Assembly (NCBI RefSeq): GCF_016745395.1
Contig: NZ_JAERVJ010000001.1
Location: 682,001-746,000 of the forward strand
DNA: 64,000 nt
Direction of reading: 5' to 3'
From: Methylocystis sp. Sn-Cys
GTDB lineage: Bacteria; Pseudomonadota; Alphaproteobacteria; Rhizobiales; Beijerinckiaceae
The notes under the pieces were generated by a model. That model was not told where the DNA came from. It saw nothing but the letters and a program-made list of their open reading frames with translations, and ran no database searches. Every line of letters begins with the position of its first letter. Within the stretch, counting starts at the first letter, position 1. Both the position numbers and the translations under genes were made by a program. Positions 1 to 64,000 of this stretch are shown here, in pieces.

Positions 1-8
1 TGAAGCAT

Positions 9-1235
9 GTGTCAAAAGAGGCGCGCGGGATCGAGATCGGCCCCTATTTCTCGCCGCTGGCGCCCAAGCGCGAGGGCTACAACTGCCTATCCCTCGACGT
101 CTTCGACACGGAAGCGGTCAAGCATCGGGCGCGGCTAGACGCGAGCCTGCCCGAGGGGGCGGTCGATCTGATCGAACCCGTCGACCTCGTCGGAAGCGCG
201 ACCGACATCGACACGCTTTGCCGCGCCGCCGGCGTCGCCGGTGCGCTGGACTATATTCTCTCGTCTCACAATTTCGAGCATTTCCCCAACCCGATCGCTT
301 TTCTTCAGGCCTGCGGGCGGGTTCTGAAGCCGGGCGGCGCGCTCTCCATGGCGCTCCCGGACAAGCGCGCCTGTTTCGACTTCTACCGCCCGTTGACAGG
401 TCTGGGCGCGATGATCGAGGCCTTTCACGATGGCCGGAGCCGGCCGACCTACCGCCAGATTTTTGAGCAAAACGCCCAAATGGCGCGCTTCGTCGATGGA
501 GAAAGGTCGCTCGTCTGCTTCCTGCTCGACGAAAAGCTCGAGAAGATCGTTCCCGAGCGCCGGCTCCGCGAGGCCTTCGACGCCTGGGAGGGCATGCGGA
601 CGGCCAATGATCCGAATTATCATGACGTGCATTGCTGGACCTTCACGCCGGCGAGCTTCCGTCTCCTGCTTTCCGATCTGTTTTTCCTCGGATTATCGCC
701 ATTCGTCGTCGAAGCGGCGACCGACACAGGCCAGTCCGATTTCGTCGCGCATCTGCGGCTTGTCGGCTATACGACCTTCTCGCCGGCCGAGACCGAGGAA
801 TACTACGCCGCGCGTGAAGCGCAGTTGCGCGCCATCGTGCGAGAGGATTGGAGCGTCGCAAAAAGCGACTGCCAGCTCGACATTCTGGAGCGCTTTCATA
901 GCAGCCTGACGGGCAGGAACCCTCTTGTCGTTGGCGCGCGCGCGCTGGCGCTGCTGGCGCGCCGGCGGGACCTCTTTCTCGTCAGGCAATATCTCGCGAT
1001 CAGCCGTTCGATCTTTTTCGATCCGCTGCATTACATCGAGAGCTATGGCGCGGCCCGCGACCCCGCGCTGGATTATCTCCTCGGGGGCGCCGCGCAAGGG
1101 CGCGACCCGGGACCCTTTTTTTCGAGCCGCAAATATCTCGCCCGAAATCCCGACGTCGCCGCGGACGGCGTCAATCCCTTGGCGCATTTTGAAATCTTCG
1201 GGCGCAAGGAAGGCCGCCGGCCGGCGCTGCGCTGA
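9..1235 (+). CDS. SAM-dependent methyltransferase with C-terminal glycan-type repeat
   Basis: A class I methyltransferase fold is seen: the SAM-binding strand 'GIEIGPYFSP' at residues 8-17 and the post-motif region 'HNFEHFPNP' plus 'RVLKPGGALSMALPDKR' around residues 87-120. The last ~70 residues hold two related segments, each with an aromatic-rich start followed by a Gly/Arg end (for example 'NPDVAADGVNPLAHF'). Such segments are common at the ends of rhizobial glycosyltransferases, which suggests a role in surface glycan or lipid modification; that is inference. The start used is GTG at 9; no in-frame stop lies between it and the window edge, so the true start may lie outside. Substrate unknown. 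Confidence 0.75.
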   Translation: MSKEARGIEIGPYFSPLAPKREGYNCLSLDVFDTEAVKHRARLDASLPEGAVDLIEPVDLVGSATDIDTLCRAAGVAGALDYILSSHNFEHFPNPIAFLQACGRVLKPGGALSMALPDKRACFDFYRPLTGLGAMIEAFHDGRSRPTYRQIFEQNAQMARFVDGERSLVCFLLDEKLEKIVPERRLREAFDAWEGMRTANDPNYHDVHCWTFTPASFRLLLSDLFFLGLSPFVVEAATDTGQSDFVAHLRLVGYTTFSPAETEEYYAAREAQLRAIVREDWSVAKSDCQLDILERFHSSLTGRNPLVVGARALALLARRRDLFLVRQYLAISRSIFFDPLHYIESYGAARDPALDYLLGGAAQGRDPGPFFSSRKYLARNPDVAADGVNPLAHFEIFGRKEGRRPALR

Positions 1236-1262
1236 GCGCTTTTATGCGCGCCCGAGCGGAAA

Positions 1263-1494
1263 TACGAGAGATCCGCTCGATTGGGTCGGCGCCATTCCCG
1301 ACGCTCGCGCAGTTTGGACACACAGGAAATCACCGTCGTCATTGCGAGGAGGCGGAGCCGACGAAGCAATCCAGGGCCGCATCGCCGCCCTGGATTGCTT
1401 CGCTTCGCTCGCAATGACGGGCGCTGGGCAAAACTAGCGCTCTTGTGGCTCTGGATTCGAATGGCAATCGGAGCTGTTCAAACGGAAACGGTAT
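1263..1494 (+). repeat. Composite interspersed repeat E1 (type A hairpin inside)
   Basis: It begins with a 'gatccgctcgattgg' end and closes with 'aaacggaaacggtat'. Inside are remnants of the type B hairpin and a full type A hairpin (1337-1419, arms containing 'gaagcaatccag' and 'ctggattgcttc'). Its interior matches copy E5 (46560-46823) almost base for base, including the spacer 'tttggacaca'. No coding potential. Confidence 0.85.
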
Positions 1495-1524
1495 AAAAGG
1501 CCCCTCGCGCAGGCGCGGAGGGGC
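1495..1524 (-). terminator. Intrinsic terminator of the 30-aa membrane protein gene
   Basis: Read on the minus strand, a GC hairpin (arms 'gcccctc' and 'gaggggc', with an inner 3-bp helix) is followed by CCTTTT. It lies about 30 bases downstream of the stop codon at 1553, which supports that tiny gene being a real transcription unit. Confidence 0.7.
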
Positions 1525-1552
1525 AAGTTTTCCCAGAGGTAAAGCTAATAGA

Positions 1553-1645
1553 TCAGGAATTCACGTTGCGGCTGGTGCGGGCGATATAGATGCCGCCGCC
1601 GATAACGATCAGAAGCATCGCCGCGGGGATAATGAAACCGTCCAT
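1553..1645 (-). CDS. Small single-span membrane protein (30 aa)
   Basis: An ATG at 1645 is preceded by a strong ribosome site (TGGAGG, 7-8 bases upstream) and opens a 30-residue protein. It starts 'MDGFIIPAAMLLIVIGGGIY' and ends with a short positively charged tail (ARTSRNVNS), so it is one hydrophobic helix with a likely cytoplasmic C-terminus. An intrinsic terminator follows. I do not recognise the family; it is not an obvious KdpF, CydX or CcoQ sequence. The call rests on ribosome site, helix and terminator together. Function is unknown; small subunits or modulators of a membrane complex are the usual roles for such proteins. Confidence 0.6.
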   Translation of the reverse strand: MDGFIIPAAMLLIVIGGGIYIARTSRNVNS

Positions 1646-1789
1646 TTTCTGCCTCCATAGGTGAGCGGACGCTCGAAGAGGTAGCGGTTTCCGTGAAAGC
1701 TTTTGCGACGACTGGGCGACGCTGAGATGAAGGTCGCGGCCTAATTGGACCGCGCGCCTTCAGGCGCGCTTAGACCGAGAAGGCGGGCG

Positions 1790-1924
1790 TTGACGCCCCT
1801 AATGCTTCGAGACGCCTGCTACGCAGGCTCCTCAGCATGAGGGGCTTCTGCATCCGCCCAAACGCTTAGGCCTCATCCTGAGGAGGGCGCGAGGCGCCCG
1901 TCTCGAAGGACGAGGCCGCCTCGG
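1790..1924. repeat. Interspersed repeat G1 (uninterrupted copy)
   Basis: Pattern: 'gttgacgcccc', 'tgcttcgagacg', 'ctcctcagcatgagg', 'cctcatcctgagg', then 'gtctcgaa' and 'cgaggccgcctcg'. The same sequence recurs at 24028-24329, where it is split by repeat E2. The segments pair with each other as inverted copies. Confidence 0.8.
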
Positions 1925-1950
1925 AAGTTTGCCGACAGACAAGCGCGCCT

Positions 1951-1968
1951 GCGGGCCCGAAGGCCCGC
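1951..1968 (-). terminator. Possible secA terminator hairpin
   Basis: Seven-base arms gcgggcc/ggcccgc close a UUCG tetraloop when read on the minus strand, 18 bases past the secA stop. There is no clear T-run, so termination efficiency is uncertain. Confidence 0.4.
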
Positions 1969-1985
1969 GGTCCAGCAGGCCGCCC

Positions 1986-4805
1986 TTAAACCAACTGCCC
2001 GTGGCAGTGCTTGTATTTCTTGCCGGAGCCGCAGGGGCATTGCTCGTTGCGGCCGACCTTGCCCCAGCTCGTGGGATCGGAAGGGTCGCGCGCCGCCGCC
2101 GGCTCCGCCGCCTGTGATGAGAAATCCATGGCGGCGAGGCGGGCGTTCAAATCCTCCAGCGCCGTCTGCTCGACGCTGACGCCGGCCGAGAGCGCCACCG
2201 GATTGGGGTGCGACATTTCCATCGGCGGCAGCTCCGGCGGCGCGGAAGGCGGCGCCTCGAAGCTCACCTCGACGCGCATGAGCTGCGCGGTGACGGTCTC
2301 GTCCCAGCGGCTCATCAGGCTGCGGAAGAGATCGAGCGCCTCCGACTTATATTCATTGAGCGGATCGCGCTGCGCCATGCCGCGCCAGCCGATGACCTGA
2401 CGCAAATGGTCGAGCGCGATCAGATGCTCGCGCCACAGCGTATCGAGCGACTGCAGCACGACCTGCTTCTCGATCATGCGCATCAGCGGCGGCGTGCTGC
2501 GTTCGACGCGCTCCTCATAGGCTTTGTCGGCGGCCTCTAGCAGGCGCTCCTTGAGCTCCTCGTCGGCGATGCCTTCTTCCTTCGCCCAATCCGCGACCGG
2601 CGCGTCGATATTGAGCTTGGCGTGAACGTCCTCGGCAAGGCCCGCGACATCCCAGGCCTCGGCATAGGCGTCCGACGGAATATGCGTCGAGACCAGCGTG
2701 TCGACGACTTCGGCGCGCATGTCGGAGACCTGCTCCTCGACGCTCTCCTCCCCCATGATCTCGCGCCGGCGCTCGAAGATGACCTTGCGCTGGTCGTTCA
2801 TGACGTTGTCGAACTTGAGGATATTCTTGCGGATGTCGAAGTTGCGGGCTTCGACCTTATGCTGCGCCTTCTCGATCGCCTTGTTGATCCAGGGATGGAC
2901 GATCGCCTCGCCCTCCTGCAGGCCGAGCTTCACGAGCATGGAGTCCATGCGCTCGGAGCCGAAGATGCGCATCAGGTCATCCTGCAGCGACAGGAAGAAC
3001 TTGGAGCGGCCGGGATCGCCCTGGCGGCCCGAGCGGCCGCGGAGCTGATTGTCGATGCGGCGGCTCTCGTGGCGCTCCGTGCCGATGATGTAGAGGCCGC
3101 CGGCGGCGAGCGCCTGCTCCTTGAAGCGGGCGACCTCCTCGCGGATTTCGGCTTCCTTGGCCGCGCGCGCATCGCCCTCCAGCTCGGCGCATTCATGCTC
3201 GACGCGCATATCGACGTTGCCGCCGAGCTGAATGTCGGTGCCGCGGCCGGCCATATTGGTGGCGATGGTGATCGCGCCCGGCACGCCCGCTTCCGCGACG
3301 ATATAGGCTTCCTGCTCGTGGAAGCGCGCGTTGAGGACGGCGAGCATTTTCGAGGGCTGGCCGGCGCGCGCCGACTCATAGAGCTTCGACAATCCCTTCG
3401 GATCGGCGAAGTCGATCATCTTGTAGCCCTGCTGGATCAGGAAGTCCGCGAGCTGCTCGGATTTTTCGATCGAGGTCGTGCCGACGAGCAGCGGCTGCAT
3501 CCGCGCATTCGCGTCCTTGACCTCTTCGAGGATGGCGTTGAGCTTCTCTTTCGCCGTGCGATAGACCTCGTCGTCGTCGTCGCGGCGCTGGACCGGACGG
3601 TTCGTCGGAATTTCGACGACGTCGAGCTTGTAGATCTCGGCGAATTCGTTCGCTTCCGTCGACGCCGTGCCGGTCATGCCGCCGAGCTTCTCGTAGAGAC
3701 GGAAATAGTTCTGGAAGGTGATCGACGCGAGCGTGACGTTCTCAGGCTGAACCTGCACGCGCTCCTTGGCTTCCAGAGCCTGATGCAGACCTTCCGAATA
3801 GCGGCGGCCCGGCATCATGCGGCCGGTGAATTCGTCGATGATGACCACCTCGCCCTTGCGGACGATATAGTCTTTATCCTTCTGGAACAGCTTATGGGCG
3901 CGCAGCGCCTGATTGATGTGATGGACGAGCGTGACGTTATGCGCTTCGTAGAGCGCGCCTTCGGTCAGCGCGCCGACTTCCGCCAGCAGCTCTTCCATAT
4001 GCTCATTGCCGGCGTCGGTGAGATGCACCGTGCGCTGCTTCTCATCGAGCTCATAGTCCTCCGCCGCGAGCTTCGGCATGAGGCGGTCGATGGTGTTGTA
4101 GAGGTCGGACTTGTCGTCGACGGCGCCGGAGATGATGAGCGGCGTGCGCGCTTCGTCGATGAGAATGGAGTCCACCTCGTCGACGATCGCGAAATGATGT
4201 CCGCGCTGCACCATCTGCGCGAACTCATATTTCATATTGTCGCGCAGATAGTCGAAGCCGAATTCGTTATTGGTGCCATAGGTGATGTCGCAGGCGTAGG
4301 CGGCCGCGCGCTCGTCGTCGGGGAGGTCGTGGATCACGCAGCCCACGCTCATGCCGAGGAAGCGATAGATGCGGCCCATCCACTCGCTGTCGCGCTTGGC
4401 GAGATAGTCGTTTACCGTGACGACATGCACGCCCTTGCCGGCGAGCGCGTTGAGATAGACGGCGAGCGTCGCGACGAGGGTCTTGCCTTCGCCGGTGCGC
4501 ATCTCCGAGATGGCGCCTTCGTGCAGCACCATGCCGCCGATGAGCTGCACGTCGAAATGGCGCTGGCCGAGCGTGCGCTTGGCCGCCTCGCGGACGGTGG
4601 CGAAGGCGGGAACGAGCAGGCTGTCGAGCGCGGCGCCGGCGGCGATCTGCTCGCGGAAGGCGACTGTCCGGGCGCGCAGCTCCTCGTCCGAAAGGGCGGC
4701 GAGCTGGGGCTCCAGCGCATTGATCGCATTGACTTTCGGCGTGTAGGTCTTGAGACGGCGGTCGTTGGCCGTGCCGAAAATCTTCTTGGCGAGGGCGCCG
4801 AGCAT
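1986..4805 (-). CDS. secA: Preprotein translocase ATPase SecA
   Basis: SecA is the motor ATPase that drives unfolded preproteins through SecYEG at the inner membrane. The protein is 939 residues from the ATG at 4805, normal for the family. Walker A 'MRTGEGKT' is at residues 102-109, and the DEAD-like '[16 protein letters not shown]' and '[13 protein letters not shown]' helicase motifs are present. The extreme C-terminus carries the zinc/SecB-binding SEC-C motif '[14 protein letters not shown]'. An upstream in-frame extension to 4922 exists but lacks family similarity; homologues begin 'MLGAL', so I chose 4805. Monocistronic here, with repeat D1 upstream. Confidence 0.98.
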
Positions 4806-5052
4806 TCCCACGAACCTTTCTGTGGCGCGCCGTCGCTCTACGCTTGCGCCGTTTGTCGGCGGGCGGGGCGCAGCACGCAAATGTCTTGGAAAAGCAACCG
4901 CTTGCGACAGCGACCGGCACACCGGACGTCAGGGTCGACGCGGCATTTCCGCCGGAGAGATAAGAGGGTGGGGGACCCTTGTCAATGTAAGGGGTAGCGG
5001 CGCATTTTGCGGCGGTCGAGCAAATCGCGGCCGGCTTCGTTAGCCACGAATA

Positions 5053-5180
5053 CCTCCCCTTTACGGGGAGGTCGGCGGCCAAAGGCCGCCGGGTGGGGTT
5101 CGCGCCGCTACAACCGTCGTTGGGGCTTTACCCCACCCGACCCCGCTTACGCGGGGCCACCCTCCCCGTAAAGGGGAGGG
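5053..5180. repeat. Inverted repeat D1
   Basis: Outer arms 'cctccccttta cggggagg'-type hairpins flank inner arms 'ggcggccaaaggccgcc' and 'ccccgcttacgcgggg'. A second copy, in the opposite orientation, is at 57885-58010. Nothing else was found in the rest of the gap 4806-5230. Confidence 0.85.
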
Positions 5181-5230
5181 ATAAGCTCACGCCCAGCGTT
5201 GCCCAATTCCCCGTGGGAGTATTCTCACCT

Positions 5231-6376
5231 TCAATAAGCATGCCCCCCGGGCTCGAAAATATGTGACGGCACCTTCCCGCGCAGCACGCGATAGACCCAC
5301 GCCGTATAAGCCAGAACGATCGGCAGGAAGATCACGACCGCGATGAGCATCACATACAATGTCAGATGGCTCGACGAGGCGTCCCAGGCGGTGAGGCTCG
5401 CGTTCGGCTCGCTGGACGAGGGCATGATGAAAGGAAACATGGCGAGGCCCGGCGTCGCCACGATGCCGACGACGGAAGCGGCGCTCATGACGAAGGCGGC
5501 GACCTCTCGGCGCAAGGCAAACATCACCGCGGCCAGCAAGGCGCCGACGAGACCCAGGAGCGGCGCCGCCGGCGACCACGGCAAACGCTCATAGTTGCGC
5601 ATCCAGGCGCCCGCGGCGACCTCGACGGTCTTGCGGAGCGGATTGGAGGGCGCATTGGCGGCGACCTGGCTCGTGATCGCATAGCCGTCCAGCATCCAAT
5701 AGGCGTAAACGCCGCCGAGCGCGAACAGCGCAAGAGTCGCGATGCTCGCGATCATGCCGGCGCGCCGCGCCCGGCCGGCGATCGGCTCGATCGTCTTTGC
5801 CTGAACATAGGCCGCGCCGTGCATGACCAGCATGGCGACGCTCACAAGCCCGCACAGCAGCGCGAAGGGATTGAGGAGCTGGAAGAAGCCCCCCGTGTAG
5901 ACCGCGCGCAGCTCCGCATCGAAGCGAAACGGCACGCCCTGCAGAAGATTGCCGAAGGCGACGCCGAAGATGAGCGCCGGCGCAAGGCCGCCGAAGAACA
6001 GCGCCCAATCCCACACCGAGCGCCACAGCGCATTGTCGACCTTGCCGCGGAATTTGAACGCCACGGGCCGCAGGATCAGCGCCAGCAAGGTGACGAACAT
6101 CGCGACATAGAAGCCGGAGAAAGAGGCCGCGTAGACCGGCGGCCAGGCGGCGAAGGACGCGCCGCCGCCGAGAATGAACCAGACCTGGTTTCCCTCCCAC
6201 ACCGGGCCGATGGAGTTGATGAGAATGCGCCGCTCCATGTCGCTGCGCCCGAGAAACGGCAGCAGGATCGCGGTTCCAAGATCGAAGCCGTCGAACACGG
6301 CGAAGCCGATCAGCAATAGGCCGAGCAGCGCCCACCAGATGACGCGCAGCGTGTCGTAGTCGATCGGGACATGCAT
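5231..6376 (-). CDS. cydB: Cytochrome bd ubiquinol oxidase subunit II
   Basis: CydB is the second membrane subunit of the cytochrome bd quinol:O2 oxidoreductase, a high-affinity terminal oxidase. The protein is 381 residues with the family's N-terminus 'WWALLGLLLIGFAVFDGFDL', the signature 'NSIGPVWEGNQVWFI' and about eight or nine hydrophobic helices. It starts 24 bases after the cydA stop and is in the same operon. No cydX-like small reading frame follows the stop; instead the small subunit gene is upstream of cydA. Confidence 0.97.
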   Translation of the reverse strand: MHVPIDYDTLRVIWWALLGLLLIGFAVFDGFDLGTAILLPFLGRSDMERRILINSIGPVWEGNQVWFILGGGASFAAWPPVYAASFSGFYVAMFVTLLALILRPVAFKFRGKVDNALWRSVWDWALFFGGLAPALIFGVAFGNLLQGVPFRFDAELRAVYTGGFFQLLNPFALLCGLVSVAMLVMHGAAYVQAKTIEPIAGRARRAGMIASIATLALFALGGVYAYWMLDGYAITSQVAANAPSNPLRKTVEVAAGAWMRNYERLPWSPAAPLLGLVGALLAAVMFALRREVAAFVMSAASVVGIVATPGLAMFPFIMPSSSEPNASLTAWDASSSHLTLYVMLIAVVIFLPIVLAYTAWVYRVLRGKVPSHIFEPGGHAY

Positions 6377-6400
6377 CTCAGCCCCCAGGGGTCGAAGGCG

Positions 6401-7984
6401 TTAGCCATGCGCAACGTCGTCCAGCGCGACGCCGCCGGGCGGCGCCTGCCGGGTCGCGAGGTCGGGGATCTCCCAGGTCTCGGCCGGGCCGAGCCGCACA
6501 TATTTCGCCATCAGGAAAAGATCGACGACGAGCAGCGCGGAGTAGAAGATAAAAAAGCCGACGAGGCTCAACCATACGTTGGCCGCCGGGATCGGCGAGG
6601 CCGCGAGAAAGGTCGGCAGCACGCCTTCGATGATCCAGGGCTGGCGCCCATATTCGGCGACGATCCAGCCGAGCTCCGCCGCGATCCATGGCAAGGGCAG
6701 GGACCAGAAGGCGAGGCGCAGCAGCCAGCGCCGCCGCTCGAAGGCGCGCCGCGACGAGACGTAGAACATCACCGCGAAGAGGGCGATGAAATAGAAGCCC
6801 AGCGCCACCATCACGCGGAAGGACCAGAAGATGACGGGCACATTGGGGATCGTGTCCCAGGCCGCCCGCTCGATCTGCTCCGGCGTCGCCTTTGCGGGTT
6901 CGTCCGTATAGCGGCGCAGCAGCAAGGCGTAGCCGAGATCGCCCTGCCGCTCCTCGATCGTCTTGCGCATATCCGACGACGGCTCGGCGCTGGTGAGGCT
7001 GCGCATCGCGCCATAGGCCTCGACGCCGCGGCCGATGCGCGTCTTGGCCGCGTCCACCAGCTCGTAAATTCCGGGGATGACGGTAGTCAGCGATCGCGTC
7101 GCGATCAGCCCGAGCATCCACGGCGCCTGGATGGCGTAGCGCGTCTCGCGCCGCTCTGGATCGGGAATGCCGAAAATCGTGAAAGCGGCGGGCGGCGGCT
7201 CGGCGCGCCACAGGCCCTCCATCGCCGCGAGCTTTACCTTTTGATTTTCGGTCGTGACGTAACCGCTCTCGTCGCCGAGCACGACGACCGACAGGGCGGA
7301 GGCTAGCCCGAAAGAGGCGGCGACAGTCATCGAGCGTCGCGCGAAAGCGCGATGGCGCCCTTTCAGCAAATACCACGCGCCGATGGCGAGAACGAAAATC
7401 GCGCCCGTGACATAGCCGGCGGCCACCGTATGCACGAATTTCGATTGCGCGACCGGATTGAACAGCACCGCCATGAAGTCGGTGACTTCCATTCGGATGG
7501 TGTCGGGATTGAAACGGCTGCCGACCGGATTTTGCATCCAGGCGTTGGCGACGAGAATCCACAGCGCCGAGAAATTGGAGCCCAGCGCCACGCACCAGGT
7601 GACGGCGAGATGGCCCGGCTTGCTAAGACGGTCCCAGCCGAAGAAAAACAGGCCGATGAAGGTTGCTTCGAGAAAGAAGGCCATCAGCCCTTCGATGGCG
7701 AGCGGCGCGCCGAAAACATCGCCGACATATTGGGAGTAATAGGACCAGTTCGTGCCGAACTGGAATTCCATCGTAATGCCCGTCGCGACGCCCATGGCGA
7801 AATTGATGCCGAATAAAATGCCCCAGAAGATCGTCATGTCGCGCCAGACGCGCAGGCCGGTCATGACATAGACGCTCTCCATGATGGCGAGGAGCACCGA
7901 GAGCCCGAGCGTCAAGGGAACGAAGAGAAAATGATAAAGCGCGGTGAGGGCGAATTGCAGTCGTGAAAGCTCGGCGACGTCCAT
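6401..7984 (-). CDS. cydA: Cytochrome bd ubiquinol oxidase subunit I
   Basis: CydA carries the three hemes (b558, b595, d) and the quinol site. The 527-residue protein starts at 7984, where 'MDVAELSRLQFALTALYHF' matches the family N-terminus; His18 is the expected heme b595 ligand. The 'GRQPW' motif is present. The segment between helices 6 and 7 is long and resembles the long Q-loop type of Escherichia coli ('DTIPNVPVIFWSFRVMVALG'), rather than the short-loop type of Bacillus. A longer frame reaching 8155 is spurious, since it runs through cydP in another frame. The ATG overlaps the cydP stop (TGATG). Confidence 0.97.
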   Translation of the reverse strand: MDVAELSRLQFALTALYHFLFVPLTLGLSVLLAIMESVYVMTGLRVWRDMTIFWGILFGINFAMGVATGITMEFQFGTNWSYYSQYVGDVFGAPLAIEGLMAFFLEATFIGLFFFGWDRLSKPGHLAVTWCVALGSNFSALWILVANAWMQNPVGSRFNPDTIRMEVTDFMAVLFNPVAQSKFVHTVAAGYVTGAIFVLAIGAWYLLKGRHRAFARRSMTVAASFGLASALSVVVLGDESGYVTTENQKVKLAAMEGLWRAEPPPAAFTIFGIPDPERRETRYAIQAPWMLGLIATRSLTTVIPGIYELVDAAKTRIGRGVEAYGAMRSLTSAEPSSDMRKTIEERQGDLGYALLLRRYTDEPAKATPEQIERAAWDTIPNVPVIFWSFRVMVALGFYFIALFAVMFYVSSRRAFERRRWLLRLAFWSLPLPWIAAELGWIVAEYGRQPWIIEGVLPTFLAASPIPAANVWLSLVGFFIFYSALLVVDLFLMAKYVRLGPAETWEIPDLATRQAPPGGVALDDVAHG

Positions 7985-8130
7985 CACGGCGCCCCGAAAA
8001 GCCACGCCGCCGCGCGCGGCACATGGGGCGCGGAGGCGAAAAACGCCAGATAGAGAAAGGCGAGCGCCAATCCCTTCGCAATCAGAACCGCGCCGATCTC
8101 TCTGGCAAAGCTTTGGTCTCGCGCCGGCAT
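7984..8130 (-). CDS. cydP: Small cytochrome bd oxidase subunit CydP-like
   Basis: This 48-residue frame has a charged N-terminus (MPARDQSFAREI) followed by one hydrophobic helix, 'GAVLIAKGLALAFLYLAFFA'. It ends in TGATG, overlapping the cydA start, so translation is probably coupled. Size, topology and position directly before cydA match the CydP type of small bd-oxidase subunit, which differs from CydX placed after cydB. The match is from memory of the family pattern (RE-I-x-x-V-L-x-x-K), not from a search. It probably stabilises the CydAB complex. Confidence 0.75.
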   Translation of the reverse strand: MPARDQSFAREIGAVLIAKGLALAFLYLAFFASAPHVPRAAAWLFGAP

Positions 8131-8241
8131 GAAAACGCACTCCCAAAGCGAACAAACGTCCGGGCGGGAAGGTTGTTCCTAAAGAGGCGAAGAGGCGGCT
8201 GTCGCTTTCAGATTACCGACAAAAGGCGTCGGTCAGGCTAG

Positions 8242-8664
8242 TCACGAGATGCGCCAAAATTCCGCCGCGCCGTCCGGCAGCGACGCCAAAACCCGTTCGA
8301 AATCGGCTGCGTCGACATGTTTGCGCAAGGCGGCCGCGACATCGCCGATACAGGACGGAGGGGCAAAATTGTGATCGCGACGTAACGCCTGGGCCTCCTG
8401 GGCCATCGACGCAAGATCGCCAAAGGGCGCCCGAATCTCGTCGGTGTCCCAGTCGGAGACGAAGATCGCCCTCAGGATTGGCGGCAGTGCGCCCGCGAAC
8501 CGGATCGCATCGGCGAGTGAGAGACGACGGCGAAACACTTGGAGCACGCCCTGGACCATCGTGTAGGTCTGATTACGGGTCGCAAGACCAGAGATGTCGC
8601 GGGCATCGGCGAGGAAGCTCTCGAATTGTTCCGAGGCATGTTGGACATCCATGGGTATCGGCAT
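8242..8664 (-). CDS. DUF2267 family protein
   Basis: A 140-residue soluble, mostly helical protein. The core 'LRAIFVSDWDTDEIRAPFGD' and the paired-helix pattern with 'LPPILRAIF' fit DUF2267, a family of unknown function. The start at 8664 is chosen because AAGAGG lies nine bases upstream; the frame continues to 8865 only through repeat C1 sequence. It is a single gene, transcribed in the same direction as the cyd operon but 111 bases upstream of cydP. Confidence 0.8.
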   Translation of the reverse strand: MPIPMDVQHASEQFESFLADARDISGLATRNQTYTMVQGVLQVFRRRLSLADAIRFAGALPPILRAIFVSDWDTDEIRAPFGDLASMAQEAQALRRDHNFAPPSCIGDVAAALRKHVDAADFERVLASLPDGAAEFWRIS

Positions 8665-8706
8665 CAAGCGCATCCTCTTGTTCGGTTCGCTGAACTGGCG
8701 CCCCTC

Positions 8707-8880
8707 GTCATGGCCGGGCTTGTCCCGGCCATCCACGCCGAGCAATAAGCAGCTAATGCTGGGCTTGCGTTGGCGAGAGGAACAAGCCTCGCCCTCCATG
8801 AACTTTATCCATAGCGATAATGCGTCTTGTTGGGCTGTGCCCCTGGGCGTGGGTGGCCGGGACAAGCCCGGCCATGACGG
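8707..8880. repeat. Inverted repeat C1
   Basis: Two arms of about 33 bases, 'gtcatggccgggcttgtccc...' and its inverse, are separated by about 105 bases of unrelated sequence. Each arm is itself palindromic (ggccggg-cttgt-cccggcc). Same family as C2, C3 and C4. Confidence 0.85.
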
Positions 8881-8932
8881 CTCCCGACCCTCTTAGCATT
8901 CTGAGGAGGGCGCGGCGCTGTCAACGCCGAAG

Positions 8933-9901
8933 CTACGGCGCCTCGTTGATCGCCCGAAATGGCTTCGGCATCCGCCCGCTCTTCAACAGCCGCGAAAAAA
9001 TCTGCAACCCGCCCGGCTCGTTGCCGTTGGGATGCACCAGCACGATGGAGCCCGGCTTCGGCGGCGGGCCGAGCGCGAGCCAGCTATCCGCCCCCAGCGC
9101 CACGAGATGGCGCTCCTTCAGTCTCTCCAGCAGGGCGCCGTCGGACACGAGGCCGGGAAAGCGGAAGAAGACCGACGGCGTCTCGCCATGGGCGATGAGG
9201 ATTTTCTCCGTTTCGAAAATCTCGCGGTCGAGGTCCACGCCGGGCCGCAGCAGATAGTTCTGCGCATCCCTCAGCCCCGGAATATAGGGGTGCGAATAGG
9301 AGTGATCGGCCCAGCTAATGTCGAGCGCCCCCGAGCGCGCCTTCTCCTGCAGCCAGGCGAAATCTTCCCCATGTTGCGCGATCCAGGCGCCGGAGACCGA
9401 GAGGGTCAGCGGCGTTTCCGGCCCCTGCGCGGCGACTTCCTCGATAAAGCCGCGGTCGAGCGGCTTGTGGCTCGGGCAGAGATCGCCGGTGATGAAAGCC
9501 CCCGCGCCCTTGCCATGGATGAGCCCGGCATTGACCAAAGCCGGCGGCCGGTCGGGGTCTTGCGGCGGACGCACGGCCTGCAGGAAGCGGGTTTCCGCCT
9601 GTTCGGCGTCGCGCGTCTCCTCGCAGCGCCAGCAGGCGGCGCGCTCCAGCGTTGTTTTCAGCGACTGCGGATCGACCGTCAGCAGCAGCTTCTCGCCGTC
9701 GACGCGAAAGCGGCGCGTGGCGAGGCGCGTTTCGCCGTCCTTCACGCAACTCTCGAAGATCGACTCATAGCCCTGCACGCGCGCGCCGGTCGCGCCGGCC
9801 AGGGGGGCGATCGCCGCCGGGCCGCAATCACCTTCCGCCCATGCCGTTGCGGCGGCGGAGAGGCTTGCGCAAAATAGAAGGGCGGAGAGAGCGGTTTTCA
9901 T
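8933..9901 (-). CDS. Exported NodB-like polysaccharide deacetylase
   Basis: The 322-residue protein starts at 9901 with a signal peptide (MKTALSALLFCASLSAAATAWA). The NodB homology fold is suggested by 'FITGDLCP' (motif 1, with TGD in place of TFD), 'WADHSYSHPY' (metal-binding His pair), 'FFRFPGL' and 'LVHPNGNEPGG'. The family removes N- or O-acyl groups from glycans in the periplasm. The motifs are divergent, so substrate and even activity are open. It is transcribed away from the GNAT gene at 9917, with only 15 bases between the two start codons; the promoters must therefore overlap the coding regions. Confidence 0.7.
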   Translation of the reverse strand: MKTALSALLFCASLSAAATAWAEGDCGPAAIAPLAGATGARVQGYESIFESCVKDGETRLATRRFRVDGEKLLLTVDPQSLKTTLERAACWRCEETRDAEQAETRFLQAVRPPQDPDRPPALVNAGLIHGKGAGAFITGDLCPSHKPLDRGFIEEVAAQGPETPLTLSVSGAWIAQHGEDFAWLQEKARSGALDISWADHSYSHPYIPGLRDAQNYLLRPGVDLDREIFETEKILIAHGETPSVFFRFPGLVSDGALLERLKERHLVALGADSWLALGPPPKPGSIVLVHPNGNEPGGLQIFSRLLKSGRMPKPFRAINEAP

Positions 9902-9916
9902 CAGCGCGGTGTCAGA

Positions 9917-10369
9917 ATGCCTGAGTTCGATAAGCTGAGCCTCGTCGTCGAGGCGGCGGAGTCGGCCGAAGTCGCCGCCAATCTCGGCGCCGAGATCGCG
10001 GCGCGTTTCGGCCCGCGCGAGGAGGCGCCGCTTTCCCTCGTCCTCCGCGATGCGGGAGGCGCGCTTCAGGGCGGGCTCAACGGCGTCATCCATTGGCGCT
10101 GGCTTTATATAAGACATCTCTGGGTGGCGCCCGCATGGCGCAGCCAGGGATTTGCAAAAAGGCTTATTGCCGCCGCCGAGCGCGAGGCGCGCGCCCGCGG
10201 CGCGATCGGCGCCTATATCGACACCTTCGATCCGGCGGTCGCGGGGTTCTACGAGCGGCTGGGCTATCTTCGTTGCGGGGAGATCGCGGATTTCCCGCCG
10301 GGCGCGCAGCGGATTTACTTGAGCAAGGGGCTCGCGGGCGAGAAAAAATCCTCTTTGGAAATTTCGTAG
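9917..10369 (+). CDS. GNAT family N-acetyltransferase
   Basis: 150 residues with the GNAT core: beta4 'WLYIRHLWVAPAWRSQGFAKRL' carries the acetyl-CoA pyrophosphate loop (R/Q-x-x-G-F/A at residues ~74-79), followed by 'FDPAVAGFYERLGY', the usual C-terminal GFYE-x-x-GF element. Substrate unknown. The 3' end overlaps the convergent GNAT gene by 55 bases. Confidence 0.85.
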   Translation: MPEFDKLSLVVEAAESAEVAANLGAEIAARFGPREEAPLSLVLRDAGGALQGGLNGVIHWRWLYIRHLWVAPAWRSQGFAKRLIAAAEREARARGAIGAYIDTFDPAVAGFYERLGYLRCGEIADFPPGAQRIYLSKGLAGEKKSSLEIS

Positions 10370-10884
10370 ATCACGTGAAGCGCGGGAACGCCGCTGGGCA
10401 GGGTGATCGCTTCCGTCCGCTCGCTCAACCGTCCGCCGATTTTCTCCATGGCGCGGCGCGACCGGGCGTTGCTCTCGCCGACCCTGAAATACACAGCGTC
10501 GACGAAACGGAAGGCGTGACGCAGCATGAGGGCCTTCACCTCGGCGTTATAGGCGCCGCCCCAAAAAGCGCGGGCGAGAAAAGACCAGCCGATCTCCGCT
10601 CTTCTCGCTCCCGGCTCCGGGACGTTGTAGCGCGAGGATCCGATGATCCGTCCCGTCGCCTTGTCGATCACGACCAGGGCGCCGCCGGAGGCGATGGACT
10701 CATCGAACAGCTTGCGGAAAACGGGCTCCTGATAGCGGTCCGAGGCCGGATGCTGCGCCCAAAGCTGCTGGTCGGACGCCACGGCGTAGAGCGCGCCGAA
10801 ATCGGCGCGATCGAGCGGCCGCAGACACACGCGCGCGCCTTCGAGGCAGGGCTGCTTGTCGAATTCTTGGGCTTGCTGCTCCAC
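10315..10884 (-). CDS. RimJ/RimL-type GNAT acetyltransferase
   Basis: The protein has the RimJ/L pattern: 'VCLRPLDRADF' near the start, 'IGWSFLARAFWGGAYNAE' and 'GESNARSRRAMEKIGGRL'. These enzymes acetylate N-terminal amines of proteins or small amines. I chose GTG at 10884 (189 residues) because the frame upstream to a TTG at 10941 adds a low-complexity leader without family character; the start is uncertain. It converges on the GNAT gene at 9917-10369 and overlaps its last 55 bases. Confidence 0.75.
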   Translation of the reverse strand: MEQQAQEFDKQPCLEGARVCLRPLDRADFGALYAVASDQQLWAQHPASDRYQEPVFRKLFDESIASGGALVVIDKATGRIIGSSRYNVPEPGARRAEIGWSFLARAFWGGAYNAEVKALMLRHAFRFVDAVYFRVGESNARSRRAMEKIGGRLSERTEAITLPSGVPALHVIYEISKEDFFSPASPLLK

Positions 10885-11002
10885 GCGTCCGCTGCTTTTG
10901 TCGTGTTGAAGCCCGAGGTCTAGCCGCCGGCTCCCTGGCAAGCAAGAGGGCGGGCGATCGGGGAAACTTTCTCGTCCTTCACACGCCGCCCACCTTCCCC
11001 CG

Positions 11003-11180
11003 CGTCATGGCCGGGCTCGTCCCGGCCACCCACGCCATGCCGATGCGGCAGCGCTGGGTGGACGTTCGCGGCGCAAGCGAATTTCGACATAGGTTGGAAG
11101 TCGCGGGAGGCCTGCGTATCTTCGACCATAGTAGGGTTACGCCCCTCGGCGTGGGTGGCCGGGACGAGCCCGGCCATGAC
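11003..11180. repeat. Inverted repeat C2
   Basis: Arms 'gtcatggccgggctcgtccc...' (11004-11036) and the inverse copy ending at 11180 enclose about 110 bases of unrelated sequence. The right arm ends 40 bases before the alcohol dehydrogenase start. Confidence 0.85.
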
Positions 11181-11219
11181 GCTGGCGGCGGCGTGAAGAT
11201 CTCATGCTGGAGGGGAGCA

Positions 11220-12215
11220 ATGACCGAAACCATGAAAGCCATGGTCCTGCGGCGCCCCAACACGCCACTCGTGATGGAAGAGCGTCCGCTGCCCGCGCCC
11301 GGGCCCGGCGAGCTGCGTCTGCGCGTCGAGGCCTGCGGCGTGTGCCGCACCGATCTCCATGTCGTCGACGGCGAGCTGCCGGACCCCAAGCTCCCCATCA
11401 CCCCCGGCCATGAAATCGTCGGCCGCGTCGAGGCCATGGGAGCCGGCGTCTCGGGCTTTGCGATTGGTCAGCGCGTTGGAGCGCCCTGGCTCGGCCACAC
11501 ATGCGGCCATTGCCCCTATTGCGTCACCATGCGCGAAAATCTTTGCGATGATCCGCTCTTCACCGGCTATACGCGCGACGGCGGCTACGCCACCCACGCC
11601 ATCGCCGACGCCTCCTTCTGTTTCGCTCTGCCCGAGACGGGCGACGCCGCGACTTTGGCGCCGCTGCTTTGCGCGGGGCTCATCGGCTGGCGAACCCTCA
11701 AAATGGCGGGGCCGGCCGAGACGCTCGGCGTCTATGGCTTCGGCGCCGCCGCCCATATCATCGCCCAGGTCGCGATCCTGCAGGGCAAGCGCGTGCACGC
11801 CTTCGTGCGTCCCGGCGACGACGCGGCGGCGCAATTTGCGCTCTCGCTCGGCGCGGCGAGCGCGCAAGGGTCGGATGCGCCCACGCCCGAGCCGCTCGAC
11901 GCCGCGCTGATCTTCGCGCCCGTCGGCGGGCTGGTTCCCCGCGCGCTCGCCAGCGTGAAGAAGGGGGGCGCCGTTGTTTGCGGCGGCATCCATATGAGCG
12001 ACATTCCGAGCTTTCCCTATGCGCTGCTCTGGGGCGAGCGCCGGTTGCAGTCGGTCGCCAATCTCACGCGCGAGGATGCCCGGGAGTTTCTGTCGCTCGC
12101 GCCGACCCTGCCGCTGAAGATGCATGCGACGCCTTATCCGCTCGCGCAGGCCAATGAGGCGTTGAGCGATCTGCGCGACGGGCGCTTGCAGGGAGCGGCG
12201 GTGCTGGTTCCGTGA
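11220..12215 (+). CDS. Zinc-dependent alcohol dehydrogenase
   Basis: A medium-chain dehydrogenase of 331 residues. The catalytic zinc site is seen as 'CGVCRTDLH' and 'PGHEIVGRV', the structural zinc site as 'CGHCPYCVTMRENLC', and the nucleotide-binding region as 'TLGVYGFGAAAHII', with GFGAAA in place of the common GxGxxG. Such proteins oxidise primary alcohols or reduce aldehydes with NAD(P). ATG at 11220 follows GGAGGGGAGC directly, which fixes the start against a longer frame from 11007 that crosses repeat C2. Single gene; physiological substrate unknown. Confidence 0.88.
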   Translation: MTETMKAMVLRRPNTPLVMEERPLPAPGPGELRLRVEACGVCRTDLHVVDGELPDPKLPITPGHEIVGRVEAMGAGVSGFAIGQRVGAPWLGHTCGHCPYCVTMRENLCDDPLFTGYTRDGGYATHAIADASFCFALPETGDAATLAPLLCAGLIGWRTLKMAGPAETLGVYGFGAAAHIIAQVAILQGKRVHAFVRPGDDAAAQFALSLGAASAQGSDAPTPEPLDAALIFAPVGGLVPRALASVKKGGAVVCGGIHMSDIPSFPYALLWGERRLQSVANLTREDAREFLSLAPTLPLKMHATPYPLAQANEALSDLRDGRLQGAAVLVP

Positions 12216-12274
12216 GGCGGTCCGCCCGGGGCGGCAGGGCTCGCAATTCAGGTTAACAAACCCTCCGCAGCCTC

Positions 12275-12411
12275 GTCATGCCCGCGCTTGTCGCGGGCAT
12301 CCACGCCAAGACATTGCGACAAGCGGAGAGAAGAAGCGCGTTGCTCCCGCTCATGTTCTCACCTTTCCGTGTCGGCGCGGCGTGGATGGCCGCGACAAGC
12401 GCGGCCATGAC
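12275..12411. repeat. Inverted repeat C3 (variant core)
   Basis: Same build as C1, C2 and C4, but the arm core is 'cccgcgcttgtcgcggg' on the left and 'ggccgcgacaagcgcggcc' on the right. It lies between the alcohol dehydrogenase and the rplU promoter. Confidence 0.8.
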
Positions 12412-12432
12412 GCTGGAACGCGCGGGATTTCC

Positions 12433-12461
12433 TTGACAGGCGCCCCGCCGGCACGTTAGGG
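12433..12461 (+). promoter_or_regulatory. Candidate rplU-rpmA promoter
   Basis: TTGACA at 12433-12438 is followed after 17 bases by TTAGGG (12456-12461). The -35 is perfect; the -10 is not canonical but recurs as TTAGGGA-CCCA upstream of the atp operon. Inference from sequence only. Confidence 0.5.
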
Positions 12462-12476
12462 AACCCAATGCTTCGT

Positions 12477-12499
12477 CGCGGCGGCTTCGCCGCGTTTTT
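12477..12499 (+). terminator. Terminator-like hairpin ahead of rplU
   Basis: A perfect 7-bp stem (cgcggcg/cgccgcg) with a four-base loop is followed by TTTTT. It lies only about 10-15 bases after the expected transcription start of the rplU promoter. It may end transcripts from upstream, or act on the rplU leader. Confidence 0.55.
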
Positions 12500-12597
12500 C
12501 GTTTTTCGGAAACGAAGCGCAACCGGTCCTACTGCAAAAAGCCGGCCCGCAGGCCTAATCGCCATGCGAGAGCCGGGCTCGAACACAGGAAAAAACG

Positions 12598-12900
12598 ATG
12601 TTCGCAGTCATCAGAACCGGCGGCAAGCAATATAGCGTGTCCGCTGGCGATATTATCACGGTCATGGCGCTCGATGGCGCGCCGGGCGACAAGGTCACCT
12701 TCGACGAGGTGCTGATGATCGGGGGCGACGCCCCCAAGGTCGGCGCCCCCACGATTGCAGGCGCGAGCGTCGCCGGCGAGATCGTCGAGCAGGCCCGCAG
12801 CCCCAAGTCGATCGCCTTCAAGAAGCGTCGGCGCCAGAACTCCAAGCGCAAGCGCGGCCATCGCCAGGATTTGACGCTGGTCAAGATCCTTTCGATCTAG
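12598..12900 (+). CDS. rplU: 50S ribosomal protein L21
   Basis: bL21 of the large ribosomal subunit; it binds 23S rRNA and contacts L20. The 100-residue protein has the family start 'MFAVIRTGGKQYSVSAGD' and the basic RNA-binding stretch 'KRRRQNSKRKRGHRQ'. A purine-rich AGGAAAAAACG leader precedes the ATG. First gene of the conserved rplU-rpmA-GNAT-obgE block. Confidence 0.98.
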   Translation: MFAVIRTGGKQYSVSAGDIITVMALDGAPGDKVTFDEVLMIGGDAPKVGAPTIAGASVAGEIVEQARSPKSIAFKKRRRQNSKRKRGHRQDLTLVKILSI

Positions 12901-13063
12901 CGCACGCTTCGCTCGCATGGCATCATGCGGGCGAATAGAGATCGCGCCGGGTCGAACTCTGGAGCGCATGCGACCGCAAAACGATTTGCGGGCTGCGCTT
13001 CTCGGCAACGGCATTCACAGGCGGCCCTGACGCCGCCACACAGGAACAAGTCGGAGCAGGACA

Positions 13064-13330
13064 ATGGCTCATAAGAAAGCGGGCGGCTCGTCGCGCAACG
13101 GCCGCGACTCGGACGGCCGGCGCCTCGGCGTCAAGAAATTCGGCGGCGAATCGGTGCTCGCCGGCAATATCATCATTCGCCAGCGCGGCACGAAATGGCA
13201 TCCCGGCCGCAACATCGGCATGGGCAAGGATCATACGCTCTTTGCGCTCGTCAACGGCGTCGTGGAGTTCAAATCCACCCGCGGCCGCGCCAGCGTATCG
13301 GTCGTACCGGCTGTTGAGGCCGCAGAGTAA
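13064..13330 (+). CDS. rpmA: 50S ribosomal protein L27
   Basis: bL27, whose N-terminus reaches the peptidyl transferase centre. The 88-residue protein starts '[19 protein letters not shown]', the typical form without the cleaved Firmicutes leader. It follows rplU by 163 bases; an AGGA ribosome site precedes the ATG. Confidence 0.98.
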
Positions 13331-13519
13331 GGCGGACGGATCGTCAAGCGACCCGCCGCCGGTCTTTCCCCGGCGGACAGGTCGTCTCGACCCGGTAGGG
13401 AGCAAAGCTCCCGAGCGAAATGTCCGGAAAAAGGCCCAAAGGGCCTCTAGGGGGAAGCGGCCGACGCTTTCCCCTTGTTCGTTCCGGGGCCACATTCGGT
13501 CTTTCGCTTGGAGCCTTTT

Positions 13520-15191
<1,672 letters not shown>

Positions 15192-15246
15192 GCCGCACCC
15201 TCGCGCCATTGACCTTAACAAGGTGGCTCACTAGCTATTATAGATT

Positions 15247-15639
15247 ATGAGCTCCTGCAGCGACAAACATAGGCACTTCGGCTCGACAGCGGCGACGCTG
15301 CTCGTCACCTATTTGCTTATCCTGCAGGGTCTCGCGGCGGGCACGGTCACCAGCGCCCGCGGCGCGGCGCTCTTCGCCGACGCCATCTGCCAAAGCAAAG
15401 CCTCCGGCGCGCTCGACAGCGCCCCTGGCGCCCCGATCCGCCCCAGCCGCCATGGCGACGCCTGCTGCGTCGTCCAGATGGCCTCCTTCGGCGGCGCGGC
15501 GGCTCCCTCGCCCTTCATCGGCGAGACCCCGCCGGCGCTCTCCTATGTCGCGGCGCGGCTCGCCTTCGGCCACGCCTTGCCCAACGCCGAGGCGGCCACT
15601 CCGCCGCTCGGCTCGCGCGCGCCCCCCGTCCTGATCTGA
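15247..15639 (+). CDS. Small membrane-anchored protein, DUF2946-like
   Basis: 130 residues with one N-terminal hydrophobic segment ('AATLLVTYLLILQGLAAG') followed by a Pro/Ala/Gly-rich part with 'HGDACCVVQM'. The hydrophobic anchor plus a short Cys/His cluster recalls DUF2946 proteins, some of which sit in copper-related loci, but the likeness is weak. A plausible promoter (TTGACC near 15209 and TATTAT near 15236) lies just upstream, giving a very short leader. Confidence 0.5.
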   Translation: MSSCSDKHRHFGSTAATLLVTYLLILQGLAAGTVTSARGAALFADAICQSKASGALDSAPGAPIRPSRHGDACCVVQMASFGGAAAPSPFIGETPPALSYVAARLAFGHALPNAEAATPPLGSRAPPVLI

Positions 15640-15760
15640 AGCCCGCCGCAGCCAGCGGCGTCGAACGATCCGCTCTCTCAACGGGCGGCTCTTCTCAGGC
15701 AAGCGACTCCATCGCCATCTCACGCATCACTTCGCGGGTCGGAGGGCCCGGCGGCGTGTC

Positions 15761-16231
15761 ATGGCCGGCTGGAGCGCGTTCAGCGACTTCGGATCAATGG
15801 AACAGAAAACCCAACCCACGCGAAAGCCGACCAAAACTGTCCCCCGCGTCTCCGCCCGCGAGCATCGCTGCTCGCAGAACGGCAAGCTCAGCAAAGCGGT
15901 CGAAGGCTCCATCCGCCTCGCGCATGAAACCACTGAGGCGCCGGCGAAAGGCCGCCTCGAGGTGATGGAGATGTATTTCGACGCCTCCGGGCGCCCGATC
16001 AAACGCAAGAGCGTCGGCGCCGCGCGCGTCTCGCGGGCCTATGACGCCCGGGGCAATCAGGTCGAGGAGGCCTATTACACCGCCGAGGGCAAGCCGACCG
16101 CCCCCAAGGACGTCGGCGCCGCGCGCATCGCCTGGCGCTACGACGACGAGGGTCGGCGCGTCGAGGCGGCCTTTTTCGGCGTGGACGGCGCGCTGATCGA
16201 GCGCCCTCACAAATTGCCGGCGGAAGCCTAA
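15761..16231 (+). CDS. Unknown protein with internal YD-like repeats
   Basis: The C-terminal ~85 residues contain two or three copies of a unit of about 37 residues: aromatic-aspartate, 'G-R/K-P', 'K-x-VGAARV/I', aromatic-D-x-x-G. Compare 'KRKSVGAARVSRAYDARG' with 'PKDVGAARIAWRYDDEG'. Units like this form small beta-hairpin arrays. The N-terminal ~50 residues are basic and low in complexity. No signal peptide. The start could also be ATG at 15797. Function unknown. Confidence 0.5.
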   Translation: MAGWSAFSDFGSMEQKTQPTRKPTKTVPRVSAREHRCSQNGKLSKAVEGSIRLAHETTEAPAKGRLEVMEMYFDASGRPIKRKSVGAARVSRAYDARGNQVEEAYYTAEGKPTAPKDVGAARIAWRYDDEGRRVEAAFFGVDGALIERPHKLPAEA

Positions 16232-16268
16232 GACGCGTCGCCCCCCTCGCGCGCCCGCCGGTTGCCTA

Positions 16269-16376
16269 CTGTCATTCCCGACGCTCGCAAAGCGAGCGAT
16301 CGGGAATCCAGAGCAAAACCGATGCTCTTGCGGCCCTGGATTCCCGATCGGGGCTTCGGCCCGTCGGGAATGACAA
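16269..16376. repeat. Type B palindromic repeat, full copy
   Basis: 'gtcattcccgacgctcgc' and 'cgatcgggaatccagagc' form one hairpin, and 'ctggattcccgatcgggg' with 'cccgtcgggaatgac' another; the two halves are inverted copies. It begins 37 bases after the preceding stop and ends five bases before the O-methyltransferase stop codon. Confidence 0.85.
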
Positions 16377-16380
16377 GGCC

Positions 16381-17043
16381 TCACCTTACCCGGGCGATCA
16401 AAAATCCGTCCCAGCCTTTCGAGCCGACCGTCTGAATGGCGGTCGCCGTCACCCGCGGCTCGGCCGCGACGTGATCGAAGAGCTTTCGGCCGCCCAGGCC
16501 GCCGTCGTCGGTCGTATGGGGATCGGCGACCGCGCCGTCGCGCACCACATTGTCGACGATAATGAGCGACCCCGGCCGCGACAGTTTGAGCGCCCACCCA
16601 AAATAGGCGGCGTTGTTGGCCTTGTCGGCGTCGATGAAGGCAAGATCGAAAGGCGCGCCGCCTTCGGTTTCGATCTTGGGCAGAATATCCAGCGCGGCGC
16701 CCACGCGCAGATCGACCTTCTCGGCCACCCCCTCGCGCGCGATATTTTGCCTGGCGACCTCGGCGTGGCGCGGGTCGAACTCGATGGTGACGACCCTGCC
16801 GCCATCGGCGAGCGCGCGCGCCAGCCATATGGTCGAATAGCCGCCCAGCGTTCCGATCTCCAGAATGCGCCGCGCGCCGATCGAGGCCGCGAGCAGATGC
16901 AGCAGCTTGCCCTGCGGGGCGGAGACGTCGATGGCCGGGAGGCCGGACGCCCGGTTGGCCTCCAGCGTCGCGCCCTGCCGGTCGGCCGGCGGAATCAAAC
17001 GGTCGGAAATATAATCATCTACGATTTTCCATTCATTGGTCAT
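16381..17043 (-). CDS. Class I SAM O-methyltransferase (family 3)
   Basis: 220 residues resembling the catechol/caffeoyl-CoA O-methyltransferase family: motif I 'RRILEIGTLGGYSTIWLARA', the acidic 'VVTIEFD', the metal-site region 'FDLAFIDADKANNAAYF' and 'GSLIIVDNVVRDG'. Such enzymes methylate catechol-type hydroxyls with a divalent metal. AGAGG nine bases before ATG 17043 sets the start. Substrate unknown; single gene. Confidence 0.88.
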   Translation of the reverse strand: MTNEWKIVDDYISDRLIPPADRQGATLEANRASGLPAIDVSAPQGKLLHLLAASIGARRILEIGTLGGYSTIWLARALADGGRVVTIEFDPRHAEVARQNIAREGVAEKVDLRVGAALDILPKIETEGGAPFDLAFIDADKANNAAYFGWALKLSRPGSLIIVDNVVRDGAVADPHTTDDGGLGGRKLFDHVAAEPRVTATAIQTVGSKGWDGFLIARVR

Positions 17044-17235
17044 GGCTGCGCCTCTTCTCTCGAACAACCCCAAAACTCGAAACCATTTGACCTCGAACAG
17101 CGCTTCGTGCGAAGTGCCGCGGTTCTCGCTCGCGACATGCGGCGGAACAGGGAAGGCTTGATGGCCCTATCTCGCGCCTCAGTCTCCCTGTGGCCGAGCC
17201 GGCGCGCCAAGCCGAAATCTATGGGAGCGAAACAG

Positions 17236-17604
17236 ATGATCAAGCTTGCTTTGACCACGGCCGTCGCCGTCGTGGCTTTCAGCGCCTCGGCCTTCGCCGC
17301 CAGCTACAGCGTGACGGAAATCTCCTCTTCGGGCATCAAGCGCGCCAATGGCACGTGGAAGCTGACCACGGAAGGCGACAAGGTTGCCGGTTCCGCCGAC
17401 ATGCAGCTCGATAACGGCTCGGTCATTACCTATAAGCTCGACGGCAAGGTCGAGGGCGGCGTCTACAAGCTGAACCTCAACGACCGCACCGACGGCAAGA
17501 AGGACTGCGTTTGGACCGGCAAGCCGAATGAATCCGGCAAGGTCTTCGAGGGCCCGGTTCAGTGCGGCAGCGAGAAGTTCTCGATCCGCGCTGGCGTGCA
17601 ATAA
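17236..17604 (+). CDS. Small secreted protein, unknown
   Basis: 122 residues starting with a clear signal peptide (LALTTAVAVVAFSASAFAAS). The mature part is rich in Lys, Asp, Gly and Thr with alternating hydrophobic residues, which suggests a small beta-sandwich or barrel; it has two cysteines ('KKDCVWTG', 'VQCGSEK') that may pair. GGAG eight bases ahead of ATG 17236 sets the start. A strong terminator follows, so it is a single, probably well-expressed gene. Family not recognised. Confidence 0.75.
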   Translation: MIKLALTTAVAVVAFSASAFAASYSVTEISSSGIKRANGTWKLTTEGDKVAGSADMQLDNGSVITYKLDGKVEGGVYKLNLNDRTDGKKDCVWTGKPNESGKVFEGPVQCGSEKFSIRAGVQ

Positions 17605-17625
17605 GCTCTCGATAAAGAGGGAACC

Positions 17626-17657
17626 AAACGCCGGCCGTTGGCCGGCGTTTTAATTTT
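17626..17657 (+). terminator. Strong intrinsic terminator
   Basis: An 11-bp perfect stem (aaacgccggcc/ggccggcgttt) with a 3-base loop, followed by a T-rich tail, 21 bases after the stop of the secreted protein gene. Confidence 0.9.
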
Positions 17658-17711
17658 TAAAAAGTGTTGAGCTTCCAAGCGATTTCTTCTGGCGCCCCAA
17701 CCTCCCCGACC

Positions 17712-17860
17712 GTCATGGCCGGGCTTGTCCCGGCCATCCACGCCGAGGGGCATGGCCTACCAAGGGACGGGACGAGGTTTCGCCAGATAGTAAACTCATC
17801 CGCTCGATACGCTTTGGCGCCTGCGCGGCGTGGATGGCCGGGACGAGCCCGGCCATGACG
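17712..17860. repeat. Inverted repeat C4
   Basis: Arms 'gtcatggccgggcttgtccc...' and 'ggatggccgggacgagcccgg...' enclose about 80 bases. It lies between the terminator and the pepF stop. Confidence 0.85.
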
Positions 17861-17882
17861 AGGGAGGGGTAGGGTAGCGGGC

Positions 17883-19718
17883 TCACGCCCCCTCCATCGC
17901 CTCCAGCTCGCCGATCAGCCCCTCGATCATCTCCAGCCCGATCCCCCAGAACGCCGGATCGCGCGCGTCGAGGCCGAAGGGCTTCAACAGCTCGTCGTAA
18001 GGCTTGGCGCCGCCCGCCTCCAGCAGCGCGAAATAGCGCTCGGCGAAGCCTTCGTGCGCCTTTTGGTAGACGCCATAGAGCGAGTTCACCAGGCAGTCGC
18101 CGAAGGCATAGGCGTAGACATAGAAGGGCGAATGGATGAAATGCGGGATATAGGCCCAAAAGGTCTCGTAGCCCGGCCCAAGGCGGATCGACGGCCCGAG
18201 GCTGTCGCCCTGCACGCTCATCCAAATCTCGCAAATCTGGTCGGCTGTGAGCTCGCCATTGCGGCGCTCGGTGTGGACCTTGCGCTCGAAGGCGTAGAAG
18301 GCCATCTGGCGCACCACCGTGTTGAGCATATCCTCGACCTTGGAGGCGAGCAGCGCGCGCCGCTGCGTCGTATCGGGGGCCTGCGCCAGCAACGAACGGA
18401 AGGTCAGCATTTCGCCGAAGACCGACGCCGTCTCCGCGAGCGTCAAAGGCGTCGGGGCCATCAGCGCGCCCTGCGGCGCCGCCAGCACCTGATGCACGCC
18501 ATGGCCCAGCTCATGGGCGAGCGTCATCACGTCGCGCGTCCGGCCCTGGTAATTGAGCAGCACGTAAGGATGCGCCGAGGGGACGGTCGGATGCGAGAAG
18601 GCGCCGGGCGCCTTGCCCGGCCGCACCGGGGCGTCGATCCAGCGCTTGTCGAAGAAATCGCCTGCGATCTCGGCCATGCGCGGCGCGAAGCCTTTGTAGG
18701 CGTCGAGCACGATGCCGCGCGCCTCCTCCCAGGAATAGCGCTTGGAGGGCGTCGCCGGCAGCGGCGCGCTGCGGTCCCAATAATCGAGCGCATCCTTGCC
18801 GAACCATTTGGCCTTCAGCTTGTAATAGCGATGCGACAGGCGCGGATGCGCTTGCGTCACCGCCTTGGCCAAAGCCTCCACCACCTCGCCCTCGACCCGG
18901 TTGGACAGATGGCGTGAATCGGCGACGTCCTTGAAGCCGCGCCAGCGGTCGGAGATTTCCTTGTCCTTGGCGAGCGTGTTGGTGATCAGCGAGAAGGTGC
19001 GCAGATTGCCCTTCAGCGTCACGCCGATCGCCTGCGCCGCCTCGCGGCGTTTGTCTTCGTTCGGGTCCTGCATGAGATTGAGGACCGGCTCGATCGCCAG
19101 CTCTTCGGCGCCGACCTTGAAGCGCAGCGAGGCGATGGTCTCGTCGAAGAGACGGTTCCAGGCGGCCGCGCCCGAGATGTATTTTTCGTGGAACAGCTCC
19201 TCGAGCTTGTCCTCAAGCTCGTAAGGCTTCTCTTTGCGGATATCTTCGAGCCAGGGCTTCCAGCGCGAGAGCGGCGCCGTGCCCGCCGCCGCCATCAGCA
19301 CCGCGTCGTCGAGACGATTGAGCTCGAGCTGAAAGAAGAGCAACTGCGCCGAGGCGTTGGTGATCTTCTCCTGCACGTCGCCGTAGAATTTGGCGCGCGT
19401 CGGATCGGTGGTGTCGCCGCTGTAGAGCAGCCCGGCGAAGGACATGAGCCGGCCGAGCAAATCCTGCAGAACTTCATAGCGCGCGACCGCCTCGCCGAGC
19501 GTCGCGCTGGCCTGGGCGTCCGTCGCAAGCTCGGAAAGCTTGCCGCGATAATCCTTGCCGAATTGCGTCACCTCCTCGGCGACGCGCGCCAGATCGGCCT
19601 TGAGCCGGGGTGAATCCGTGCCCTCGTAGAGGTCAGCGAGGTTCCACTCGGGCAGGGTTTCGGAAAGGCCCGCGGCGGCGTCCGCGGGTGAAAATGTGGC
19701 GGAGGAGGTGAAGCGCAT
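17883..19718 (-). CDS. pepF: M3-family oligoendopeptidase F
   Basis: A cytoplasmic zinc metallopeptidase that cuts short peptides. 611 residues, the usual length of the PepF/M3B family. The zinc motif HELGH is at residues 402-406 ('LAHELGHGVHQVL'), and downstream 'LAETASVFGEMLTF' supplies the third ligand Glu. The N-terminal helical half is typical. Single gene on the minus strand; repeats C4 and F1 flank it. Confidence 0.94.
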   Translation of the reverse strand: MRFTSSATFSPADAAAGLSETLPEWNLADLYEGTDSPRLKADLARVAEEVTQFGKDYRGKLSELATDAQASATLGEAVARYEVLQDLLGRLMSFAGLLYSGDTTDPTRAKFYGDVQEKITNASAQLLFFQLELNRLDDAVLMAAAGTAPLSRWKPWLEDIRKEKPYELEDKLEELFHEKYISGAAAWNRLFDETIASLRFKVGAEELAIEPVLNLMQDPNEDKRREAAQAIGVTLKGNLRTFSLITNTLAKDKEISDRWRGFKDVADSRHLSNRVEGEVVEALAKAVTQAHPRLSHRYYKLKAKWFGKDALDYWDRSAPLPATPSKRYSWEEARGIVLDAYKGFAPRMAEIAGDFFDKRWIDAPVRPGKAPGAFSHPTVPSAHPYVLLNYQGRTRDVMTLAHELGHGVHQVLAAPQGALMAPTPLTLAETASVFGEMLTFRSLLAQAPDTTQRRALLASKVEDMLNTVVRQMAFYAFERKVHTERRNGELTADQICEIWMSVQGDSLGPSIRLGPGYETFWAYIPHFIHSPFYVYAYAFGDCLVNSLYGVYQKAHEGFAERYFALLEAGGAKPYDELLKPFGLDARDPAFWGIGLEMIEGLIGELEAMEGA

Positions 19719-19831
19719 TGTGAGAAACCATGGGAAGAGTTGCGGAGGCCGGTGCGGCGAATTGCTTTATTCATATGAGCAAAGCCCGAGGGCGATCAAC
19801 CCGCAGCGGCAAGCGCACGGCGGCGTTGCGC

Positions 19832-19948
19832 GGCCCCCTCCCTGTCCCTCCCCCGCAAGCGGGAGAGGGGACGCTCATGATCGGCGCTGTCATGAAGGCG
19901 ACAATCTGCTCCCTCTCCCGCGAAGCGGGGGAGGGTTGGGGAGGGGGC
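19832..19948. repeat. Inverted repeat F1
   Basis: 'ccccctccctgtccctcccc' with 'gcgggagagggga' on one side pairs with 'tccctctcccgcgaagcggg' and 'ggttggggaggggg' on the other. A second copy in the opposite sense is at 26108-26225; both enclose a related spacer ('gatcggcgct'). Confidence 0.85.
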
Positions 19949-20002
19949 AACGCAGCGCTCTTTCGCGCTTGCTCGCCGATATGCTTCTCTTTGGGCGCTG
20001 AT

Positions 20003-20048
20003 TTGGCTCTGGATCCCCGATCGGGCCTTCGGCCCGTCGGGGATGACG
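20003..20048. repeat. Type B repeat, half copy
   Basis: 'ggctctggatccccgatcgg' plus 'ccttcggcccgtcggggatg' equals the right half of the full type B repeat at 16269-16376, with ccc for tcc. It lies 47 bases before the SHMT-like gene. Confidence 0.7.
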
Positions 20049-20094
20049 ACCGCTGCTTGAACGGAACGACCACCAAGATATAGGAGCCCATTTC

Positions 20095-21354
20095 ATGCCC
20101 CAGCCGCCCTCGGGCTATTTCACGCGCGGCCTCGAAGCCGACCCGGAGCTCGACGCCGCCATCAATGGCGAGCTCATGCGCCAGCGCGACGGGATCGAGC
20201 TGATCGCTTCCGAAAACATCGTCTCCCGCCTCGTCCTCGCGGCGCAGGGCTCCGTGCTCACCAATAAGACCGTCGAGGGCGCCGCTTACGCCCGCTATTA
20301 CGGCGGGGCGGCATTTGCCGACGCGATCGAAGCGCTCGTCATCGACCGCGCGAAGAAGCTGTTCAACTGCCGTTTCGCCAATGTGCAGCCGCATTCGGGC
20401 TCCAACGCCAATGCCGGCGTGTTTCTCGGCCTGTTGAAGCTCGGCGAGCCCATTCTCTCCATGAATGTCGCGGCGGGCGGCCATATCAGCCACGGCCATC
20501 CGGCGACGCTGACCGGGCGTGACTATTCGATCACGCAATATGGCGTGAACCGCGAGAGCGAATTGATCGACTTAGACTCGCTGCGTGATCTCGCGCGCGC
20601 GACGCGGCCGAAAATGATCGTCGCTGGCGGCTCGGCCTATCCGCGCGCCATCGACTTCGCGGGGCTGCGCGCCATCGCCGATGAGGTCGGCGCCTATCTT
20701 CTCGTCGATATGGCGCATGTCGCCGGGCTCGTGGCTTGCGGGCTTTATCCGCATCCCTTTCCGCATGCGCATGTGGTGACGACGACGACCTATAAATCCC
20801 TGCGCGGCGCGCGTGGCGGCATGGTTTTGTGGAATGACGAAGCGCTCTCGAAACGTATCGACGCCGGCATATTTCCCGGCGTGCAGGGCTCGGTGATGCT
20901 GCACGCCGTCGCGGGCAAGGCGGCGTGTCTCGGCGAGGCGCTGCAGCCGGCGTTTCGCGCCTATAATGAAGCCGTGCTCCAAAACGCCCGCGGGCTTGCC
21001 GCAGCGCTTGCGGGCGCGGGCCTGCGCATCGTGACCGGTGGAACCGATACCGGCCTCATGCTCGTCGATCTCTCATCGACGGGCGTGACCGGCGACGTCG
21101 CGGCCAAGGCGCTGGAGAAGGCGGGGCTGGCGGTCAACAAGAATATGATCCCCTTCGATCCGCGCCCGCCGGAGGCGCCCTCTGGCCTGCGTCTTTCCAG
21201 CAACGCCGGAACGACGCGCGGCTTCGGCGTCGCGGAGTTCCAGCGCATCGGCGCATGGATTGCCCGCATTGTGCGCAATCCGTCTGATCTTCGTACAATC
21301 GACGCGACGCGTCAGGAAGTGCTGGCGCTATGCCGGGCTTTTCCTATTTACTAG
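20095..21354 (+). CDS. Divergent serine hydroxymethyltransferase-like PLP enzyme
   Basis: 419 residues aligned by eye with GlyA over the full length. Kept: the PLP lysine (K234 in 'TTTTYKSLRGARGG'), 'VDMAHVAG' (205-211), 'AAGGHISHG', and the substrate-carboxylate Arg in 'SGLRLSSNAGTTRGF'. Changed: the family's TTTTHK is TTTTYK, and the conserved 'EGYPGKRYYGG' is 'EGAAYARYYGG', losing the EGY tyrosine. The reaction may therefore differ from the normal serine/glycine-folate exchange. GGAG precedes the ATG. The next gene starts six bases after the stop, so it heads a three-gene operon. Probably a paralogue, not the housekeeping glyA. Confidence 0.8.
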   Translation: MPQPPSGYFTRGLEADPELDAAINGELMRQRDGIELIASENIVSRLVLAAQGSVLTNKTVEGAAYARYYGGAAFADAIEALVIDRAKKLFNCRFANVQPHSGSNANAGVFLGLLKLGEPILSMNVAAGGHISHGHPATLTGRDYSITQYGVNRESELIDLDSLRDLARATRPKMIVAGGSAYPRAIDFAGLRAIADEVGAYLLVDMAHVAGLVACGLYPHPFPHAHVVTTTTYKSLRGARGGMVLWNDEALSKRIDAGIFPGVQGSVMLHAVAGKAACLGEALQPAFRAYNEAVLQNARGLAAALAGAGLRIVTGGTDTGLMLVDLSSTGVTGDVAAKALEKAGLAVNKNMIPFDPRPPEAPSGLRLSSNAGTTRGFGVAEFQRIGAWIARIVRNPSDLRTIDATRQEVLALCRAFPIY

Positions 21355-21360
21355 CCGCTT

Positions 21361-22545
21361 ATGGCTGCAAAATTCACGGCGCGTTTCGTTCAATCGCTGG
21401 AAAAGGTGGAGGCCGCGGCATGGGACGCCTGCGCCAATCCGCCGACATTGACGCAAGCCGATGGCGAGCGCTTCAATCCCTTCATCACTTACGCCTTCCT
21501 CTCCGCGTTGGAGCGCTCTGGCTCGGTCGGCGCGCGGACGGGTTGGTCACCGGTGCATGCGCTGGTCGAGGACGAAAGCGGGCGCCTCGTCGCCTGCGCG
21601 CCCGCCTATCTCAAGGCGCATAGTCTCGGCGAATATGTCTTCGACCAGAGCTGGGCGCAGGCCTATGAGCGGGCCGGCGGCAAATACTACCCGAAGCTCC
21701 AAGTCGCCGCGCCCTTCACGCCGGCGACGGGGCGGCGGCTTCTCGTTGCAGGCGATGCGCCGGCTGGCGCGCGCGATGCGTTGATCGGGGCCTTGCGTGG
21801 ACTGCGTCAGGCGCTCAAGGCCTCCTCGCTCCATGTGACCTTTCCAACGCCGCAGGAGGCGCAGGCGCTTGGCGAGGCGGGCTTCATTCTGCGCGCCGGC
21901 GAGCAGTTTCACTTCGTCAATGAGGGCTATGCGAGCTTCGAGGATTTCCTCGGCGCGCTGTCGTCGCGCAAACGCAAAGGCATAAAACGGGAAAGGCGCG
22001 AGGCGCTGGGCGATGACGTCACGATCGAGCGTCTCAGAGGCGCGGAGATCCGCCCCGAGCATTGGGAGTCCTTCTTCGCCTTTTACATGGATACGGGCGC
22101 GCGCAAATGGGGGCGGCCCTATCTCACGCGCGCCTTCTTCGACCTCATCGGCGACGCCATGGCGGATCGCATTCTGCTGGTGATGGCGAAGCAAGGCGCG
22201 GAGTATGTCGCGGGCGCGATCAATTTCCTGGGCGACGACGCGATCTACGGCCGCAACTGGGGCGCGCTGATCGAACGGCCCTTCCTGCATTTCGAGATCT
22301 GCTATTATCAGGCGATCGACTACGCCATTGCGCATGGCTACACGCGCGTCGAAGCCGGCGCGCAGGGCGAGCACAAGATCGCGCGCGGCTATCGTCCGGT
22401 CGTCACATGGTCGGCGCATGATTTCGACGACGCGGGGCTGCGGGCGGCCGTCGCGGATTATTGCGAGCGGGAGCGCGCGGCGCTCGACGAGATGATGGCG
22501 GCGCAGGAGGCCGAATTGCCGTTCCGCAAGGAGGAGACGATGTGA
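21361..22545 (+). CDS. FemAB-like GNAT acyltransferase (DUF482)
   Basis: 394 residues resembling the FemAB-like/DUF482 family: N-terminal 'FNPFITYAFLSALERSGSV', 'EYVFDQSWAQAYERAGG' and 'YYPKLQVAAPFTPATGRRLL', then a C-terminal 'YQAIDYAIAHGYTRVEAGAQGEHKIARGY' (quoted in parts: 'VEAGAQGEHKIARGY'). Members are annotated as peptidoglycan-type or GNAT acyltransferases; the true substrate is not known. It lies six bases after the SHMT-like gene, and its last codons overlap the start of the next gene. Confidence 0.85.
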   Translation: MAAKFTARFVQSLEKVEAAAWDACANPPTLTQADGERFNPFITYAFLSALERSGSVGARTGWSPVHALVEDESGRLVACAPAYLKAHSLGEYVFDQSWAQAYERAGGKYYPKLQVAAPFTPATGRRLLVAGDAPAGARDALIGALRGLRQALKASSLHVTFPTPQEAQALGEAGFILRAGEQFHFVNEGYASFEDFLGALSSRKRKGIKRERREALGDDVTIERLRGAEIRPEHWESFFAFYMDTGARKWGRPYLTRAFFDLIGDAMADRILLVMAKQGAEYVAGAINFLGDDAIYGRNWGALIERPFLHFEICYYQAIDYAIAHGYTRVEAGAQGEHKIARGYRPVVTWSAHDFDDAGLRAAVADYCERERAALDEMMAAQEAELPFRKEETM

Positions 22546-24032
22546 GCGACGAGCAAGCGGAGATCATCGCTTATCTTTCCGGCCTGCTCGGCGCGCCCAA
22601 GATCGTGACGACGCATATTTCGACCGTGCTGCTCGGGCGCGATCGCGTTTTTAAGCTCAAGCGCCCCGTGCGTTTGCCCTATCTCGACTTCTCGACGCCG
22701 GCCCTGCGCCTCGACATGTGCGCGCGTGAGGTTGCGCTCAACCGGGCGTTTTCGCCCGCGCTTTATCTCGGCATGCGGCGGATCACGCGGGAGAGCGACG
22801 GAAAGCTGGCGCTCGACGGCGAGGGCGCCTCTCTCGACGCCGTTGTCGAGATGCGGCGCTTCCCGGACGACGCTTTGTTCGATTGCATGGCGCGCGAGGG
22901 CCGGCTCACCAAGGAGATGATCGAGACGCTCGCGCGCCGCATCGCGAAAGCCCATGACGCGGCGATTGCCGATCATGCGCGCGGCGGCGCGGCCTCCATG
23001 CGTCAGATCATCGACAGCATGGACGCGAGCCTGCGCGCGGCGGCGCCTGCGCCGAGTGACGAGGTAGAGGCGCATCTCGACAATCTGCGGCGCGCGCTCG
23101 CGACAAACGCCGCATTGATCGACGCGCGACAAGCGCAGGGGAAGGTGCGGCCCTGCCACGGCGATCTCAATCTGCGCAACATTTGCCTGTTCGAAGGCGA
23201 GCCGACGCCCTTCGATTGCCTCGAGTTTTCGGACGACATCTCGACCATCGACGTTTTGTACGATCTCGCCTTTCTGTTGATGGATCTGTGGCGCGTCGGG
23301 CTGTGCGACTTTTCCAATCTCGCGCTCAACCGCTATCTCGACGCGCGCGCGCAATCCGAGGAAGACGGGCTGCCGCTCCTCCCCTTTTTCATGTCGCTAC
23401 GTGCGACGATCCGCGCCCATGTCGAGGCTTCGCAAGGCAATGGAGAGACAGCGCGCGGCTTTTTCGACCTTTCGCGCGATCTGTTACAGCCGGCGCAAGG
23501 CGCCATCGTCGCGATCGGCGGCTTCAGCGGCTCCGGCAAATCGAGCGTCGCAGCGGCGCTCGCCCCGCGCATCGCGCCCGCGCCGGGCGCGCGCATTTTC
23601 AACAGTGATCGCCTGCGCAAACGCCTCTTCGGCGTCGAAGCGACCGAGCGGCTTCCGCCCGAAGCCTATAAAAGCGAGGTCTCAGCGAAGGTCTACGCCG
23701 AGATGTTCGACGCGGCGAAGCGGGTCGCAAAGATCGGCTGGCCGGTCGTCGTCGACGCCGTATTCGACCGCCCGCAGGACCGCGCCGCAATCGAAAGCGC
23801 GGCGCGCGAAGCCGGCGTTCCGTTCATGGGCGTGTGGCTCGACGTCGATCTCGTGCAAAGACTGGCGCGCGTCGACATGCGGGTCAATGACGTCTCCGAC
23901 GCGACGCGCGCGGTGCTGCAGGCGCAGATGGCGAAGGACACTGGCGAGATTTTGTGGCTGCGCGTCGACGGCGGGCGCGAGCGGCGGCGCGTCATAGATG
24001 AGATCGCCCCATTGCTGACAAAGCGCCGTTGA
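22542..24032 (+). CDS. Fused aminoglycoside-phosphotransferase-like and P-loop kinase protein
   Basis: 496 residues. The N-terminal ~320 residues are an APH-type kinase fold with the catalytic loop 'PCHGDLNLRNICLFEG' and the metal-binding 'FDCLEFSDD'. The C-terminal ~165 residues are an AAA_33-type kinase domain with Walker A 'GGFSGSGKSS' and 'ARIFNSDRLRKRLFG'. This two-domain build is a known but uncharacterised family. GTG at 22542 overlaps the upstream stop (ATGTGA) with AAGGAGGAG ahead of it, so translation is coupled. A longer frame from 22461 is an artefact. Confidence 0.88.
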   Translation: MSDEQAEIIAYLSGLLGAPKIVTTHISTVLLGRDRVFKLKRPVRLPYLDFSTPALRLDMCAREVALNRAFSPALYLGMRRITRESDGKLALDGEGASLDAVVEMRRFPDDALFDCMAREGRLTKEMIETLARRIAKAHDAAIADHARGGAASMRQIIDSMDASLRAAAPAPSDEVEAHLDNLRRALATNAALIDARQAQGKVRPCHGDLNLRNICLFEGEPTPFDCLEFSDDISTIDVLYDLAFLLMDLWRVGLCDFSNLALNRYLDARAQSEEDGLPLLPFFMSLRATIRAHVEASQGNGETARGFFDLSRDLLQPAQGAIVAIGGFSGSGKSSVAAALAPRIAPAPGARIFNSDRLRKRLFGVEATERLPPEAYKSEVSAKVYAEMFDAAKRVAKIGWPVVVDAVFDRPQDRAAIESAAREAGVPFMGVWLDVDLVQRLARVDMRVNDVSDATRAVLQAQMAKDTGEILWLRVDGGRERRRVIDEIAPLLTKRR

Positions 24033-24329
24033 CGCCCCTCGTGCTTCGAGACGGCTGCTGCGCAGCCTCCTCAGCATGAGGGACTTCTGCAACAAACACT
24101 TAGGCCGCATCCTGAGGAGCGAGCGACGCTCGCGTCTCATACCATTTCCGGTTGCACAGCTCGCATTGGGGCTTTTGTCATTCCCGGCGGGCTGAAAGCC
24201 CGACCGGGAATCCAGAGCCACAAAAACGCTGGTTTGCTCTGGATTCCCGATCGCTCGCCTTGCGAGCGTCGGGAATGACACCGAAGCAATCAAATCGGAT
24301 TTCGTCTCGAAAAACGAGGCCGCCTCGAC
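24028..24329. repeat. Interspersed repeat G2, split by repeat E2
   Basis: 24028-24138 and 24303-24329 together match repeat G1 (1790-1924). The intervening 24139-24302 is absent from G1. Both halves carry CGTCTC at the junction. Confidence 0.8.
24139..24302 (-). repeat. Composite interspersed repeat E2, inserted in G2
   Basis: 164 bases: left end 'ataccatttccggttg' (inverse of the 'aaacggaaacggtat' end of E1 and E5), 'agctcgcattgggg', a type B hairpin pair, and right end 'gcaatcaaatcggattt' (inverse of 'gatccgcttgattgg'). Flanked by direct repeats CGTCTC at 24133-24138 and 24303-24308. Confidence 0.8.
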
Positions 24330-24346
24330 GTTCGCCCCGCGCCCCC

Positions 24347-24739
24347 TCAAAAGCTCTCCCGATTATCGAACTCGTCGCGGGCGCGCTCGATTTCCTCGCG
24401 GTTGTCGATCCCCCAAATCGCCAGCGAAGAAACGGTCTTCAGAAGCGTCTTGCCGAGCGGCGTGAGCGTATATTCGACTCGCGGCGGGACAGTCGGAAAA
24501 ACCTTGCGAAACACAAGCCCGTCGCGTTCGAGTCCGCGCAATGTGAGCGTCAGCATTCTCTGCGAGACGCCGTCGATCAGCCGCTTCAACTCGCTGAATC
24601 GCTTCGTGCCGTCGCCCAGCAGCATAATGACCAGCACGCTCCATTTGTCGCCGACGCGGTTCAGCACGTCGCGCACGAAAGGGCATGCTTCGCGATGGGA
24701 GATAAAGTCGATCTGAGCGGCGTTTTTTCGAGATTTCAA
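24347..24739 (-). CDS. HxlR-family transcriptional regulator
   Basis: A winged-helix regulator with the HxlR signature: '[18 protein letters not shown]', '[20 protein letters not shown]', '[10 protein letters not shown]' and '[16 protein letters not shown]'. The single N-terminal Cys in 'REACPF' is the residue that senses electrophiles or thiol stress in YodB/HypR-type members. The start is unsure: TTG at 24739 (130 residues) has GGGG upstream; an in-frame TTG at 24778 has no ribosome site. It is divergent from the azoreductase gene, which it probably represses. Confidence 0.85.
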
Positions 24740-24847
24740 GACGCATCCCCGCGTTATCCGAGCGATCCTATGACACAAAAAGAAACGTCAAAAGAGCCAT
24801 TTGGCTCGCACTGGAGACCCATCGCGCGCTCACAAAACCGGGCGTGG

Positions 24848-24863
24848 GTTACTTTCATGTAAC
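24848..24863. promoter_or_regulatory. Candidate HxlR operator
   Basis: GTTAC-TTTCAT-GTAAC, a perfect 5-bp inverted repeat, lies in the space between the HxlR gene and the azoreductase gene. A further GTAAC half-site occurs at 24929-24933, about 15 bases before the azoreductase ATG. Proposed operator; inference. Confidence 0.45.
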
Positions 24864-24948
24864 TCTCTAACTTGAATGTTCCGTCTTCTTTTGAACCTGG
24901 TTCCTGATTATCATCACAGTATGTATTTGTAACCATCGGAGACGACGA

Positions 24949-25575
24949 ATGTCATTTACGATTCTGCGGGTCGATAGCAGCCCCTTGGGAGAAGGTTCTG
25001 TTTCGCGCAAGCTGACCGCGAAGGTCGTTGCGGAGCTCGTGGCCAAGCGGCCGGGCGCCAAGGTGATCGAGCGTGATCTGTCGAAAAACCCTTTGCCGCA
25101 TCTCGACGCCTCGACCATCGGTGGGTTTTTCACCGCCCCCGAAGAGCGCGACGCGGCGCTCTCGCAAGCCGTCCAGCTCTCCGATATTGCGGTCGATGAA
25201 TTCTTAGGCGCGGACGCCATCGTCATCGGCGCGCCCATGTATAATCTCGGGATTCCGTCGGCGCTGAAAGCGTGGATCGATCATATCGTGCGCGCCGGGC
25301 GCACCTTCCGATACACGGAGTCGGGGCCAGTCGGCCTGGCGCCCGCCGGCAAGAAAGTCATCGTCGTTTCGGCGCGGGGCGGCGTTTTCACCGAGGGCCC
25401 GAGAAGGGCGTGGGATTATCAAGAGACCTATCTCGAAGCCGTGCTGGGATTCCTCGGACTGACGGACATCTCCTTCGTGCGCGCCGAAGGTCTTTCGCTC
25501 GGCCCCGATGCGGCGGCCTCGGCGATTGAATCGGCGGAAGCACAGGCAATCGCCGCTGTTCGCGACGCCGCTTAG
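24949..25575 (+). CDS. azoR: FMN-dependent NADH-azoreductase / quinone reductase
   Basis: A flavodoxin-fold enzyme of 208 residues that reduces quinones and azo compounds by two-electron transfer with NADH. Motifs: phosphate loop 'DSSPLGEGSVSRKL', 'IGAPMYNLGIPSALKAWIDH' and 'SARGGVF', all in AzoR order. GGAGACGACG precedes ATG 24949. Divergent from the HxlR gene, a common pairing in which quinone or electrophile stress relieves repression. Confidence 0.93.
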   Translation: MSFTILRVDSSPLGEGSVSRKLTAKVVAELVAKRPGAKVIERDLSKNPLPHLDASTIGGFFTAPEERDAALSQAVQLSDIAVDEFLGADAIVIGAPMYNLGIPSALKAWIDHIVRAGRTFRYTESGPVGLAPAGKKVIVVSARGGVFTEGPRRAWDYQETYLEAVLGFLGLTDISFVRAEGLSLGPDAAASAIESAEAQAIAAVRDAA

Positions 25576-25744
25576 TTATTTTATCCCCACCCCCAAAACC
25601 TGCTTTATGCTTCCCCCGCTTCGCCATCTTGCAGGGGCGCCGTCGGGTCGGCGGTGCCGGCGGGGCCGGTTAAACGCAAGGCGGCGACCCTCGCCTTGTG
25701 TGGGTTTTGCGCCGCTTGCCGGGCTTCCTCCCGATGCGTGGAGG

Positions 25745-25989
25745 GCGGATGTTTCCGCGAAAAGGCTGGGCATAGCAGTTGGGGCCGCACGCTGGGGACG
25801 ACTACCGAAACGGGAAAACACCCTCGGCCGACGGCGGCGTAGTCAAAACCCTTGCGACGCGCCCGGAGGTTTTGCGCCTCCGGGAAAGAAGCGGCCCTCG
25901 CCTGAGGGCGGCGCCGGGCGGGCGAAACGTCACAGGATGACGTGAACCCCGGCTGGAAAGGTGCGTCGCGGAGAAAGACCGCAGCCGGG
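25745..25989 (+). ncRNA. Candidate structured RNA (unidentified)
   Basis: No credible coding frame occupies 25576-26100, yet it holds a run of perfect short helices: 25745-25749/25754-25758, 25800-25805/25839-25844 (enclosing a smaller one), 25862-25869/25877-25884 (8 bp), 25894-25899/25904-25909, 25927-25932/25938-25943, and 25948-25954/25983-25989 enclosing 25968-25971/25979-25982. Unlike the repeat families it occurs once in the window, and linkers are A-rich (gaaa). It is not recognisable as RNase P, tmRNA, 6S or 4.5S RNA. Strand is a guess; boundaries are those of the helices. Confidence 0.35.
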
Positions 25990-26107
25990 ACGCCTCAGGT
26001 TCCGACGCGCATTTCTATTCACGCTACCGGCCGAACGGGGCCGGGGCGTCCCGGCTTCCTGTATCGCCCTGCGTCGGGAATCGGCGGCGGGGAGTTTGGC
26101 GCTGGAT

Positions 26108-26225
26108 GGCCCCCTCCCCAACCCTCCCCCGCTTCGCGGGAGAGGGAGCAAATCGTCGTTTCATCCAGAGCGCCGATCGTGAGCGTCCCCTCTCCCGCAA
26201 AGCGGGGGAGGGACAGGGAGGGGGC
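26108..26225. repeat. Inverted repeat F2
   Basis: Second copy of F1 (19832-19948) in opposite orientation: 'ggccccctccccaaccctcc' at the left, 'agcgggggagggacagggag' at the right. It ends about 85 bases before the amine oxidase start. Confidence 0.85.
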
Positions 26226-26311
26226 GGCGCCACGATAACAATCTGCCAAGCTTACCTCGACGGCCCCCCGGCACACCCCTTGCTCCCGTCCATCCCAAAG
26301 GAATGCGTCCC

Positions 26312-27907
26312 ATGCTGGATGTCGCAATTGTCGGTGGCGGAATCTGCGGTCTCGCGCTGGCGCGCAGCCTTGCTGCGAAAGGCCTTTCCTATGCGCTGTT
26401 CGAGGCGCGCGATCGGCTTGGCGGGCGCGTTCTGACTGTCGAGAACCCGACAAGCGGCCTGCGCCTCGATCTCGGACCCACCTGGTTCTGGCCGCAGACT
26501 CAAGGCGCCATAACCCGCCTCGTCGGCGAATTGGGGCTGGAGCCTTTCGATCAGCACGATCCCGGCACAGCGCTGCTGATGACCGATCCCGAGAAAGCGC
26601 CCGCCGTGCAGTCGGCGCCGGGCCTCCACGGCGGCGCGCAACGGCTGAAGGGCGGCATGGCCGCGCTCGTCGCGGCGCTCGCCGCCGATCTCGATCCGCA
26701 GACTCTCCATTTCGGCCATGTTCTTCGCGCCGCGCGCGATTGTGGGGAAGCCGTCGAGCTTTGCTTCGAGACGGGCGAGGGCGAAGTTAAAATCGTCGCC
26801 CGTCAGGTCGCGCTCGCCGTTCCGCCGCGCCTGCTCGATCGCGACGTCGCTTTCGCGCCGCCGCTGCCCGACTTTGTATCGGCGGCCATGCGCGACACGC
26901 CGACATGGATGGCGGCGAGCGCCAAGGCGGTCATCGGGCTTGCCGATCCGCCGATCTGGCGGGCCTTCGGTCATTCCGGCAACGCCTTCGTGGTTCACGA
27001 TCAGGCTGTGTTGGGCGAAATCTTCGACGCCTGCGACGCCGGAGGCGAATGCGGCGCGCTCGGCGGCTTCTTCGCGCTTCCGCCCGACACGCGCGAGGCG
27101 TTCCGCAACGGTCTGCCGACGCTCGCGAAAAGCCAGTTCGCCCAGCTCTTCGGCCCCTCGCTCGACGCGGGCGAATTGCACTTGCAGGATTGGGCGACAG
27201 AGAATTTCACCTGCACGCAGGCCGATCGCGCCACAGGCGGCGCCCATCCCGACTACGGCGCGCGCGCCTTCAGCCAACCGCTCTGGAACGGCAAGCTCTT
27301 TTTCGGAAGCTCGGAAACGGCGCGGGAGGGCGGCGGCTATGTCGAGGGCGCGATCAACGCCGCCCTGCGGATCGCCCGGCACATCTTGCCGCAACAGGAG
27401 ACGCCCATGACGATGCCGGATGTCGCGGGATCGACCGCCGAGCGCAATCAGCGTTGCCTCGAACTGTTCCATGAATGGGTGGCGTCACGGCGCGCGCCGG
27501 CGTTCGCCGCCTATCGGCAGCGGCTCAATTTTGCGCTGTCCCACGGTGAACGCGAGCAGCTCACGCAGCGCGCCATGCTCGGCGCCATGGAGGCGATTTT
27601 CGCCGACGCGCTGTCGATGATCGACGAACTGCCGTTCGACCATGCGGGCGTCGCCGTCGAGCGCGGACGCTCCGATCTTACGCCGAAAGTGCAGGCGGCC
27701 TTCGAGGGTTTCATTCAGGCGCTGCTCGATGCGATCATCGACTTCAACCGCACATCCTGCGCACTGTCGAATTTCCCGCAGGAGCATAAGCCGGCGAAGG
27801 ACTATGTCTCCGCGACGTTGCGAGACATCGGCGCGGCGTGGCGGGAGTTTTCGCTCGAAGCCAACAGCCGCCTGATCGCCAAGCAACGCGCGCCGATCGA
27901 TGCGTGA
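26312..27907 (+). CDS. Flavin amine oxidase with extra C-terminal domain
   Basis: 531 residues. Residues 1-~365 are a flavin monoamine oxidase: FAD-binding 'VAIVGGGICGLALARSLA', 'FEARDRLGGRV', 'LDLGPTWFWPQ', 'GGMAALVAAL', and the C-terminal FAD motif 'ETAREGGGYVEGAINAALR'. Residues ~370-531 form a separate, mostly helical region with no family I recognise. The start is taken at 26312 because AAAGGA lies nine bases upstream; an ATG at 26303 abuts the site. It probably forms an operon with the next small gene, 65 bases downstream. Confidence 0.82.
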   Translation: MLDVAIVGGGICGLALARSLAAKGLSYALFEARDRLGGRVLTVENPTSGLRLDLGPTWFWPQTQGAITRLVGELGLEPFDQHDPGTALLMTDPEKAPAVQSAPGLHGGAQRLKGGMAALVAALAADLDPQTLHFGHVLRAARDCGEAVELCFETGEGEVKIVARQVALAVPPRLLDRDVAFAPPLPDFVSAAMRDTPTWMAASAKAVIGLADPPIWRAFGHSGNAFVVHDQAVLGEIFDACDAGGECGALGGFFALPPDTREAFRNGLPTLAKSQFAQLFGPSLDAGELHLQDWATENFTCTQADRATGGAHPDYGARAFSQPLWNGKLFFGSSETAREGGGYVEGAINAALRIARHILPQQETPMTMPDVAGSTAERNQRCLELFHEWVASRRAPAFAAYRQRLNFALSHGEREQLTQRAMLGAMEAIFADALSMIDELPFDHAGVAVERGRSDLTPKVQAAFEGFIQALLDAIIDFNRTSCALSNFPQEHKPAKDYVSATLRDIGAAWREFSLEANSRLIAKQRAPIDA

Positions 27908-27972
27908 GCCTCGTCTGGCCCGCCACGTGCTTCGTCGCTAGCCAATCGAACATTGTCTGGAGACCGACACTC

Positions 27973-28287
27973 ATGGCCGTGGACCTTAAGAAAGATTGGA
28001 CGGACGCGGATATTGCGGCGCTCATCGGCTCGGTGACCGACGACCGCGACTGGCGCCTAGAGGTCGACGCCGATGGCGTCGCCGATCTCGCCGATAAGAC
28101 CGCGCATCCGACCGGCGTCGACTACGACGCTGCGCTGCATTGTTTTCTCGAAACATGGATGGCGGGAACCGATTTCGTCGGGCCCTCGGCCGCCGGCGAC
28201 AAAAACCTCGTCGGAAAAATCGCGAAAGCGCTGCGGGAGAACTATCCGGCGCTCAAGGCCAATAAATTCATCTTCGTCGATCTGTGA
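27973..28287 (+). CDS. Unknown small acidic protein
   Basis: 104 residues, soluble and acidic, beginning 'MAVDLKKDWTDADIAALIGS' and ending 'KANKFIFVDL'. It follows the amine oxidase by 65 bases in the same direction and lies before another unknown soluble protein. No signal peptide or known motif was seen. Repeat E3 starts immediately after the stop codon. Confidence 0.6.
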   Translation: MAVDLKKDWTDADIAALIGSVTDDRDWRLEVDADGVADLADKTAHPTGVDYDAALHCFLETWMAGTDFVGPSAAGDKNLVGKIAKALRENYPALKANKFIFVDL

Positions 28288-28288
28288 G

Positions 28289-28440
28289 TGAGATCCGCTC
28301 GATTGGTTCGGTGTCATTCCCGACGCTCGCGAAGCGAGCGATCGGGAATCCAGAGCAGCCACGGCTAATTTGGCTCTGGATTCCCGGTCGGGCTTTCAGC
28401 CCGCCGGGAATGACACGACCCCATGCGAGCCGTTCAATAA
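28289..28440 (+). repeat. Composite interspersed repeat E3 (type B hairpin inside)
   Basis: Ends 'gatccgctcgattggttcg' and 'ccccatgcgagc'-'ttcaa' as in E1, E4 and E5; the interior is a type B pair ('attcccgacgctcgcgaagc', 'cccggtcgggctttcagccc'). Confidence 0.85.
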
Positions 28441-28460
28441 ACAATAAAGTGAGGGCAAAA

Positions 28461-28871
28461 ATGGCGCGCGCGCAAACGGCCTATCTCAATCGCGCGGAGG
28501 TTCCCGCGCGTAAAGCGCTGCAGACTGCGCTCAATGAGCTGGGCTTCAAGCTGACGCTCGACGACGCCTATGCGCCGTTCGAGACCAAAGGCTATCTGCC
28601 CTGCACTTATGATGGCGAAGACGCTGGCTTCGACCTGCGCTTCGGCGAAGTGGAGTCACCCACCGACATTCTCTCGGCGGCGCTCAACGGGCGCGACGTC
28701 GCCATGAAATTTCGCTGGGGCGGCGATCCGCGCGAGCAATTCGCCGCCGTCGCGGTCTGCGCGGCGCTTGCGGATAAATTCGGCGCGATCATTCACGAGC
28801 CGGAGCAGGATAAGCTCCTCACGCTCGATGAGTTGCATGCTACGGCGCGCAAGCTCGCCGCTTCGCTTTAA
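28461..28871 (+). CDS. Unknown soluble protein
   Basis: 136 residues with a mixed alpha/beta look; 'YDGEDAGFDLRFGEVE' and 'FRWGGDPREQFAAVAVCAAL' are the most distinctive stretches. GAGGG precedes the ATG at 28461. It lies between two composite repeats (E3 and E4), so it may be transcribed alone. Family not recognised. Confidence 0.6.
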   Translation: MARAQTAYLNRAEVPARKALQTALNELGFKLTLDDAYAPFETKGYLPCTYDGEDAGFDLRFGEVESPTDILSAALNGRDVAMKFRWGGDPREQFAAVAVCAALADKFGAIIHEPEQDKLLTLDELHATARKLAASL

Positions 28872-28875
28872 GGCT

Positions 28876-29031
28876 CGTACGAGATCCGCTTGGCTGGTTC
28901 GCTGTCATTGCGAGCGGAGCGAAGCAATCCAGAGCCGCGGTGACGCTCCTGGATTGCTTCGTCGCTGCGCTCCTCGCAATGACGGTCCCCCGTGAATGAC
29001 GCGCCCCATGCGAGCAATTCAAATGGAATAT
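28876..29031 (+). repeat. Composite interspersed repeat E4 (type A hairpin inside)
   Basis: Same outer ends as E3, but the interior is a type A hairpin (28904-28984, 'gaagcaatccag'/'ctggattgcttc'). It fills the gap between the preceding stop and the L,D-transpeptidase stop. Confidence 0.85.
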
Positions 29032-29033
29032 CC

Positions 29034-30524
29034 CTACCAGCCGGCGACGCGCCGGCAGGAGGCGGAGCCGCCGTCGAACTCGTAATGGTCGCCGCAGGCG
29101 AAGGCCACCGGCGGCTCGCCGGCTTGTTCGAATTTGTCGTAGCCTTGCTTGAGATTCTTCCAGAAATCGACCCATTGGTGATAACCGCCGCCGCTCCCGA
29201 CGAAGGAGAGCCAGCCGCCGCCTCCGCCCGTCTCGCGCGCGATATTGGCTTCCGTCATGCGGAACGGAAAAATATGGACGGGAATTTCCTTCTGCCCCGC
29301 CCGCAGCGCGGCTTCGACGAAACCGTAAATTTCTTCGATGCCCTGGTCGGTCATGGCGAAGCAGCCGACCGACTTGCACGACCCGTGCACCATCACGAGC
29401 CCGCCGGTGCGGCCGTTCTGGCGATCGAAAGCGTTAGGATAGCCGACGTTGAAGGCGCGATGGTAGTTGGAATGCGGATGAAGCTGCTTGGCGGAGACGC
29501 TGTAGAAGCCCTCGGGCGATTGATAATCAGCTTCCTTGAGCTTCGGCCCCAGACGGCCCGACCATTTGCAGATCGGGAAGGTCCGATACAGCGCATAGCG
29601 GCCGTTCTTCTTCAGCCATAATTCGAGCTGCCCTTCCTGCTTGAAGATGCGCACGAAGACCGGATCGCCCATGCCGAATTTCGGCGGCGGCGCCTGGAAG
29701 GCGTCGTCTGGCGCTGGCCGCAACGCGGGCTCCTCTAGCCGCGCCGTCTGCTGGGCGCCGGCAGGCGCGGGCGTCTGGGAACTCTCCGGCGTGGCGGAAG
29801 CGACTGTCGTCGCTTTACCGGGGGCGACGGCATTCTTGTCGAGGTCGGCCGGACGGGTGGGCGGCAGCGGCGCGTCGACGTAAATGGGCGCGGGGGCGGC
29901 GCTGGCCTGTTGCGCCTCGGGCGTCGGCTGCGCGGCCTGCGGCCAATGCGGGAAAGACCAGGACGACGCTGGCGCGGGTTGCTGCGAGGCGGCTTGCGGT
30001 TGGGCGGATGGGGGTTGAGCAGCTTGGGGCGGGACCGCGACAGGCTGGCTGGCCGCTGGCGGCTCCGGCGGCGCCTGCAAGGCGGCGAGATCGGCGGGCC
30101 GTATCGGCGGCAATGGCGCTCCAGCTTGCGCGCTCGGCAAATCGGCTGGCCGAGCCGGAGGCGTTGGCGCGACTGGCGGGAAGGAGACTGCGCCTTCGAC
30201 GTCGGACGCCTGCAGCTCATCGACCGCAGGCGGCGCCTCGGCGGCTGGAGAGGCTGGCGGCGGCGCGGCGGCGATGAGAGCGGGCGGAGGGCTCTCCGAA
30301 AGTTTCGCTTCCGCCGGCGCCTCAGCCGGCGGCGCAATCGCCCGTCTGAGGCCGGGCATGATGCTTCCGCCGGCAAGATGCGTCGGGTCGCCGCGCTGCG
30401 CGCTCCTCGAGGCCGTTGCCTCCCGCCCGCCGAGGCTCGGCATAAAATAAAGCACTCCCGTCCCCGCGGCGATGGCGGCGAGGACGACGACGGCAAACAA
30501 CAGATGGGTCGAACGAAGCTTCAT
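29034..30524 (-). CDS. Membrane-anchored L,D-transpeptidase with Pro-rich linker
   Basis: 496 residues. One N-terminal membrane helix ('LLFAVVVLAAIAAGTGVLYF'), then ~240 residues rich in Pro, Ala and Gln with three copies of PPxRPADL, then a YkuD-type domain in the last ~200 residues. The catalytic signature is 'MVHGSCKSVGCFAM'; the Cys forms the acyl-enzyme. Such enzymes make 3-3 peptidoglycan crosslinks or attach outer-membrane proteins to the wall. The long linker would let the periplasmic domain reach across the space. The murein L,D-transpeptidase (YafK-like) subgroup fits best. Confidence 0.88.
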   Translation of the reverse strand: MKLRSTHLLFAVVVLAAIAAGTGVLYFMPSLGGREATASRSAQRGDPTHLAGGSIMPGLRRAIAPPAEAPAEAKLSESPPPALIAAAPPPASPAAEAPPAVDELQASDVEGAVSFPPVAPTPPARPADLPSAQAGAPLPPIRPADLAALQAPPEPPAASQPVAVPPQAAQPPSAQPQAASQQPAPASSWSFPHWPQAAQPTPEAQQASAAPAPIYVDAPLPPTRPADLDKNAVAPGKATTVASATPESSQTPAPAGAQQTARLEEPALRPAPDDAFQAPPPKFGMGDPVFVRIFKQEGQLELWLKKNGRYALYRTFPICKWSGRLGPKLKEADYQSPEGFYSVSAKQLHPHSNYHRAFNVGYPNAFDRQNGRTGGLVMVHGSCKSVGCFAMTDQGIEEIYGFVEAALRAGQKEIPVHIFPFRMTEANIARETGGGGGWLSFVGSGGGYHQWVDFWKNLKQGYDKFEQAGEPPVAFACGDHYEFDGGSASCRRVAGW

Positions 30525-30576
30525 AAAGACAGCAGTCTAACCCTAGCGACGCAGTTGAAAGTCCGGCAAGCCCGCG

Positions 30577-31104
30577 TCAGTGCCCGTCGAAGGCGACCAG
30601 CGTGCGAACCGGGACGCCCAGCGCTTCGATCTTGCTTGCGCCGCCGAGATCGGGGAGGTCGATGACGAAACAGGCCGCCACGATTTCCGCGCCCATTTTC
30701 TGCAGAAGCCGGACCGCGCCTTCCGCCGTGCCGCCGGTCGCAATCAGATCGTCGACCAGAATGACACGCTCGCCTTGCGCGACGGCGTCCACATGCATCT
30801 CGATCTCGTCGGTCCCATATTCCAGCGTGTAGGACATGGAGACGGTTTCATGCGGCAGCTTGCCCTTCTTGCGGATCGGCACGAAGCCGGCCGAGAGCTG
30901 ATGCGCGACCGCGCCGCCGAGGATAAAGCCGCGCGCTTCAATTCCCGCGACCTTGTCGATCTTCGTTCCGGCCCAGGGCTGGACGAGCTCGTCGACCGCC
31001 TTGCGAAAGGCCCTGGCGTCGCCGAGCAGCGTGGTGATGTCGCGGAAGAGAATGCCTTTCTTGGGAAAGTCTGGAATGGTGCGGATGGCGGCGCGAAGCG
31101 ACAT
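30577..31104 (-). CDS. apt: Adenine phosphoribosyltransferase
   Basis: Apt converts adenine and PRPP to AMP. 175 residues, normal length. The PRPP loop '[20 protein letters not shown]' and the N-terminal '[15 protein letters not shown]' are diagnostic. AGGA six bases before ATG 31104 sets the start. Together with mtnP (31519-32403, same strand) it would recycle the adenine released from methylthioadenosine; a small plus-strand gene now lies between them. Confidence 0.96.
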
Positions 31105-31213
31105 GGCTTGTCCTGGCGTTTTAGAAAACATTCAACCATAGGCTGATTTGGCGCTGGCGCGCGCAGCCAAGCTCTTTACACTCAACCTGCGTTCCCTCCA
31201 AGGATTTCGCTCC

Positions 31214-31525
31214 ATGCACGCCCTCACCCGCCTTGCCTTCGCGCTTGCCTTTAGCCTCCCCGGCGTGGTCCAGGCCCAAAATTACCATGTTGTTCCTCCC
31301 CCGGTTCAAGGCGGGGCGATGGGCGGCTACGGGCCGGCCCAGCCTATGCCGCCAGGAACCGGTTACGGCGGTTACGGCCCCGGCGGCGGCCATGGCCGCG
31401 GCTACGGCTGCTACGGCTGCGCCTATGTCGGCGACTACGACCCCAACGGCGGCAATGTGACGCTGCCCGTCGCGCCGCCCAAGCGCATCCAGGGGCAGTG
31501 GCGCAACGGCCAGTGGTATTACTGA
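31214..31525 (+). CDS. Secreted Gly/Tyr-rich small protein
   Basis: 103 residues: signal peptide 'RLAFALAFSLPGVVQA', then a Gly/Tyr/Pro-rich low-complexity stretch with GGYG repeats and a pair of cysteines ('GCYGCAY'), and a basic end 'RIQGQWRNGQWYY'. AAGGA precedes the ATG. It is the only plus-strand gene between apt and mtnP, and its last seven bases overlap the mtnP stop. Function unknown. Confidence 0.65.
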   Translation: MHALTRLAFALAFSLPGVVQAQNYHVVPPPVQGGAMGGYGPAQPMPPGTGYGGYGPGGGHGRGYGCYGCAYVGDYDPNGGNVTLPVAPPKRIQGQWRNGQWYY

Positions 31526-32403
31526 GCGGCCGCGCCGTTCAGCCGCGACATCACCGCGTCGAGCTTCTTCAGCAATTCGGGGTCGCGCGCCTCGGGCGCC
31601 GTGAGAATGGCGCTGTCGAGCGCGCGGTCGGAGCCCACCGGGCAAGCCTCGTGCTCGCGCGGGAAATCCCTCAGCACGCGCGCCACGAGCCGCGCGGCCT
31701 TGGCCGAGTTCTCGCGCACAATCGCGATCACCGAGGCGACGTCCACATGGTCGTGCTCGGGGTGCCAGCAGTCGAAATCCGTCACCATGGCGACGGTGGC
31801 GTAGGAAATCTCGGCCTCGCGCGCGAGCTTGGCCTCGGGCATGGCGGTCATGCCGATGAGATCGAAGCCCGACGCCTTATAGGCGAGCGATTCGGCGTAG
31901 CTCGAAAATTGCGGACCTTCCATGCAGACGTAGGTGCCGCCGACGGCGATCTCGATCGCTTCGTCGCGCGCCGCCTTCGCGATGCGGGCGGATAATTTCG
32001 GGGCGATGGGGTGCGCCATCGACACATGCGCCACGCAGCCGTCGCCGAAGAAGGACGACTGACGCGCGAAGGTGCGATCGACGAACTGGTCGACCAGCAC
32101 GAACAGCCCCGGGAAAAACTGCGATTTGAACGATCCGCAGGCCGAGACCGAAATAATGTCGGTCACGCCGACGCGCTTCATTGCGTCGATATTGGCGCGA
32201 TAGTTGATCGTCGACGGCGAGAGCCTATGCCCGCGTCCATGGCGCGGCAAAAAGACCGCCTGCGTGCCGCCGACCTCGCCGAAGACGAGCTCGTCCGAGG
32301 GCTCGCCCCAAGGGGTGGCGACGCGCTCGCGCCTGACGTCCTGCTCTCCCGGAAGATCATAAACCCCGGATCCGCCGATAATTCCGACAACCGCGCGCGC
32401 CAT
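31519..32403 (-). CDS. mtnP: S-methyl-5'-thioadenosine phosphorylase
   Basis: MtnP splits methylthioadenosine with phosphate to adenine and methylthioribose-1-phosphate. 294 residues with 'VVGIIGGSGVYDLPG' at the start, 'PRHGRGHRLSPSTINYRANI' for the phosphate and sugar sites, and 'CMEGPQFSSYAES' for the substrate Met/Glu region. The ATG at 32403 is preferred over 32409 by GGGGGAT spacing. It feeds adenine to apt. Confidence 0.95.
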   Translation of the reverse strand: MARAVVGIIGGSGVYDLPGEQDVRRERVATPWGEPSDELVFGEVGGTQAVFLPRHGRGHRLSPSTINYRANIDAMKRVGVTDIISVSACGSFKSQFFPGLFVLVDQFVDRTFARQSSFFGDGCVAHVSMAHPIAPKLSARIAKAARDEAIEIAVGGTYVCMEGPQFSSYAESLAYKASGFDLIGMTAMPEAKLAREAEISYATVAMVTDFDCWHPEHDHVDVASVIAIVRENSAKAARLVARVLRDFPREHEACPVGSDRALDSAILTAPEARDPELLKKLDAVMSRLNGAAAQ

Positions 32404-32916
32404 GCGCATCCCCCATTTTCCCAGATCGCGCGGGCCCGTAGATGGGACGCGCACGTAAACTTATCGTCCGGCGAGGCGCGAGGCAAAGCGCGACAGAGCC
32501 TGAATGGTGCGGCGCGTCACTGTCCTGCGGCGCCGATGCTCGCCCGGTTTCGACGAAATGCGGAAGGTCAAAATTAAGGCAGATATTTTCCCCAGGCCAT
32601 GCCGGCGCCTCCGCAGGCGCGCCGCATAAATTCGCCGCGAACCGCCGAGTTTTCCCCGCGCCGCGAGGCCCCAGCGTTGCAGTCTCGATGGCTTTCCGCG
32701 TGCCTAGTGCGAAGGCGCGAACGAAATCTGGGCGCCGGACAGGGTTGCGCCGCAAAATTCACTGTGTTAGGGACCCATCGCCTTGGGACTGGGGCGTTGC
32801 CGCTCTTAGTTCCTTGCCCCTGCAGCATCCGTCGCTACGAAGCCGACCGCCAAAGGCGCGAACGCATTTTCGCGTGGGCGTCGTTTCGAGCGATGCGAAT
32901 TTGACGAGCGATCCAA
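32404..32916. other. Gene-free region ahead of the atp operon
   Basis: 513 bases between mtnP and atpH. All frames seen here are shadows without ribosome sites or family likeness. The only signal found is a candidate promoter at 32745-32772; nothing was seen in 32404-32744. Confidence 0.5.
32745..32772 (+). promoter_or_regulatory. Candidate atp operon promoter
   Basis: TTGCGC (32745-32750), 16 bases, then TTAGGG (32767-32772) followed by ACCCAT. The -10 block TTAGGGA(A)CCCA matches that of the rplU promoter at 12456. It would give a leader of roughly 135 bases before atpH. Confidence 0.4.
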
Positions 32917-33479
32917 GTGGCTCAAGACGGAGTTTCGCTTTCCGGCGTCGCAGGACGTTACGCCTCCGCCCTTTACGAACTGGCGTCGGAAAAGAGCGCC
33001 ACGGACGAGGTCGCTACGGCGCTCGCCGCGTTTCAGGGCCTCATCAATGAAAGTCCCGACCTCCAGCGTCTGGTGAGAAGCCCCGTCTTCTCCGCGCAGG
33101 AGCAGGTCAAGGCGCTCGACGCCATCCTCAAGAAAGCGGGCATTTCCGGCGTCGCCGGCAATTTCATCCGCCTGGTGGCCTCCAAGCGCCGCCTCTTCGT
33201 TCTCCCGGACATGATCGCCGCCTATCAGAGCCTTCACGACAAGGCCCGTGGTCTGGTCCGCGCCGACGTGACCGTCGCCGCGCCGCTGAAGCCGGATCAT
33301 GAAACGGCGCTGCGCCAGGCGCTCGCCGGCGTCACCGGCGGCAAGTCGGTCAGCCTCAACGTCAAGACCGATCCGTCGATCATCGGCGGCATCGTCGTCA
33401 AACTCGGTTCGCGCATGGTCGACGCTTCCGTTCGCACCAAGCTCAATTCAATCCGCACACGCATGAAAGAGGTCGGCTG

Positions 33480-33480
<1 letters not shown>
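32917..33480 (+). CDS. atpH: F0F1 ATP synthase subunit delta
   Basis: The delta subunit joins F1 to the peripheral stalk. 187 residues with '[17 protein letters not shown]' near the start and the C-terminal '[20 protein letters not shown]', both diagnostic of OSCP/delta. The start codon is GTG at 32917. The F0 genes (atpB, E, F) are not in this window, as expected in alphaproteobacteria, where F0 and F1 genes form separate operons. The stop overlaps the atpA ATG by one base. Confidence 0.96.
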
Positions 33481-35009
<1,529 letters not shown>

Positions 35010-35075
35010 GCCGACAATGACGGATCGCGCGCTCGGTAGCGGGCGCGCGGCGACCTCGAGACAAGAAGCACGCCA

Positions 35076-35957
35076 ATGCCCTCGTTGAAGGATCTTCGAA
35101 ACCGGATTTCTTCCGTCAAGGCGACGCAGAAGATCACCAAGGCCATGCAGATGGTCGCGGCGGCCAAGCTGCGTCGCGCGCAGACGGCGGCCGAGGCCGC
35201 GCGTCCCTACGCCGAGCGCATGGAATCCGTCCTCGCCAATCTCGCCGCCGGCGTCTCCACCGGCGGTCCGCAGCTTCTCGCTGGCAATGGCAGGGATGAC
35301 GTGCATCTCCTCGTCGTCGCCACCGCCGAGCGCGGCCTTTGCGGCGCGTTCAATTCCTCGATCGTGCGCCTCGCCCGCGAGCATATCCTGCGCCTGCAGG
35401 GACAGGGCAAGACGGTCAAAATTCTCTGCGTCGGCAAGAAGGGCTACGACCAGCTTCGCCGCCAGTTCGAGAAAGAGATCGTGGAGCTCATCGAGCTGCG
35501 CGGCCTCAAGAACATCGGCTTCGACAATGCGGATGAGATCGGCAAGAAGATCATCGCCATGTTCGAGGCCGGCGAATTCGACGTCGCCACGCTGTTCTTC
35601 TCGAAGTTCAAGTCGGTGATCGCGCAGATCCCGACGGCGCAGCAGCTCATTCCGGCGCAGATCGCCGCGAATGAGAATGCCCCGGCCGTCGACGGCCCGC
35701 AGCCGTCCTATGAATATGAGCCCGGCCAGGACGAGATTCTCTCCGAGCTCCTGCCGCGCAACATCTCGGTGCAGGTGTTCCGCGCGCTCCTCGAAAACGC
35801 CGCCTCGGAGCAGGGCGCGCGCATGAGCGCGATGGACAACGCCACGCGCAACGCCGGCGACATGATCAAAAAGCAGACGACCCTCTACAACCGGTCGCGC
35901 CAGGCGATGATCACCAAGGAACTCATCGAAATCATCTCGGGCGCCGAAGCGCTCTGA
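35076..35957 (+). CDS. atpG: F0F1 ATP synthase subunit gamma
   Basis: The rotating central shaft. 293 residues with the coiled-coil N-terminus '[20 protein letters not shown]', '[14 protein letters not shown]' and the conserved C-terminal '[19 protein letters not shown]'. Follows atpA by 66 bases. Confidence 0.98.
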
Positions 35958-35965
35958 TCCGCTAA

Positions 35966-37420
<1,455 letters not shown>

Positions 37421-37438
37421 GCTTTCAGCAATCCGGGA

Positions 37439-37502
37439 GGGGCGGCCTGCGGCCGTCCCACGCCCGATCCCAACAATTGATGGCCGGGCAAAGACCGGCC
37501 AT
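37439..37502 (+). other. Two tandem hairpins between atpD and atpC
   Basis: First helix 37439-37447/37451-37459 (ggggcggcc/ggccgtccc, one G-U pair); second helix 37480-37487/37495-37502 (atggccgg/ccggccat). No T-run follows. The second resembles the palindromic core of the C repeats. They may protect the atpD 3' end or lower atpC expression. Confidence 0.5.
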
Positions 37503-37536
37503 TCGCTTATGACGATCAGCGTCGCCGGAGACTGAC

Positions 37537-37938
37537 ATGGCCGCTTTCCACTTCGAACTCGTTTCTCCCGAGAAGCTCCTGTTTTCGGGCGACGTCGAAA
37601 GCGTGGTTGCGCCGGGCGCCGAGGGCCAGTTCACGGTCCTCAAGGATCACGCGCCGGTGATGACGACGCTGAAGGCCGGCGTCGTGACGGTCGCTGGCGG
37701 CGACGGCAAGCTCGAGAAGCTTTTTGTCCGCGGCGGTTTCGCCGATGTGAACGCCTCCGGCTTCACCATCCTCGCCGAGCTGGCTCTTCCGCTTTCGGAG
37801 ATCGACGCGGGCAAGCTCGACGGCGACATCAAAAACGCGAAGGAAGATCTGTCCGACGCCAAAACCGACGCCGCGCGTCTGGCTGCAAGCGACAAGCTTG
37901 CGCAGCTCGAAGAAATGCGCGCCGCGCTTACGGCGTAA
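37537..37938 (+). CDS. atpC: F0F1 ATP synthase subunit epsilon
   Basis: The epsilon subunit couples and inhibits F1. 133 residues: N-terminal beta sandwich ('[19 protein letters not shown]', '[17 protein letters not shown]') and a C-terminal helical pair. It is 116 bases from atpD, the largest gap in the operon, and its last 11 bases overlap the convergent channel gene. Confidence 0.97.
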
Positions 37939-39183
37939 GGTCAGGTTCCGCCGTTTCGTCCACCGGAACGGGATGTTCTTCCAATTCAGCTTCGATAATG
38001 TCGCCGTGCGGCTCTTCAGGCGCAAGCTCTGAACGCTTCGCGGCGACTTCTCTTATGCATTCCCCGATCACGGGGTTGCGCGCAATGAGCGTCTGCAGGT
38101 CGTAGGCCTGTAAAATCAACAGCTTTGTCGGCGCCAGGGCGCGCACATTGGCGGTTCGCGGCGTCTGATGCAGAATCGCCATCTCGCCGAAAAATTGTCC
38201 GACGCCGAGCCGAACCACTTGTGTGGGAAGCTGGACTTCGACCTCTCCCTCCGCGATGAAATACATCGACTGGGCAATATCGCCGCGTCGGACAATCAAG
38301 GCGCCAGCAGGAATTGACTGCGCGTTGAGATAACGCATGATCTCCGCGATGGCGCTCGCGTCGAGCTCGCGGAACAGCGGCACGCTCGCCACCATGCTCC
38401 AGGTGACGACGAATTCGCGCCTGTGAATTTCCTCCGCAAAAGCGGATGCGACGATGCCGACGGGAAGACCCAGCATGACATAGCCCGTCACCATTGTGAT
38501 CGAGGCGATGATGCGCCCGGCGAGGGTGATCGGAACGACGTCGCCATAGCCGACGGTTGTAATGGTCACGATCGCCCACCACATGGCGGCGGGAATCGAG
38601 CCGAATGCTTTCGGCTGGGCGTCGTGCTCGACGAGATGGATCGCCGCGGCAGAAAAAAGAACGGCGCCGAAGAGGAGGATGCCGGTCGCCAGCAACGCCT
38701 TCCGCTCAGCCTCCATCACCGCGATAAGGGTGCGGATGCCAGCCGAATAGCGCGCCAGTTTAAAAAAGCGCAGAAGGCGCAACAGCAGCAGGACTCGCAG
38801 GTCCGCCGAAAAGAGATAGGACAGGTAAAAAGGCAGAACCGTCAAAAGATCGATGATCGCAAACCAAGAAGCGATGAACGCAAGGCGCGCGCGCGTCGCG
38901 GTGCAGTCGGAATAAGGCGTATGCTCCGGAGCCGACCATAGCCGCAACAGATATTCGACTGTGAAGACGCTCACGGCAAGCCGCTCGATCGACAGGAACA
39001 GATCGCGAAAGCGGCGATCATATTCCGGCACAGATTCGAGAACGACCGAGAGGACGGATAAAGCCACGAGTGTAATGAGCGCGCGATGCACAAAGCGGGT
39101 CGCGCGATCATTGACGCCGCCATCGAGAATATGATGCACGCGCCGGCGCAACCGGTGATACCAGCCGCGCGGAGTTTGCTGCG

Positions 39184-39187
<4 letters not shown>
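37928..39187 (-). CDS. Potassium channel with cyclic-nucleotide-binding-type domain
   Basis: 419 residues with six membrane segments and a pore: S4-like '[18 protein letters not shown]', selectivity filter 'TTVGYGD' at about 210-216, S6 '[17 protein letters not shown]'. The last ~150 residues are a cNMP-binding fold ('[19 protein letters not shown]', with the phosphate-cassette Arg). The build resembles MloK1-type channels, although S4 has few positive charges, so voltage sensing is doubtful. Start at 39187 overlaps the alaS stop (ATGA), so it is co-translated with alaS; an upstream frame to 39223 is spurious. Confidence 0.9.
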
Positions 39188-41853
<2,666 letters not shown>

Positions 41854-42006
41854 TATGCGTCTCTCTCGGGCGCGACCGGGATGCCCCCGATCATATGGTG
41901 ATTGGTAAGCCGGACGAAAGCGTGTCCGACGGGTCGTGCCGCCCCGGCTTTACGAGGCGCGTATCTGTCGCCGGGCGATATGCCAGTCCGCAAGCTTTTC
42001 GGCAAT

Positions 42007-42031
42007 GAAAAAGGCCCGCGGGCGGGCCTTT
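42007..42031 (-). terminator. recA intrinsic terminator
   Basis: Arms aaaggcccgc/gcgggccttt (42010-42019 and 42022-42031). On the minus strand the hairpin is followed by TTTTT, about 37 bases past the recA stop. It separates recA from alaS. Confidence 0.85.
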
Positions 42032-42068
42032 GAAAACCGGGAGATACGAGCAGGGAGGGTCAGTCCGC

Positions 42069-43157
42069 CTATTCCTTGTCGTCGCCGTCGCCGGCATCCA
42101 GAATTTTCTCGGCGATAAGGCCCGAGTTTTCGCGGATCGCTTGCTCGATGCGCTGTGCGGCTTCCGGGTTCTGGCGCAAAAAGCTTTTGGCGTTTTCGCG
42201 GCCCTGGCCGAGGCGTTGGCTGTCGTAGGAGAACCAGGCGCCTGATTTGTCGACAACGCCGGCCTTCACGCCAAGATCGATGAGTTCGCCGAGCTTCGAG
42301 ACGCCTTCGCCATACATGATGTCGAATTCCACCTGTTTGAAAGGCGGGGCGACCTTGTTCTTGACCACCTTGACGCGCGTCTGGTTGCCGATGGTTTCGT
42401 CGCGCTCCTTGATCGCGCCGATGCGGCGAATGTCGAGACGCACCGACGCGTAGAATTTCAGCGCATTGCCGCCCGTCGTCGTTTCCGGCGAGCCATACAT
42501 GACGCCGATCTTCATGCGGATCTGGTTGATGAAGATGACGAGCGTGTTGGAGCGGGCAATGGAGGCGGTCAGCTTGCGCAGCGCCTGGCTCATCAGGCGG
42601 GCCTGGAGACCGGGCTGCACCTCGCCCATTTCGCCTTCGATCTCGGCGCGCGGCGTCAAGGCGGCGACCGAATCGATGACGAGCACGTCGACCGCGCCGG
42701 AGCGCACCAGCGTGTCGGTGATCTCCAGCGCCTGCTCGCCCGTGTCGGGCTGAGAAATCAGCAGCTCGTCGAGATTGACGCCGAGCTTGCGGGCGTAGAC
42801 CGGATCGAGCGCATGTTCGGCGTCGACGAAAGCGCAGACGCCGCCGAGCTTCTGCGCCTCGGCGATGACATGCAGGGTCAGCGTGGTTTTGCCCGAGGAT
42901 TCGGGGCCGTAAATTTCGACGATGCGACCGCGTGGCAGGCCGCCGACGCCAAGCGCGATGTCGAGGCCCAGCGAGCCGGTGGAAATGGTCTCGATCTCGA
43001 CGGCTTTCTGATTTTTGCCGAGCCGCATGATCGAGCCCTTGCCGAAGGCGCGCTCGATCTGCGACAGGGCGGCGTCCAACGCCTTGGTCTTGTCCACGGA
43101 CGATCCTTCCACGAGGCGGAGATTAGCTTGGCTCACGGCTGAAATCCCTTCTGGCAT
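42069..43157 (-). CDS. recA: Recombinase RecA
   Basis: Strand-exchange ATPase and LexA co-protease. 362 residues from ATG 43157; family start '[20 protein letters not shown]', Walker A '[13 protein letters not shown]', L2 '[20 protein letters not shown]' and the acidic C-terminus ('DAGDGDDKE') are present. A frame extending to 43202 has no family likeness. Monocistronic, with its own terminator. A transposon is inserted 77 bases upstream of the start codon, in what was its LexA operator. Confidence 0.99.
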
Positions 43158-43192
43158 GATTTCAATGGCGGGGGCAACAACAACTCTGACGC

Positions 43193-43221
43193 AATTGTGC
43201 ATGATTTGTTCTCGAAGCCAA
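43193..43221 (-). promoter_or_regulatory. recA: Candidate recA core promoter
   Basis: On the minus strand: TTGGCT (43216-43221), 17 bases, ACAATT (43193-43198). The -35 is good, the -10 weak. It lies wholly between the transposon and recA, so it would survive the insertion. Confidence 0.4.
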
Positions 43222-43236
43222 GTTCATTTTTTGTCC
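43222..43236. promoter_or_regulatory. LexA box of recA, broken by the transposon
   Basis: Present sequence is GTTC-ATTTTTT-GTCC; the last two bases belong to the transposon end. Joining 43222-43234 to 45541-45542 restores GTTC-ATTTTTT-GTTC, an exact match to the alphaproteobacterial LexA consensus GTTC-N7-GTTC. The box would have lain directly upstream of the candidate -35. Confidence 0.75.
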
Positions 43237-43275
43237 CAATTATGCACTTTGCATAACAGACGAAAGGAACTAGGT

Positions 43276-44343
43276 TTGATACACTCGGTCAACTGGCGAG
43301 ACCTCGAATTTGAAATGATCGCTTTGCCGTTCCTTTCAGAACGCGGGGTGCCACAGAATCATTGGGTTAGGGTTGGCATGCCGCAGATTCCGCCTTCCGT
43401 CACAAATAGCGTGTTCTTTCTCTACGACAGCGTTGAATCCGCAAAATCGGGGGAAAGACCGGGCGGGACGGGCTTCATAGTTGCTTATTCGGACAGCCCG
43501 CTATTCCCGGCCGAGACGGCGTTTTATGGCGTGACGAATTGGCATGTCGCCTGTGAAGGAGGGTGCTCCGTTATAAGGCTAAATACAAAAGATGGCGGCA
43601 CAGACATTATTGAAATATTCCCAGAACAGTGGGAGTTCATCCCTGGTCGATATGACTTAGCCGCCGTCCGATTGCAATTTAGTAGCATTCACGACGTTTC
43701 CGCCGTAAACATAGGAGATTTCGTTATCCGGCAGAGCACTCAGACGCGCATTAAGTCAGATGTTGGAATTGGTGAAGACGTATTCATGATCGGATTATTT
43801 ATAGATCATTTCGGAAAAGGCGTGAATATACCAAGTGCACGCTTTGGTCACATCAGTATGCTACCAGATGAGCGGGCCTTAATTAAGCAGCCGACCACAT
43901 ATGACGGCGTAAGCTACTTGATTGACATCCACTCAAGGGCTGGATTTTCAGGGTCTCCCGTTTACGTCTACAGAACATTTGGTTCCGACCTGAAGCAAAA
44001 ATTCGGGGAAAGCATCAATGGTCTGGACTTACAAATCGATTCGATTCAGGTTGACGATCTTGGGCGTCCGGGCGGACGAACCAGTGGCCGCGTGCGTGGT
44101 TCCAGGGGAACAATTAACTACAACGGCATGCTAAAGTTATTGGGGATTTATTGGGGAAGGTTCCCTGAGCAGGCGGGCGCCCCCGGTAGCGAACTCAGTG
44201 GCACAGGATGCGTTATTCCCGCGTGGCAGATATTAGAGTTGCTCAACATCCCCGCTCTGGCGGCAGAGCGCGAGAGGAAAACCGCCGCTTTCAATGCCGC
44301 CTTACAGAAGGTGCGGGACGGATCAACCCCAGTCACGAAGTAA
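43276..44343 (+). CDS. Trypsin-like serine peptidase, transposon passenger
   Basis: 355 residues from TTG at 43276, which has AAGGA seven bases upstream (next in-frame ATG: 43315, no site). The chymotrypsin-fold triad is readable: His90 in 'GVTNWHVAC', Asp127 in 'RYDLAAVRL', Ser225 in 'RAGFSGSPVYVY'; 'GGTGFIVAY' is the usual first-barrel strand. No signal peptide, so it is probably cytoplasmic. The C-terminal ~130 residues include a Gly/Arg-rich loop and 'GTGCVIPAWQILELLNIP'. It lies inside the transposon on the strand opposite the transposase; AT-rich codon use differs from the host. Target unknown. Confidence 0.8.
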   Translation: MIHSVNWRDLEFEMIALPFLSERGVPQNHWVRVGMPQIPPSVTNSVFFLYDSVESAKSGERPGGTGFIVAYSDSPLFPAETAFYGVTNWHVACEGGCSVIRLNTKDGGTDIIEIFPEQWEFIPGRYDLAAVRLQFSSIHDVSAVNIGDFVIRQSTQTRIKSDVGIGEDVFMIGLFIDHFGKGVNIPSARFGHISMLPDERALIKQPTTYDGVSYLIDIHSRAGFSGSPVYVYRTFGSDLKQKFGESINGLDLQIDSIQVDDLGRPGGRTSGRVRGSRGTINYNGMLKLLGIYWGRFPEQAGAPGSELSGTGCVIPAWQILELLNIPALAAERERKTAAFNAALQKVRDGSTPVTK

Positions 44344-44351
44344 GCGACGCG

Positions 44352-44513
44352 ATGACCGACGAACAGTTATCTGATGAGGAAATCGTAAAGCGGCGCGACG
44401 GTGCCATTCGCCGCGCGCTCAATACACCAGCGCCCCCGAAGGTGAAAAAGCCGCCCGCGAGGAAGGCCCCTAAAAAGCCTCAAGCCAAGACAAAAGGCGG
44501 CGAAGCTTCTTAA
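44352..44513 (+). CDS. Small basic protein, second transposon passenger
   Basis: 53 residues: an acidic start (MTDEQLSDEEIVKRRDGAIR) and a Lys/Pro-rich tail ('KPPARKAPKKPQAK'), likely disordered and nucleic-acid binding. It begins eight bases after the peptidase stop, so the two are probably co-transcribed. It ends 32 bases from the convergent transposase stop. No known domain. Confidence 0.6.
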   Translation: MTDEQLSDEEIVKRRDGAIRRALNTPAPPKVKKPPARKAPKKPQAKTKGGEAS

Positions 44514-44545
44514 GAGTGCGTTTCGCCCGCTCGCGTTGAACTAGG

Positions 44546-45469
44546 TCAACGATATTTGAGGCGCTTGCCTTCGCCGCCGCGAATGGCGCGATGCGTGCGC
44601 TCCGTATCGTCAACGCCAAGGCCGGAACGATTCGAATAACGGAAATCGAATTCGTTCAGATACGCCTGCAAATGCTGCTCGCCGCAGTGGTGATACACCC
44701 CGCGCATGCCGCGCTTGAAAATCCCGAAGTAGCCTTCAACGGTGTTCGTGGTCGTCTCCCCGCGAACATACTCGCCGCTGCCGTGGTTGACCGACTCATG
44801 CGCGGCGAACGCCTTTCCGGGCTTCTTGTAATGCTGGGCCTCATCGGTGTTCAGCGTCGAGTCGAGAACGACGTGAGCGCCGAGAACCTTCTTGATCGTC
44901 AAGATCGTCAGATCGTCTACCTTGATTGAGACAGAGCGCCCGCCACGCTCAACCATCGTCAAAACCTTCTGCTTGGTCGCGGCGCCGCGATGGCCCTGCC
45001 AGCCTTTGCCGGTCACAAAGCGCTGGCCAGGCTTGCTGATGAAAGTTTCATCGACCTCAACGGTCTTGCCCTCACCGCCAAGCGGCTCAGGGTCGCGATC
45101 GGCCATCGCCTCGCGGATGCGATGCGCCATAAACCAAGCCGTGCGGTAGGAGCCCAAGCCGAGATTGCGCATAAGCTGATGAGCTGAAATGCCCTTCTTG
45201 CTGGACGCCATCAGGTGGAAGCCGAGCGCCCACTTGTTCAACGGGACGTGGGACGACTCCATGACGGTCCCAACCGTCACGGTGAAATGCTCTCGGCACG
45301 AGCGGCAAACGAACAGGCCGGGGCGATGAGACTTGCCTTCAAGGCGCGTCGCCTGATCCACAACGCCGCAGTGCGGGCAAACCGGTTTGCCGTCTGGCCA
45401 GCGGATGCGCTCGAAATGCGCGCGGGCAGCAGCTTCGTCAGTGAAAATGGGATCGGTCAGATTCGTCAT
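44546..45469 (-). CDS. IS1595-family (ISXO2-like) transposase
   Basis: 307 residues. N-terminal zinc ribbon with Cys31/34 ('CPHC') and Cys55/58 ('CRSC'), then a DDE-type core: Asp140 in 'VEVDETFI', Asp203 in 'VVLDSTLNTDEAQHY', and Asn242/Glu245 in 'TTNTVEGYFGIFKRGMRGVYHH' (quoted in part: 'NTVEGYFGIFKRG'). The D-D-N/E arrangement and the CxxC pairs are typical of IS1595. GGAG precedes ATG 45469. Reading frame intact, so the element may still move. Confidence 0.95.
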   Translation of the reverse strand: MTNLTDPIFTDEAAARAHFERIRWPDGKPVCPHCGVVDQATRLEGKSHRPGLFVCRSCREHFTVTVGTVMESSHVPLNKWALGFHLMASSKKGISAHQLMRNLGLGSYRTAWFMAHRIREAMADRDPEPLGGEGKTVEVDETFISKPGQRFVTGKGWQGHRGAATKQKVLTMVERGGRSVSIKVDDLTILTIKKVLGAHVVLDSTLNTDEAQHYKKPGKAFAAHESVNHGSGEYVRGETTTNTVEGYFGIFKRGMRGVYHHCGEQHLQAYLNEFDFRYSNRSGLGVDDTERTHRAIRGGEGKRLKYR

Positions 45470-45655
45470 TGTTTAGCTCCAATGACAAGAACTCTACCGG
45501 AACAACGGTGTTATGTAAAGTGCATAATACCCTTTTTTGTTCGCGTGAATATAAAAGCCGAGAAGGCGACTGCTACCGTGACCATGGGAGCCTCGCCGCC
45601 ATCGGGCGCAGGTCGCGATATTGACGCGGGCCTTGCCGCTTCCCATCTGCGGGCC

Positions 45656-46099
45656 ATGCGCCCTCGCATCCCCGCCGTCATGCCCTCTGTTGTCGTCCGC
45701 TCGGCGCTTCTGGTTTTGGCCCTTGCGCCCTTTGCCGCGCGCGCCGACGACGCTCCGCCGTCCATTATCGCGCCGGAAACCGAACGCTTCACGCTCCAGC
45801 CCGCCGATGGCGGGTTTTTGCGCATGAACAAGGACACGGGCGCGGTTTCCTTCTGCTCGGTGAAGGACGGCGTTTCCGTCTGCCGGATGGGCGCCGACGA
45901 CCGCGCGGCTTTGGAAGCCGAGATCGAGCGTCTGCGCGCCGAAAACACGCGGCTGAAGGCTGCGGGCGTCGCGCCGCGCAGGCCCTCGACGCTGCCCGAT
46001 GAACAGGAGTTCGAAAAGGCGCTTTCCTTTACCGAGCGGTTTCTGAGACGCATAATGCGGCTCTTCAAGGAGGAAGCGCCGACGGGAGGCGCGCTATGA
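45656..46099 (+). CDS. Small exported protein with coiled-coil segment
   Basis: 147 residues. The signal peptide is 'VVVRSALLVLALAPFAARA'; the mature protein has two Cys ('SFCSVKDGVSVCRMG') and a heptad-rich helix 'RAALEAEIERLRAENTRLKA'. Start could be 45656 or 45680; neither has a good ribosome site. It is followed after 19 bases by a DUF6460-like gene. Family not recognised; alphaproteobacteria often carry one such short periplasmic protein with a Cys pair. Confidence 0.65.
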   Translation: MRPRIPAVMPSVVVRSALLVLALAPFAARADDAPPSIIAPETERFTLQPADGGFLRMNKDTGAVSFCSVKDGVSVCRMGADDRAALEAEIERLRAENTRLKAAGVAPRRPSTLPDEQEFEKALSFTERFLRRIMRLFKEEAPTGGAL

Positions 46100-46118
46100 G
46101 CGCAGGAGCCATGCGCCG

Positions 46119-46520
46119 ATGACCGATGAGAGCCCCTTCTCCAACTGGCCCCATCTCGATAAGAAACCGCCGCGCCCCGAGCGCGAATATTTGATCCTCC
46201 CCGGCGCAGCCGAAGCGGAACGCACTACGGAACCCTTGCACATGGCGTCGAATAACGGGCTCGAAAATTTTCTCGGCGGCTCGCCCCTCAATGTGGTCGT
46301 CCGCCTTTTCTTTATCTCGCTTGTCGTCGGCGCTTTGCTGATGTGGCTGGAATTGCGGCCGATCGACATTCTGCATGGCGTGCAGGCTTTTATCGACCGC
46401 ATTTCGTCGCTGGGCTTGGGCGCTGTGAAGGAGCTTTTCAGCTATGTGCTGGCGGGCGCGGTGTTTGTGGTGCCGGCGTGGCTCGTGCTGCGGCTGATGA
46501 ATATGGGCGGGCGGCGGTAG
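46119..46520 (+). CDS. DUF6460-like integral membrane protein
   Basis: 133 residues: ~55 hydrophilic residues, then two membrane helices ('VVVRLFFISLVVGALLMWL' and 'LFSYVLAGAVFVVPAWLVL') joined by an amphipathic stretch. The pattern 'GGSPLNVVVRL' plus 'AWLVLRL' fits the alphaproteobacterial DUF6460 family, function unknown. Probably co-transcribed with the exported protein gene upstream. Confidence 0.7.
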   Translation: MTDESPFSNWPHLDKKPPRPEREYLILPGAAEAERTTEPLHMASNNGLENFLGGSPLNVVVRLFFISLVVGALLMWLELRPIDILHGVQAFIDRISSLGLGAVKELFSYVLAGAVFVVPAWLVLRLMNMGGRR

Positions 46521-46559
46521 GCGCTGGCCTCTCAGAAGCCCTGCTCGTCCGCGAAGCCT

Positions 46560-46823
46560 CGTACGAGATCCGCTTGATTGGTTCGCTGTCATTCCCGACG
46601 CTCGCGTCGTTTGGACACAGAGGAAATCACCGCCGTCATTGCGAGGAGGCGGAGCCGGACGAAGCAATCCAGGGCCGCATCGCTGCTCTGGATTGCTTCG
46701 CTCCGCTCGCAATGACGGGCGCTGAATAACACCAGCGCTTTTCGGGCTCTGGATTCCCGGTCGGGCTTTCAGCCCGCCGGGAATGACAAGTCCCCATGCG
46801 AGCTATTCAAACGGAAACGGTAT
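46560..46823 (+). repeat. Composite interspersed repeat E5 (type B and A hairpins)
   Basis: Ends 'gatccgcttgattggttcg' and 'aaacggaaacggtat'. The interior carries the left part of type B, then a full type A hairpin (46634-46717), then the right part of type B (46745-46790), i.e. type A nested inside type B. Nothing else was seen in 46521-46878. Confidence 0.85.
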
Positions 46824-46878
46824 CACGGACCATGCTTTTCCCAGATAGCGCGGCGACCGCGCGGTGAAGCCAATCGGT

Positions 46879-47757
46879 CTATCGCCGTCTTATTGTCGAG
46901 GTCAGATCGTCCGGATCGTAGCGTCGCGGCGGCAGCGGCGCATCCGGCGCGTTGATCGGCCCGAGGCTGTCGCCGCCGTCGAAGGCTGCGGCGGGCGGAC
47001 GGCCGGTCGTGTCATTATCCGTCTCCTCGCCGGCCATGGGCCTGGCGTTCCGCATGGCGACGAGCGGCGACTGGTCGGGCGGCGGCAGGGTCTCCTCGGG
47101 CGCGGGCTTGCAGATCGTGCGGGAGCGGCCGTGCTGCGCCAGATCGACGTGGATGTGGTTGTAGTGGAAGGCGTTGGAGCCCGGCGACAGCACTGTCGAG
47201 AAATGCGCGCAGGAACCGCGATGCACGTCCATCAGGAAGGCGCGCGTCTGCTCCTCGCCGCGCCACCAATCGCTCACCAGCGTGATCTTGCGGCCGTCCT
47301 CCAGCACGAAGCCGCCGATATCGAGCGCATTGCCGAAGGAATGTTCGGAAAGCTGCGCGCCGCTCTGATTATTCATGCCGCGGCAGGCGTAGGAGCCCAT
47401 GGAGTCGATGCGCACGACGCGTTGGCCGAAACGCGCCTGCGCGGCGGGTTGCACCGTGTCGGCGACCCAGGATTCGAGCTCCGCCACCATGGGGCAGTCG
47501 AGCGTCGCCGTGGAATTGAAGGCGACGGCGCCGCCCTGCAGCGCGGTCACTTTGAACGGCTTGGTGAGCCCGCAAATGCCGGGGCCTTCGAGCTCATTCG
47601 CCAGAGCGATGAATTCTGTCGGCTGCACGCGGCGCTGCGCGATGCAGGCGTTTTCGGCGTGCGTGCGCCAGGCCGGGCGCTGCGGTCTGAACGGCCCGGA
47701 GCAGCCGCCAAGCGTTGCGGCGACCAGAAGCAGGAGGAGTGTGGCGCGGCGGAGCAT
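46879..47757 (-). CDS. Extensin-like lipoprotein, VanY/MepA-type fold
   Basis: 292 residues. A lipoprotein signal is seen ('LLLLVAATLGGC', Cys19). The 'extensin-like' C-terminal domain has the zinc-peptidase pattern 'HSFGNALDIGGF' and 'HYNHIHVDLAQH', matching LAS-type D,D-peptidases despite its misleading family name. It probably acts on peptidoglycan in the periplasm. The tail after the domain is Pro/Asp/Arg-rich and likely disordered. Single gene on the minus strand. Confidence 0.87.
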   Translation of the reverse strand: MLRRATLLLLLVAATLGGCSGPFRPQRPAWRTHAENACIAQRRVQPTEFIALANELEGPGICGLTKPFKVTALQGGAVAFNSTATLDCPMVAELESWVADTVQPAAQARFGQRVVRIDSMGSYACRGMNNQSGAQLSEHSFGNALDIGGFVLEDGRKITLVSDWWRGEEQTRAFLMDVHRGSCAHFSTVLSPGSNAFHYNHIHVDLAQHGRSRTICKPAPEETLPPPDQSPLVAMRNARPMAGEETDNDTTGRPPAAAFDGGDSLGPINAPDAPLPPRRYDPDDLTSTIRRR

Positions 47758-47852
47758 GCCGCCTAGGGTTACGAAGTCTTCGTTAACCGGGCGTCGAAAA
47801 GTTTAGTTAACAGCGCGATATTCCAGGCGTGTGGCGCGGCTGCCCCAAACGG

Positions 47853-47884
47853 CTGCGGCCGGCGTTTCCGCCGGCCGCAGTTTT
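47853..47884. terminator. Long hairpin between convergent-facing ends
   Basis: A perfect 12-bp stem (ctgcggccggcg/cgccggccgcag, 47853-47864 and 47869-47880) with a 4-base loop. TTTT follows on the plus side; on the minus side it lies 18 bases past the DUF2852 gene stop. No plus-strand gene precedes it, so it probably ends the DUF2852 transcript. Confidence 0.6.
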
Positions 47885-47898
47885 ACAGTTTCGATTTC

Positions 47899-48363
47899 TT
47901 ACTGTGCGCTTCCCTTGCGGGCGCGCATAAAGCTTTCGAATTCGTCGCGGTCGCGGGCGCGGCGCAGCTCGGAGATATGTTCCGAGAATTCGCGCTCGGC
48001 CTCGGCGAGCTTGCGGCGCTCCTCTTCGAGACGGGCGAGCTCGCCCTCACGCCATTCGTCGAAGGCGACATTGCCTGTCGAGCGCATGAAGGAGGGGCCA
48101 GCCCAGCCGCGCGAGGCCTCCTTGGAGACGTCGCCGAAGGCGCTGCGCACTTTCGCGCCCTGCTCGGCCGCGAAGGAGAAGAGATCGCCCTCATAGCCGA
48201 AGCTCTTGCCCCATAGCTTCATGAACAGCAGGGCGAGACCGATCGGCCAGAAGATCATAAAGCCGATGACGATGGCCGCGACTTCGAACGGCCTCCAATG
48301 CGCGCATCCTCCCTGACGCCCCCAGGCGGAGGAGTGCATGCGGGAATCACGATCGCAGCTCAT
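47899..48363 (-). CDS. DUF2852 family membrane protein
   Basis: 154 residues from ATG 48363, which has GGAG seven bases upstream. One membrane helix ('VAAIVIGFMIFWPIGLALLF') is followed by a charged helical region with 'FDEWREGELARLEEERRKL' and 'RARDRDEFESFM', the DUF2852 hallmark. Function unknown. A palindrome 44 bases upstream of the start may control it. Confidence 0.85.
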   Translation of the reverse strand: MSCDRDSRMHSSAWGRQGGCAHWRPFEVAAIVIGFMIFWPIGLALLFMKLWGKSFGYEGDLFSFAAEQGAKVRSAFGDVSKEASRGWAGPSFMRSTGNVAFDEWREGELARLEEERRKLAEAEREFSEHISELRRARDRDEFESFMRARKGSAQ

Positions 48364-48406
48364 GTTTGGCTCCAGTTGATGGTCGGCCCCGGTCTCCCGG
48401 CGGCCG

Positions 48407-48431
48407 ATGTTAATGTTATACACATTAACAT
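48407..48431. promoter_or_regulatory. Perfect 9-bp palindrome upstream of the DUF2852 gene
   Basis: ATGTTAATG-TTATACA-CATTAACAT. The 25-base AT-rich palindrome is unlike its GC-rich surroundings and sits 44 bases from the ATG, the right place for an operator. No regulator could be assigned. Confidence 0.55.
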
Positions 48432-48509
48432 AGAGACCCGCAAGAAGGCGGAAGCCAGGCCGGCTTCCTTGCCGCGCCCCGCCGGATATCGGGACGCCGC
48501 AGCCATCTT

Positions 48510-48953
48510 TCAAGCGCCGTCAGGCTCGCAGCTCAAAATCCAGGTGCGGCTACAGAAGGCGACGTAAATGCGCTCCTGCCCGAGCGCATGTCCAAGCTCA
48601 TTCGCCAGCTCGTTGAGCATGGCTTCGATCTCGTCTTCGGGCAGGTGGCCGAGATAGGCGTGCACAGCTTCGCCGTTGAAGATCGCGACGGGCTCACGAT
48701 CGGAGCCGGCCGTGCCGTCGTCCTTCGGCCAAGCGTAGGTCACTTCCGCGCGGGTGAACATGCCCGAGAGCGCGGGCTTGCCCGCCTCGACGCGCCGCCG
48801 CATCCAACTGCGCGCCGTGCGAACGGCTTCCGAAATGTCATAGACCCGGCCCTCCGGGTCCCAGCCTTCTCGCAAACCGACCGTAATGCGGAAATCGCGC
48901 CGGGGTCCAAGAGAGCCCGGGACAATGCGATAAGGAGGCTTACTATCGCTCAT
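48510..48953 (-). CDS. Unknown soluble protein
   Basis: 147 residues from ATG 48953 (a longer frame to 49181 is out-of-frame shadow of the glycosyltransferase). Distinctive parts: 'ITVGLREGWDPEGRVYDISE', 'SGMFTRAEVTYAWPKDDG' and 'LANELGHALGQERIYVAF'. No signal peptide. It follows the glycosyltransferase by 52 bases on the same strand and could be the last gene of the lipid cluster. Family not recognised. Confidence 0.6.
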   Translation of the reverse strand: MSDSKPPYRIVPGSLGPRRDFRITVGLREGWDPEGRVYDISEAVRTARSWMRRRVEAGKPALSGMFTRAEVTYAWPKDDGTAGSDREPVAIFNGEAVHAYLGHLPEDEIEAMLNELANELGHALGQERIYVAFCSRTWILSCEPDGA

Positions 48954-49005
48954 GGGTCGAAAATTAGGGCGCGTCGGCGTGAGATGGCCATCCGCGCGAG
49001 CGTGC

Positions 49006-50310
49006 TTATTCCAACTCAGCTTCCGCCGGGGTCGCTTCGACCGCTGCGGTCTCCTGCTTGGGCGTGCGCTTGAAGGTCGATTTGCGGCCCCGCAGAGTCT
49101 GCAGGATCTTCGCGCCATTGGCGAAGGCGAGATAAATGAACAGCGGCGGGAGCGAGCCGACCGTCTTGGCGAAATCCACAACCGTGCCGCGCTTCAAGGC
49201 GAGGTAAGGGGGCAAAGTGATGCCGAGCGCCACCATCGCCGTCATGACTAAAATCAGCTCCAGCAGCCCGCAATAGGGCGCGAGCGAGCCATGCAGCAGC
49301 GCGCCGAGCGCGAAGGCGATCAGGCCGATCGCCGCCGCCGGGAAGAAGACCTGATGGGCGACCAGCGAGATCGCGAGCACGCGCTTCGCAAGCGGCCAGG
49401 GCGCTTCCCAGATCGGCAGGATCGTCTTCTGCGCGACTTGCACGAAGCCATTGGACCAGCGCCGCTGCTGGCGACGGAAATCGCGGATGCCATCCGGCAC
49501 CTGGCCGGGAATCGGCGGCTCGGAGACGAAGAGCCCATGCCAGCCGCGCAATTCCGCGCGAACCGTAAGGTCGAGGTCTTCGCAAAGCGAATAATCCGAC
49601 CAGCCGCCGGCGTCCTCGACTGTGGCGCGGCGCCAGATGCCGCCCGTGCCGTTGAACTGGAAGAGCCAGCCGGCCAAGGCGCGCGAGCGCTGCTCGACCA
49701 TGTAATGGCCGTCCTGCACGAGCCCCTGGGCGCGGGTCAGCCAATTGGTCTCGAAGTTCTGGAACTCGCAGCGCGACTGCACGAAGCCGGCGCGATCGTC
49801 GGTCAGAAACAACGGCACCGTGCGCTTGAGCCAATTGGCCGGCGGCCTAAAATCGGCGTCCAGCATGGCGATGAAGGGCTCGTTCGTCAGCGTGAGGCCG
49901 TGGGCGCAGGCGCCGGCCTTGAAGCCCGAGCGATCCGTGCGGCGCACATGGTCGATGATTGCGCCCTGCGCGCGCAGCTCCTGCGCCACGCGTTCGGCGC
50001 GCTCGGTCGTCTCGTCGGTCGAATCGTCGAGAAGCTGAATGCGCAGCTTGTCCTTCGGCCAATCCAGTTGAGCGACGCAGCGCAGCGATTGCTCGGTGAC
50101 CAGCGGCTCGTTGAAGACCGGGATTTGCAACAGCACATGCGGCAGGTCGGCGCCCGGCGTCGCCGGCGCGTCCGGATCGCGCGCGCCGCGCAGCCAGTCG
50201 TAGAGGAAACGTCCGATGACGACGAGATAGCCGAGCCCGATGGCGACCAGAATTGCGGCGCAAAGATAGGCGACGGCGTCGACGAGGAAGGTGACGAGTC
50301 CGATAAGCAA
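49006..50310 (-). CDS. Membrane glycosyltransferase family 2, processive type
   Basis: 434 residues. Membrane helix at the N-terminus, a GT-A catalytic domain with 'QLLDDSTDETTERAE', 'AMLDADFRPPANWL', 'LCEDLDLTVRAELRG' and 'RRQQRRWSNGFVQV' (the Q-x-x-RW motif), then three to four C-terminal helices. The pattern matches cellulose-synthase-like or glucomannan-type GT2 enzymes that extrude or extend a glycan or glycolipid. I place the start at TTG 50310 with AAGGA seven bases upstream, five bases after the preceding stop; a GTG at 50349 would overlap that gene. Donor and acceptor unknown. Confidence 0.85.
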   Translation of the reverse strand: MLIGLVTFLVDAVAYLCAAILVAIGLGYLVVIGRFLYDWLRGARDPDAPATPGADLPHVLLQIPVFNEPLVTEQSLRCVAQLDWPKDKLRIQLLDDSTDETTERAERVAQELRAQGAIIDHVRRTDRSGFKAGACAHGLTLTNEPFIAMLDADFRPPANWLKRTVPLFLTDDRAGFVQSRCEFQNFETNWLTRAQGLVQDGHYMVEQRSRALAGWLFQFNGTGGIWRRATVEDAGGWSDYSLCEDLDLTVRAELRGWHGLFVSEPPIPGQVPDGIRDFRRQQRRWSNGFVQVAQKTILPIWEAPWPLAKRVLAISLVAHQVFFPAAAIGLIAFALGALLHGSLAPYCGLLELILVMTAMVALGITLPPYLALKRGTVVDFAKTVGSLPPLFIYLAFANGAKILQTLRGRKSTFKRTPKQETAAVEATPAEAELE

Positions 50311-50314
50311 AGGG

Positions 50315-51466
50315 TTATCCTTCTTCAGGCGCGGGCCGCGCCGCCGCACGCGCGTGGACCTTGCCGTTGGCCCAGACCACCTGATTGGTCATCCAGGCGT
50401 TCACCCAGACTGCGAGCATGACCGCCTCGCGGACAATGAAAACCGCAGGCGCCGTCCAGGATAATTGCCATCCTTTCGCCAAGGAAAGCAATGTTTCCAG
50501 CGTGAACCAGAGGGCCGCGGTAACGGCGACGCCCCAGAGCGGCGCCACGCCGAGAAGCGGGGCCGCCAGCCATCCTGCTACAAGTGACGGAAAAGCTTGG
50601 GTGTTCATCTCGAGCAGGAAGGAGATCAGCTCGTCGTTGCGGCGCGTGACGCTCCAGCGCAATTGCCGTTGATAAACATCGTAAAAGCAACGCGCGCCGA
50701 GTTCCTGTCGCACCGGGCGGTGAGAAAAAACAGGACGTTGGCCGATTCGCCGCATGGCCTTGGCCAGCGCATTGTCTTCGCCTACCGTATGCGAGATGGC
50801 GTCGAAGCCGCCGGCCCGGAGGAAGTCCGAGCGGCGGAAGAGCATGATCTTTCCTATTCCGTGTCCTTGCCCCAGGCACGAAGCGAGAAACAGGATACGG
50901 GCATGCGGGCCGTTGATGATCGCCGCTTCGACATGGGCGGGAAAGTTTTCGAGCCGCGCGCAATAGGGAATGGCGCAGACCAGCCCGACGTCGTCTCCAA
51001 GCTGGCGGACATGTTCGGCGAGGGCGTCCGGCTCCAGAAGGACATTGGCGTCCTTCATGAAGATTACGTCGTTTTCCGCCTGCATGAAGGGCGCGTAGAG
51101 ATTGTCGACCTTGGGGCTCGCCGCAAAACGCGCCGTCGAGGCGAGCAGGCGCGTGGGCCTCTCAGTGTGGCGGCCGAATATCTCGCGGATTTTTCGCACG
51201 GCCGGCGAGTCGGTCTCGACCGCTGAGGCGGTGACGTCGAACTGCGGATAATTCTGCGCGAAGGCGGATTCCTGCGTGCGCTCGAAGCCGTCTTCCAGAA
51301 GCTTCAACGGCAGGACGATCGAGACCGGCGGCTGGTCGCGCCGGCGCGCGCGGCGGCCCACGATGTATGGCTGCAGGATCGTTGCGGCGACCGAGGTGAC
51401 CAGGATTGTAGTGGCGCCCACCCAATAGACGGCGGCGATCCAGCTCAGAGAAACGCCAAGATTCAC
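50315..51466 (-). CDS. Ceramide-glucosyltransferase-like (GT21) membrane enzyme
   Basis: 383 residues with N-terminal and C-terminal membrane helices. The catalytic pattern fits GT21/HpnI-type enzymes: 'PPVSIVLPLKLLEDG', 'SPKVDNLYAPF', D-x-D replacement 'FMKDANVLL', 'HTVGEDNALAKAM' and 'YQRQLRWSV'. Such enzymes put a hexose on a lipid acceptor at the inner membrane (ceramide, diacylglycerol or hopanoid). GTG 51466 overlaps the SDR stop (GTGA), so the two are translationally coupled. The lipid acceptor is probably made by the upstream genes; this is inference. Confidence 0.82.
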   Translation of the reverse strand: MNLGVSLSWIAAVYWVGATTILVTSVAATILQPYIVGRRARRRDQPPVSIVLPLKLLEDGFERTQESAFAQNYPQFDVTASAVETDSPAVRKIREIFGRHTERPTRLLASTARFAASPKVDNLYAPFMQAENDVIFMKDANVLLEPDALAEHVRQLGDDVGLVCAIPYCARLENFPAHVEAAIINGPHARILFLASCLGQGHGIGKIMLFRRSDFLRAGGFDAISHTVGEDNALAKAMRRIGQRPVFSHRPVRQELGARCFYDVYQRQLRWSVTRRNDELISFLLEMNTQAFPSLVAGWLAAPLLGVAPLWGVAVTAALWFTLETLLSLAKGWQLSWTAPAVFIVREAVMLAVWVNAWMTNQVVWANGKVHARAAARPAPEEG

Positions 51467-52257
51467 ATGCCCTCGCCGCGCTCTGGGGATTCGGGCACGA
51501 TGACGTGGAAACGCCGCATCACGCCGTCGACGAGCGAGGGCGGCAGAAAGGAGAAGAAGCGCAAGGCGTAATACATGTATGGCGGGAAGGCGATCACGGG
51601 CCGGCGCCGCTCCAGGCCGCGCTTGATGATCTCGGCCGCGCGCGCGTCGGAGATGGCGCTGGGCTGCCAGGATTTGGTGCGGGCCGACATGGGCGTCTTC
51701 ACGAAGCCCGGCACGATGAGGCTCACCTTGACGCCATGGGGCGCGAGCTGGCCGCGCAGGCAATCGGCCCACATATGGACGCTGGCCTTTGCGGCGCAGT
51801 AAGCGGGCGAATAGGGCAGGCTCCGCACGCCGGCCATGGAGCCGACGATGGCGATCTGGCCCTTCTTGCGGCGGGCCATGGAGGGAATGGCGGGCTCCAC
51901 CGTGTTGAAGACGCCCGCGACATTGATCGCCAAAGTGGCGCGCACGGCTTCAGGCGTCTCGAGAATCTGTCCAGGAGAGAGACCCGTCGCGATGCCGGCG
52001 TTGGCGACCAGAATGTCAATTGGCCGCGTGGCGTGGGCGGTTTCGACAATGCGCGCCATGGCCTCGCGGTCGCGCACGTCCGCAACGCGGGTCTCGACCT
52101 CCGAGGCGCCCGCCGCACGACAGGCTTCCGCCGTCGCTTGCAAGCGCGCTTCGTCCCGGCCGAGCAGATAGAGGCTCGCGCCGTCCTTGGCATAGGCGAT
52201 GGCGAGCGCCCGGCCGATGCCGGAGGACGCGCCGGTGATGAGGAGGCGCGGGGTCAT
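51463..52257 (-). CDS. Short-chain dehydrogenase/reductase, membrane-associated type
   Basis: 264 residues: Rossmann 'ITGASSGIGRALA', 'ILVANAGIA', catalytic Ser in 'VGSMAGVRSLPYS' and 'YCAAK'. The C-terminal ~50 residues ('FPPYMYYALRFFSFLPPSLV') are hydrophobic and aromatic, as in lipid-acting SDRs such as 3-ketosphinganine reductase. In this cluster it could reduce a beta-ketoacyl or long-chain ketone group. Translation of the GT21-like gene is coupled to it. Confidence 0.85.
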   Translation of the reverse strand: MTPRLLITGASSGIGRALAIAYAKDGASLYLLGRDEARLQATAEACRAAGASEVETRVADVRDREAMARIVETAHATRPIDILVANAGIATGLSPGQILETPEAVRATLAINVAGVFNTVEPAIPSMARRKKGQIAIVGSMAGVRSLPYSPAYCAAKASVHMWADCLRGQLAPHGVKVSLIVPGFVKTPMSARTKSWQPSAISDARAAEIIKRGLERRRPVIAFPPYMYYALRFFSFLPPSLVDGVMRRFHVIVPESPERGEGM

Positions 52258-52277
52258 AAGCCGGTTCCTATCTCACG

Positions 52278-52361
52278 CGTCATCGCGAGGAGGCGAAGCC
52301 GACGAAGCAATCCAGAGCAGCGGGCGCGGCTCTGGATTGCTTCGCTCCGCTCGCAATGACG
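52278..52361. repeat. Type A palindromic repeat, in the lipid cluster
   Basis: 'cgtcatcgcgaggaggcgaa' with 'gacgaagcaatccagagc' pairs with 'gctctggattgcttcg' and 'ctcgcaatgacg'. It fills the 118-base gap between the MaoC and SDR genes and could act as a stem between the two halves of the operon. Confidence 0.85.
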
Positions 52362-52375
52362 AGAATGTGAGAACA

Positions 52376-52789
52376 TCATCTGGGCGAGGTCCTGTCGACA
52401 GGGCGCAGCGTCGCCTCGCCGATGATTCCCGGCGCGCGCGCGGCGCCATGGGCGAAGAGGCGGACGAAAATCTCACTTTCTGACGCGCGCAGCACGCGGC
52501 CAGAGAGCTTCACCACTTCACCGCGCAGGACGGGCTGGATGAATTTCGCCGAAAGCCCGACGAGGATGAGATCGTCGCGCCAATTGGCGAGCATGGGCTC
52601 GAAGGCCGCAAGCAGCTTCATGCCATGCACGGGCGGCGCGGCGAGGCCGATTTTGGCGGCGATGGCGTCGTCGAGATGAAGAGGATTGTCATCCCCCGAA
52701 ATTTGCGCGTAGCGCGACAGCGCCTCGGCGTCGAAGGGGCCGATGACCACTTCCGGCAGTTTGTCGCCGACGTTGACGGCCTGGTTCAT
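52376..52789 (-). CDS. MaoC-type hotdog dehydratase
   Basis: 137 residues with the R-hydratase signature 'YAQISGDDNPLHLD' and 'PPVHGMKLLA'; Asp33 and His38 are the expected catalytic pair. The family hydrates enoyl-CoA or dehydrates 3-hydroxyacyl thioesters. Its ATG overlaps the preceding hotdog gene's stop (ATGA), a strong sign that the two proteins work as a pair, as in two-subunit hydratases. Confidence 0.85.
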   Translation of the reverse strand: MNQAVNVGDKLPEVVIGPFDAEALSRYAQISGDDNPLHLDDAIAAKIGLAAPPVHGMKLLAAFEPMLANWRDDLILVGLSAKFIQPVLRGEVVKLSGRVLRASESEIFVRLFAHGAARAPGIIGEATLRPVDRTSPR

Positions 52790-53181
52790 GACGGAGCCCC
52801 CAAGCCCGCGCGCGGCACAAGGCGAAGCATGGTCTCGCTCTTTCCAACCTTCGCGCCGTCCAGCGCAAAGATTGTCGCGTCGATGATCAGGCGCGATGGC
52901 GTTTCCTCGCGCCGCAGCGACACGCTCACATCATAGTGCGCGCCTGGAGCGAGCGGGCTCTCATAAGCGAAGCTCTGTGATTCATGAACCGGCACGACGT
53001 CGAGCGCCGCGCACATCTCGCGCACCGGCGCGAACAGCATGGGCTCCATCAGCCAGACCGCCGGGAAGGACAGCGGCACGCTCTTGCCGTCGCCGCCGGT
53101 CTCGCGCGCATAGGCCTCGGCGCGCTCGGGATCGACGCACAGGCGGAACGGCCCGAGGATCGCCGGCGCATCAGGCTGCAT
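52786..53181 (-). CDS. Hotdog-fold protein, partner of the MaoC gene
   Basis: 131 residues. It resembles a MaoC-like N-terminal half ('FPAVWLMEPMLF', 'VHESQSFAYESPLAPGAHYD', 'VSVSLRREET') but shows no D-x-x-x-H catalytic motif, so it is probably the non-catalytic half that shapes the acyl tunnel. It overlaps the ketosynthase 3' end by 11 bases and the MaoC gene by four. Confidence 0.7.
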   Translation of the reverse strand: MQPDAPAILGPFRLCVDPERAEAYARETGGDGKSVPLSFPAVWLMEPMLFAPVREMCAALDVVPVHESQSFAYESPLAPGAHYDVSVSLRREETPSRLIIDATIFALDGAKVGKSETMLRLVPRAGLGAPS

Positions 53182-54406
53182 GGCGCACGATCAGCACGGC
53201 GTTGATACCGCCGAAGGCGAAAGAATTGGACATGGCGGCGTCGATCTTGTGCGGGCGCGCGACATTTGGCACGGCGTCGATCGGGCAGCGCGGGTCGAAT
53301 TCGAGGAAGTTGATCGTCGGCGGCGCGATCTGCTCGCGCAGCGCTTGGATGGTGATCGCCAGCTCGAGCCCGCCGCTCGCGCCGAGCGCATGGCCATGAA
53401 TGGGCTTGGTGGAGGATACCGGAACCTCACGCCCATAATCGCCGAAGACGCGCAGGATCGCTTCCGACTCGGTGATGTCATTGGCGTGCGTCGCCGTGCC
53501 ATGGGCGTTGACGTAATGAATGTCGCGCGGCGTGAGCCCCGCGTCTTCCAGCGCCTGGGCGATGCAGTTGGCGGCGCCGTCGAGATCGGGGCGCACAGGG
53601 TCCTTGGCGTCGCTCGTCGTGCCATAGCCCGCGAGCTCGCACAGCGGCTCGTGTCCGCGCGCGCGCGCCGACTCGGCCGTCTCCAGAACAAAGACCGCCG
53701 CTCCTTCGCCGAGCGACATGCCGTTGCGGCCCATGGAGAAGGGGCGGCAGAAATTCGGGGTCATCACCCGCAGGCCTTCCCAGGCGCGGATGGTGGCGTT
53801 GATGACGCAGGCTTCGGCGCCGCCGACAATGGCCTTGTCGACCATGCCGGAGCGGATCATCTGCAGGCCGAGACCGACGGACTGGCTCGCCGAAGAGCAG
53901 GCGCTGCCGACCGCGAAGGTCGGTCCCAGCGCCGAGAAGCGGGCGCTGAGCGTCGTCGGCATGGCGCTCGGGATGAGCTTTGGCACGCTCAATGTCTCGG
54001 GCCGCGTGTGCTCGACGTAATATTTGTAGATGCCGTCCTCGATCGTGGTCATGCCGCCGATGCCGGAGCCCATGATCACGGCGGTGCGCGGCCCGGCGAT
54101 GTCCTTGCGGCCAAAGCCGGCCTGCGCCATCGCTTCATCGGCCGCGACGACCGCGAATTGCGTGAAGGGATCGCAGAAGGGAAGGACATTCGCTTCGATA
54201 TAGGCGGCCGGGTCGAAATCCGGCACTTGCCCGGCGATCTTGATGCGCCCGTCATAGGGACGCTCGGTCTTGAGCTCGCGAATCTGGGCGACGCCGTCGC
54301 GCGCGGCCTCCCAGAGCTTGCGCGCGCCGACGCCCGAGGCGCAAACAACGCCCATGCCGGAGACGACGACGCGGCGTGCTGCCTCTCCCCTTCGCGAAGC
54401 CGCCAT
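53171..54406 (-). CDS. Beta-ketoacyl-ACP synthase, NodE/FabF-like
   Basis: 411 residues, condensing enzyme. The triad is complete: Cys170 in 'VGSACSSASQS', His302 in 'NAHGTATHAND', His339 in 'KPIHGHALGASGG'. It extends an ACP-bound acyl chain by two carbons with loss of CO2. ATG 54406 follows the ACP stop with no gap (TAAATG). Separate from the housekeeping fab genes, it points to a specialised chain. Confidence 0.93.
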   Translation of the reverse strand: MAASRRGEAARRVVVSGMGVVCASGVGARKLWEAARDGVAQIRELKTERPYDGRIKIAGQVPDFDPAAYIEANVLPFCDPFTQFAVVAADEAMAQAGFGRKDIAGPRTAVIMGSGIGGMTTIEDGIYKYYVEHTRPETLSVPKLIPSAMPTTLSARFSALGPTFAVGSACSSASQSVGLGLQMIRSGMVDKAIVGGAEACVINATIRAWEGLRVMTPNFCRPFSMGRNGMSLGEGAAVFVLETAESARARGHEPLCELAGYGTTSDAKDPVRPDLDGAANCIAQALEDAGLTPRDIHYVNAHGTATHANDITESEAILRVFGDYGREVPVSSTKPIHGHALGASGGLELAITIQALREQIAPPTINFLEFDPRCPIDAVPNVARPHKIDAAMSNSFAFGGINAVLIVRHAA

Positions 54407-54682
54407 TTACTGGGTCTCGCGCTCTTTCTGGATGTGCTCGGCGATCGCGCCGATGAGGGCCTCGACCGTCTTGGCTTCCTGCAGCGAGCCGTCCATGGGG
54501 ATATAGACGTTGAACTTTTCTTCGAGCGCCGTGAGGATCATCACGATGTCGACCGATTTGAGGTCGAGGCTCTCGATGGTCGCGTCGGGCGTCACCTTGG
54601 TGCGGTCGACCATGCCCTCCGAAGCGATCACCTCGATGATCTCTTCCTTCAGCTTGGCAATGTCCTGAGGAGTGTCAGCCAC
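54407..54682 (-). CDS. Dedicated acyl carrier protein
   Basis: 91 residues, acidic and helical. The phosphopantetheine site is Ser43 in 'ESLDLKSVDIVMILTALEE' (DLKS instead of the usual DSLD/DSL), with 'FNVYIPMDGS' after it, as in NodF-type carriers. First gene of the lipid operon; ketosynthase follows directly. The 248 bases upstream are shared with the divergent mutase gene. Confidence 0.9.
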   Translation of the reverse strand: MADTPQDIAKLKEEIIEVIASEGMVDRTKVTPDATIESLDLKSVDIVMILTALEEKFNVYIPMDGSLQEAKTVEALIGAIAEHIQKERETQ

Positions 54683-54930
54683 GAAATCCCTCCGTTAAGG
54701 GGCTGTCGATCCGCGAGCATGCGGCCCTGGCGCGACGCATCGTCGCGCCCGCTGCGACGAGAGCGGATCAAGGCCGCGCGTCGGTCTTTCGCCGCTTGAT
54801 TTTCAAGCAGCGCGACCTTGGTTAAGGGTTTTGGACGCGAAAATAAAGCCCGGCCCAACCTGGCCGCGCAGGGGCCCGCTTCCCCAAGACCGCGCTTCAT
54901 GGCAAAAGGCCCCGCAAAACATGAGGGGTC

Positions 54931-56805
54931 ATGACCAAAATGAGCGCCAATGAGACAGCCATCGCCGGGGTTTTTCCACAGCCGAACGAGGAGCAGTGGC
55001 GCAAACTCGTCGATAAGGCGCTGAAAGGCGGCTCCTTCGATTCCCTTGTTTCCAAGACTTACGACGGCGTCGCCATCGCGCCGCTCTATGCCCGCGCGAC
55101 GACCGAGAGCCCGCGCGCGCTGCGCAAGACGCCCGGCCGCTGGTCGATTTTGGCCCGCGTCGATCTCGCCGACTCCGACGCGGCGAATAAATTGGCCCTC
55201 GAAGATCTCGAAGGCGGCGCCGACGGCCTGCATATCGTTTTCGCGGGCTCGCAGGGCGCTTATGGCGCGGGGCTGACGGACGACAGCGACGAGACGATCG
55301 CGCATCTCCTCGCCAATATCCGACTCGACTATCGCGTCCCCGTCCTTATCGAGGCCTCGCCCCGCGCGCCGAACGCCGCCAGCGCGATCATGCGTTATGT
55401 CGACAGCCATCATATCGAGCCGTCGATCACCCGCATCTCCTTCGGCCTCGATCCCTTGGGACTTCAGGCGCTGCATGGCTTTGCGCCGGCTCCGTGGCGC
55501 GATGGCGCCAAGACCTTCGCCGACGCCGCCAAAACCATCGCAAAGGCCGGCTTCGCCAATGGCGCCGTCGTCGCCGACGCCCGCGTGATCCATGCGGCGG
55601 GCGGTTCGGAGACCCAGGAGCTCGCCTTCGCGCTCTCGGCTGGCGTCGCCTATCTCCGCGCGCTCACCGACAATGGCCTCGACATCGAGACCGCCCGTTC
55701 GCTGATCGCCCTGCGCTTTGCCGCAGACGCCGACGAATTCCTGGGCGTCGCGAAATTCCGCGCCGCGCGCCGTCTCTGGGCGCGGATCGAGGAAGCCTGC
55801 GGCCTCGCGCCCAAGCCCGTCCTGATTTTCGCGGAGACCGGCTGGCGCATGATGTCGCGCCGCGACCCGTGGAACAATATTTTGCGCGGCACGCTCGCGA
55901 CCTTCTCCGCCGCGATCGGCGGCGCCGATACGATCACCGTCCTGCCTTTCACCCAGGCCTTCGGCGCGGCGGATGGTTTCGCGCGGCGCCTTGCCCGCGA
56001 CACGCAGCTCGTGCTGCAGGACGAATCCCATATCGACGTCGTCGACGATCCGACGAGCGGCGCCGGCGGCTTCGAGGCGCTGACGCAGGAGATCTGCGAA
56101 CGCGCCTGGGCGGCCTTCCAGGAGATCGAGGCCGAGGGCGGCCTCCCTGTGTCGCTGGAAAAGGGCGCCTTCCAGGGCCGCGTCGCCGCGACGGCGGGCG
56201 AGCGCGCCAAAAAAGTCGCGCGTTCGCGCGAGAAGGTGATCGGCGCCAATGAATTCCCCGATATTCACGAGAAGGCGCTCGATGTCGCCGCGCCTTACGA
56301 CGCCTCGCGGCTCGGCGCCGATGCGCCGGCGGGGGCGCTGAAGAGCGCGCCGCTCGCCCCGCATCGTCTTGCCGAGCCCTTCGAGCGGCTGCGCGATAAT
56401 TCTGACGCATTTGCTCAAAAAACAGGCGGTCGCCCGAAGGTCTTCCTGGCCAATCTCGGCTCGGTTGCGGCCTTCACCGCGCGCGCGAATTACGCCAAGA
56501 ATTTCTTCGAAGCCGGCGGCATTGAAGCGGTTTTCGGTCCGGAGACGGAGTCGGCGGCCGGTGTGGTCGACGCCTTCCGCGCCTCTGGCGCAAAACTCGC
56601 TTGCCTATGCTCGTCCGACAAGATTTACGCAGACGCCGCCGAGCCGGCCGCCACCGCCCTGAAGGCGGCGGGGGCCAAGCTCTATTCCGCCGGCCGCCCC
56701 GGCGAGATGGAGCAGAAGCTTCGCAATGCGGGCGTCACAGAGTTCATTTATGTCGGCTGCGACATGTATGACGTTCTGCAGCGGGCGCTCGAGGAGGCTA
56801 AATGA
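54931..56805 (+). CDS. mutA: Methylmalonyl-CoA mutase small (beta) subunit
   Basis: 624 residues. Partner of the catalytic large subunit in the B12 enzyme that interconverts methylmalonyl-CoA and succinyl-CoA. TIM-barrel part with 'GRWSILARVDLAD', 'GGADGLHIVFAGSQGAYG' and 'AETGWRMMSRRDPWNNILRG' (quoted in part). The C-terminal flavodoxin-like domain lacks the B12-binding DxHxxG ('VFLANLGSVAAF'), as expected for the inactive subunit. No large-subunit gene is adjacent. The ATG at 54940 is an alternative start. Confidence 0.93.
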   Translation: MTKMSANETAIAGVFPQPNEEQWRKLVDKALKGGSFDSLVSKTYDGVAIAPLYARATTESPRALRKTPGRWSILARVDLADSDAANKLALEDLEGGADGLHIVFAGSQGAYGAGLTDDSDETIAHLLANIRLDYRVPVLIEASPRAPNAASAIMRYVDSHHIEPSITRISFGLDPLGLQALHGFAPAPWRDGAKTFADAAKTIAKAGFANGAVVADARVIHAAGGSETQELAFALSAGVAYLRALTDNGLDIETARSLIALRFAADADEFLGVAKFRAARRLWARIEEACGLAPKPVLIFAETGWRMMSRRDPWNNILRGTLATFSAAIGGADTITVLPFTQAFGAADGFARRLARDTQLVLQDESHIDVVDDPTSGAGGFEALTQEICERAWAAFQEIEAEGGLPVSLEKGAFQGRVAATAGERAKKVARSREKVIGANEFPDIHEKALDVAAPYDASRLGADAPAGALKSAPLAPHRLAEPFERLRDNSDAFAQKTGGRPKVFLANLGSVAAFTARANYAKNFFEAGGIEAVFGPETESAAGVVDAFRASGAKLACLCSSDKIYADAAEPAATALKAAGAKLYSAGRPGEMEQKLRNAGVTEFIYVGCDMYDVLQRALEEAK

Positions 56806-57206
56806 GGTTTTGGGCTGTTGCGGTGGCGGCGTCGCTCGTGGCGAGCGGCGCGGTGGCGAAGTCCTATAAGCACCGCAAGGAGGGGGAGCAGAGAGTCGCG
56901 GCGGCGGCGAGCCCCCGCAATCCCAACGGTCCTTGGACCATCGAGGCGACGACGCGCGTCGGCGACTGCCCGGCGCTGATCCCGACGGGCCTCACAGTCG
57001 CAGACAACAAGGTTGCGAGTGCGTCCGGGGCCAATCTCTCGGCCTGGGGCTATGTCGACGAAGACGGGAACATCGTCGCGCGCTTCACCGGGCAGGGCGA
57101 GCATGTCGTCCGCTTTCACGGACTGGTGAGGGGCGGCAAGGCCTCGGGCGCTTGGTCGTCATCGACCGACATGTGCGGCGGCGCCTGGCGCGGCGAACAG
57201 CAGTAG
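56802..57206 (+). CDS. Small exported protein, unknown
   Basis: 134 residues with signal peptide 'FWAVAVAASLVASGAVA' and a mature part containing two Cys ('VGDCPALIPTG' and 'STDMCGGAW') that may form a disulphide. Its ATG overlaps the mutase stop (ATGA), so the genes are translationally coupled, which is odd for an exported protein and a cytoplasmic enzyme. Family not recognised. Confidence 0.65.
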   Translation: MRFWAVAVAASLVASGAVAKSYKHRKEGEQRVAAAASPRNPNGPWTIEATTRVGDCPALIPTGLTVADNKVASASGANLSAWGYVDEDGNIVARFTGQGEHVVRFHGLVRGGKASGAWSSSTDMCGGAWRGEQQ

Positions 57207-57284
57207 TTCCTGATCGACGCTGAGTCTTACAATGAACCCCGCGCCCAATGGCTGGGGCGTGGGACCTCTCGGGTTTAGCCCGCT

Positions 57285-57315
57285 CTTGATCGCGCCGCGC
57301 CGCTCGGCCATAAAT
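57285..57315 (+). promoter_or_regulatory. Candidate RpoH (heat-shock) promoter
   Basis: CTTGATC (57285-57291), 16 bases, CCATAAAT (57308-57315), resembling the sigma-32 pattern CTTG-A-A / CC-C-ATNT. It ends 62 bases before the hsp20 start. Confidence 0.45.
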
Positions 57316-57377
57316 TGGCCCGCGCGGGACGCCGTTCGGGTTCCGCCGCAATATCGAGGCGCCAGAAGGGCTTCCAT

Positions 57378-57803
57378 ATGTCGCGTCCCCCCCTCAACTC
57401 GCCGTTTCTTCTCGGCTTCGACGAAATCGAGCGGGCGCTCGATCGCGTCGCCCGGAGCGGCACCGACGGCTATCCCCCCTACAATATCGAACGCATTCCG
57501 CGTACCGAGAACGAGCCTGAGCGGCTGCGCATTACCTTGGCCGTGGCGGGCTTCACCCGTGACCAGCTCGATGTGTCGCTCGAGGAAAACCAGCTCGTGA
57601 TCCGAGGCCGTCAGGTCGACGACCGCGAACGCCACTTCCTGCATCGCGGCATCGCCGCCCGGCAATTCCAGCGCGCGTTTTTGCTCGCCGACGGCATGCA
57701 GGTTCTCGGCGCCGATCTGGTGAACGGGCTTCTGTCCGTCGATCTGGTGCGGCCCGAGCCGGCGCGGGTGATCAAGAAGATCGATATTACGGCGCGGGAT
57801 TGA
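57378..57803 (+). CDS. Small heat shock protein, Hsp20/IbpA type
   Basis: An ATP-independent holdase of 141 residues. The alpha-crystallin domain reads 'PPYNIERIPRTENEPERLRI' to 'LVIRGRQVDDRERHFLHRGI' (IbpA-like 'LHRGIA..Q..R.F.LAD'), ending 'GLLSVDLVRPEP' with a short tail. AGAAGGG lies eight bases before ATG 57378. A heat-shock-type promoter precedes it. Confidence 0.94.
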   Translation: MSRPPLNSPFLLGFDEIERALDRVARSGTDGYPPYNIERIPRTENEPERLRITLAVAGFTRDQLDVSLEENQLVIRGRQVDDRERHFLHRGIAARQFQRAFLLADGMQVLGADLVNGLLSVDLVRPEPARVIKKIDITARD

Positions 57804-57884
57804 GGGGTCGCTTTGTCATGGGGCGAGCCTGTCTCGTAGGACGGCGCGTCCGCGGCAAGTCTTGAGCCTTGGGCGCGAGCTCAT

Positions 57885-58010
57885 CCCTCCCCTTTACGGG
57901 GAGGGTGACCCCGCGTAGCGGGGTCGGGTGGGGTAAAGCCCCACCAGAGTCGTTGCGGCGGGAGCCCCACCCGGCGGCCTTTGGCCGCCGACCTCCCCGT
58001 AAAGGGGAGG
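57885..58010. repeat. Inverted repeat D2
   Basis: Opposite-orientation copy of D1 (5053-5180): 'ccctcccctttacggggagg' at the left, 'ggcggcctttggccgcc' and 'cctccccgtaaaggggagg' at the right. It separates hsp20 from the iron permease; nothing else was seen in the gap. Confidence 0.85.
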
Positions 58011-58061
58011 TATTGGGGCTAACGACGCAAGATCGTCACCCGATCACCAAGAAACCCTCGA

Positions 58062-58892
58062 TCACTCCGCCGGCGCAGGCGTGGGCGGCCGCGCACCCAT
58101 CGTGGTCAGCTTCGTCGCCGCCATGATCGCCACGATCGTCAGCACATAGACGACCACCTGCATCTGCGACGGCTGGTCGGCATAGCCAATGAGCGTATGC
58201 AGCACGCGGCCGAAGATGCTTTTGTCGGAGAGAATCCAGGAAGTGTCCCACACCGTATCGGTGAGCGCCGTGATGGTCCCCGACTGCTGCAGAAAGGCCA
58301 CCGCCTGAGCGGCGAGGCCGGCGGCGAGCAGCGTGATCATCGCGGTCGTTACGGCGAAGAGCTTTTTGGGCGGAATGGAGACGAGGCCAAAGAAGGTCGC
58401 AAAGCTGGTCAAGGCGCCGAGCGCCAGACCACCGAGGCCTCCGATCAGCACGCTCGTCCCCGACTCGCCCGAGGCGAGCACGCCGTAGAGGAAGAGCGCC
58501 ACCTCCGATCCCTCGCGCAGCACGGCGAGGCCGACGACAGTCGCGAGCGCGAACAGCGTGCGGTCGCCCCGCGCCACCGCCTTGCCGACGGCGGAAAGCT
58601 CCTGCGCGAGCTCCCTGCCGTGCTTGGCCATCCAGATGTTATGCCAGGCGAGCATCGCCACCGCGAGGATCAGCACGCTGGCGTTGAACAATTCCTGCCC
58701 GCTGCCTTCAAAAGCGCGCGACAGTTGTTCGGCGAAGACGGCGACAATCAGCGCGCCCAACACGCCTGCGCCGGCCCCGCCCGCGATGAACCGCCGCGAG
58801 CCCTCGACGCCCTGCGTCACCGCCGCGACGATGCCGATGATGAGGCCCGCCTCAATGGCCTCGCGAAAGACGATGATGAGCGCGCCGAGCAT
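58062..58892 (-). CDS. efeU: FTR1-family iron permease
   Basis: 276 residues, about seven membrane helices. Two REXXE iron-binding motifs are present: 'REAIEAG' in helix 1 and 'REGSEVALF' in helix 4. Members import iron in concert with a periplasmic partner. It starts on the stop of the cupredoxin gene (TAATG), so the two are coupled. There is no EfeB peroxidase gene nearby. Confidence 0.93.
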   Translation of the reverse strand: MLGALIIVFREAIEAGLIIGIVAAVTQGVEGSRRFIAGGAGAGVLGALIVAVFAEQLSRAFEGSGQELFNASVLILAVAMLAWHNIWMAKHGRELAQELSAVGKAVARGDRTLFALATVVGLAVLREGSEVALFLYGVLASGESGTSVLIGGLGGLALGALTSFATFFGLVSIPPKKLFAVTTAMITLLAAGLAAQAVAFLQQSGTITALTDTVWDTSWILSDKSIFGRVLHTLIGYADQPSQMQVVVYVLTIVAIMAATKLTTMGARPPTPAPAE

Positions 58893-59215
58893 TATTCTGC
58901 AACCACCTCGCCCTTGGCGCTGTCTTCATGGAACTCGCCGAAGAATTTATAGCGGCCGGGCTTCAGCGCCCGAATCTGGAAGGTCGCCTCGCTATTGGCC
59001 GGAACGACTTTCTCGATGCGCAGCGGCTTCGACTCGAACTCTTCCGGCGTGCCGTCGAGATTCTTGACGACGAGGGTCGCTGGCTTGTCGGCAGGGATTT
59101 TCAGCTCGGCAGGATCGAACTTATGGTCCTTGATCGTGAGCGTATAGGTCTCGGCCGAAGCCGCGCCCGCAAAACCGGTGATCAAAATCAAAAACGCCGT
59201 CGCTATCCTGTTCAT
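58892..59215 (-). CDS. Periplasmic cupredoxin-domain protein, EfeO-like
   Basis: 107 residues: signal peptide 'AFLILITGFAGAASA' and one cupredoxin domain ('YTLTIKDHKFDPAELKIPAD', 'GRYKFFGEFHEDSAKG'). It matches the N-terminal cupredoxin domain of EfeO without the M75 peptidase domain. It probably binds or oxidises iron (or copper) for the permease, with which it is translationally coupled. Confidence 0.88.
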   Translation of the reverse strand: MNRIATAFLILITGFAGAASAETYTLTIKDHKFDPAELKIPADKPATLVVKNLDGTPEEFESKPLRIEKVVPANSEATFQIRALKPGRYKFFGEFHEDSAKGEVVAE

Positions 59216-59285
59216 GTTTGTCGCTTCCTGGCCGAATACTTACCACAAGCAACGTAGGGACCAGCAGCGCGGCCGTCAAAGGGGA

Positions 59286-59308
59286 TAGTCTGGATTTTTT
59301 CCAGACTA
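59286..59308. promoter_or_regulatory. Perfect 9-bp palindrome upstream of the iron operon
   Basis: TAGTCTGGA-TTTTT-TCCAGACTA, 71 bases upstream of the cupredoxin start. Position and symmetry fit an iron-responsive operator (Irr/Fur/RirA type), though it is not an exact match to any consensus I know. Confidence 0.5.
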
Positions 59309-59405
59309 CTGAATTGACGTTTTTCTTACCCGCTACTGTCGCTTTTCTCACAGCTCTTGCTGCGGATGAAGAGGCGTAACACGAACGAATAATTTTTTCA
59401 ATTAC

Positions 59406-59744
59406 TTAGCCGCCAGGATAGCCATGGCGGGCCTTCGAGGCGCGCACAAGCGAGATCGCCTTGGCGTCTTGTCCTGACGAACAGGCGGCGGCGGCTTCGG
59501 AGATTTCGCCCTGGATCTGGCCGTAGACGCTCTGGTTGACGTGACCCATGGAAAGGTCGTTCTCGATCACCGCCTTATAGCGCGACACAGAGCCCGAGCA
59601 GCCGGCGCCTTCCGGCATCTGAAAGGCCGAGGGCGCGGCGCTCTGCTGTGGCGGCTCAGCCGCGGGCTGGCTCTGGCGCGGCGCGTTGCAACTGGCCAGG
59701 GCCATCGCCGTCAGGCTGACTGCATGGAAGGCCGAAAGGCGCAT
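59406..59744 (-). CDS. Small lipoprotein, unknown
   Basis: 112 residues with lipobox 'AMALASC' (Cys19), a Pro/Gln linker and a C-terminal region with two Cys ('EGAGCSGSV', 'AAAACSSG'). A strong GGAGGAGAG ribosome site precedes ATG 59744; the frame upstream to 59807 is spurious. It lies 49 bases after the kinase stop on the same strand and may share its transcript. Function unknown. Confidence 0.75.
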   Translation of the reverse strand: MRLSAFHAVSLTAMALASCNAPRQSQPAAEPPQQSAAPSAFQMPEGAGCSGSVSRYKAVIENDLSMGHVNQSVYGQIQGEISEAAAACSSGQDAKAISLVRASKARHGYPGG

Positions 59745-59793
59745 GTCTCTCCTCCGAATCGGGTAGGTCTCGCGCCCAGTCTTTAAAGCGTTG

Positions 59794-62484
59794 TCACTCC
59801 GCCGCAAGCACCTGCGGGGGCGGGAAGGCGATCTCGATCAGCGTGCCTTCGTTCTTGCGGCTCTTGATGGTGAAGGAGGCGTTGTTCGCTTCGATCAGGG
59901 CCTTGGTCAGCGGCAGGCCGAGTCCCGTGCCCGGCCGCTTATGGGCGGTCAAGACCTGCTTGAACGGCTCCAGCGCCATCTGCACTTCGTCGTCCGACAT
60001 GCCGATGCCGGTGTCCTTCACGCGGATCAGGACATAGCCCGAGTCGGTGAGCGCGGACGAGACGATCACCTGGCCGCCCGCTTCATTGAACTTCATCGCA
60101 TTGGAGAGAAGGTTCAACAGAATTTGCTTGAGCGAGCGCCTGTCGGCGCGGATCGGCGGCAGTCGCGAGGCAAGCGACAGACGCATGACGACGCGCGCCT
60201 GATTGGCCTGCGTCTGCATGATCGAGGCGCATTCGGAGATGACGGCGTTGGCGTCCACGCGGTCGAAATCGAGCTCCATCTTGCCGGCCTCGATCTTCGA
60301 GAGGTCGAGGAGGTCGTTGACCAGCGAGAGCACATGCGCGCCCGAGGCGTGGACGTCTTTGAGATATTCCTTGTAGCGCACCGAGCCGATCGGGCCGAAG
60401 CGCTCTTCCATCATCACTTCGGCGAAGCCCAGGATGGCGTTGAGCGGCGTGCGAATCTCATGGCTGACGCGCGCGAGGAAATCGGACTTCGCCGCGCTCG
60501 CTTGTTCCGCCGCGTCGCGGGCGGCTTCCAGCTCGACGTTTCGCGCCTGTGCGCCCGGCTCCCGCAGGGTGAGGCACAGTTTGCGCGCCGGACCCAGACG
60601 GCGGCAGGACGCCTCGAAGCTTTTGCCGCCGACCCGCGCCGTTAGACGCAGCGTTTCGGAGGTCTCGCCCGCGCGGATCAGCCTTGCGGCGAGCGCGCGC
60701 GTCTCTTCCAATGCAAACAGCGACGCTAGAGGGAGGTCCTGCAAGGCGCGGTTTTCGGCGTCGAAGAGCTTCGCGAACGCGCCCGTGACGTTCTCGATGC
60801 GCGCGTCGTCAGCCAAGATGGCGACGGCGACGCCGCTTGCGTCGAGAATGGCGCGCAACAGGCTGTTGTCCGTCTGCAGGCGGGCAAGTTTTTCCTCGCG
60901 CTCGCGGACCAGCGCCAGGGCGCTTTCCTCGGGGCCGGGCAGGCGGTTGCGATTGCGGCGCAGGGTGACGAGAGTCGCCGGCGCGCCGTCCCACGCGACG
61001 GATTGAAGGTGCACGTCGACGTCGAGCGCTTCTCCCTCGCTCGACCGCACGGCGGCGGCGCGCGCCCCCGGATCGGCCGGAGGGCGGCCGAAAAACATGC
61101 GCGCGAGCCCGCCGTCGGCCTCAAACGCCGCAGCGTCCTTGTAGCCGAGATAATCGAGCAGCGTGCGGTTGGCGAACAGCGTCTGCGCGCCCCGCGCGAT
61201 CAAAACGCCGACAGGCAGGCAATCGAGGACGTCCGCCGACGGCGCGGGAGCCAGTTGAGCTGGAGCCGCTTCGGATGGGCTTTGTTCGAGCCGCTGAAGC
61301 TCCGCCGCAATGGCGTCGAGGCCCGCGTCGGCAGGCGGCGCGTCCGCAGCTTCCGTGTCCTCGGCGGGCGCATCTTCCGCAGCATTCATCACGGGAAGCT
61401 CGCCGGCCCGCAAGGCGCGGGCGATCTCCTCGAAATTCAAGCGCTCGGACGACGTCAGAGCGCTTTTTTCCGGCGCAGGCGCGCCCCGACGCTCCGCCTC
61501 TTGCCGTTGAGCTGCGGGGCGCAAAGGCACGACATTGGCGCCGGCATAGGCCTCCTGCGCGGCCGGCGGCGAAGGCTCGGGGGCCGGGCCCGGGTCTCTC
61601 TGCGGCGGTTGCTCGGCGACGAAGGCCCGGGCAAGATGCAGGACGCCATAGCCTTGGAAACCCGCGAAATGGCGATCCGCGTCCATCGCCGGCAGCGCGC
61701 CAAGCGTCGTCGGCGCGAGGGCCGAGGCGTCGTCGAGAGGCCAGTTTACCTCTACGCCGCCCCAGCTTTTCGGGGCGGCCATTGCGGCGGCGAGCGCAGG
61801 ACCAAGCGAGAAAGCCGTCGCGACCTCCTCGACCGTGCGGCCCAATATGTCGGCGCTCGCGACGCCGACGACATCCGCGAGCGTCTGCGTCACGTCGGTG
61901 AACCGGCCCACAGCATCCGTCTTCCAGAGGAAGCGCGCGCGCTGGCCGTGACGCGCGACGAGGTCTTCCCGCAGCGCGGCTTCGCTTGGAACAAGGGAAG
62001 GCGGCGGGGCGACAGAGGGCGGAATTTCCGCGGGCGTCGCTTCCGCGGGGGCGCCCGTTTCGGGATCTTCGCGAGTCCGTCTCCCTGCCGCAGGGCGCAC
62101 GCCGAGCGCCGCGATGACGAAACAGGGGCGCGCGTCGCCCTCCGCCAGCTTGCGGCAGAGGATGGTGACGGTTTGAGGCGCGTCGGCGAGGTCGAAATGC
62201 AGGCGCTCGAGGCGCAGCGCGGCGCCGTGGCGGACAGATTCGACCAGCTCCGCAAGCCGTCTCGCGCCGGGCGCGTCGCTGAAAAAGAGCCGCTTGGCTA
62301 CGGCCTCCGCATCTGAGCCGAAAACGGCGCGAGCCGAGTCGTTGAGATGAACAATTCTAAGAGGATCGCCGGAGGCCGCGACAATCGGCGCTCCGGAAGC
62401 GTCGAGCGCAGAAAATGCAGGATCGGCCGCGATGCGGCTGGCGGCGAAACTGCCCCCTTCGACCTCGACCTGCGAAACGCTCAT
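59794..62484 (-). CDS. pdhS: PdhS-like PAS sensor histidine kinase
   Basis: 896 residues from ATG 62484. Two or three PAS-like regions and a long Pro/Ala-rich linker fill the N-terminal ~640 residues; no membrane helix is seen. The catalytic part has H-box 'FLARVSHEIRTPLNAILGFA', N-box 'LLNLLSNAMKFNEAGG', 'DTGIGMS' and 'GTGLGLPLTKALIEANN'. The stretch 'EVMMEERFGPIG' plus 'YKEYLKDVHASGAHV' is characteristic of PdhS/PleC-type kinases, which control DivK and cell-cycle asymmetry in Hyphomicrobiales. Assignment to PdhS rather than another PleC paralogue is inference. Confidence 0.85.
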   Translation of the reverse strand: MSVSQVEVEGGSFAASRIAADPAFSALDASGAPIVAASGDPLRIVHLNDSARAVFGSDAEAVAKRLFFSDAPGARRLAELVESVRHGAALRLERLHFDLADAPQTVTILCRKLAEGDARPCFVIAALGVRPAAGRRTREDPETGAPAEATPAEIPPSVAPPPSLVPSEAALREDLVARHGQRARFLWKTDAVGRFTDVTQTLADVVGVASADILGRTVEEVATAFSLGPALAAAMAAPKSWGGVEVNWPLDDASALAPTTLGALPAMDADRHFAGFQGYGVLHLARAFVAEQPPQRDPGPAPEPSPPAAQEAYAGANVVPLRPAAQRQEAERRGAPAPEKSALTSSERLNFEEIARALRAGELPVMNAAEDAPAEDTEAADAPPADAGLDAIAAELQRLEQSPSEAAPAQLAPAPSADVLDCLPVGVLIARGAQTLFANRTLLDYLGYKDAAAFEADGGLARMFFGRPPADPGARAAAVRSSEGEALDVDVHLQSVAWDGAPATLVTLRRNRNRLPGPEESALALVREREEKLARLQTDNSLLRAILDASGVAVAILADDARIENVTGAFAKLFDAENRALQDLPLASLFALEETRALAARLIRAGETSETLRLTARVGGKSFEASCRRLGPARKLCLTLREPGAQARNVELEAARDAAEQASAAKSDFLARVSHEIRTPLNAILGFAEVMMEERFGPIGSVRYKEYLKDVHASGAHVLSLVNDLLDLSKIEAGKMELDFDRVDANAVISECASIMQTQANQARVVMRLSLASRLPPIRADRRSLKQILLNLLSNAMKFNEAGGQVIVSSALTDSGYVLIRVKDTGIGMSDDEVQMALEPFKQVLTAHKRPGTGLGLPLTKALIEANNASFTIKSRKNEGTLIEIAFPPPQVLAAE

Positions 62485-62688
62485 GCACGAACCGCCCTTG
62501 CGACGGAGACGCCACATCGCCGCCGTAGCGCCTCCCCAGGGGTCGATCGATCCCTTCCAAGGGGGCGCCCAGGCTCGGGCGTTAACGCAAACTTAATCGT
62601 ACGGCGCGCGCCGCGTCTATTGGGGTTCATCCGAATTTCAGCGTATTTTTGTGTAAAGCCCTGTGTAGAACGTGGATGATTGTGCGAC

Positions 62689-62703
62689 GCAACAAAATGT
62701 TGC
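62689..62703. promoter_or_regulatory. Candidate PhaR operator of the phasin gene
   Basis: GCAAC-AAAAT-GTTGC, a perfect 5-bp inverted repeat, followed directly by a related direct copy 'gcaacgcagcaaag'. TGC-rich sites of this sort are bound by the PHB-responsive repressor PhaR. It lies about 120 bases upstream of the first phasin. Confidence 0.5.
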
Positions 62704-62824
62704 AACGCAGCAAAGTTTCGGGCATAGTTTCCTTACCAGTCTGCGTTACAGCCGATCGGCGGCGGCGCGCCGCCTGCGCGGCGACCCTGAAAAGATCGTC
62801 GCGCGGCTTCAACAGGAGATGTCC

Positions 62825-63184
62825 ATGGCTGACCCGATCTACCAAGTTCCAAATGAAGTTCGTGATTTCGCCGAGAAAAGCGTCGAGCAGGCGCGTAAGG
62901 CCTTCGAGGGATTCGCCGGCGCGGCCCAAAAGGCGCTGAGCTCCACCACCGAGCTGCCGATCGTGCCGCCGGGCGCCAAGGACGTCGGCGTCAAGGCGCT
63001 GTCTTTTGCGGAAGCTAACGTCAACGCCGCCTTCGACCTCGCGCAGAAGCTCGTGAAGGCGAAGGATCCGCAGGAGGTTTTCCAGCTCCAGGCGGAATAT
63101 GTGAAATCGCAGCTCGCGACGATCCAGGAACAGACGAAGGAACTGGGCGCCGCCATTCAACGGTCCACCACGCTCAAGTCCTGA
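62825..63184 (+). CDS. Phasin family protein
   Basis: 119 residues, helical, with 'VRDFAEKSVEQARKAFEGF' and 'VFQLQAEYVKSQLATIQEQT', the phasin_2 pattern. Phasins coat polyhydroxybutyrate granules. ATG 62825 has AGGAG six bases upstream (an ATG at 62819 abuts it). Followed by a second phasin after 33 bases. Confidence 0.92.
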   Translation: MADPIYQVPNEVRDFAEKSVEQARKAFEGFAGAAQKALSSTTELPIVPPGAKDVGVKALSFAEANVNAAFDLAQKLVKAKDPQEVFQLQAEYVKSQLATIQEQTKELGAAIQRSTTLKS

Positions 63185-63217
63185 CCCATCGGTTCGAACA
63201 CTCGAAGGAGCGGTATC

Positions 63218-63691
63218 ATGGCGAAGCAAGGCAAAGTTGATCAGCACAGCGGCGCGCCCGGCGCTGGGCAGGAAACCCCTGTCGACGCGCCGGCGCAGGC
63301 GCCGCTCGAGGTTCACGCCGACGAAGCCGCTGCGCCGGCGCCGTTGAACGAGGGCGCCGCGAGCGCCGTCGTCGCGCCCCCCCTCGCGGTCATCGAGGAA
63401 GCGGTCGAAACGGCGCAGGAAAGCTTCTCGGCCTCCTTCGAGTTCGACACGGCCCTTTGGTCGAAAAGATCCTTGGAGCTCTGGTCGGAGAATGCCGCCG
63501 CTTTCCTCGGATTAGCCGAAGGAATCGCCAAAGCGAAAAACTTCGAGGAGGTCGTCGACCTTCAGTCGCGCTTCGCGAGCGAGCGCTTCGAGGCCTTCAT
63601 CCGTCAGTCGAAGGAGCTGATGGAATTTGCGAGAAGCCTCGCGGCCTTGTCCGCCGCGCCGCTTTGCGCCCCTTCGAAAAAGGCCGCCTGA
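63218..63691 (+). CDS. Phasin family protein with Ala/Pro-rich N-terminus
   Basis: 157 residues. The first ~60 are Ala/Pro/Glu-rich and probably disordered; the rest is a phasin domain ('SLELWSENAAAFLGLAEGI', 'VVDLQSRFASERFEAFIRQS'). GAAGGAG precedes the ATG. Likely co-transcribed with the first phasin and targeted to the same granules. Confidence 0.9.
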   Translation: MAKQGKVDQHSGAPGAGQETPVDAPAQAPLEVHADEAAAPAPLNEGAASAVVAPPLAVIEEAVETAQESFSASFEFDTALWSKRSLELWSENAAAFLGLAEGIAKAKNFEEVVDLQSRFASERFEAFIRQSKELMEFARSLAALSAAPLCAPSKKAA

Positions 63692-63724
63692 GACAGCGTT
63701 TTCTTCCGGCCGCCGCGTTATCGT

Positions 63725-63790
63725 GGATGCGACGAAGCAATCCGGCGACCTATCGTCGCCCGGGATTGCTTCGCGTCGCTCGCAATGACG
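63725..63790. repeat. Type A palindromic repeat, partial
   Basis: 'gcgacgaagcaatccggcg' pairs with 'gggattgcttcgcgtcgc' and ends 'tcgcaatgacgg'; the left outer arm is missing. It lies between the second phasin and aroE. Confidence 0.7.
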
Positions 63791-63798
63791 GGCTTATT

Positions 63799-64000
63799 CT
63801 ACAGATCCGCCACGATGAGGGCGCGGAGCGCCGGCGTGACGTCCGGCATGGTTCCGGTCCAATCGCGGAAGGCCGGTCGCGCCTGATGCAGCAACATGCC
63901 GAGGCCGTCGACCGGCGTCGCGCCCATGCGTCGCGCGGCGGCGAGCAGCGGCGTCTCCAGCGGGGCGTAGACGATGTCCGCGACCAGCGCCGTCGTGGGC
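63799..64000 (-). CDS. aroE: Shikimate dehydrogenase, C-terminal part
   Basis: The last 66 codons of a minus-strand gene whose 5' part lies outside the window. The residues read '[20 protein letters not shown]', then '[15 protein letters not shown]', then a short end 'LRALIVADL' before TAG. This is the AroE C-terminal signature (D-x-V-Y-x-P, G-L-x-M-L-x-x-Q). AroE reduces 3-dehydroshikimate with NADPH. Confidence 0.9.

Follow-up and report, generated by a model that had tools for sequence, protein, structure and literature searches.

Recurrent insertions of one clade of IS1595-type transposons in the distal LexA operator of recA

An IS1595-type element beside recA

We analysed a 64,000-nucleotide stretch of the Methylocystis sp. 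Sn-Cys genome, referred to here as the window, in which a 2298-bp transposon of the IS1595 family (43235..45532) adjoins recA. The recA gene occupies 42069..43136 on the minus strand (TIGR02012, 580 bits); its listed open reading frame extends to 43202, and conservation points to the GTG at 43136 as the probable start, the GTGAGCCA start being present in the genus recA promoters printed. The transposon was delimited by its ends, its target duplication and an empty site in a genome of the same species. Two copies of the 8-bp duplication TTTTTTGT flank it, one on the recA side (43227..43234), of which the empty site holds a single copy, and one on the far side (45533..45540). Its ends are imperfect inverted repeats of about 24 bp, CCCAATTATGCACTTTGCATAACA facing recA (43235..43258, plus strand) and GGGTATTATGCACTTTACATAACA next to the transposase (45509..45532, minus strand).

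The transposase (307 amino acids; 44546..45469, minus strand) matches the zinc-ribbon family PF12760 and the DDE family PF12762, both above the Pfam cut-offs, and the NCBIfam model of IS1595 transposases, NF033547 (204 bits, cut-off 75). Residues D140, D209 and E245 are invariant across 28 aligned transposases and would be its catalytic acidic residues. When solved structures were compared with this transposase by sequence, the single match was a zinc-finger protein (E 0.0027). A candidate transposase promoter, TTTACA-N17-TAGAGT, was read by eye from the sequence at 45491..45519 on the minus strand. The element also carries a cargo frame (43282..44343, plus strand; the stretch as translated, with an uncertain start codon) that resembles trypsin-like peptidases: PF13365 (Trypsin_2) matches it with E 2e-5 and 25.8 bits, slightly below the cut-off of 27.6, and the PADLOC candidate PDC-S45 with E 3e-7, while NCBIfam gave no match. 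A 53-residue frame at 44352-44513 had no family match, so that the family matches within the element are confined to the IS1595 transposase and the peptidase-like cargo.

An earlier note on this DNA had placed the transposon exactly inside the recA LexA operator, and this was borne out: the element splits the distal of two boxes. Removing it together with one copy of the duplication joins the flanks into an exact GTTC-N7-GTTC, GTTCATTTTTTGTTC, as the note had stated, and the comparison it proposed with related genomes lacking the element gave the same answer. In the same-species genome G043 the box at this place is uninterrupted (GAACAAAAAATGAAC on the recA strand), and the recA strand there reads CACGCGAACAAAAAATGAACTTGG, exactly the window flanks as joined. 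In the 100 bp closest to the site, the two genomes are 98% and 99% identical on the two sides; when 600 bp are compared, the figures are 97.2% and 97.7%. Therefore, the insertion was precise and the interrupted sequence was an exact box; the insertion is probably recent. In the sister species G002 the box is exact as well, and the rest of its distal flank is unrelated. In its present form, GTTCATTTTTTGTCC (43222..43236, plus strand), the distal box takes its last two bases from the transposon and reads GTTC-N7-GTCC, one base off, which agrees with the earlier description.

Excerpts of two papers give GTTC-N7-GTTC as the LexA motif of alphaproteobacteria (PMC8565304, PMC12700426). The host genome contains lexA (G000:C20) and 65 matches to the motif, compared with 85 for a reversed control; in the absence of genome-wide enrichment, a lone match without a position says little. 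We examined ten of the 65, namely lexA's own box and nine others, mostly AT-rich. Seven precede lexA, ssb, comM/yifB, imuA-like, dnaE2, PA0069-type radical SAM and dcm genes, the ImuA and dnaE2 matches being below curated cut-offs and the dnaE2 frame being cut off by the end of the sequence examined; for the other three, no adjoining gene was recognised as SOS-type. At the empty recA site of G043 and G002, the motif likewise stands before an SOS gene and is thus a predicted LexA operator.

The second, proximal LexA-type box of recA, GTGCATGATTTGTTC (43197..43211, plus strand), has the form GAAC-N7-G(C/T)AC, lies between the candidate -35 and -10 and is untouched. This form occurs in all 32 genus recA promoters, the window included (sampled from 39 genomes, the other seven having no usable recA start), and in seven of ten order-level recA promoters, one of those ten loci being incomplete. 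The exact distal box is found in 23 of the 32, always 25 bp from the proximal one. It is absent from the window, from genome G016, which also has a transposon there, and from seven others, in which no such transposon end is visible in 190 bp; its loss therefore seems to be tolerated. In L020, one of these seven, the distal spacer is 8 bp instead of 7. Genus recA promoters without a distal box and without such an end in 190 bp include L009, L015, L018, L019 and L099. Separately, genome G007 has two recA genes (C1:85825 and C1:2108946), each encoding a protein about 90% identical to the window RecA.

Given the intact proximal box and the occurrence of an exact distal box in just 23 of 32 promoters, the suggestion that recA has been uncoupled from SOS control is weak and found no support here, although repression of recA is possibly weaker in the window strain. 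The candidate recA promoter at 43193-43221, which had been described as intact, is so, yet a consensus scan of 43100-43340 gave it no score. The same scan found no outward promoter in the transposon end that could drive recA, a result to be read with its failure to detect the candidate recA promoter in mind.

Recurrence at recA and a LexA-type box in the transposase promoter

The earlier note missed the recurrence of the insertion: diverged relatives occupy the same base elsewhere, in other species and also in other genera. In G016 (Methylocystis sp. L43), a diverged element, L114, sits at the same base and in the same orientation as that of the window, between duplications ACAATAAA and ACAAAAAA, with a transposase 87% identical to the window's and disrupted near its end. 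By RecA identity to the window, G043 (99%) and G002 (98%) are nearer than G016 (94-95%), yet both are empty at this site, so that the window and G016 elements look like separate insertions.

Six full elements show the exact in-box register at both ends, and all six adjoin recA: those of the window, L114, L235, L237, L238 and L139. The hosts of L235, L237 and L238 belong to other genera of the window host's family, and that of L139 is an unclassified alphaproteobacterium. In L139 the orientation of the transposase is reversed, and even so the GGGT end is distal and the CCC end faces recA; L237 is a 5-kb composite containing a second, inverted copy. Two further elements bring the full junctions at recA to eight, L241, which keeps the in-box register next to a degenerate half-site, and L140 from a Rhodobacteraceae assembly, whose register is shifted by about one base; we read the frame beside L140, at the contig edge, as the putative start of recA. 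Additionally, L236, L135 and L137 have an in-box left junction in sequence stretches that do not include recA, L135 and L137 having been labelled manually.

All nine in-box rows fall within a single 14-row clade of a 141-row tree (SH-aLRT 99). The remaining rows of this clade are L133, the inner copy of L237, L142, L241 and L140. L133, with a transposase that shares 90% identity with that of the window, has a target site without a LexA box and counts against a fixed target, and the 24 bp of flank available for L142 are too few to judge its target. Outside the tree sample, L246 has a box 17 bp away; at recA and outside the clade lie L259 (with a gap of 4 bp to the box), L164 and L204.

The junctions differ in what remains of the operator. 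In L236, L237 and L238 the element end GGAAC recreates a LexA box at the distal junction (GAACAAAAAAGGAAC). On the recA side, the six exact in-box elements have GGAC (GCAC in L237) where GAAC stood, and the recA-facing box is consequently not rebuilt. We considered the cargo as a common target selector and rejected this, since the in-box elements carry differing cargos; six of ten cargo proteins from the window and other elements had no Pfam family match. The cargos of L139, L185, L251 and L268, for example, otherwise differ and end in similar proline/lysine-rich tails, which perhaps derive from a common DNA stretch beside the transposase end.

A further LexA-type box, on which the earlier note was silent, is present in the element's own transposase promoter, where GTTCCGGTAGAGTTC (45489..45503, minus strand) covers the predicted -10. 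The recA group has this GTTC-N7-GTTC about 30-45 bp inside the element end. It is exact in eight of 143 elements (window, L133, L114, L135, L235, L238, L241 and L246) and in none of the 135 other elements with an end; it is one base off in L236, L237 and L137, absent from L139 and L142, and represented in L140 just by a one-mismatch GAAC form located elsewhere. Across the 11 elements with their own box, conservation reaches 10-11 of 11 in each of the eight half-site columns, compared with 4-11 of 11 in the spacer columns. This is partly built in, because these 11 were chosen from the group, with L139, L140 and L142 left out, and because the first box that had no more than one mismatch was taken. 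The transposase of the recA clade is thus probably under SOS control.

Operators beside related insertions

Four sets of elements were compared: set 1, drawn by similarity to the window transposase (143 elements with a left end, 107 of them full), an order-level set (31, of which 26 full), a viral-contig set (46, of which 25 full) and a set from another class of the phylum (18, of which 10 full). Left-junction duplicates and matches with no more than about 130-150 aligned residues were excluded, as were elements without a recognisable end (10, plus 3 order-level and 7 viral), and elements without a second end did not enter the box counts. The 31 records that a plasmid search returned, at 50-52% identity, were left out of the comparison.

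With the empty target as reference, an exact GTTC-N7-GTTC is present no more than 60 bp away for 26 of 107 full elements of set 1, 2 of 26 in the order-level set, 1 of 25 on viral contigs and 0 of 10 from the other class. Pooled over the first three sets, this amounts to 29 of 158, against a background in 120-bp windows of the same loci of 29/8438 (random) and 17/2301 (intergenic-like), or 0.3-0.7%. Binomial P values overstate this evidence, because the rows share ancestry. When dyads were scanned for with no motif set beforehand, AACA-N6-GAAC ranked first (22 of 133 full elements versus 0 of 1537). Two observations count against homing to LexA boxes: the targets of 129 of the 158 full elements have no LexA box, and the enrichment is far lower in the order-level and viral sets than in set 1.

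Beyond the recA group, an exact box stands no more than 60 bp from 21 of 148 full insertions, and for 13 of these 21 it is exactly 4 bp outside the duplication, in a single orientation. No pair of these 13 box-side flanks exceeds 60% ungapped identity, and the three order-level and viral matches are all at this gap. In the tree, the gap-4 rows are dispersed, with eight label changes for 11 rows compared with a shuffled mean of 10.8, which indicates that insertion at gap 4 is not a single inherited trait. Genes near the boxed insertions include recA, S24-peptidase genes and three kinds that are also preceded by boxes in the window genome, namely comM/yifB-like, radical SAM and dcm genes. A GTTC at gap 15 (18 sides) was dismissed as a separate signal: on 12 sides it was the far half of a gap-4 box, on four it belonged to the proximal recA box and on two to inverted motifs.

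Other kinds of target recur outside the recA clade. L252, L260 (genome G243) and L267 are inserted in GTTTCACGTGAAAC, which we take to be parS, in one register, two of them with both ends and L267 with its left end only; no other copy of this 14-mer occurs in the 1.33 Mb of set-1 loci. They suggest that operator homing may be a wider habit of this IS1595-type family. The second signal of the dyad scan was a TAGG-N8-CCTA palindrome, present in 20 of 133 full elements versus 0 of 1537. At targets of this type, such as those of L191, L193, L202 and L317, the outer bases mirror the element ends (CCTA...TAGG). L118, L168, L386 and L459 are inserted in the loops of CCTCCCC...GGGGAGG-type hairpins. 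L310 and L313 have an inverted GTTCACGGTTTGAAC motif 4 bp away, a gap identical to that of the LexA group. On two viral contigs, L433 and L476 occupy similar sites 4 bp from GAACAAAGAGAGAAC and GGACAAAACGCGAAC, the latter (L476) carrying a GGAC half-site, as does the window recA.

Explanations, significance and known systems

We consider it likely that the window element belongs to a clade of IS1595 transposons that homes site-specifically to the distal LexA operator of recA, with a transposase that is probably SOS-controlled. The register, the recurrence, the empty site and the LexA-type box in the transposase promoter are all read directly from sequence, and recurrence at one kind of site suggests that the group homes to SOS control sites rather than landing there by chance. 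Members of the clade would insert into a target GA-ACAAAAAA-xGAAC and duplicate the 8 bp ACAAAAAA in a fixed orientation, with the GGGT/GGAAC end distal and the CCC end (once GCC) towards recA, whereas scattered relatives in the family would land at a distance of exactly 4 bp from a LexA box, on its outside. The operator would be recognised by the transposase or by LexA, rather than the elements just being kept there by selection. The recA site may serve as a safe harbour, a nearly universal locus at which the promoter and the proximal box are spared, and recA would stay at least partly SOS-controlled through that box. The transposase, repressed by LexA, would be made during the SOS response.

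One form of this explanation, that LexA protein itself guides the transposase, is possible but less likely than not. The signal matches LexA's own, with both half-sites, the 7-bp spacer and several SOS-type genes, and parS, which is bound by another protein, is also struck in one register. However, bound LexA would presumably clash with an in-box insertion, and relatives from the other class have no LexA-type enrichment: neither CTG-N10-CAG, the LexA motif used for that class, nor the alphaproteobacterial box lies beside any of the 10 full elements. A bolder version, equally tentative, is that the group reads the SOS circuit twice, homing to operators via LexA complexes (in relatives, via ParB complexes) and making its transposase only upon LexA destruction. 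If so, DNA damage would both free the operator and trigger the jump into it.

Alternatively, insertion could be random and the elements retained at SOS promoters, where cargo or transposase acquire control by DNA damage. The LexA-type box in the group's transposase promoter lends this some weight, in that coupling to SOS may be selected; retention predicts no fixed base register or orientation, however, and 13 elements at gap 4 and six full in-box elements show both, which leaves this reading improbable. Less probable again is a plain preference for A-tracts, with LexA boxes struck merely for containing one. AT-rich duplications are frequent, and the commonest duplication, in 5 of 133 full elements, is exactly ACAAAAAA. 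Nevertheless, the duplications vary among the gap-4 elements, where the far GTTC is present on all 12 of 12 sides with a near GTTC and one orientation alone is seen, and spacers of 3-6 or 8-12 bp in place of 7 are barely enriched (0-5 of 158), so that we regard this account as very unlikely. Finally, a single chance insertion that produced the uncoupling of recA from SOS suggested in the earlier note, with which the damaged distal box of the window strain agrees, is hardly credible in view of the diverged relatives at the same base across species and genera and the intact proximal box in 32 of 32 genus promoters.

Site-specific transposons, of which there are few, serve as a source of programmable insertion tools. 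If homing of the clade to the recA operator is correct, locating a 15-bp operator at a fixed distance is within the reach of a small element with a single recognised transposase; this would be a simple new targeting principle, and transposition would be tied to the DNA-damage response. In searches of open-licence papers by title and abstract opening, we found no report of IS1595 elements or other transposons homing to LexA operators.

Several known systems share part of this behaviour. An 8-bp target duplication is typical of the IS1595 family, and the window element shares these marks with that family (ISXO2-like transposases): a transposase with zinc-ribbon and DDE domains that matches the NCBIfam model, the 8-bp duplication, inverted ends and a cargo. 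The recurrent insertion in LexA operators and the LexA-type box in the transposase promoter set the present group apart, and the literature searched yielded neither for the family. Excerpts of one paper describe integron integrases as LexA-controlled (PMC3108266). There too, the recombinase gene of a mobile element is under LexA, as we propose for the window transposase; unlike the window element, integrons combine a site-specific recombinase with gene cassettes. To our knowledge, integron integrases are not known to insert into LexA boxes. Tn7 inserts in an orientation-specific manner at attTn7, a conserved chromosomal site at the end of glmS, and does little harm there. Its oriented insertion at one conserved site beside an important gene resembles that of our clade, in which the eight recA junctions have a fixed target site and orientation, apart from the shift in L140 and with the same-clade L133 lying elsewhere. 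The Tn7-like core consists of TnsABC with a TnsD- or TnsE-type selector; these are absent among the family matches of the window element, which has no recognised target-selector protein, and its site is the operator before recA instead of the end of glmS. The 'res hunters' of the Tn402/Tn5053 type home to protein-bound DNA, as our clade may do; they differ in their transposases, in their 5-bp duplications and in their target, a resolution site.
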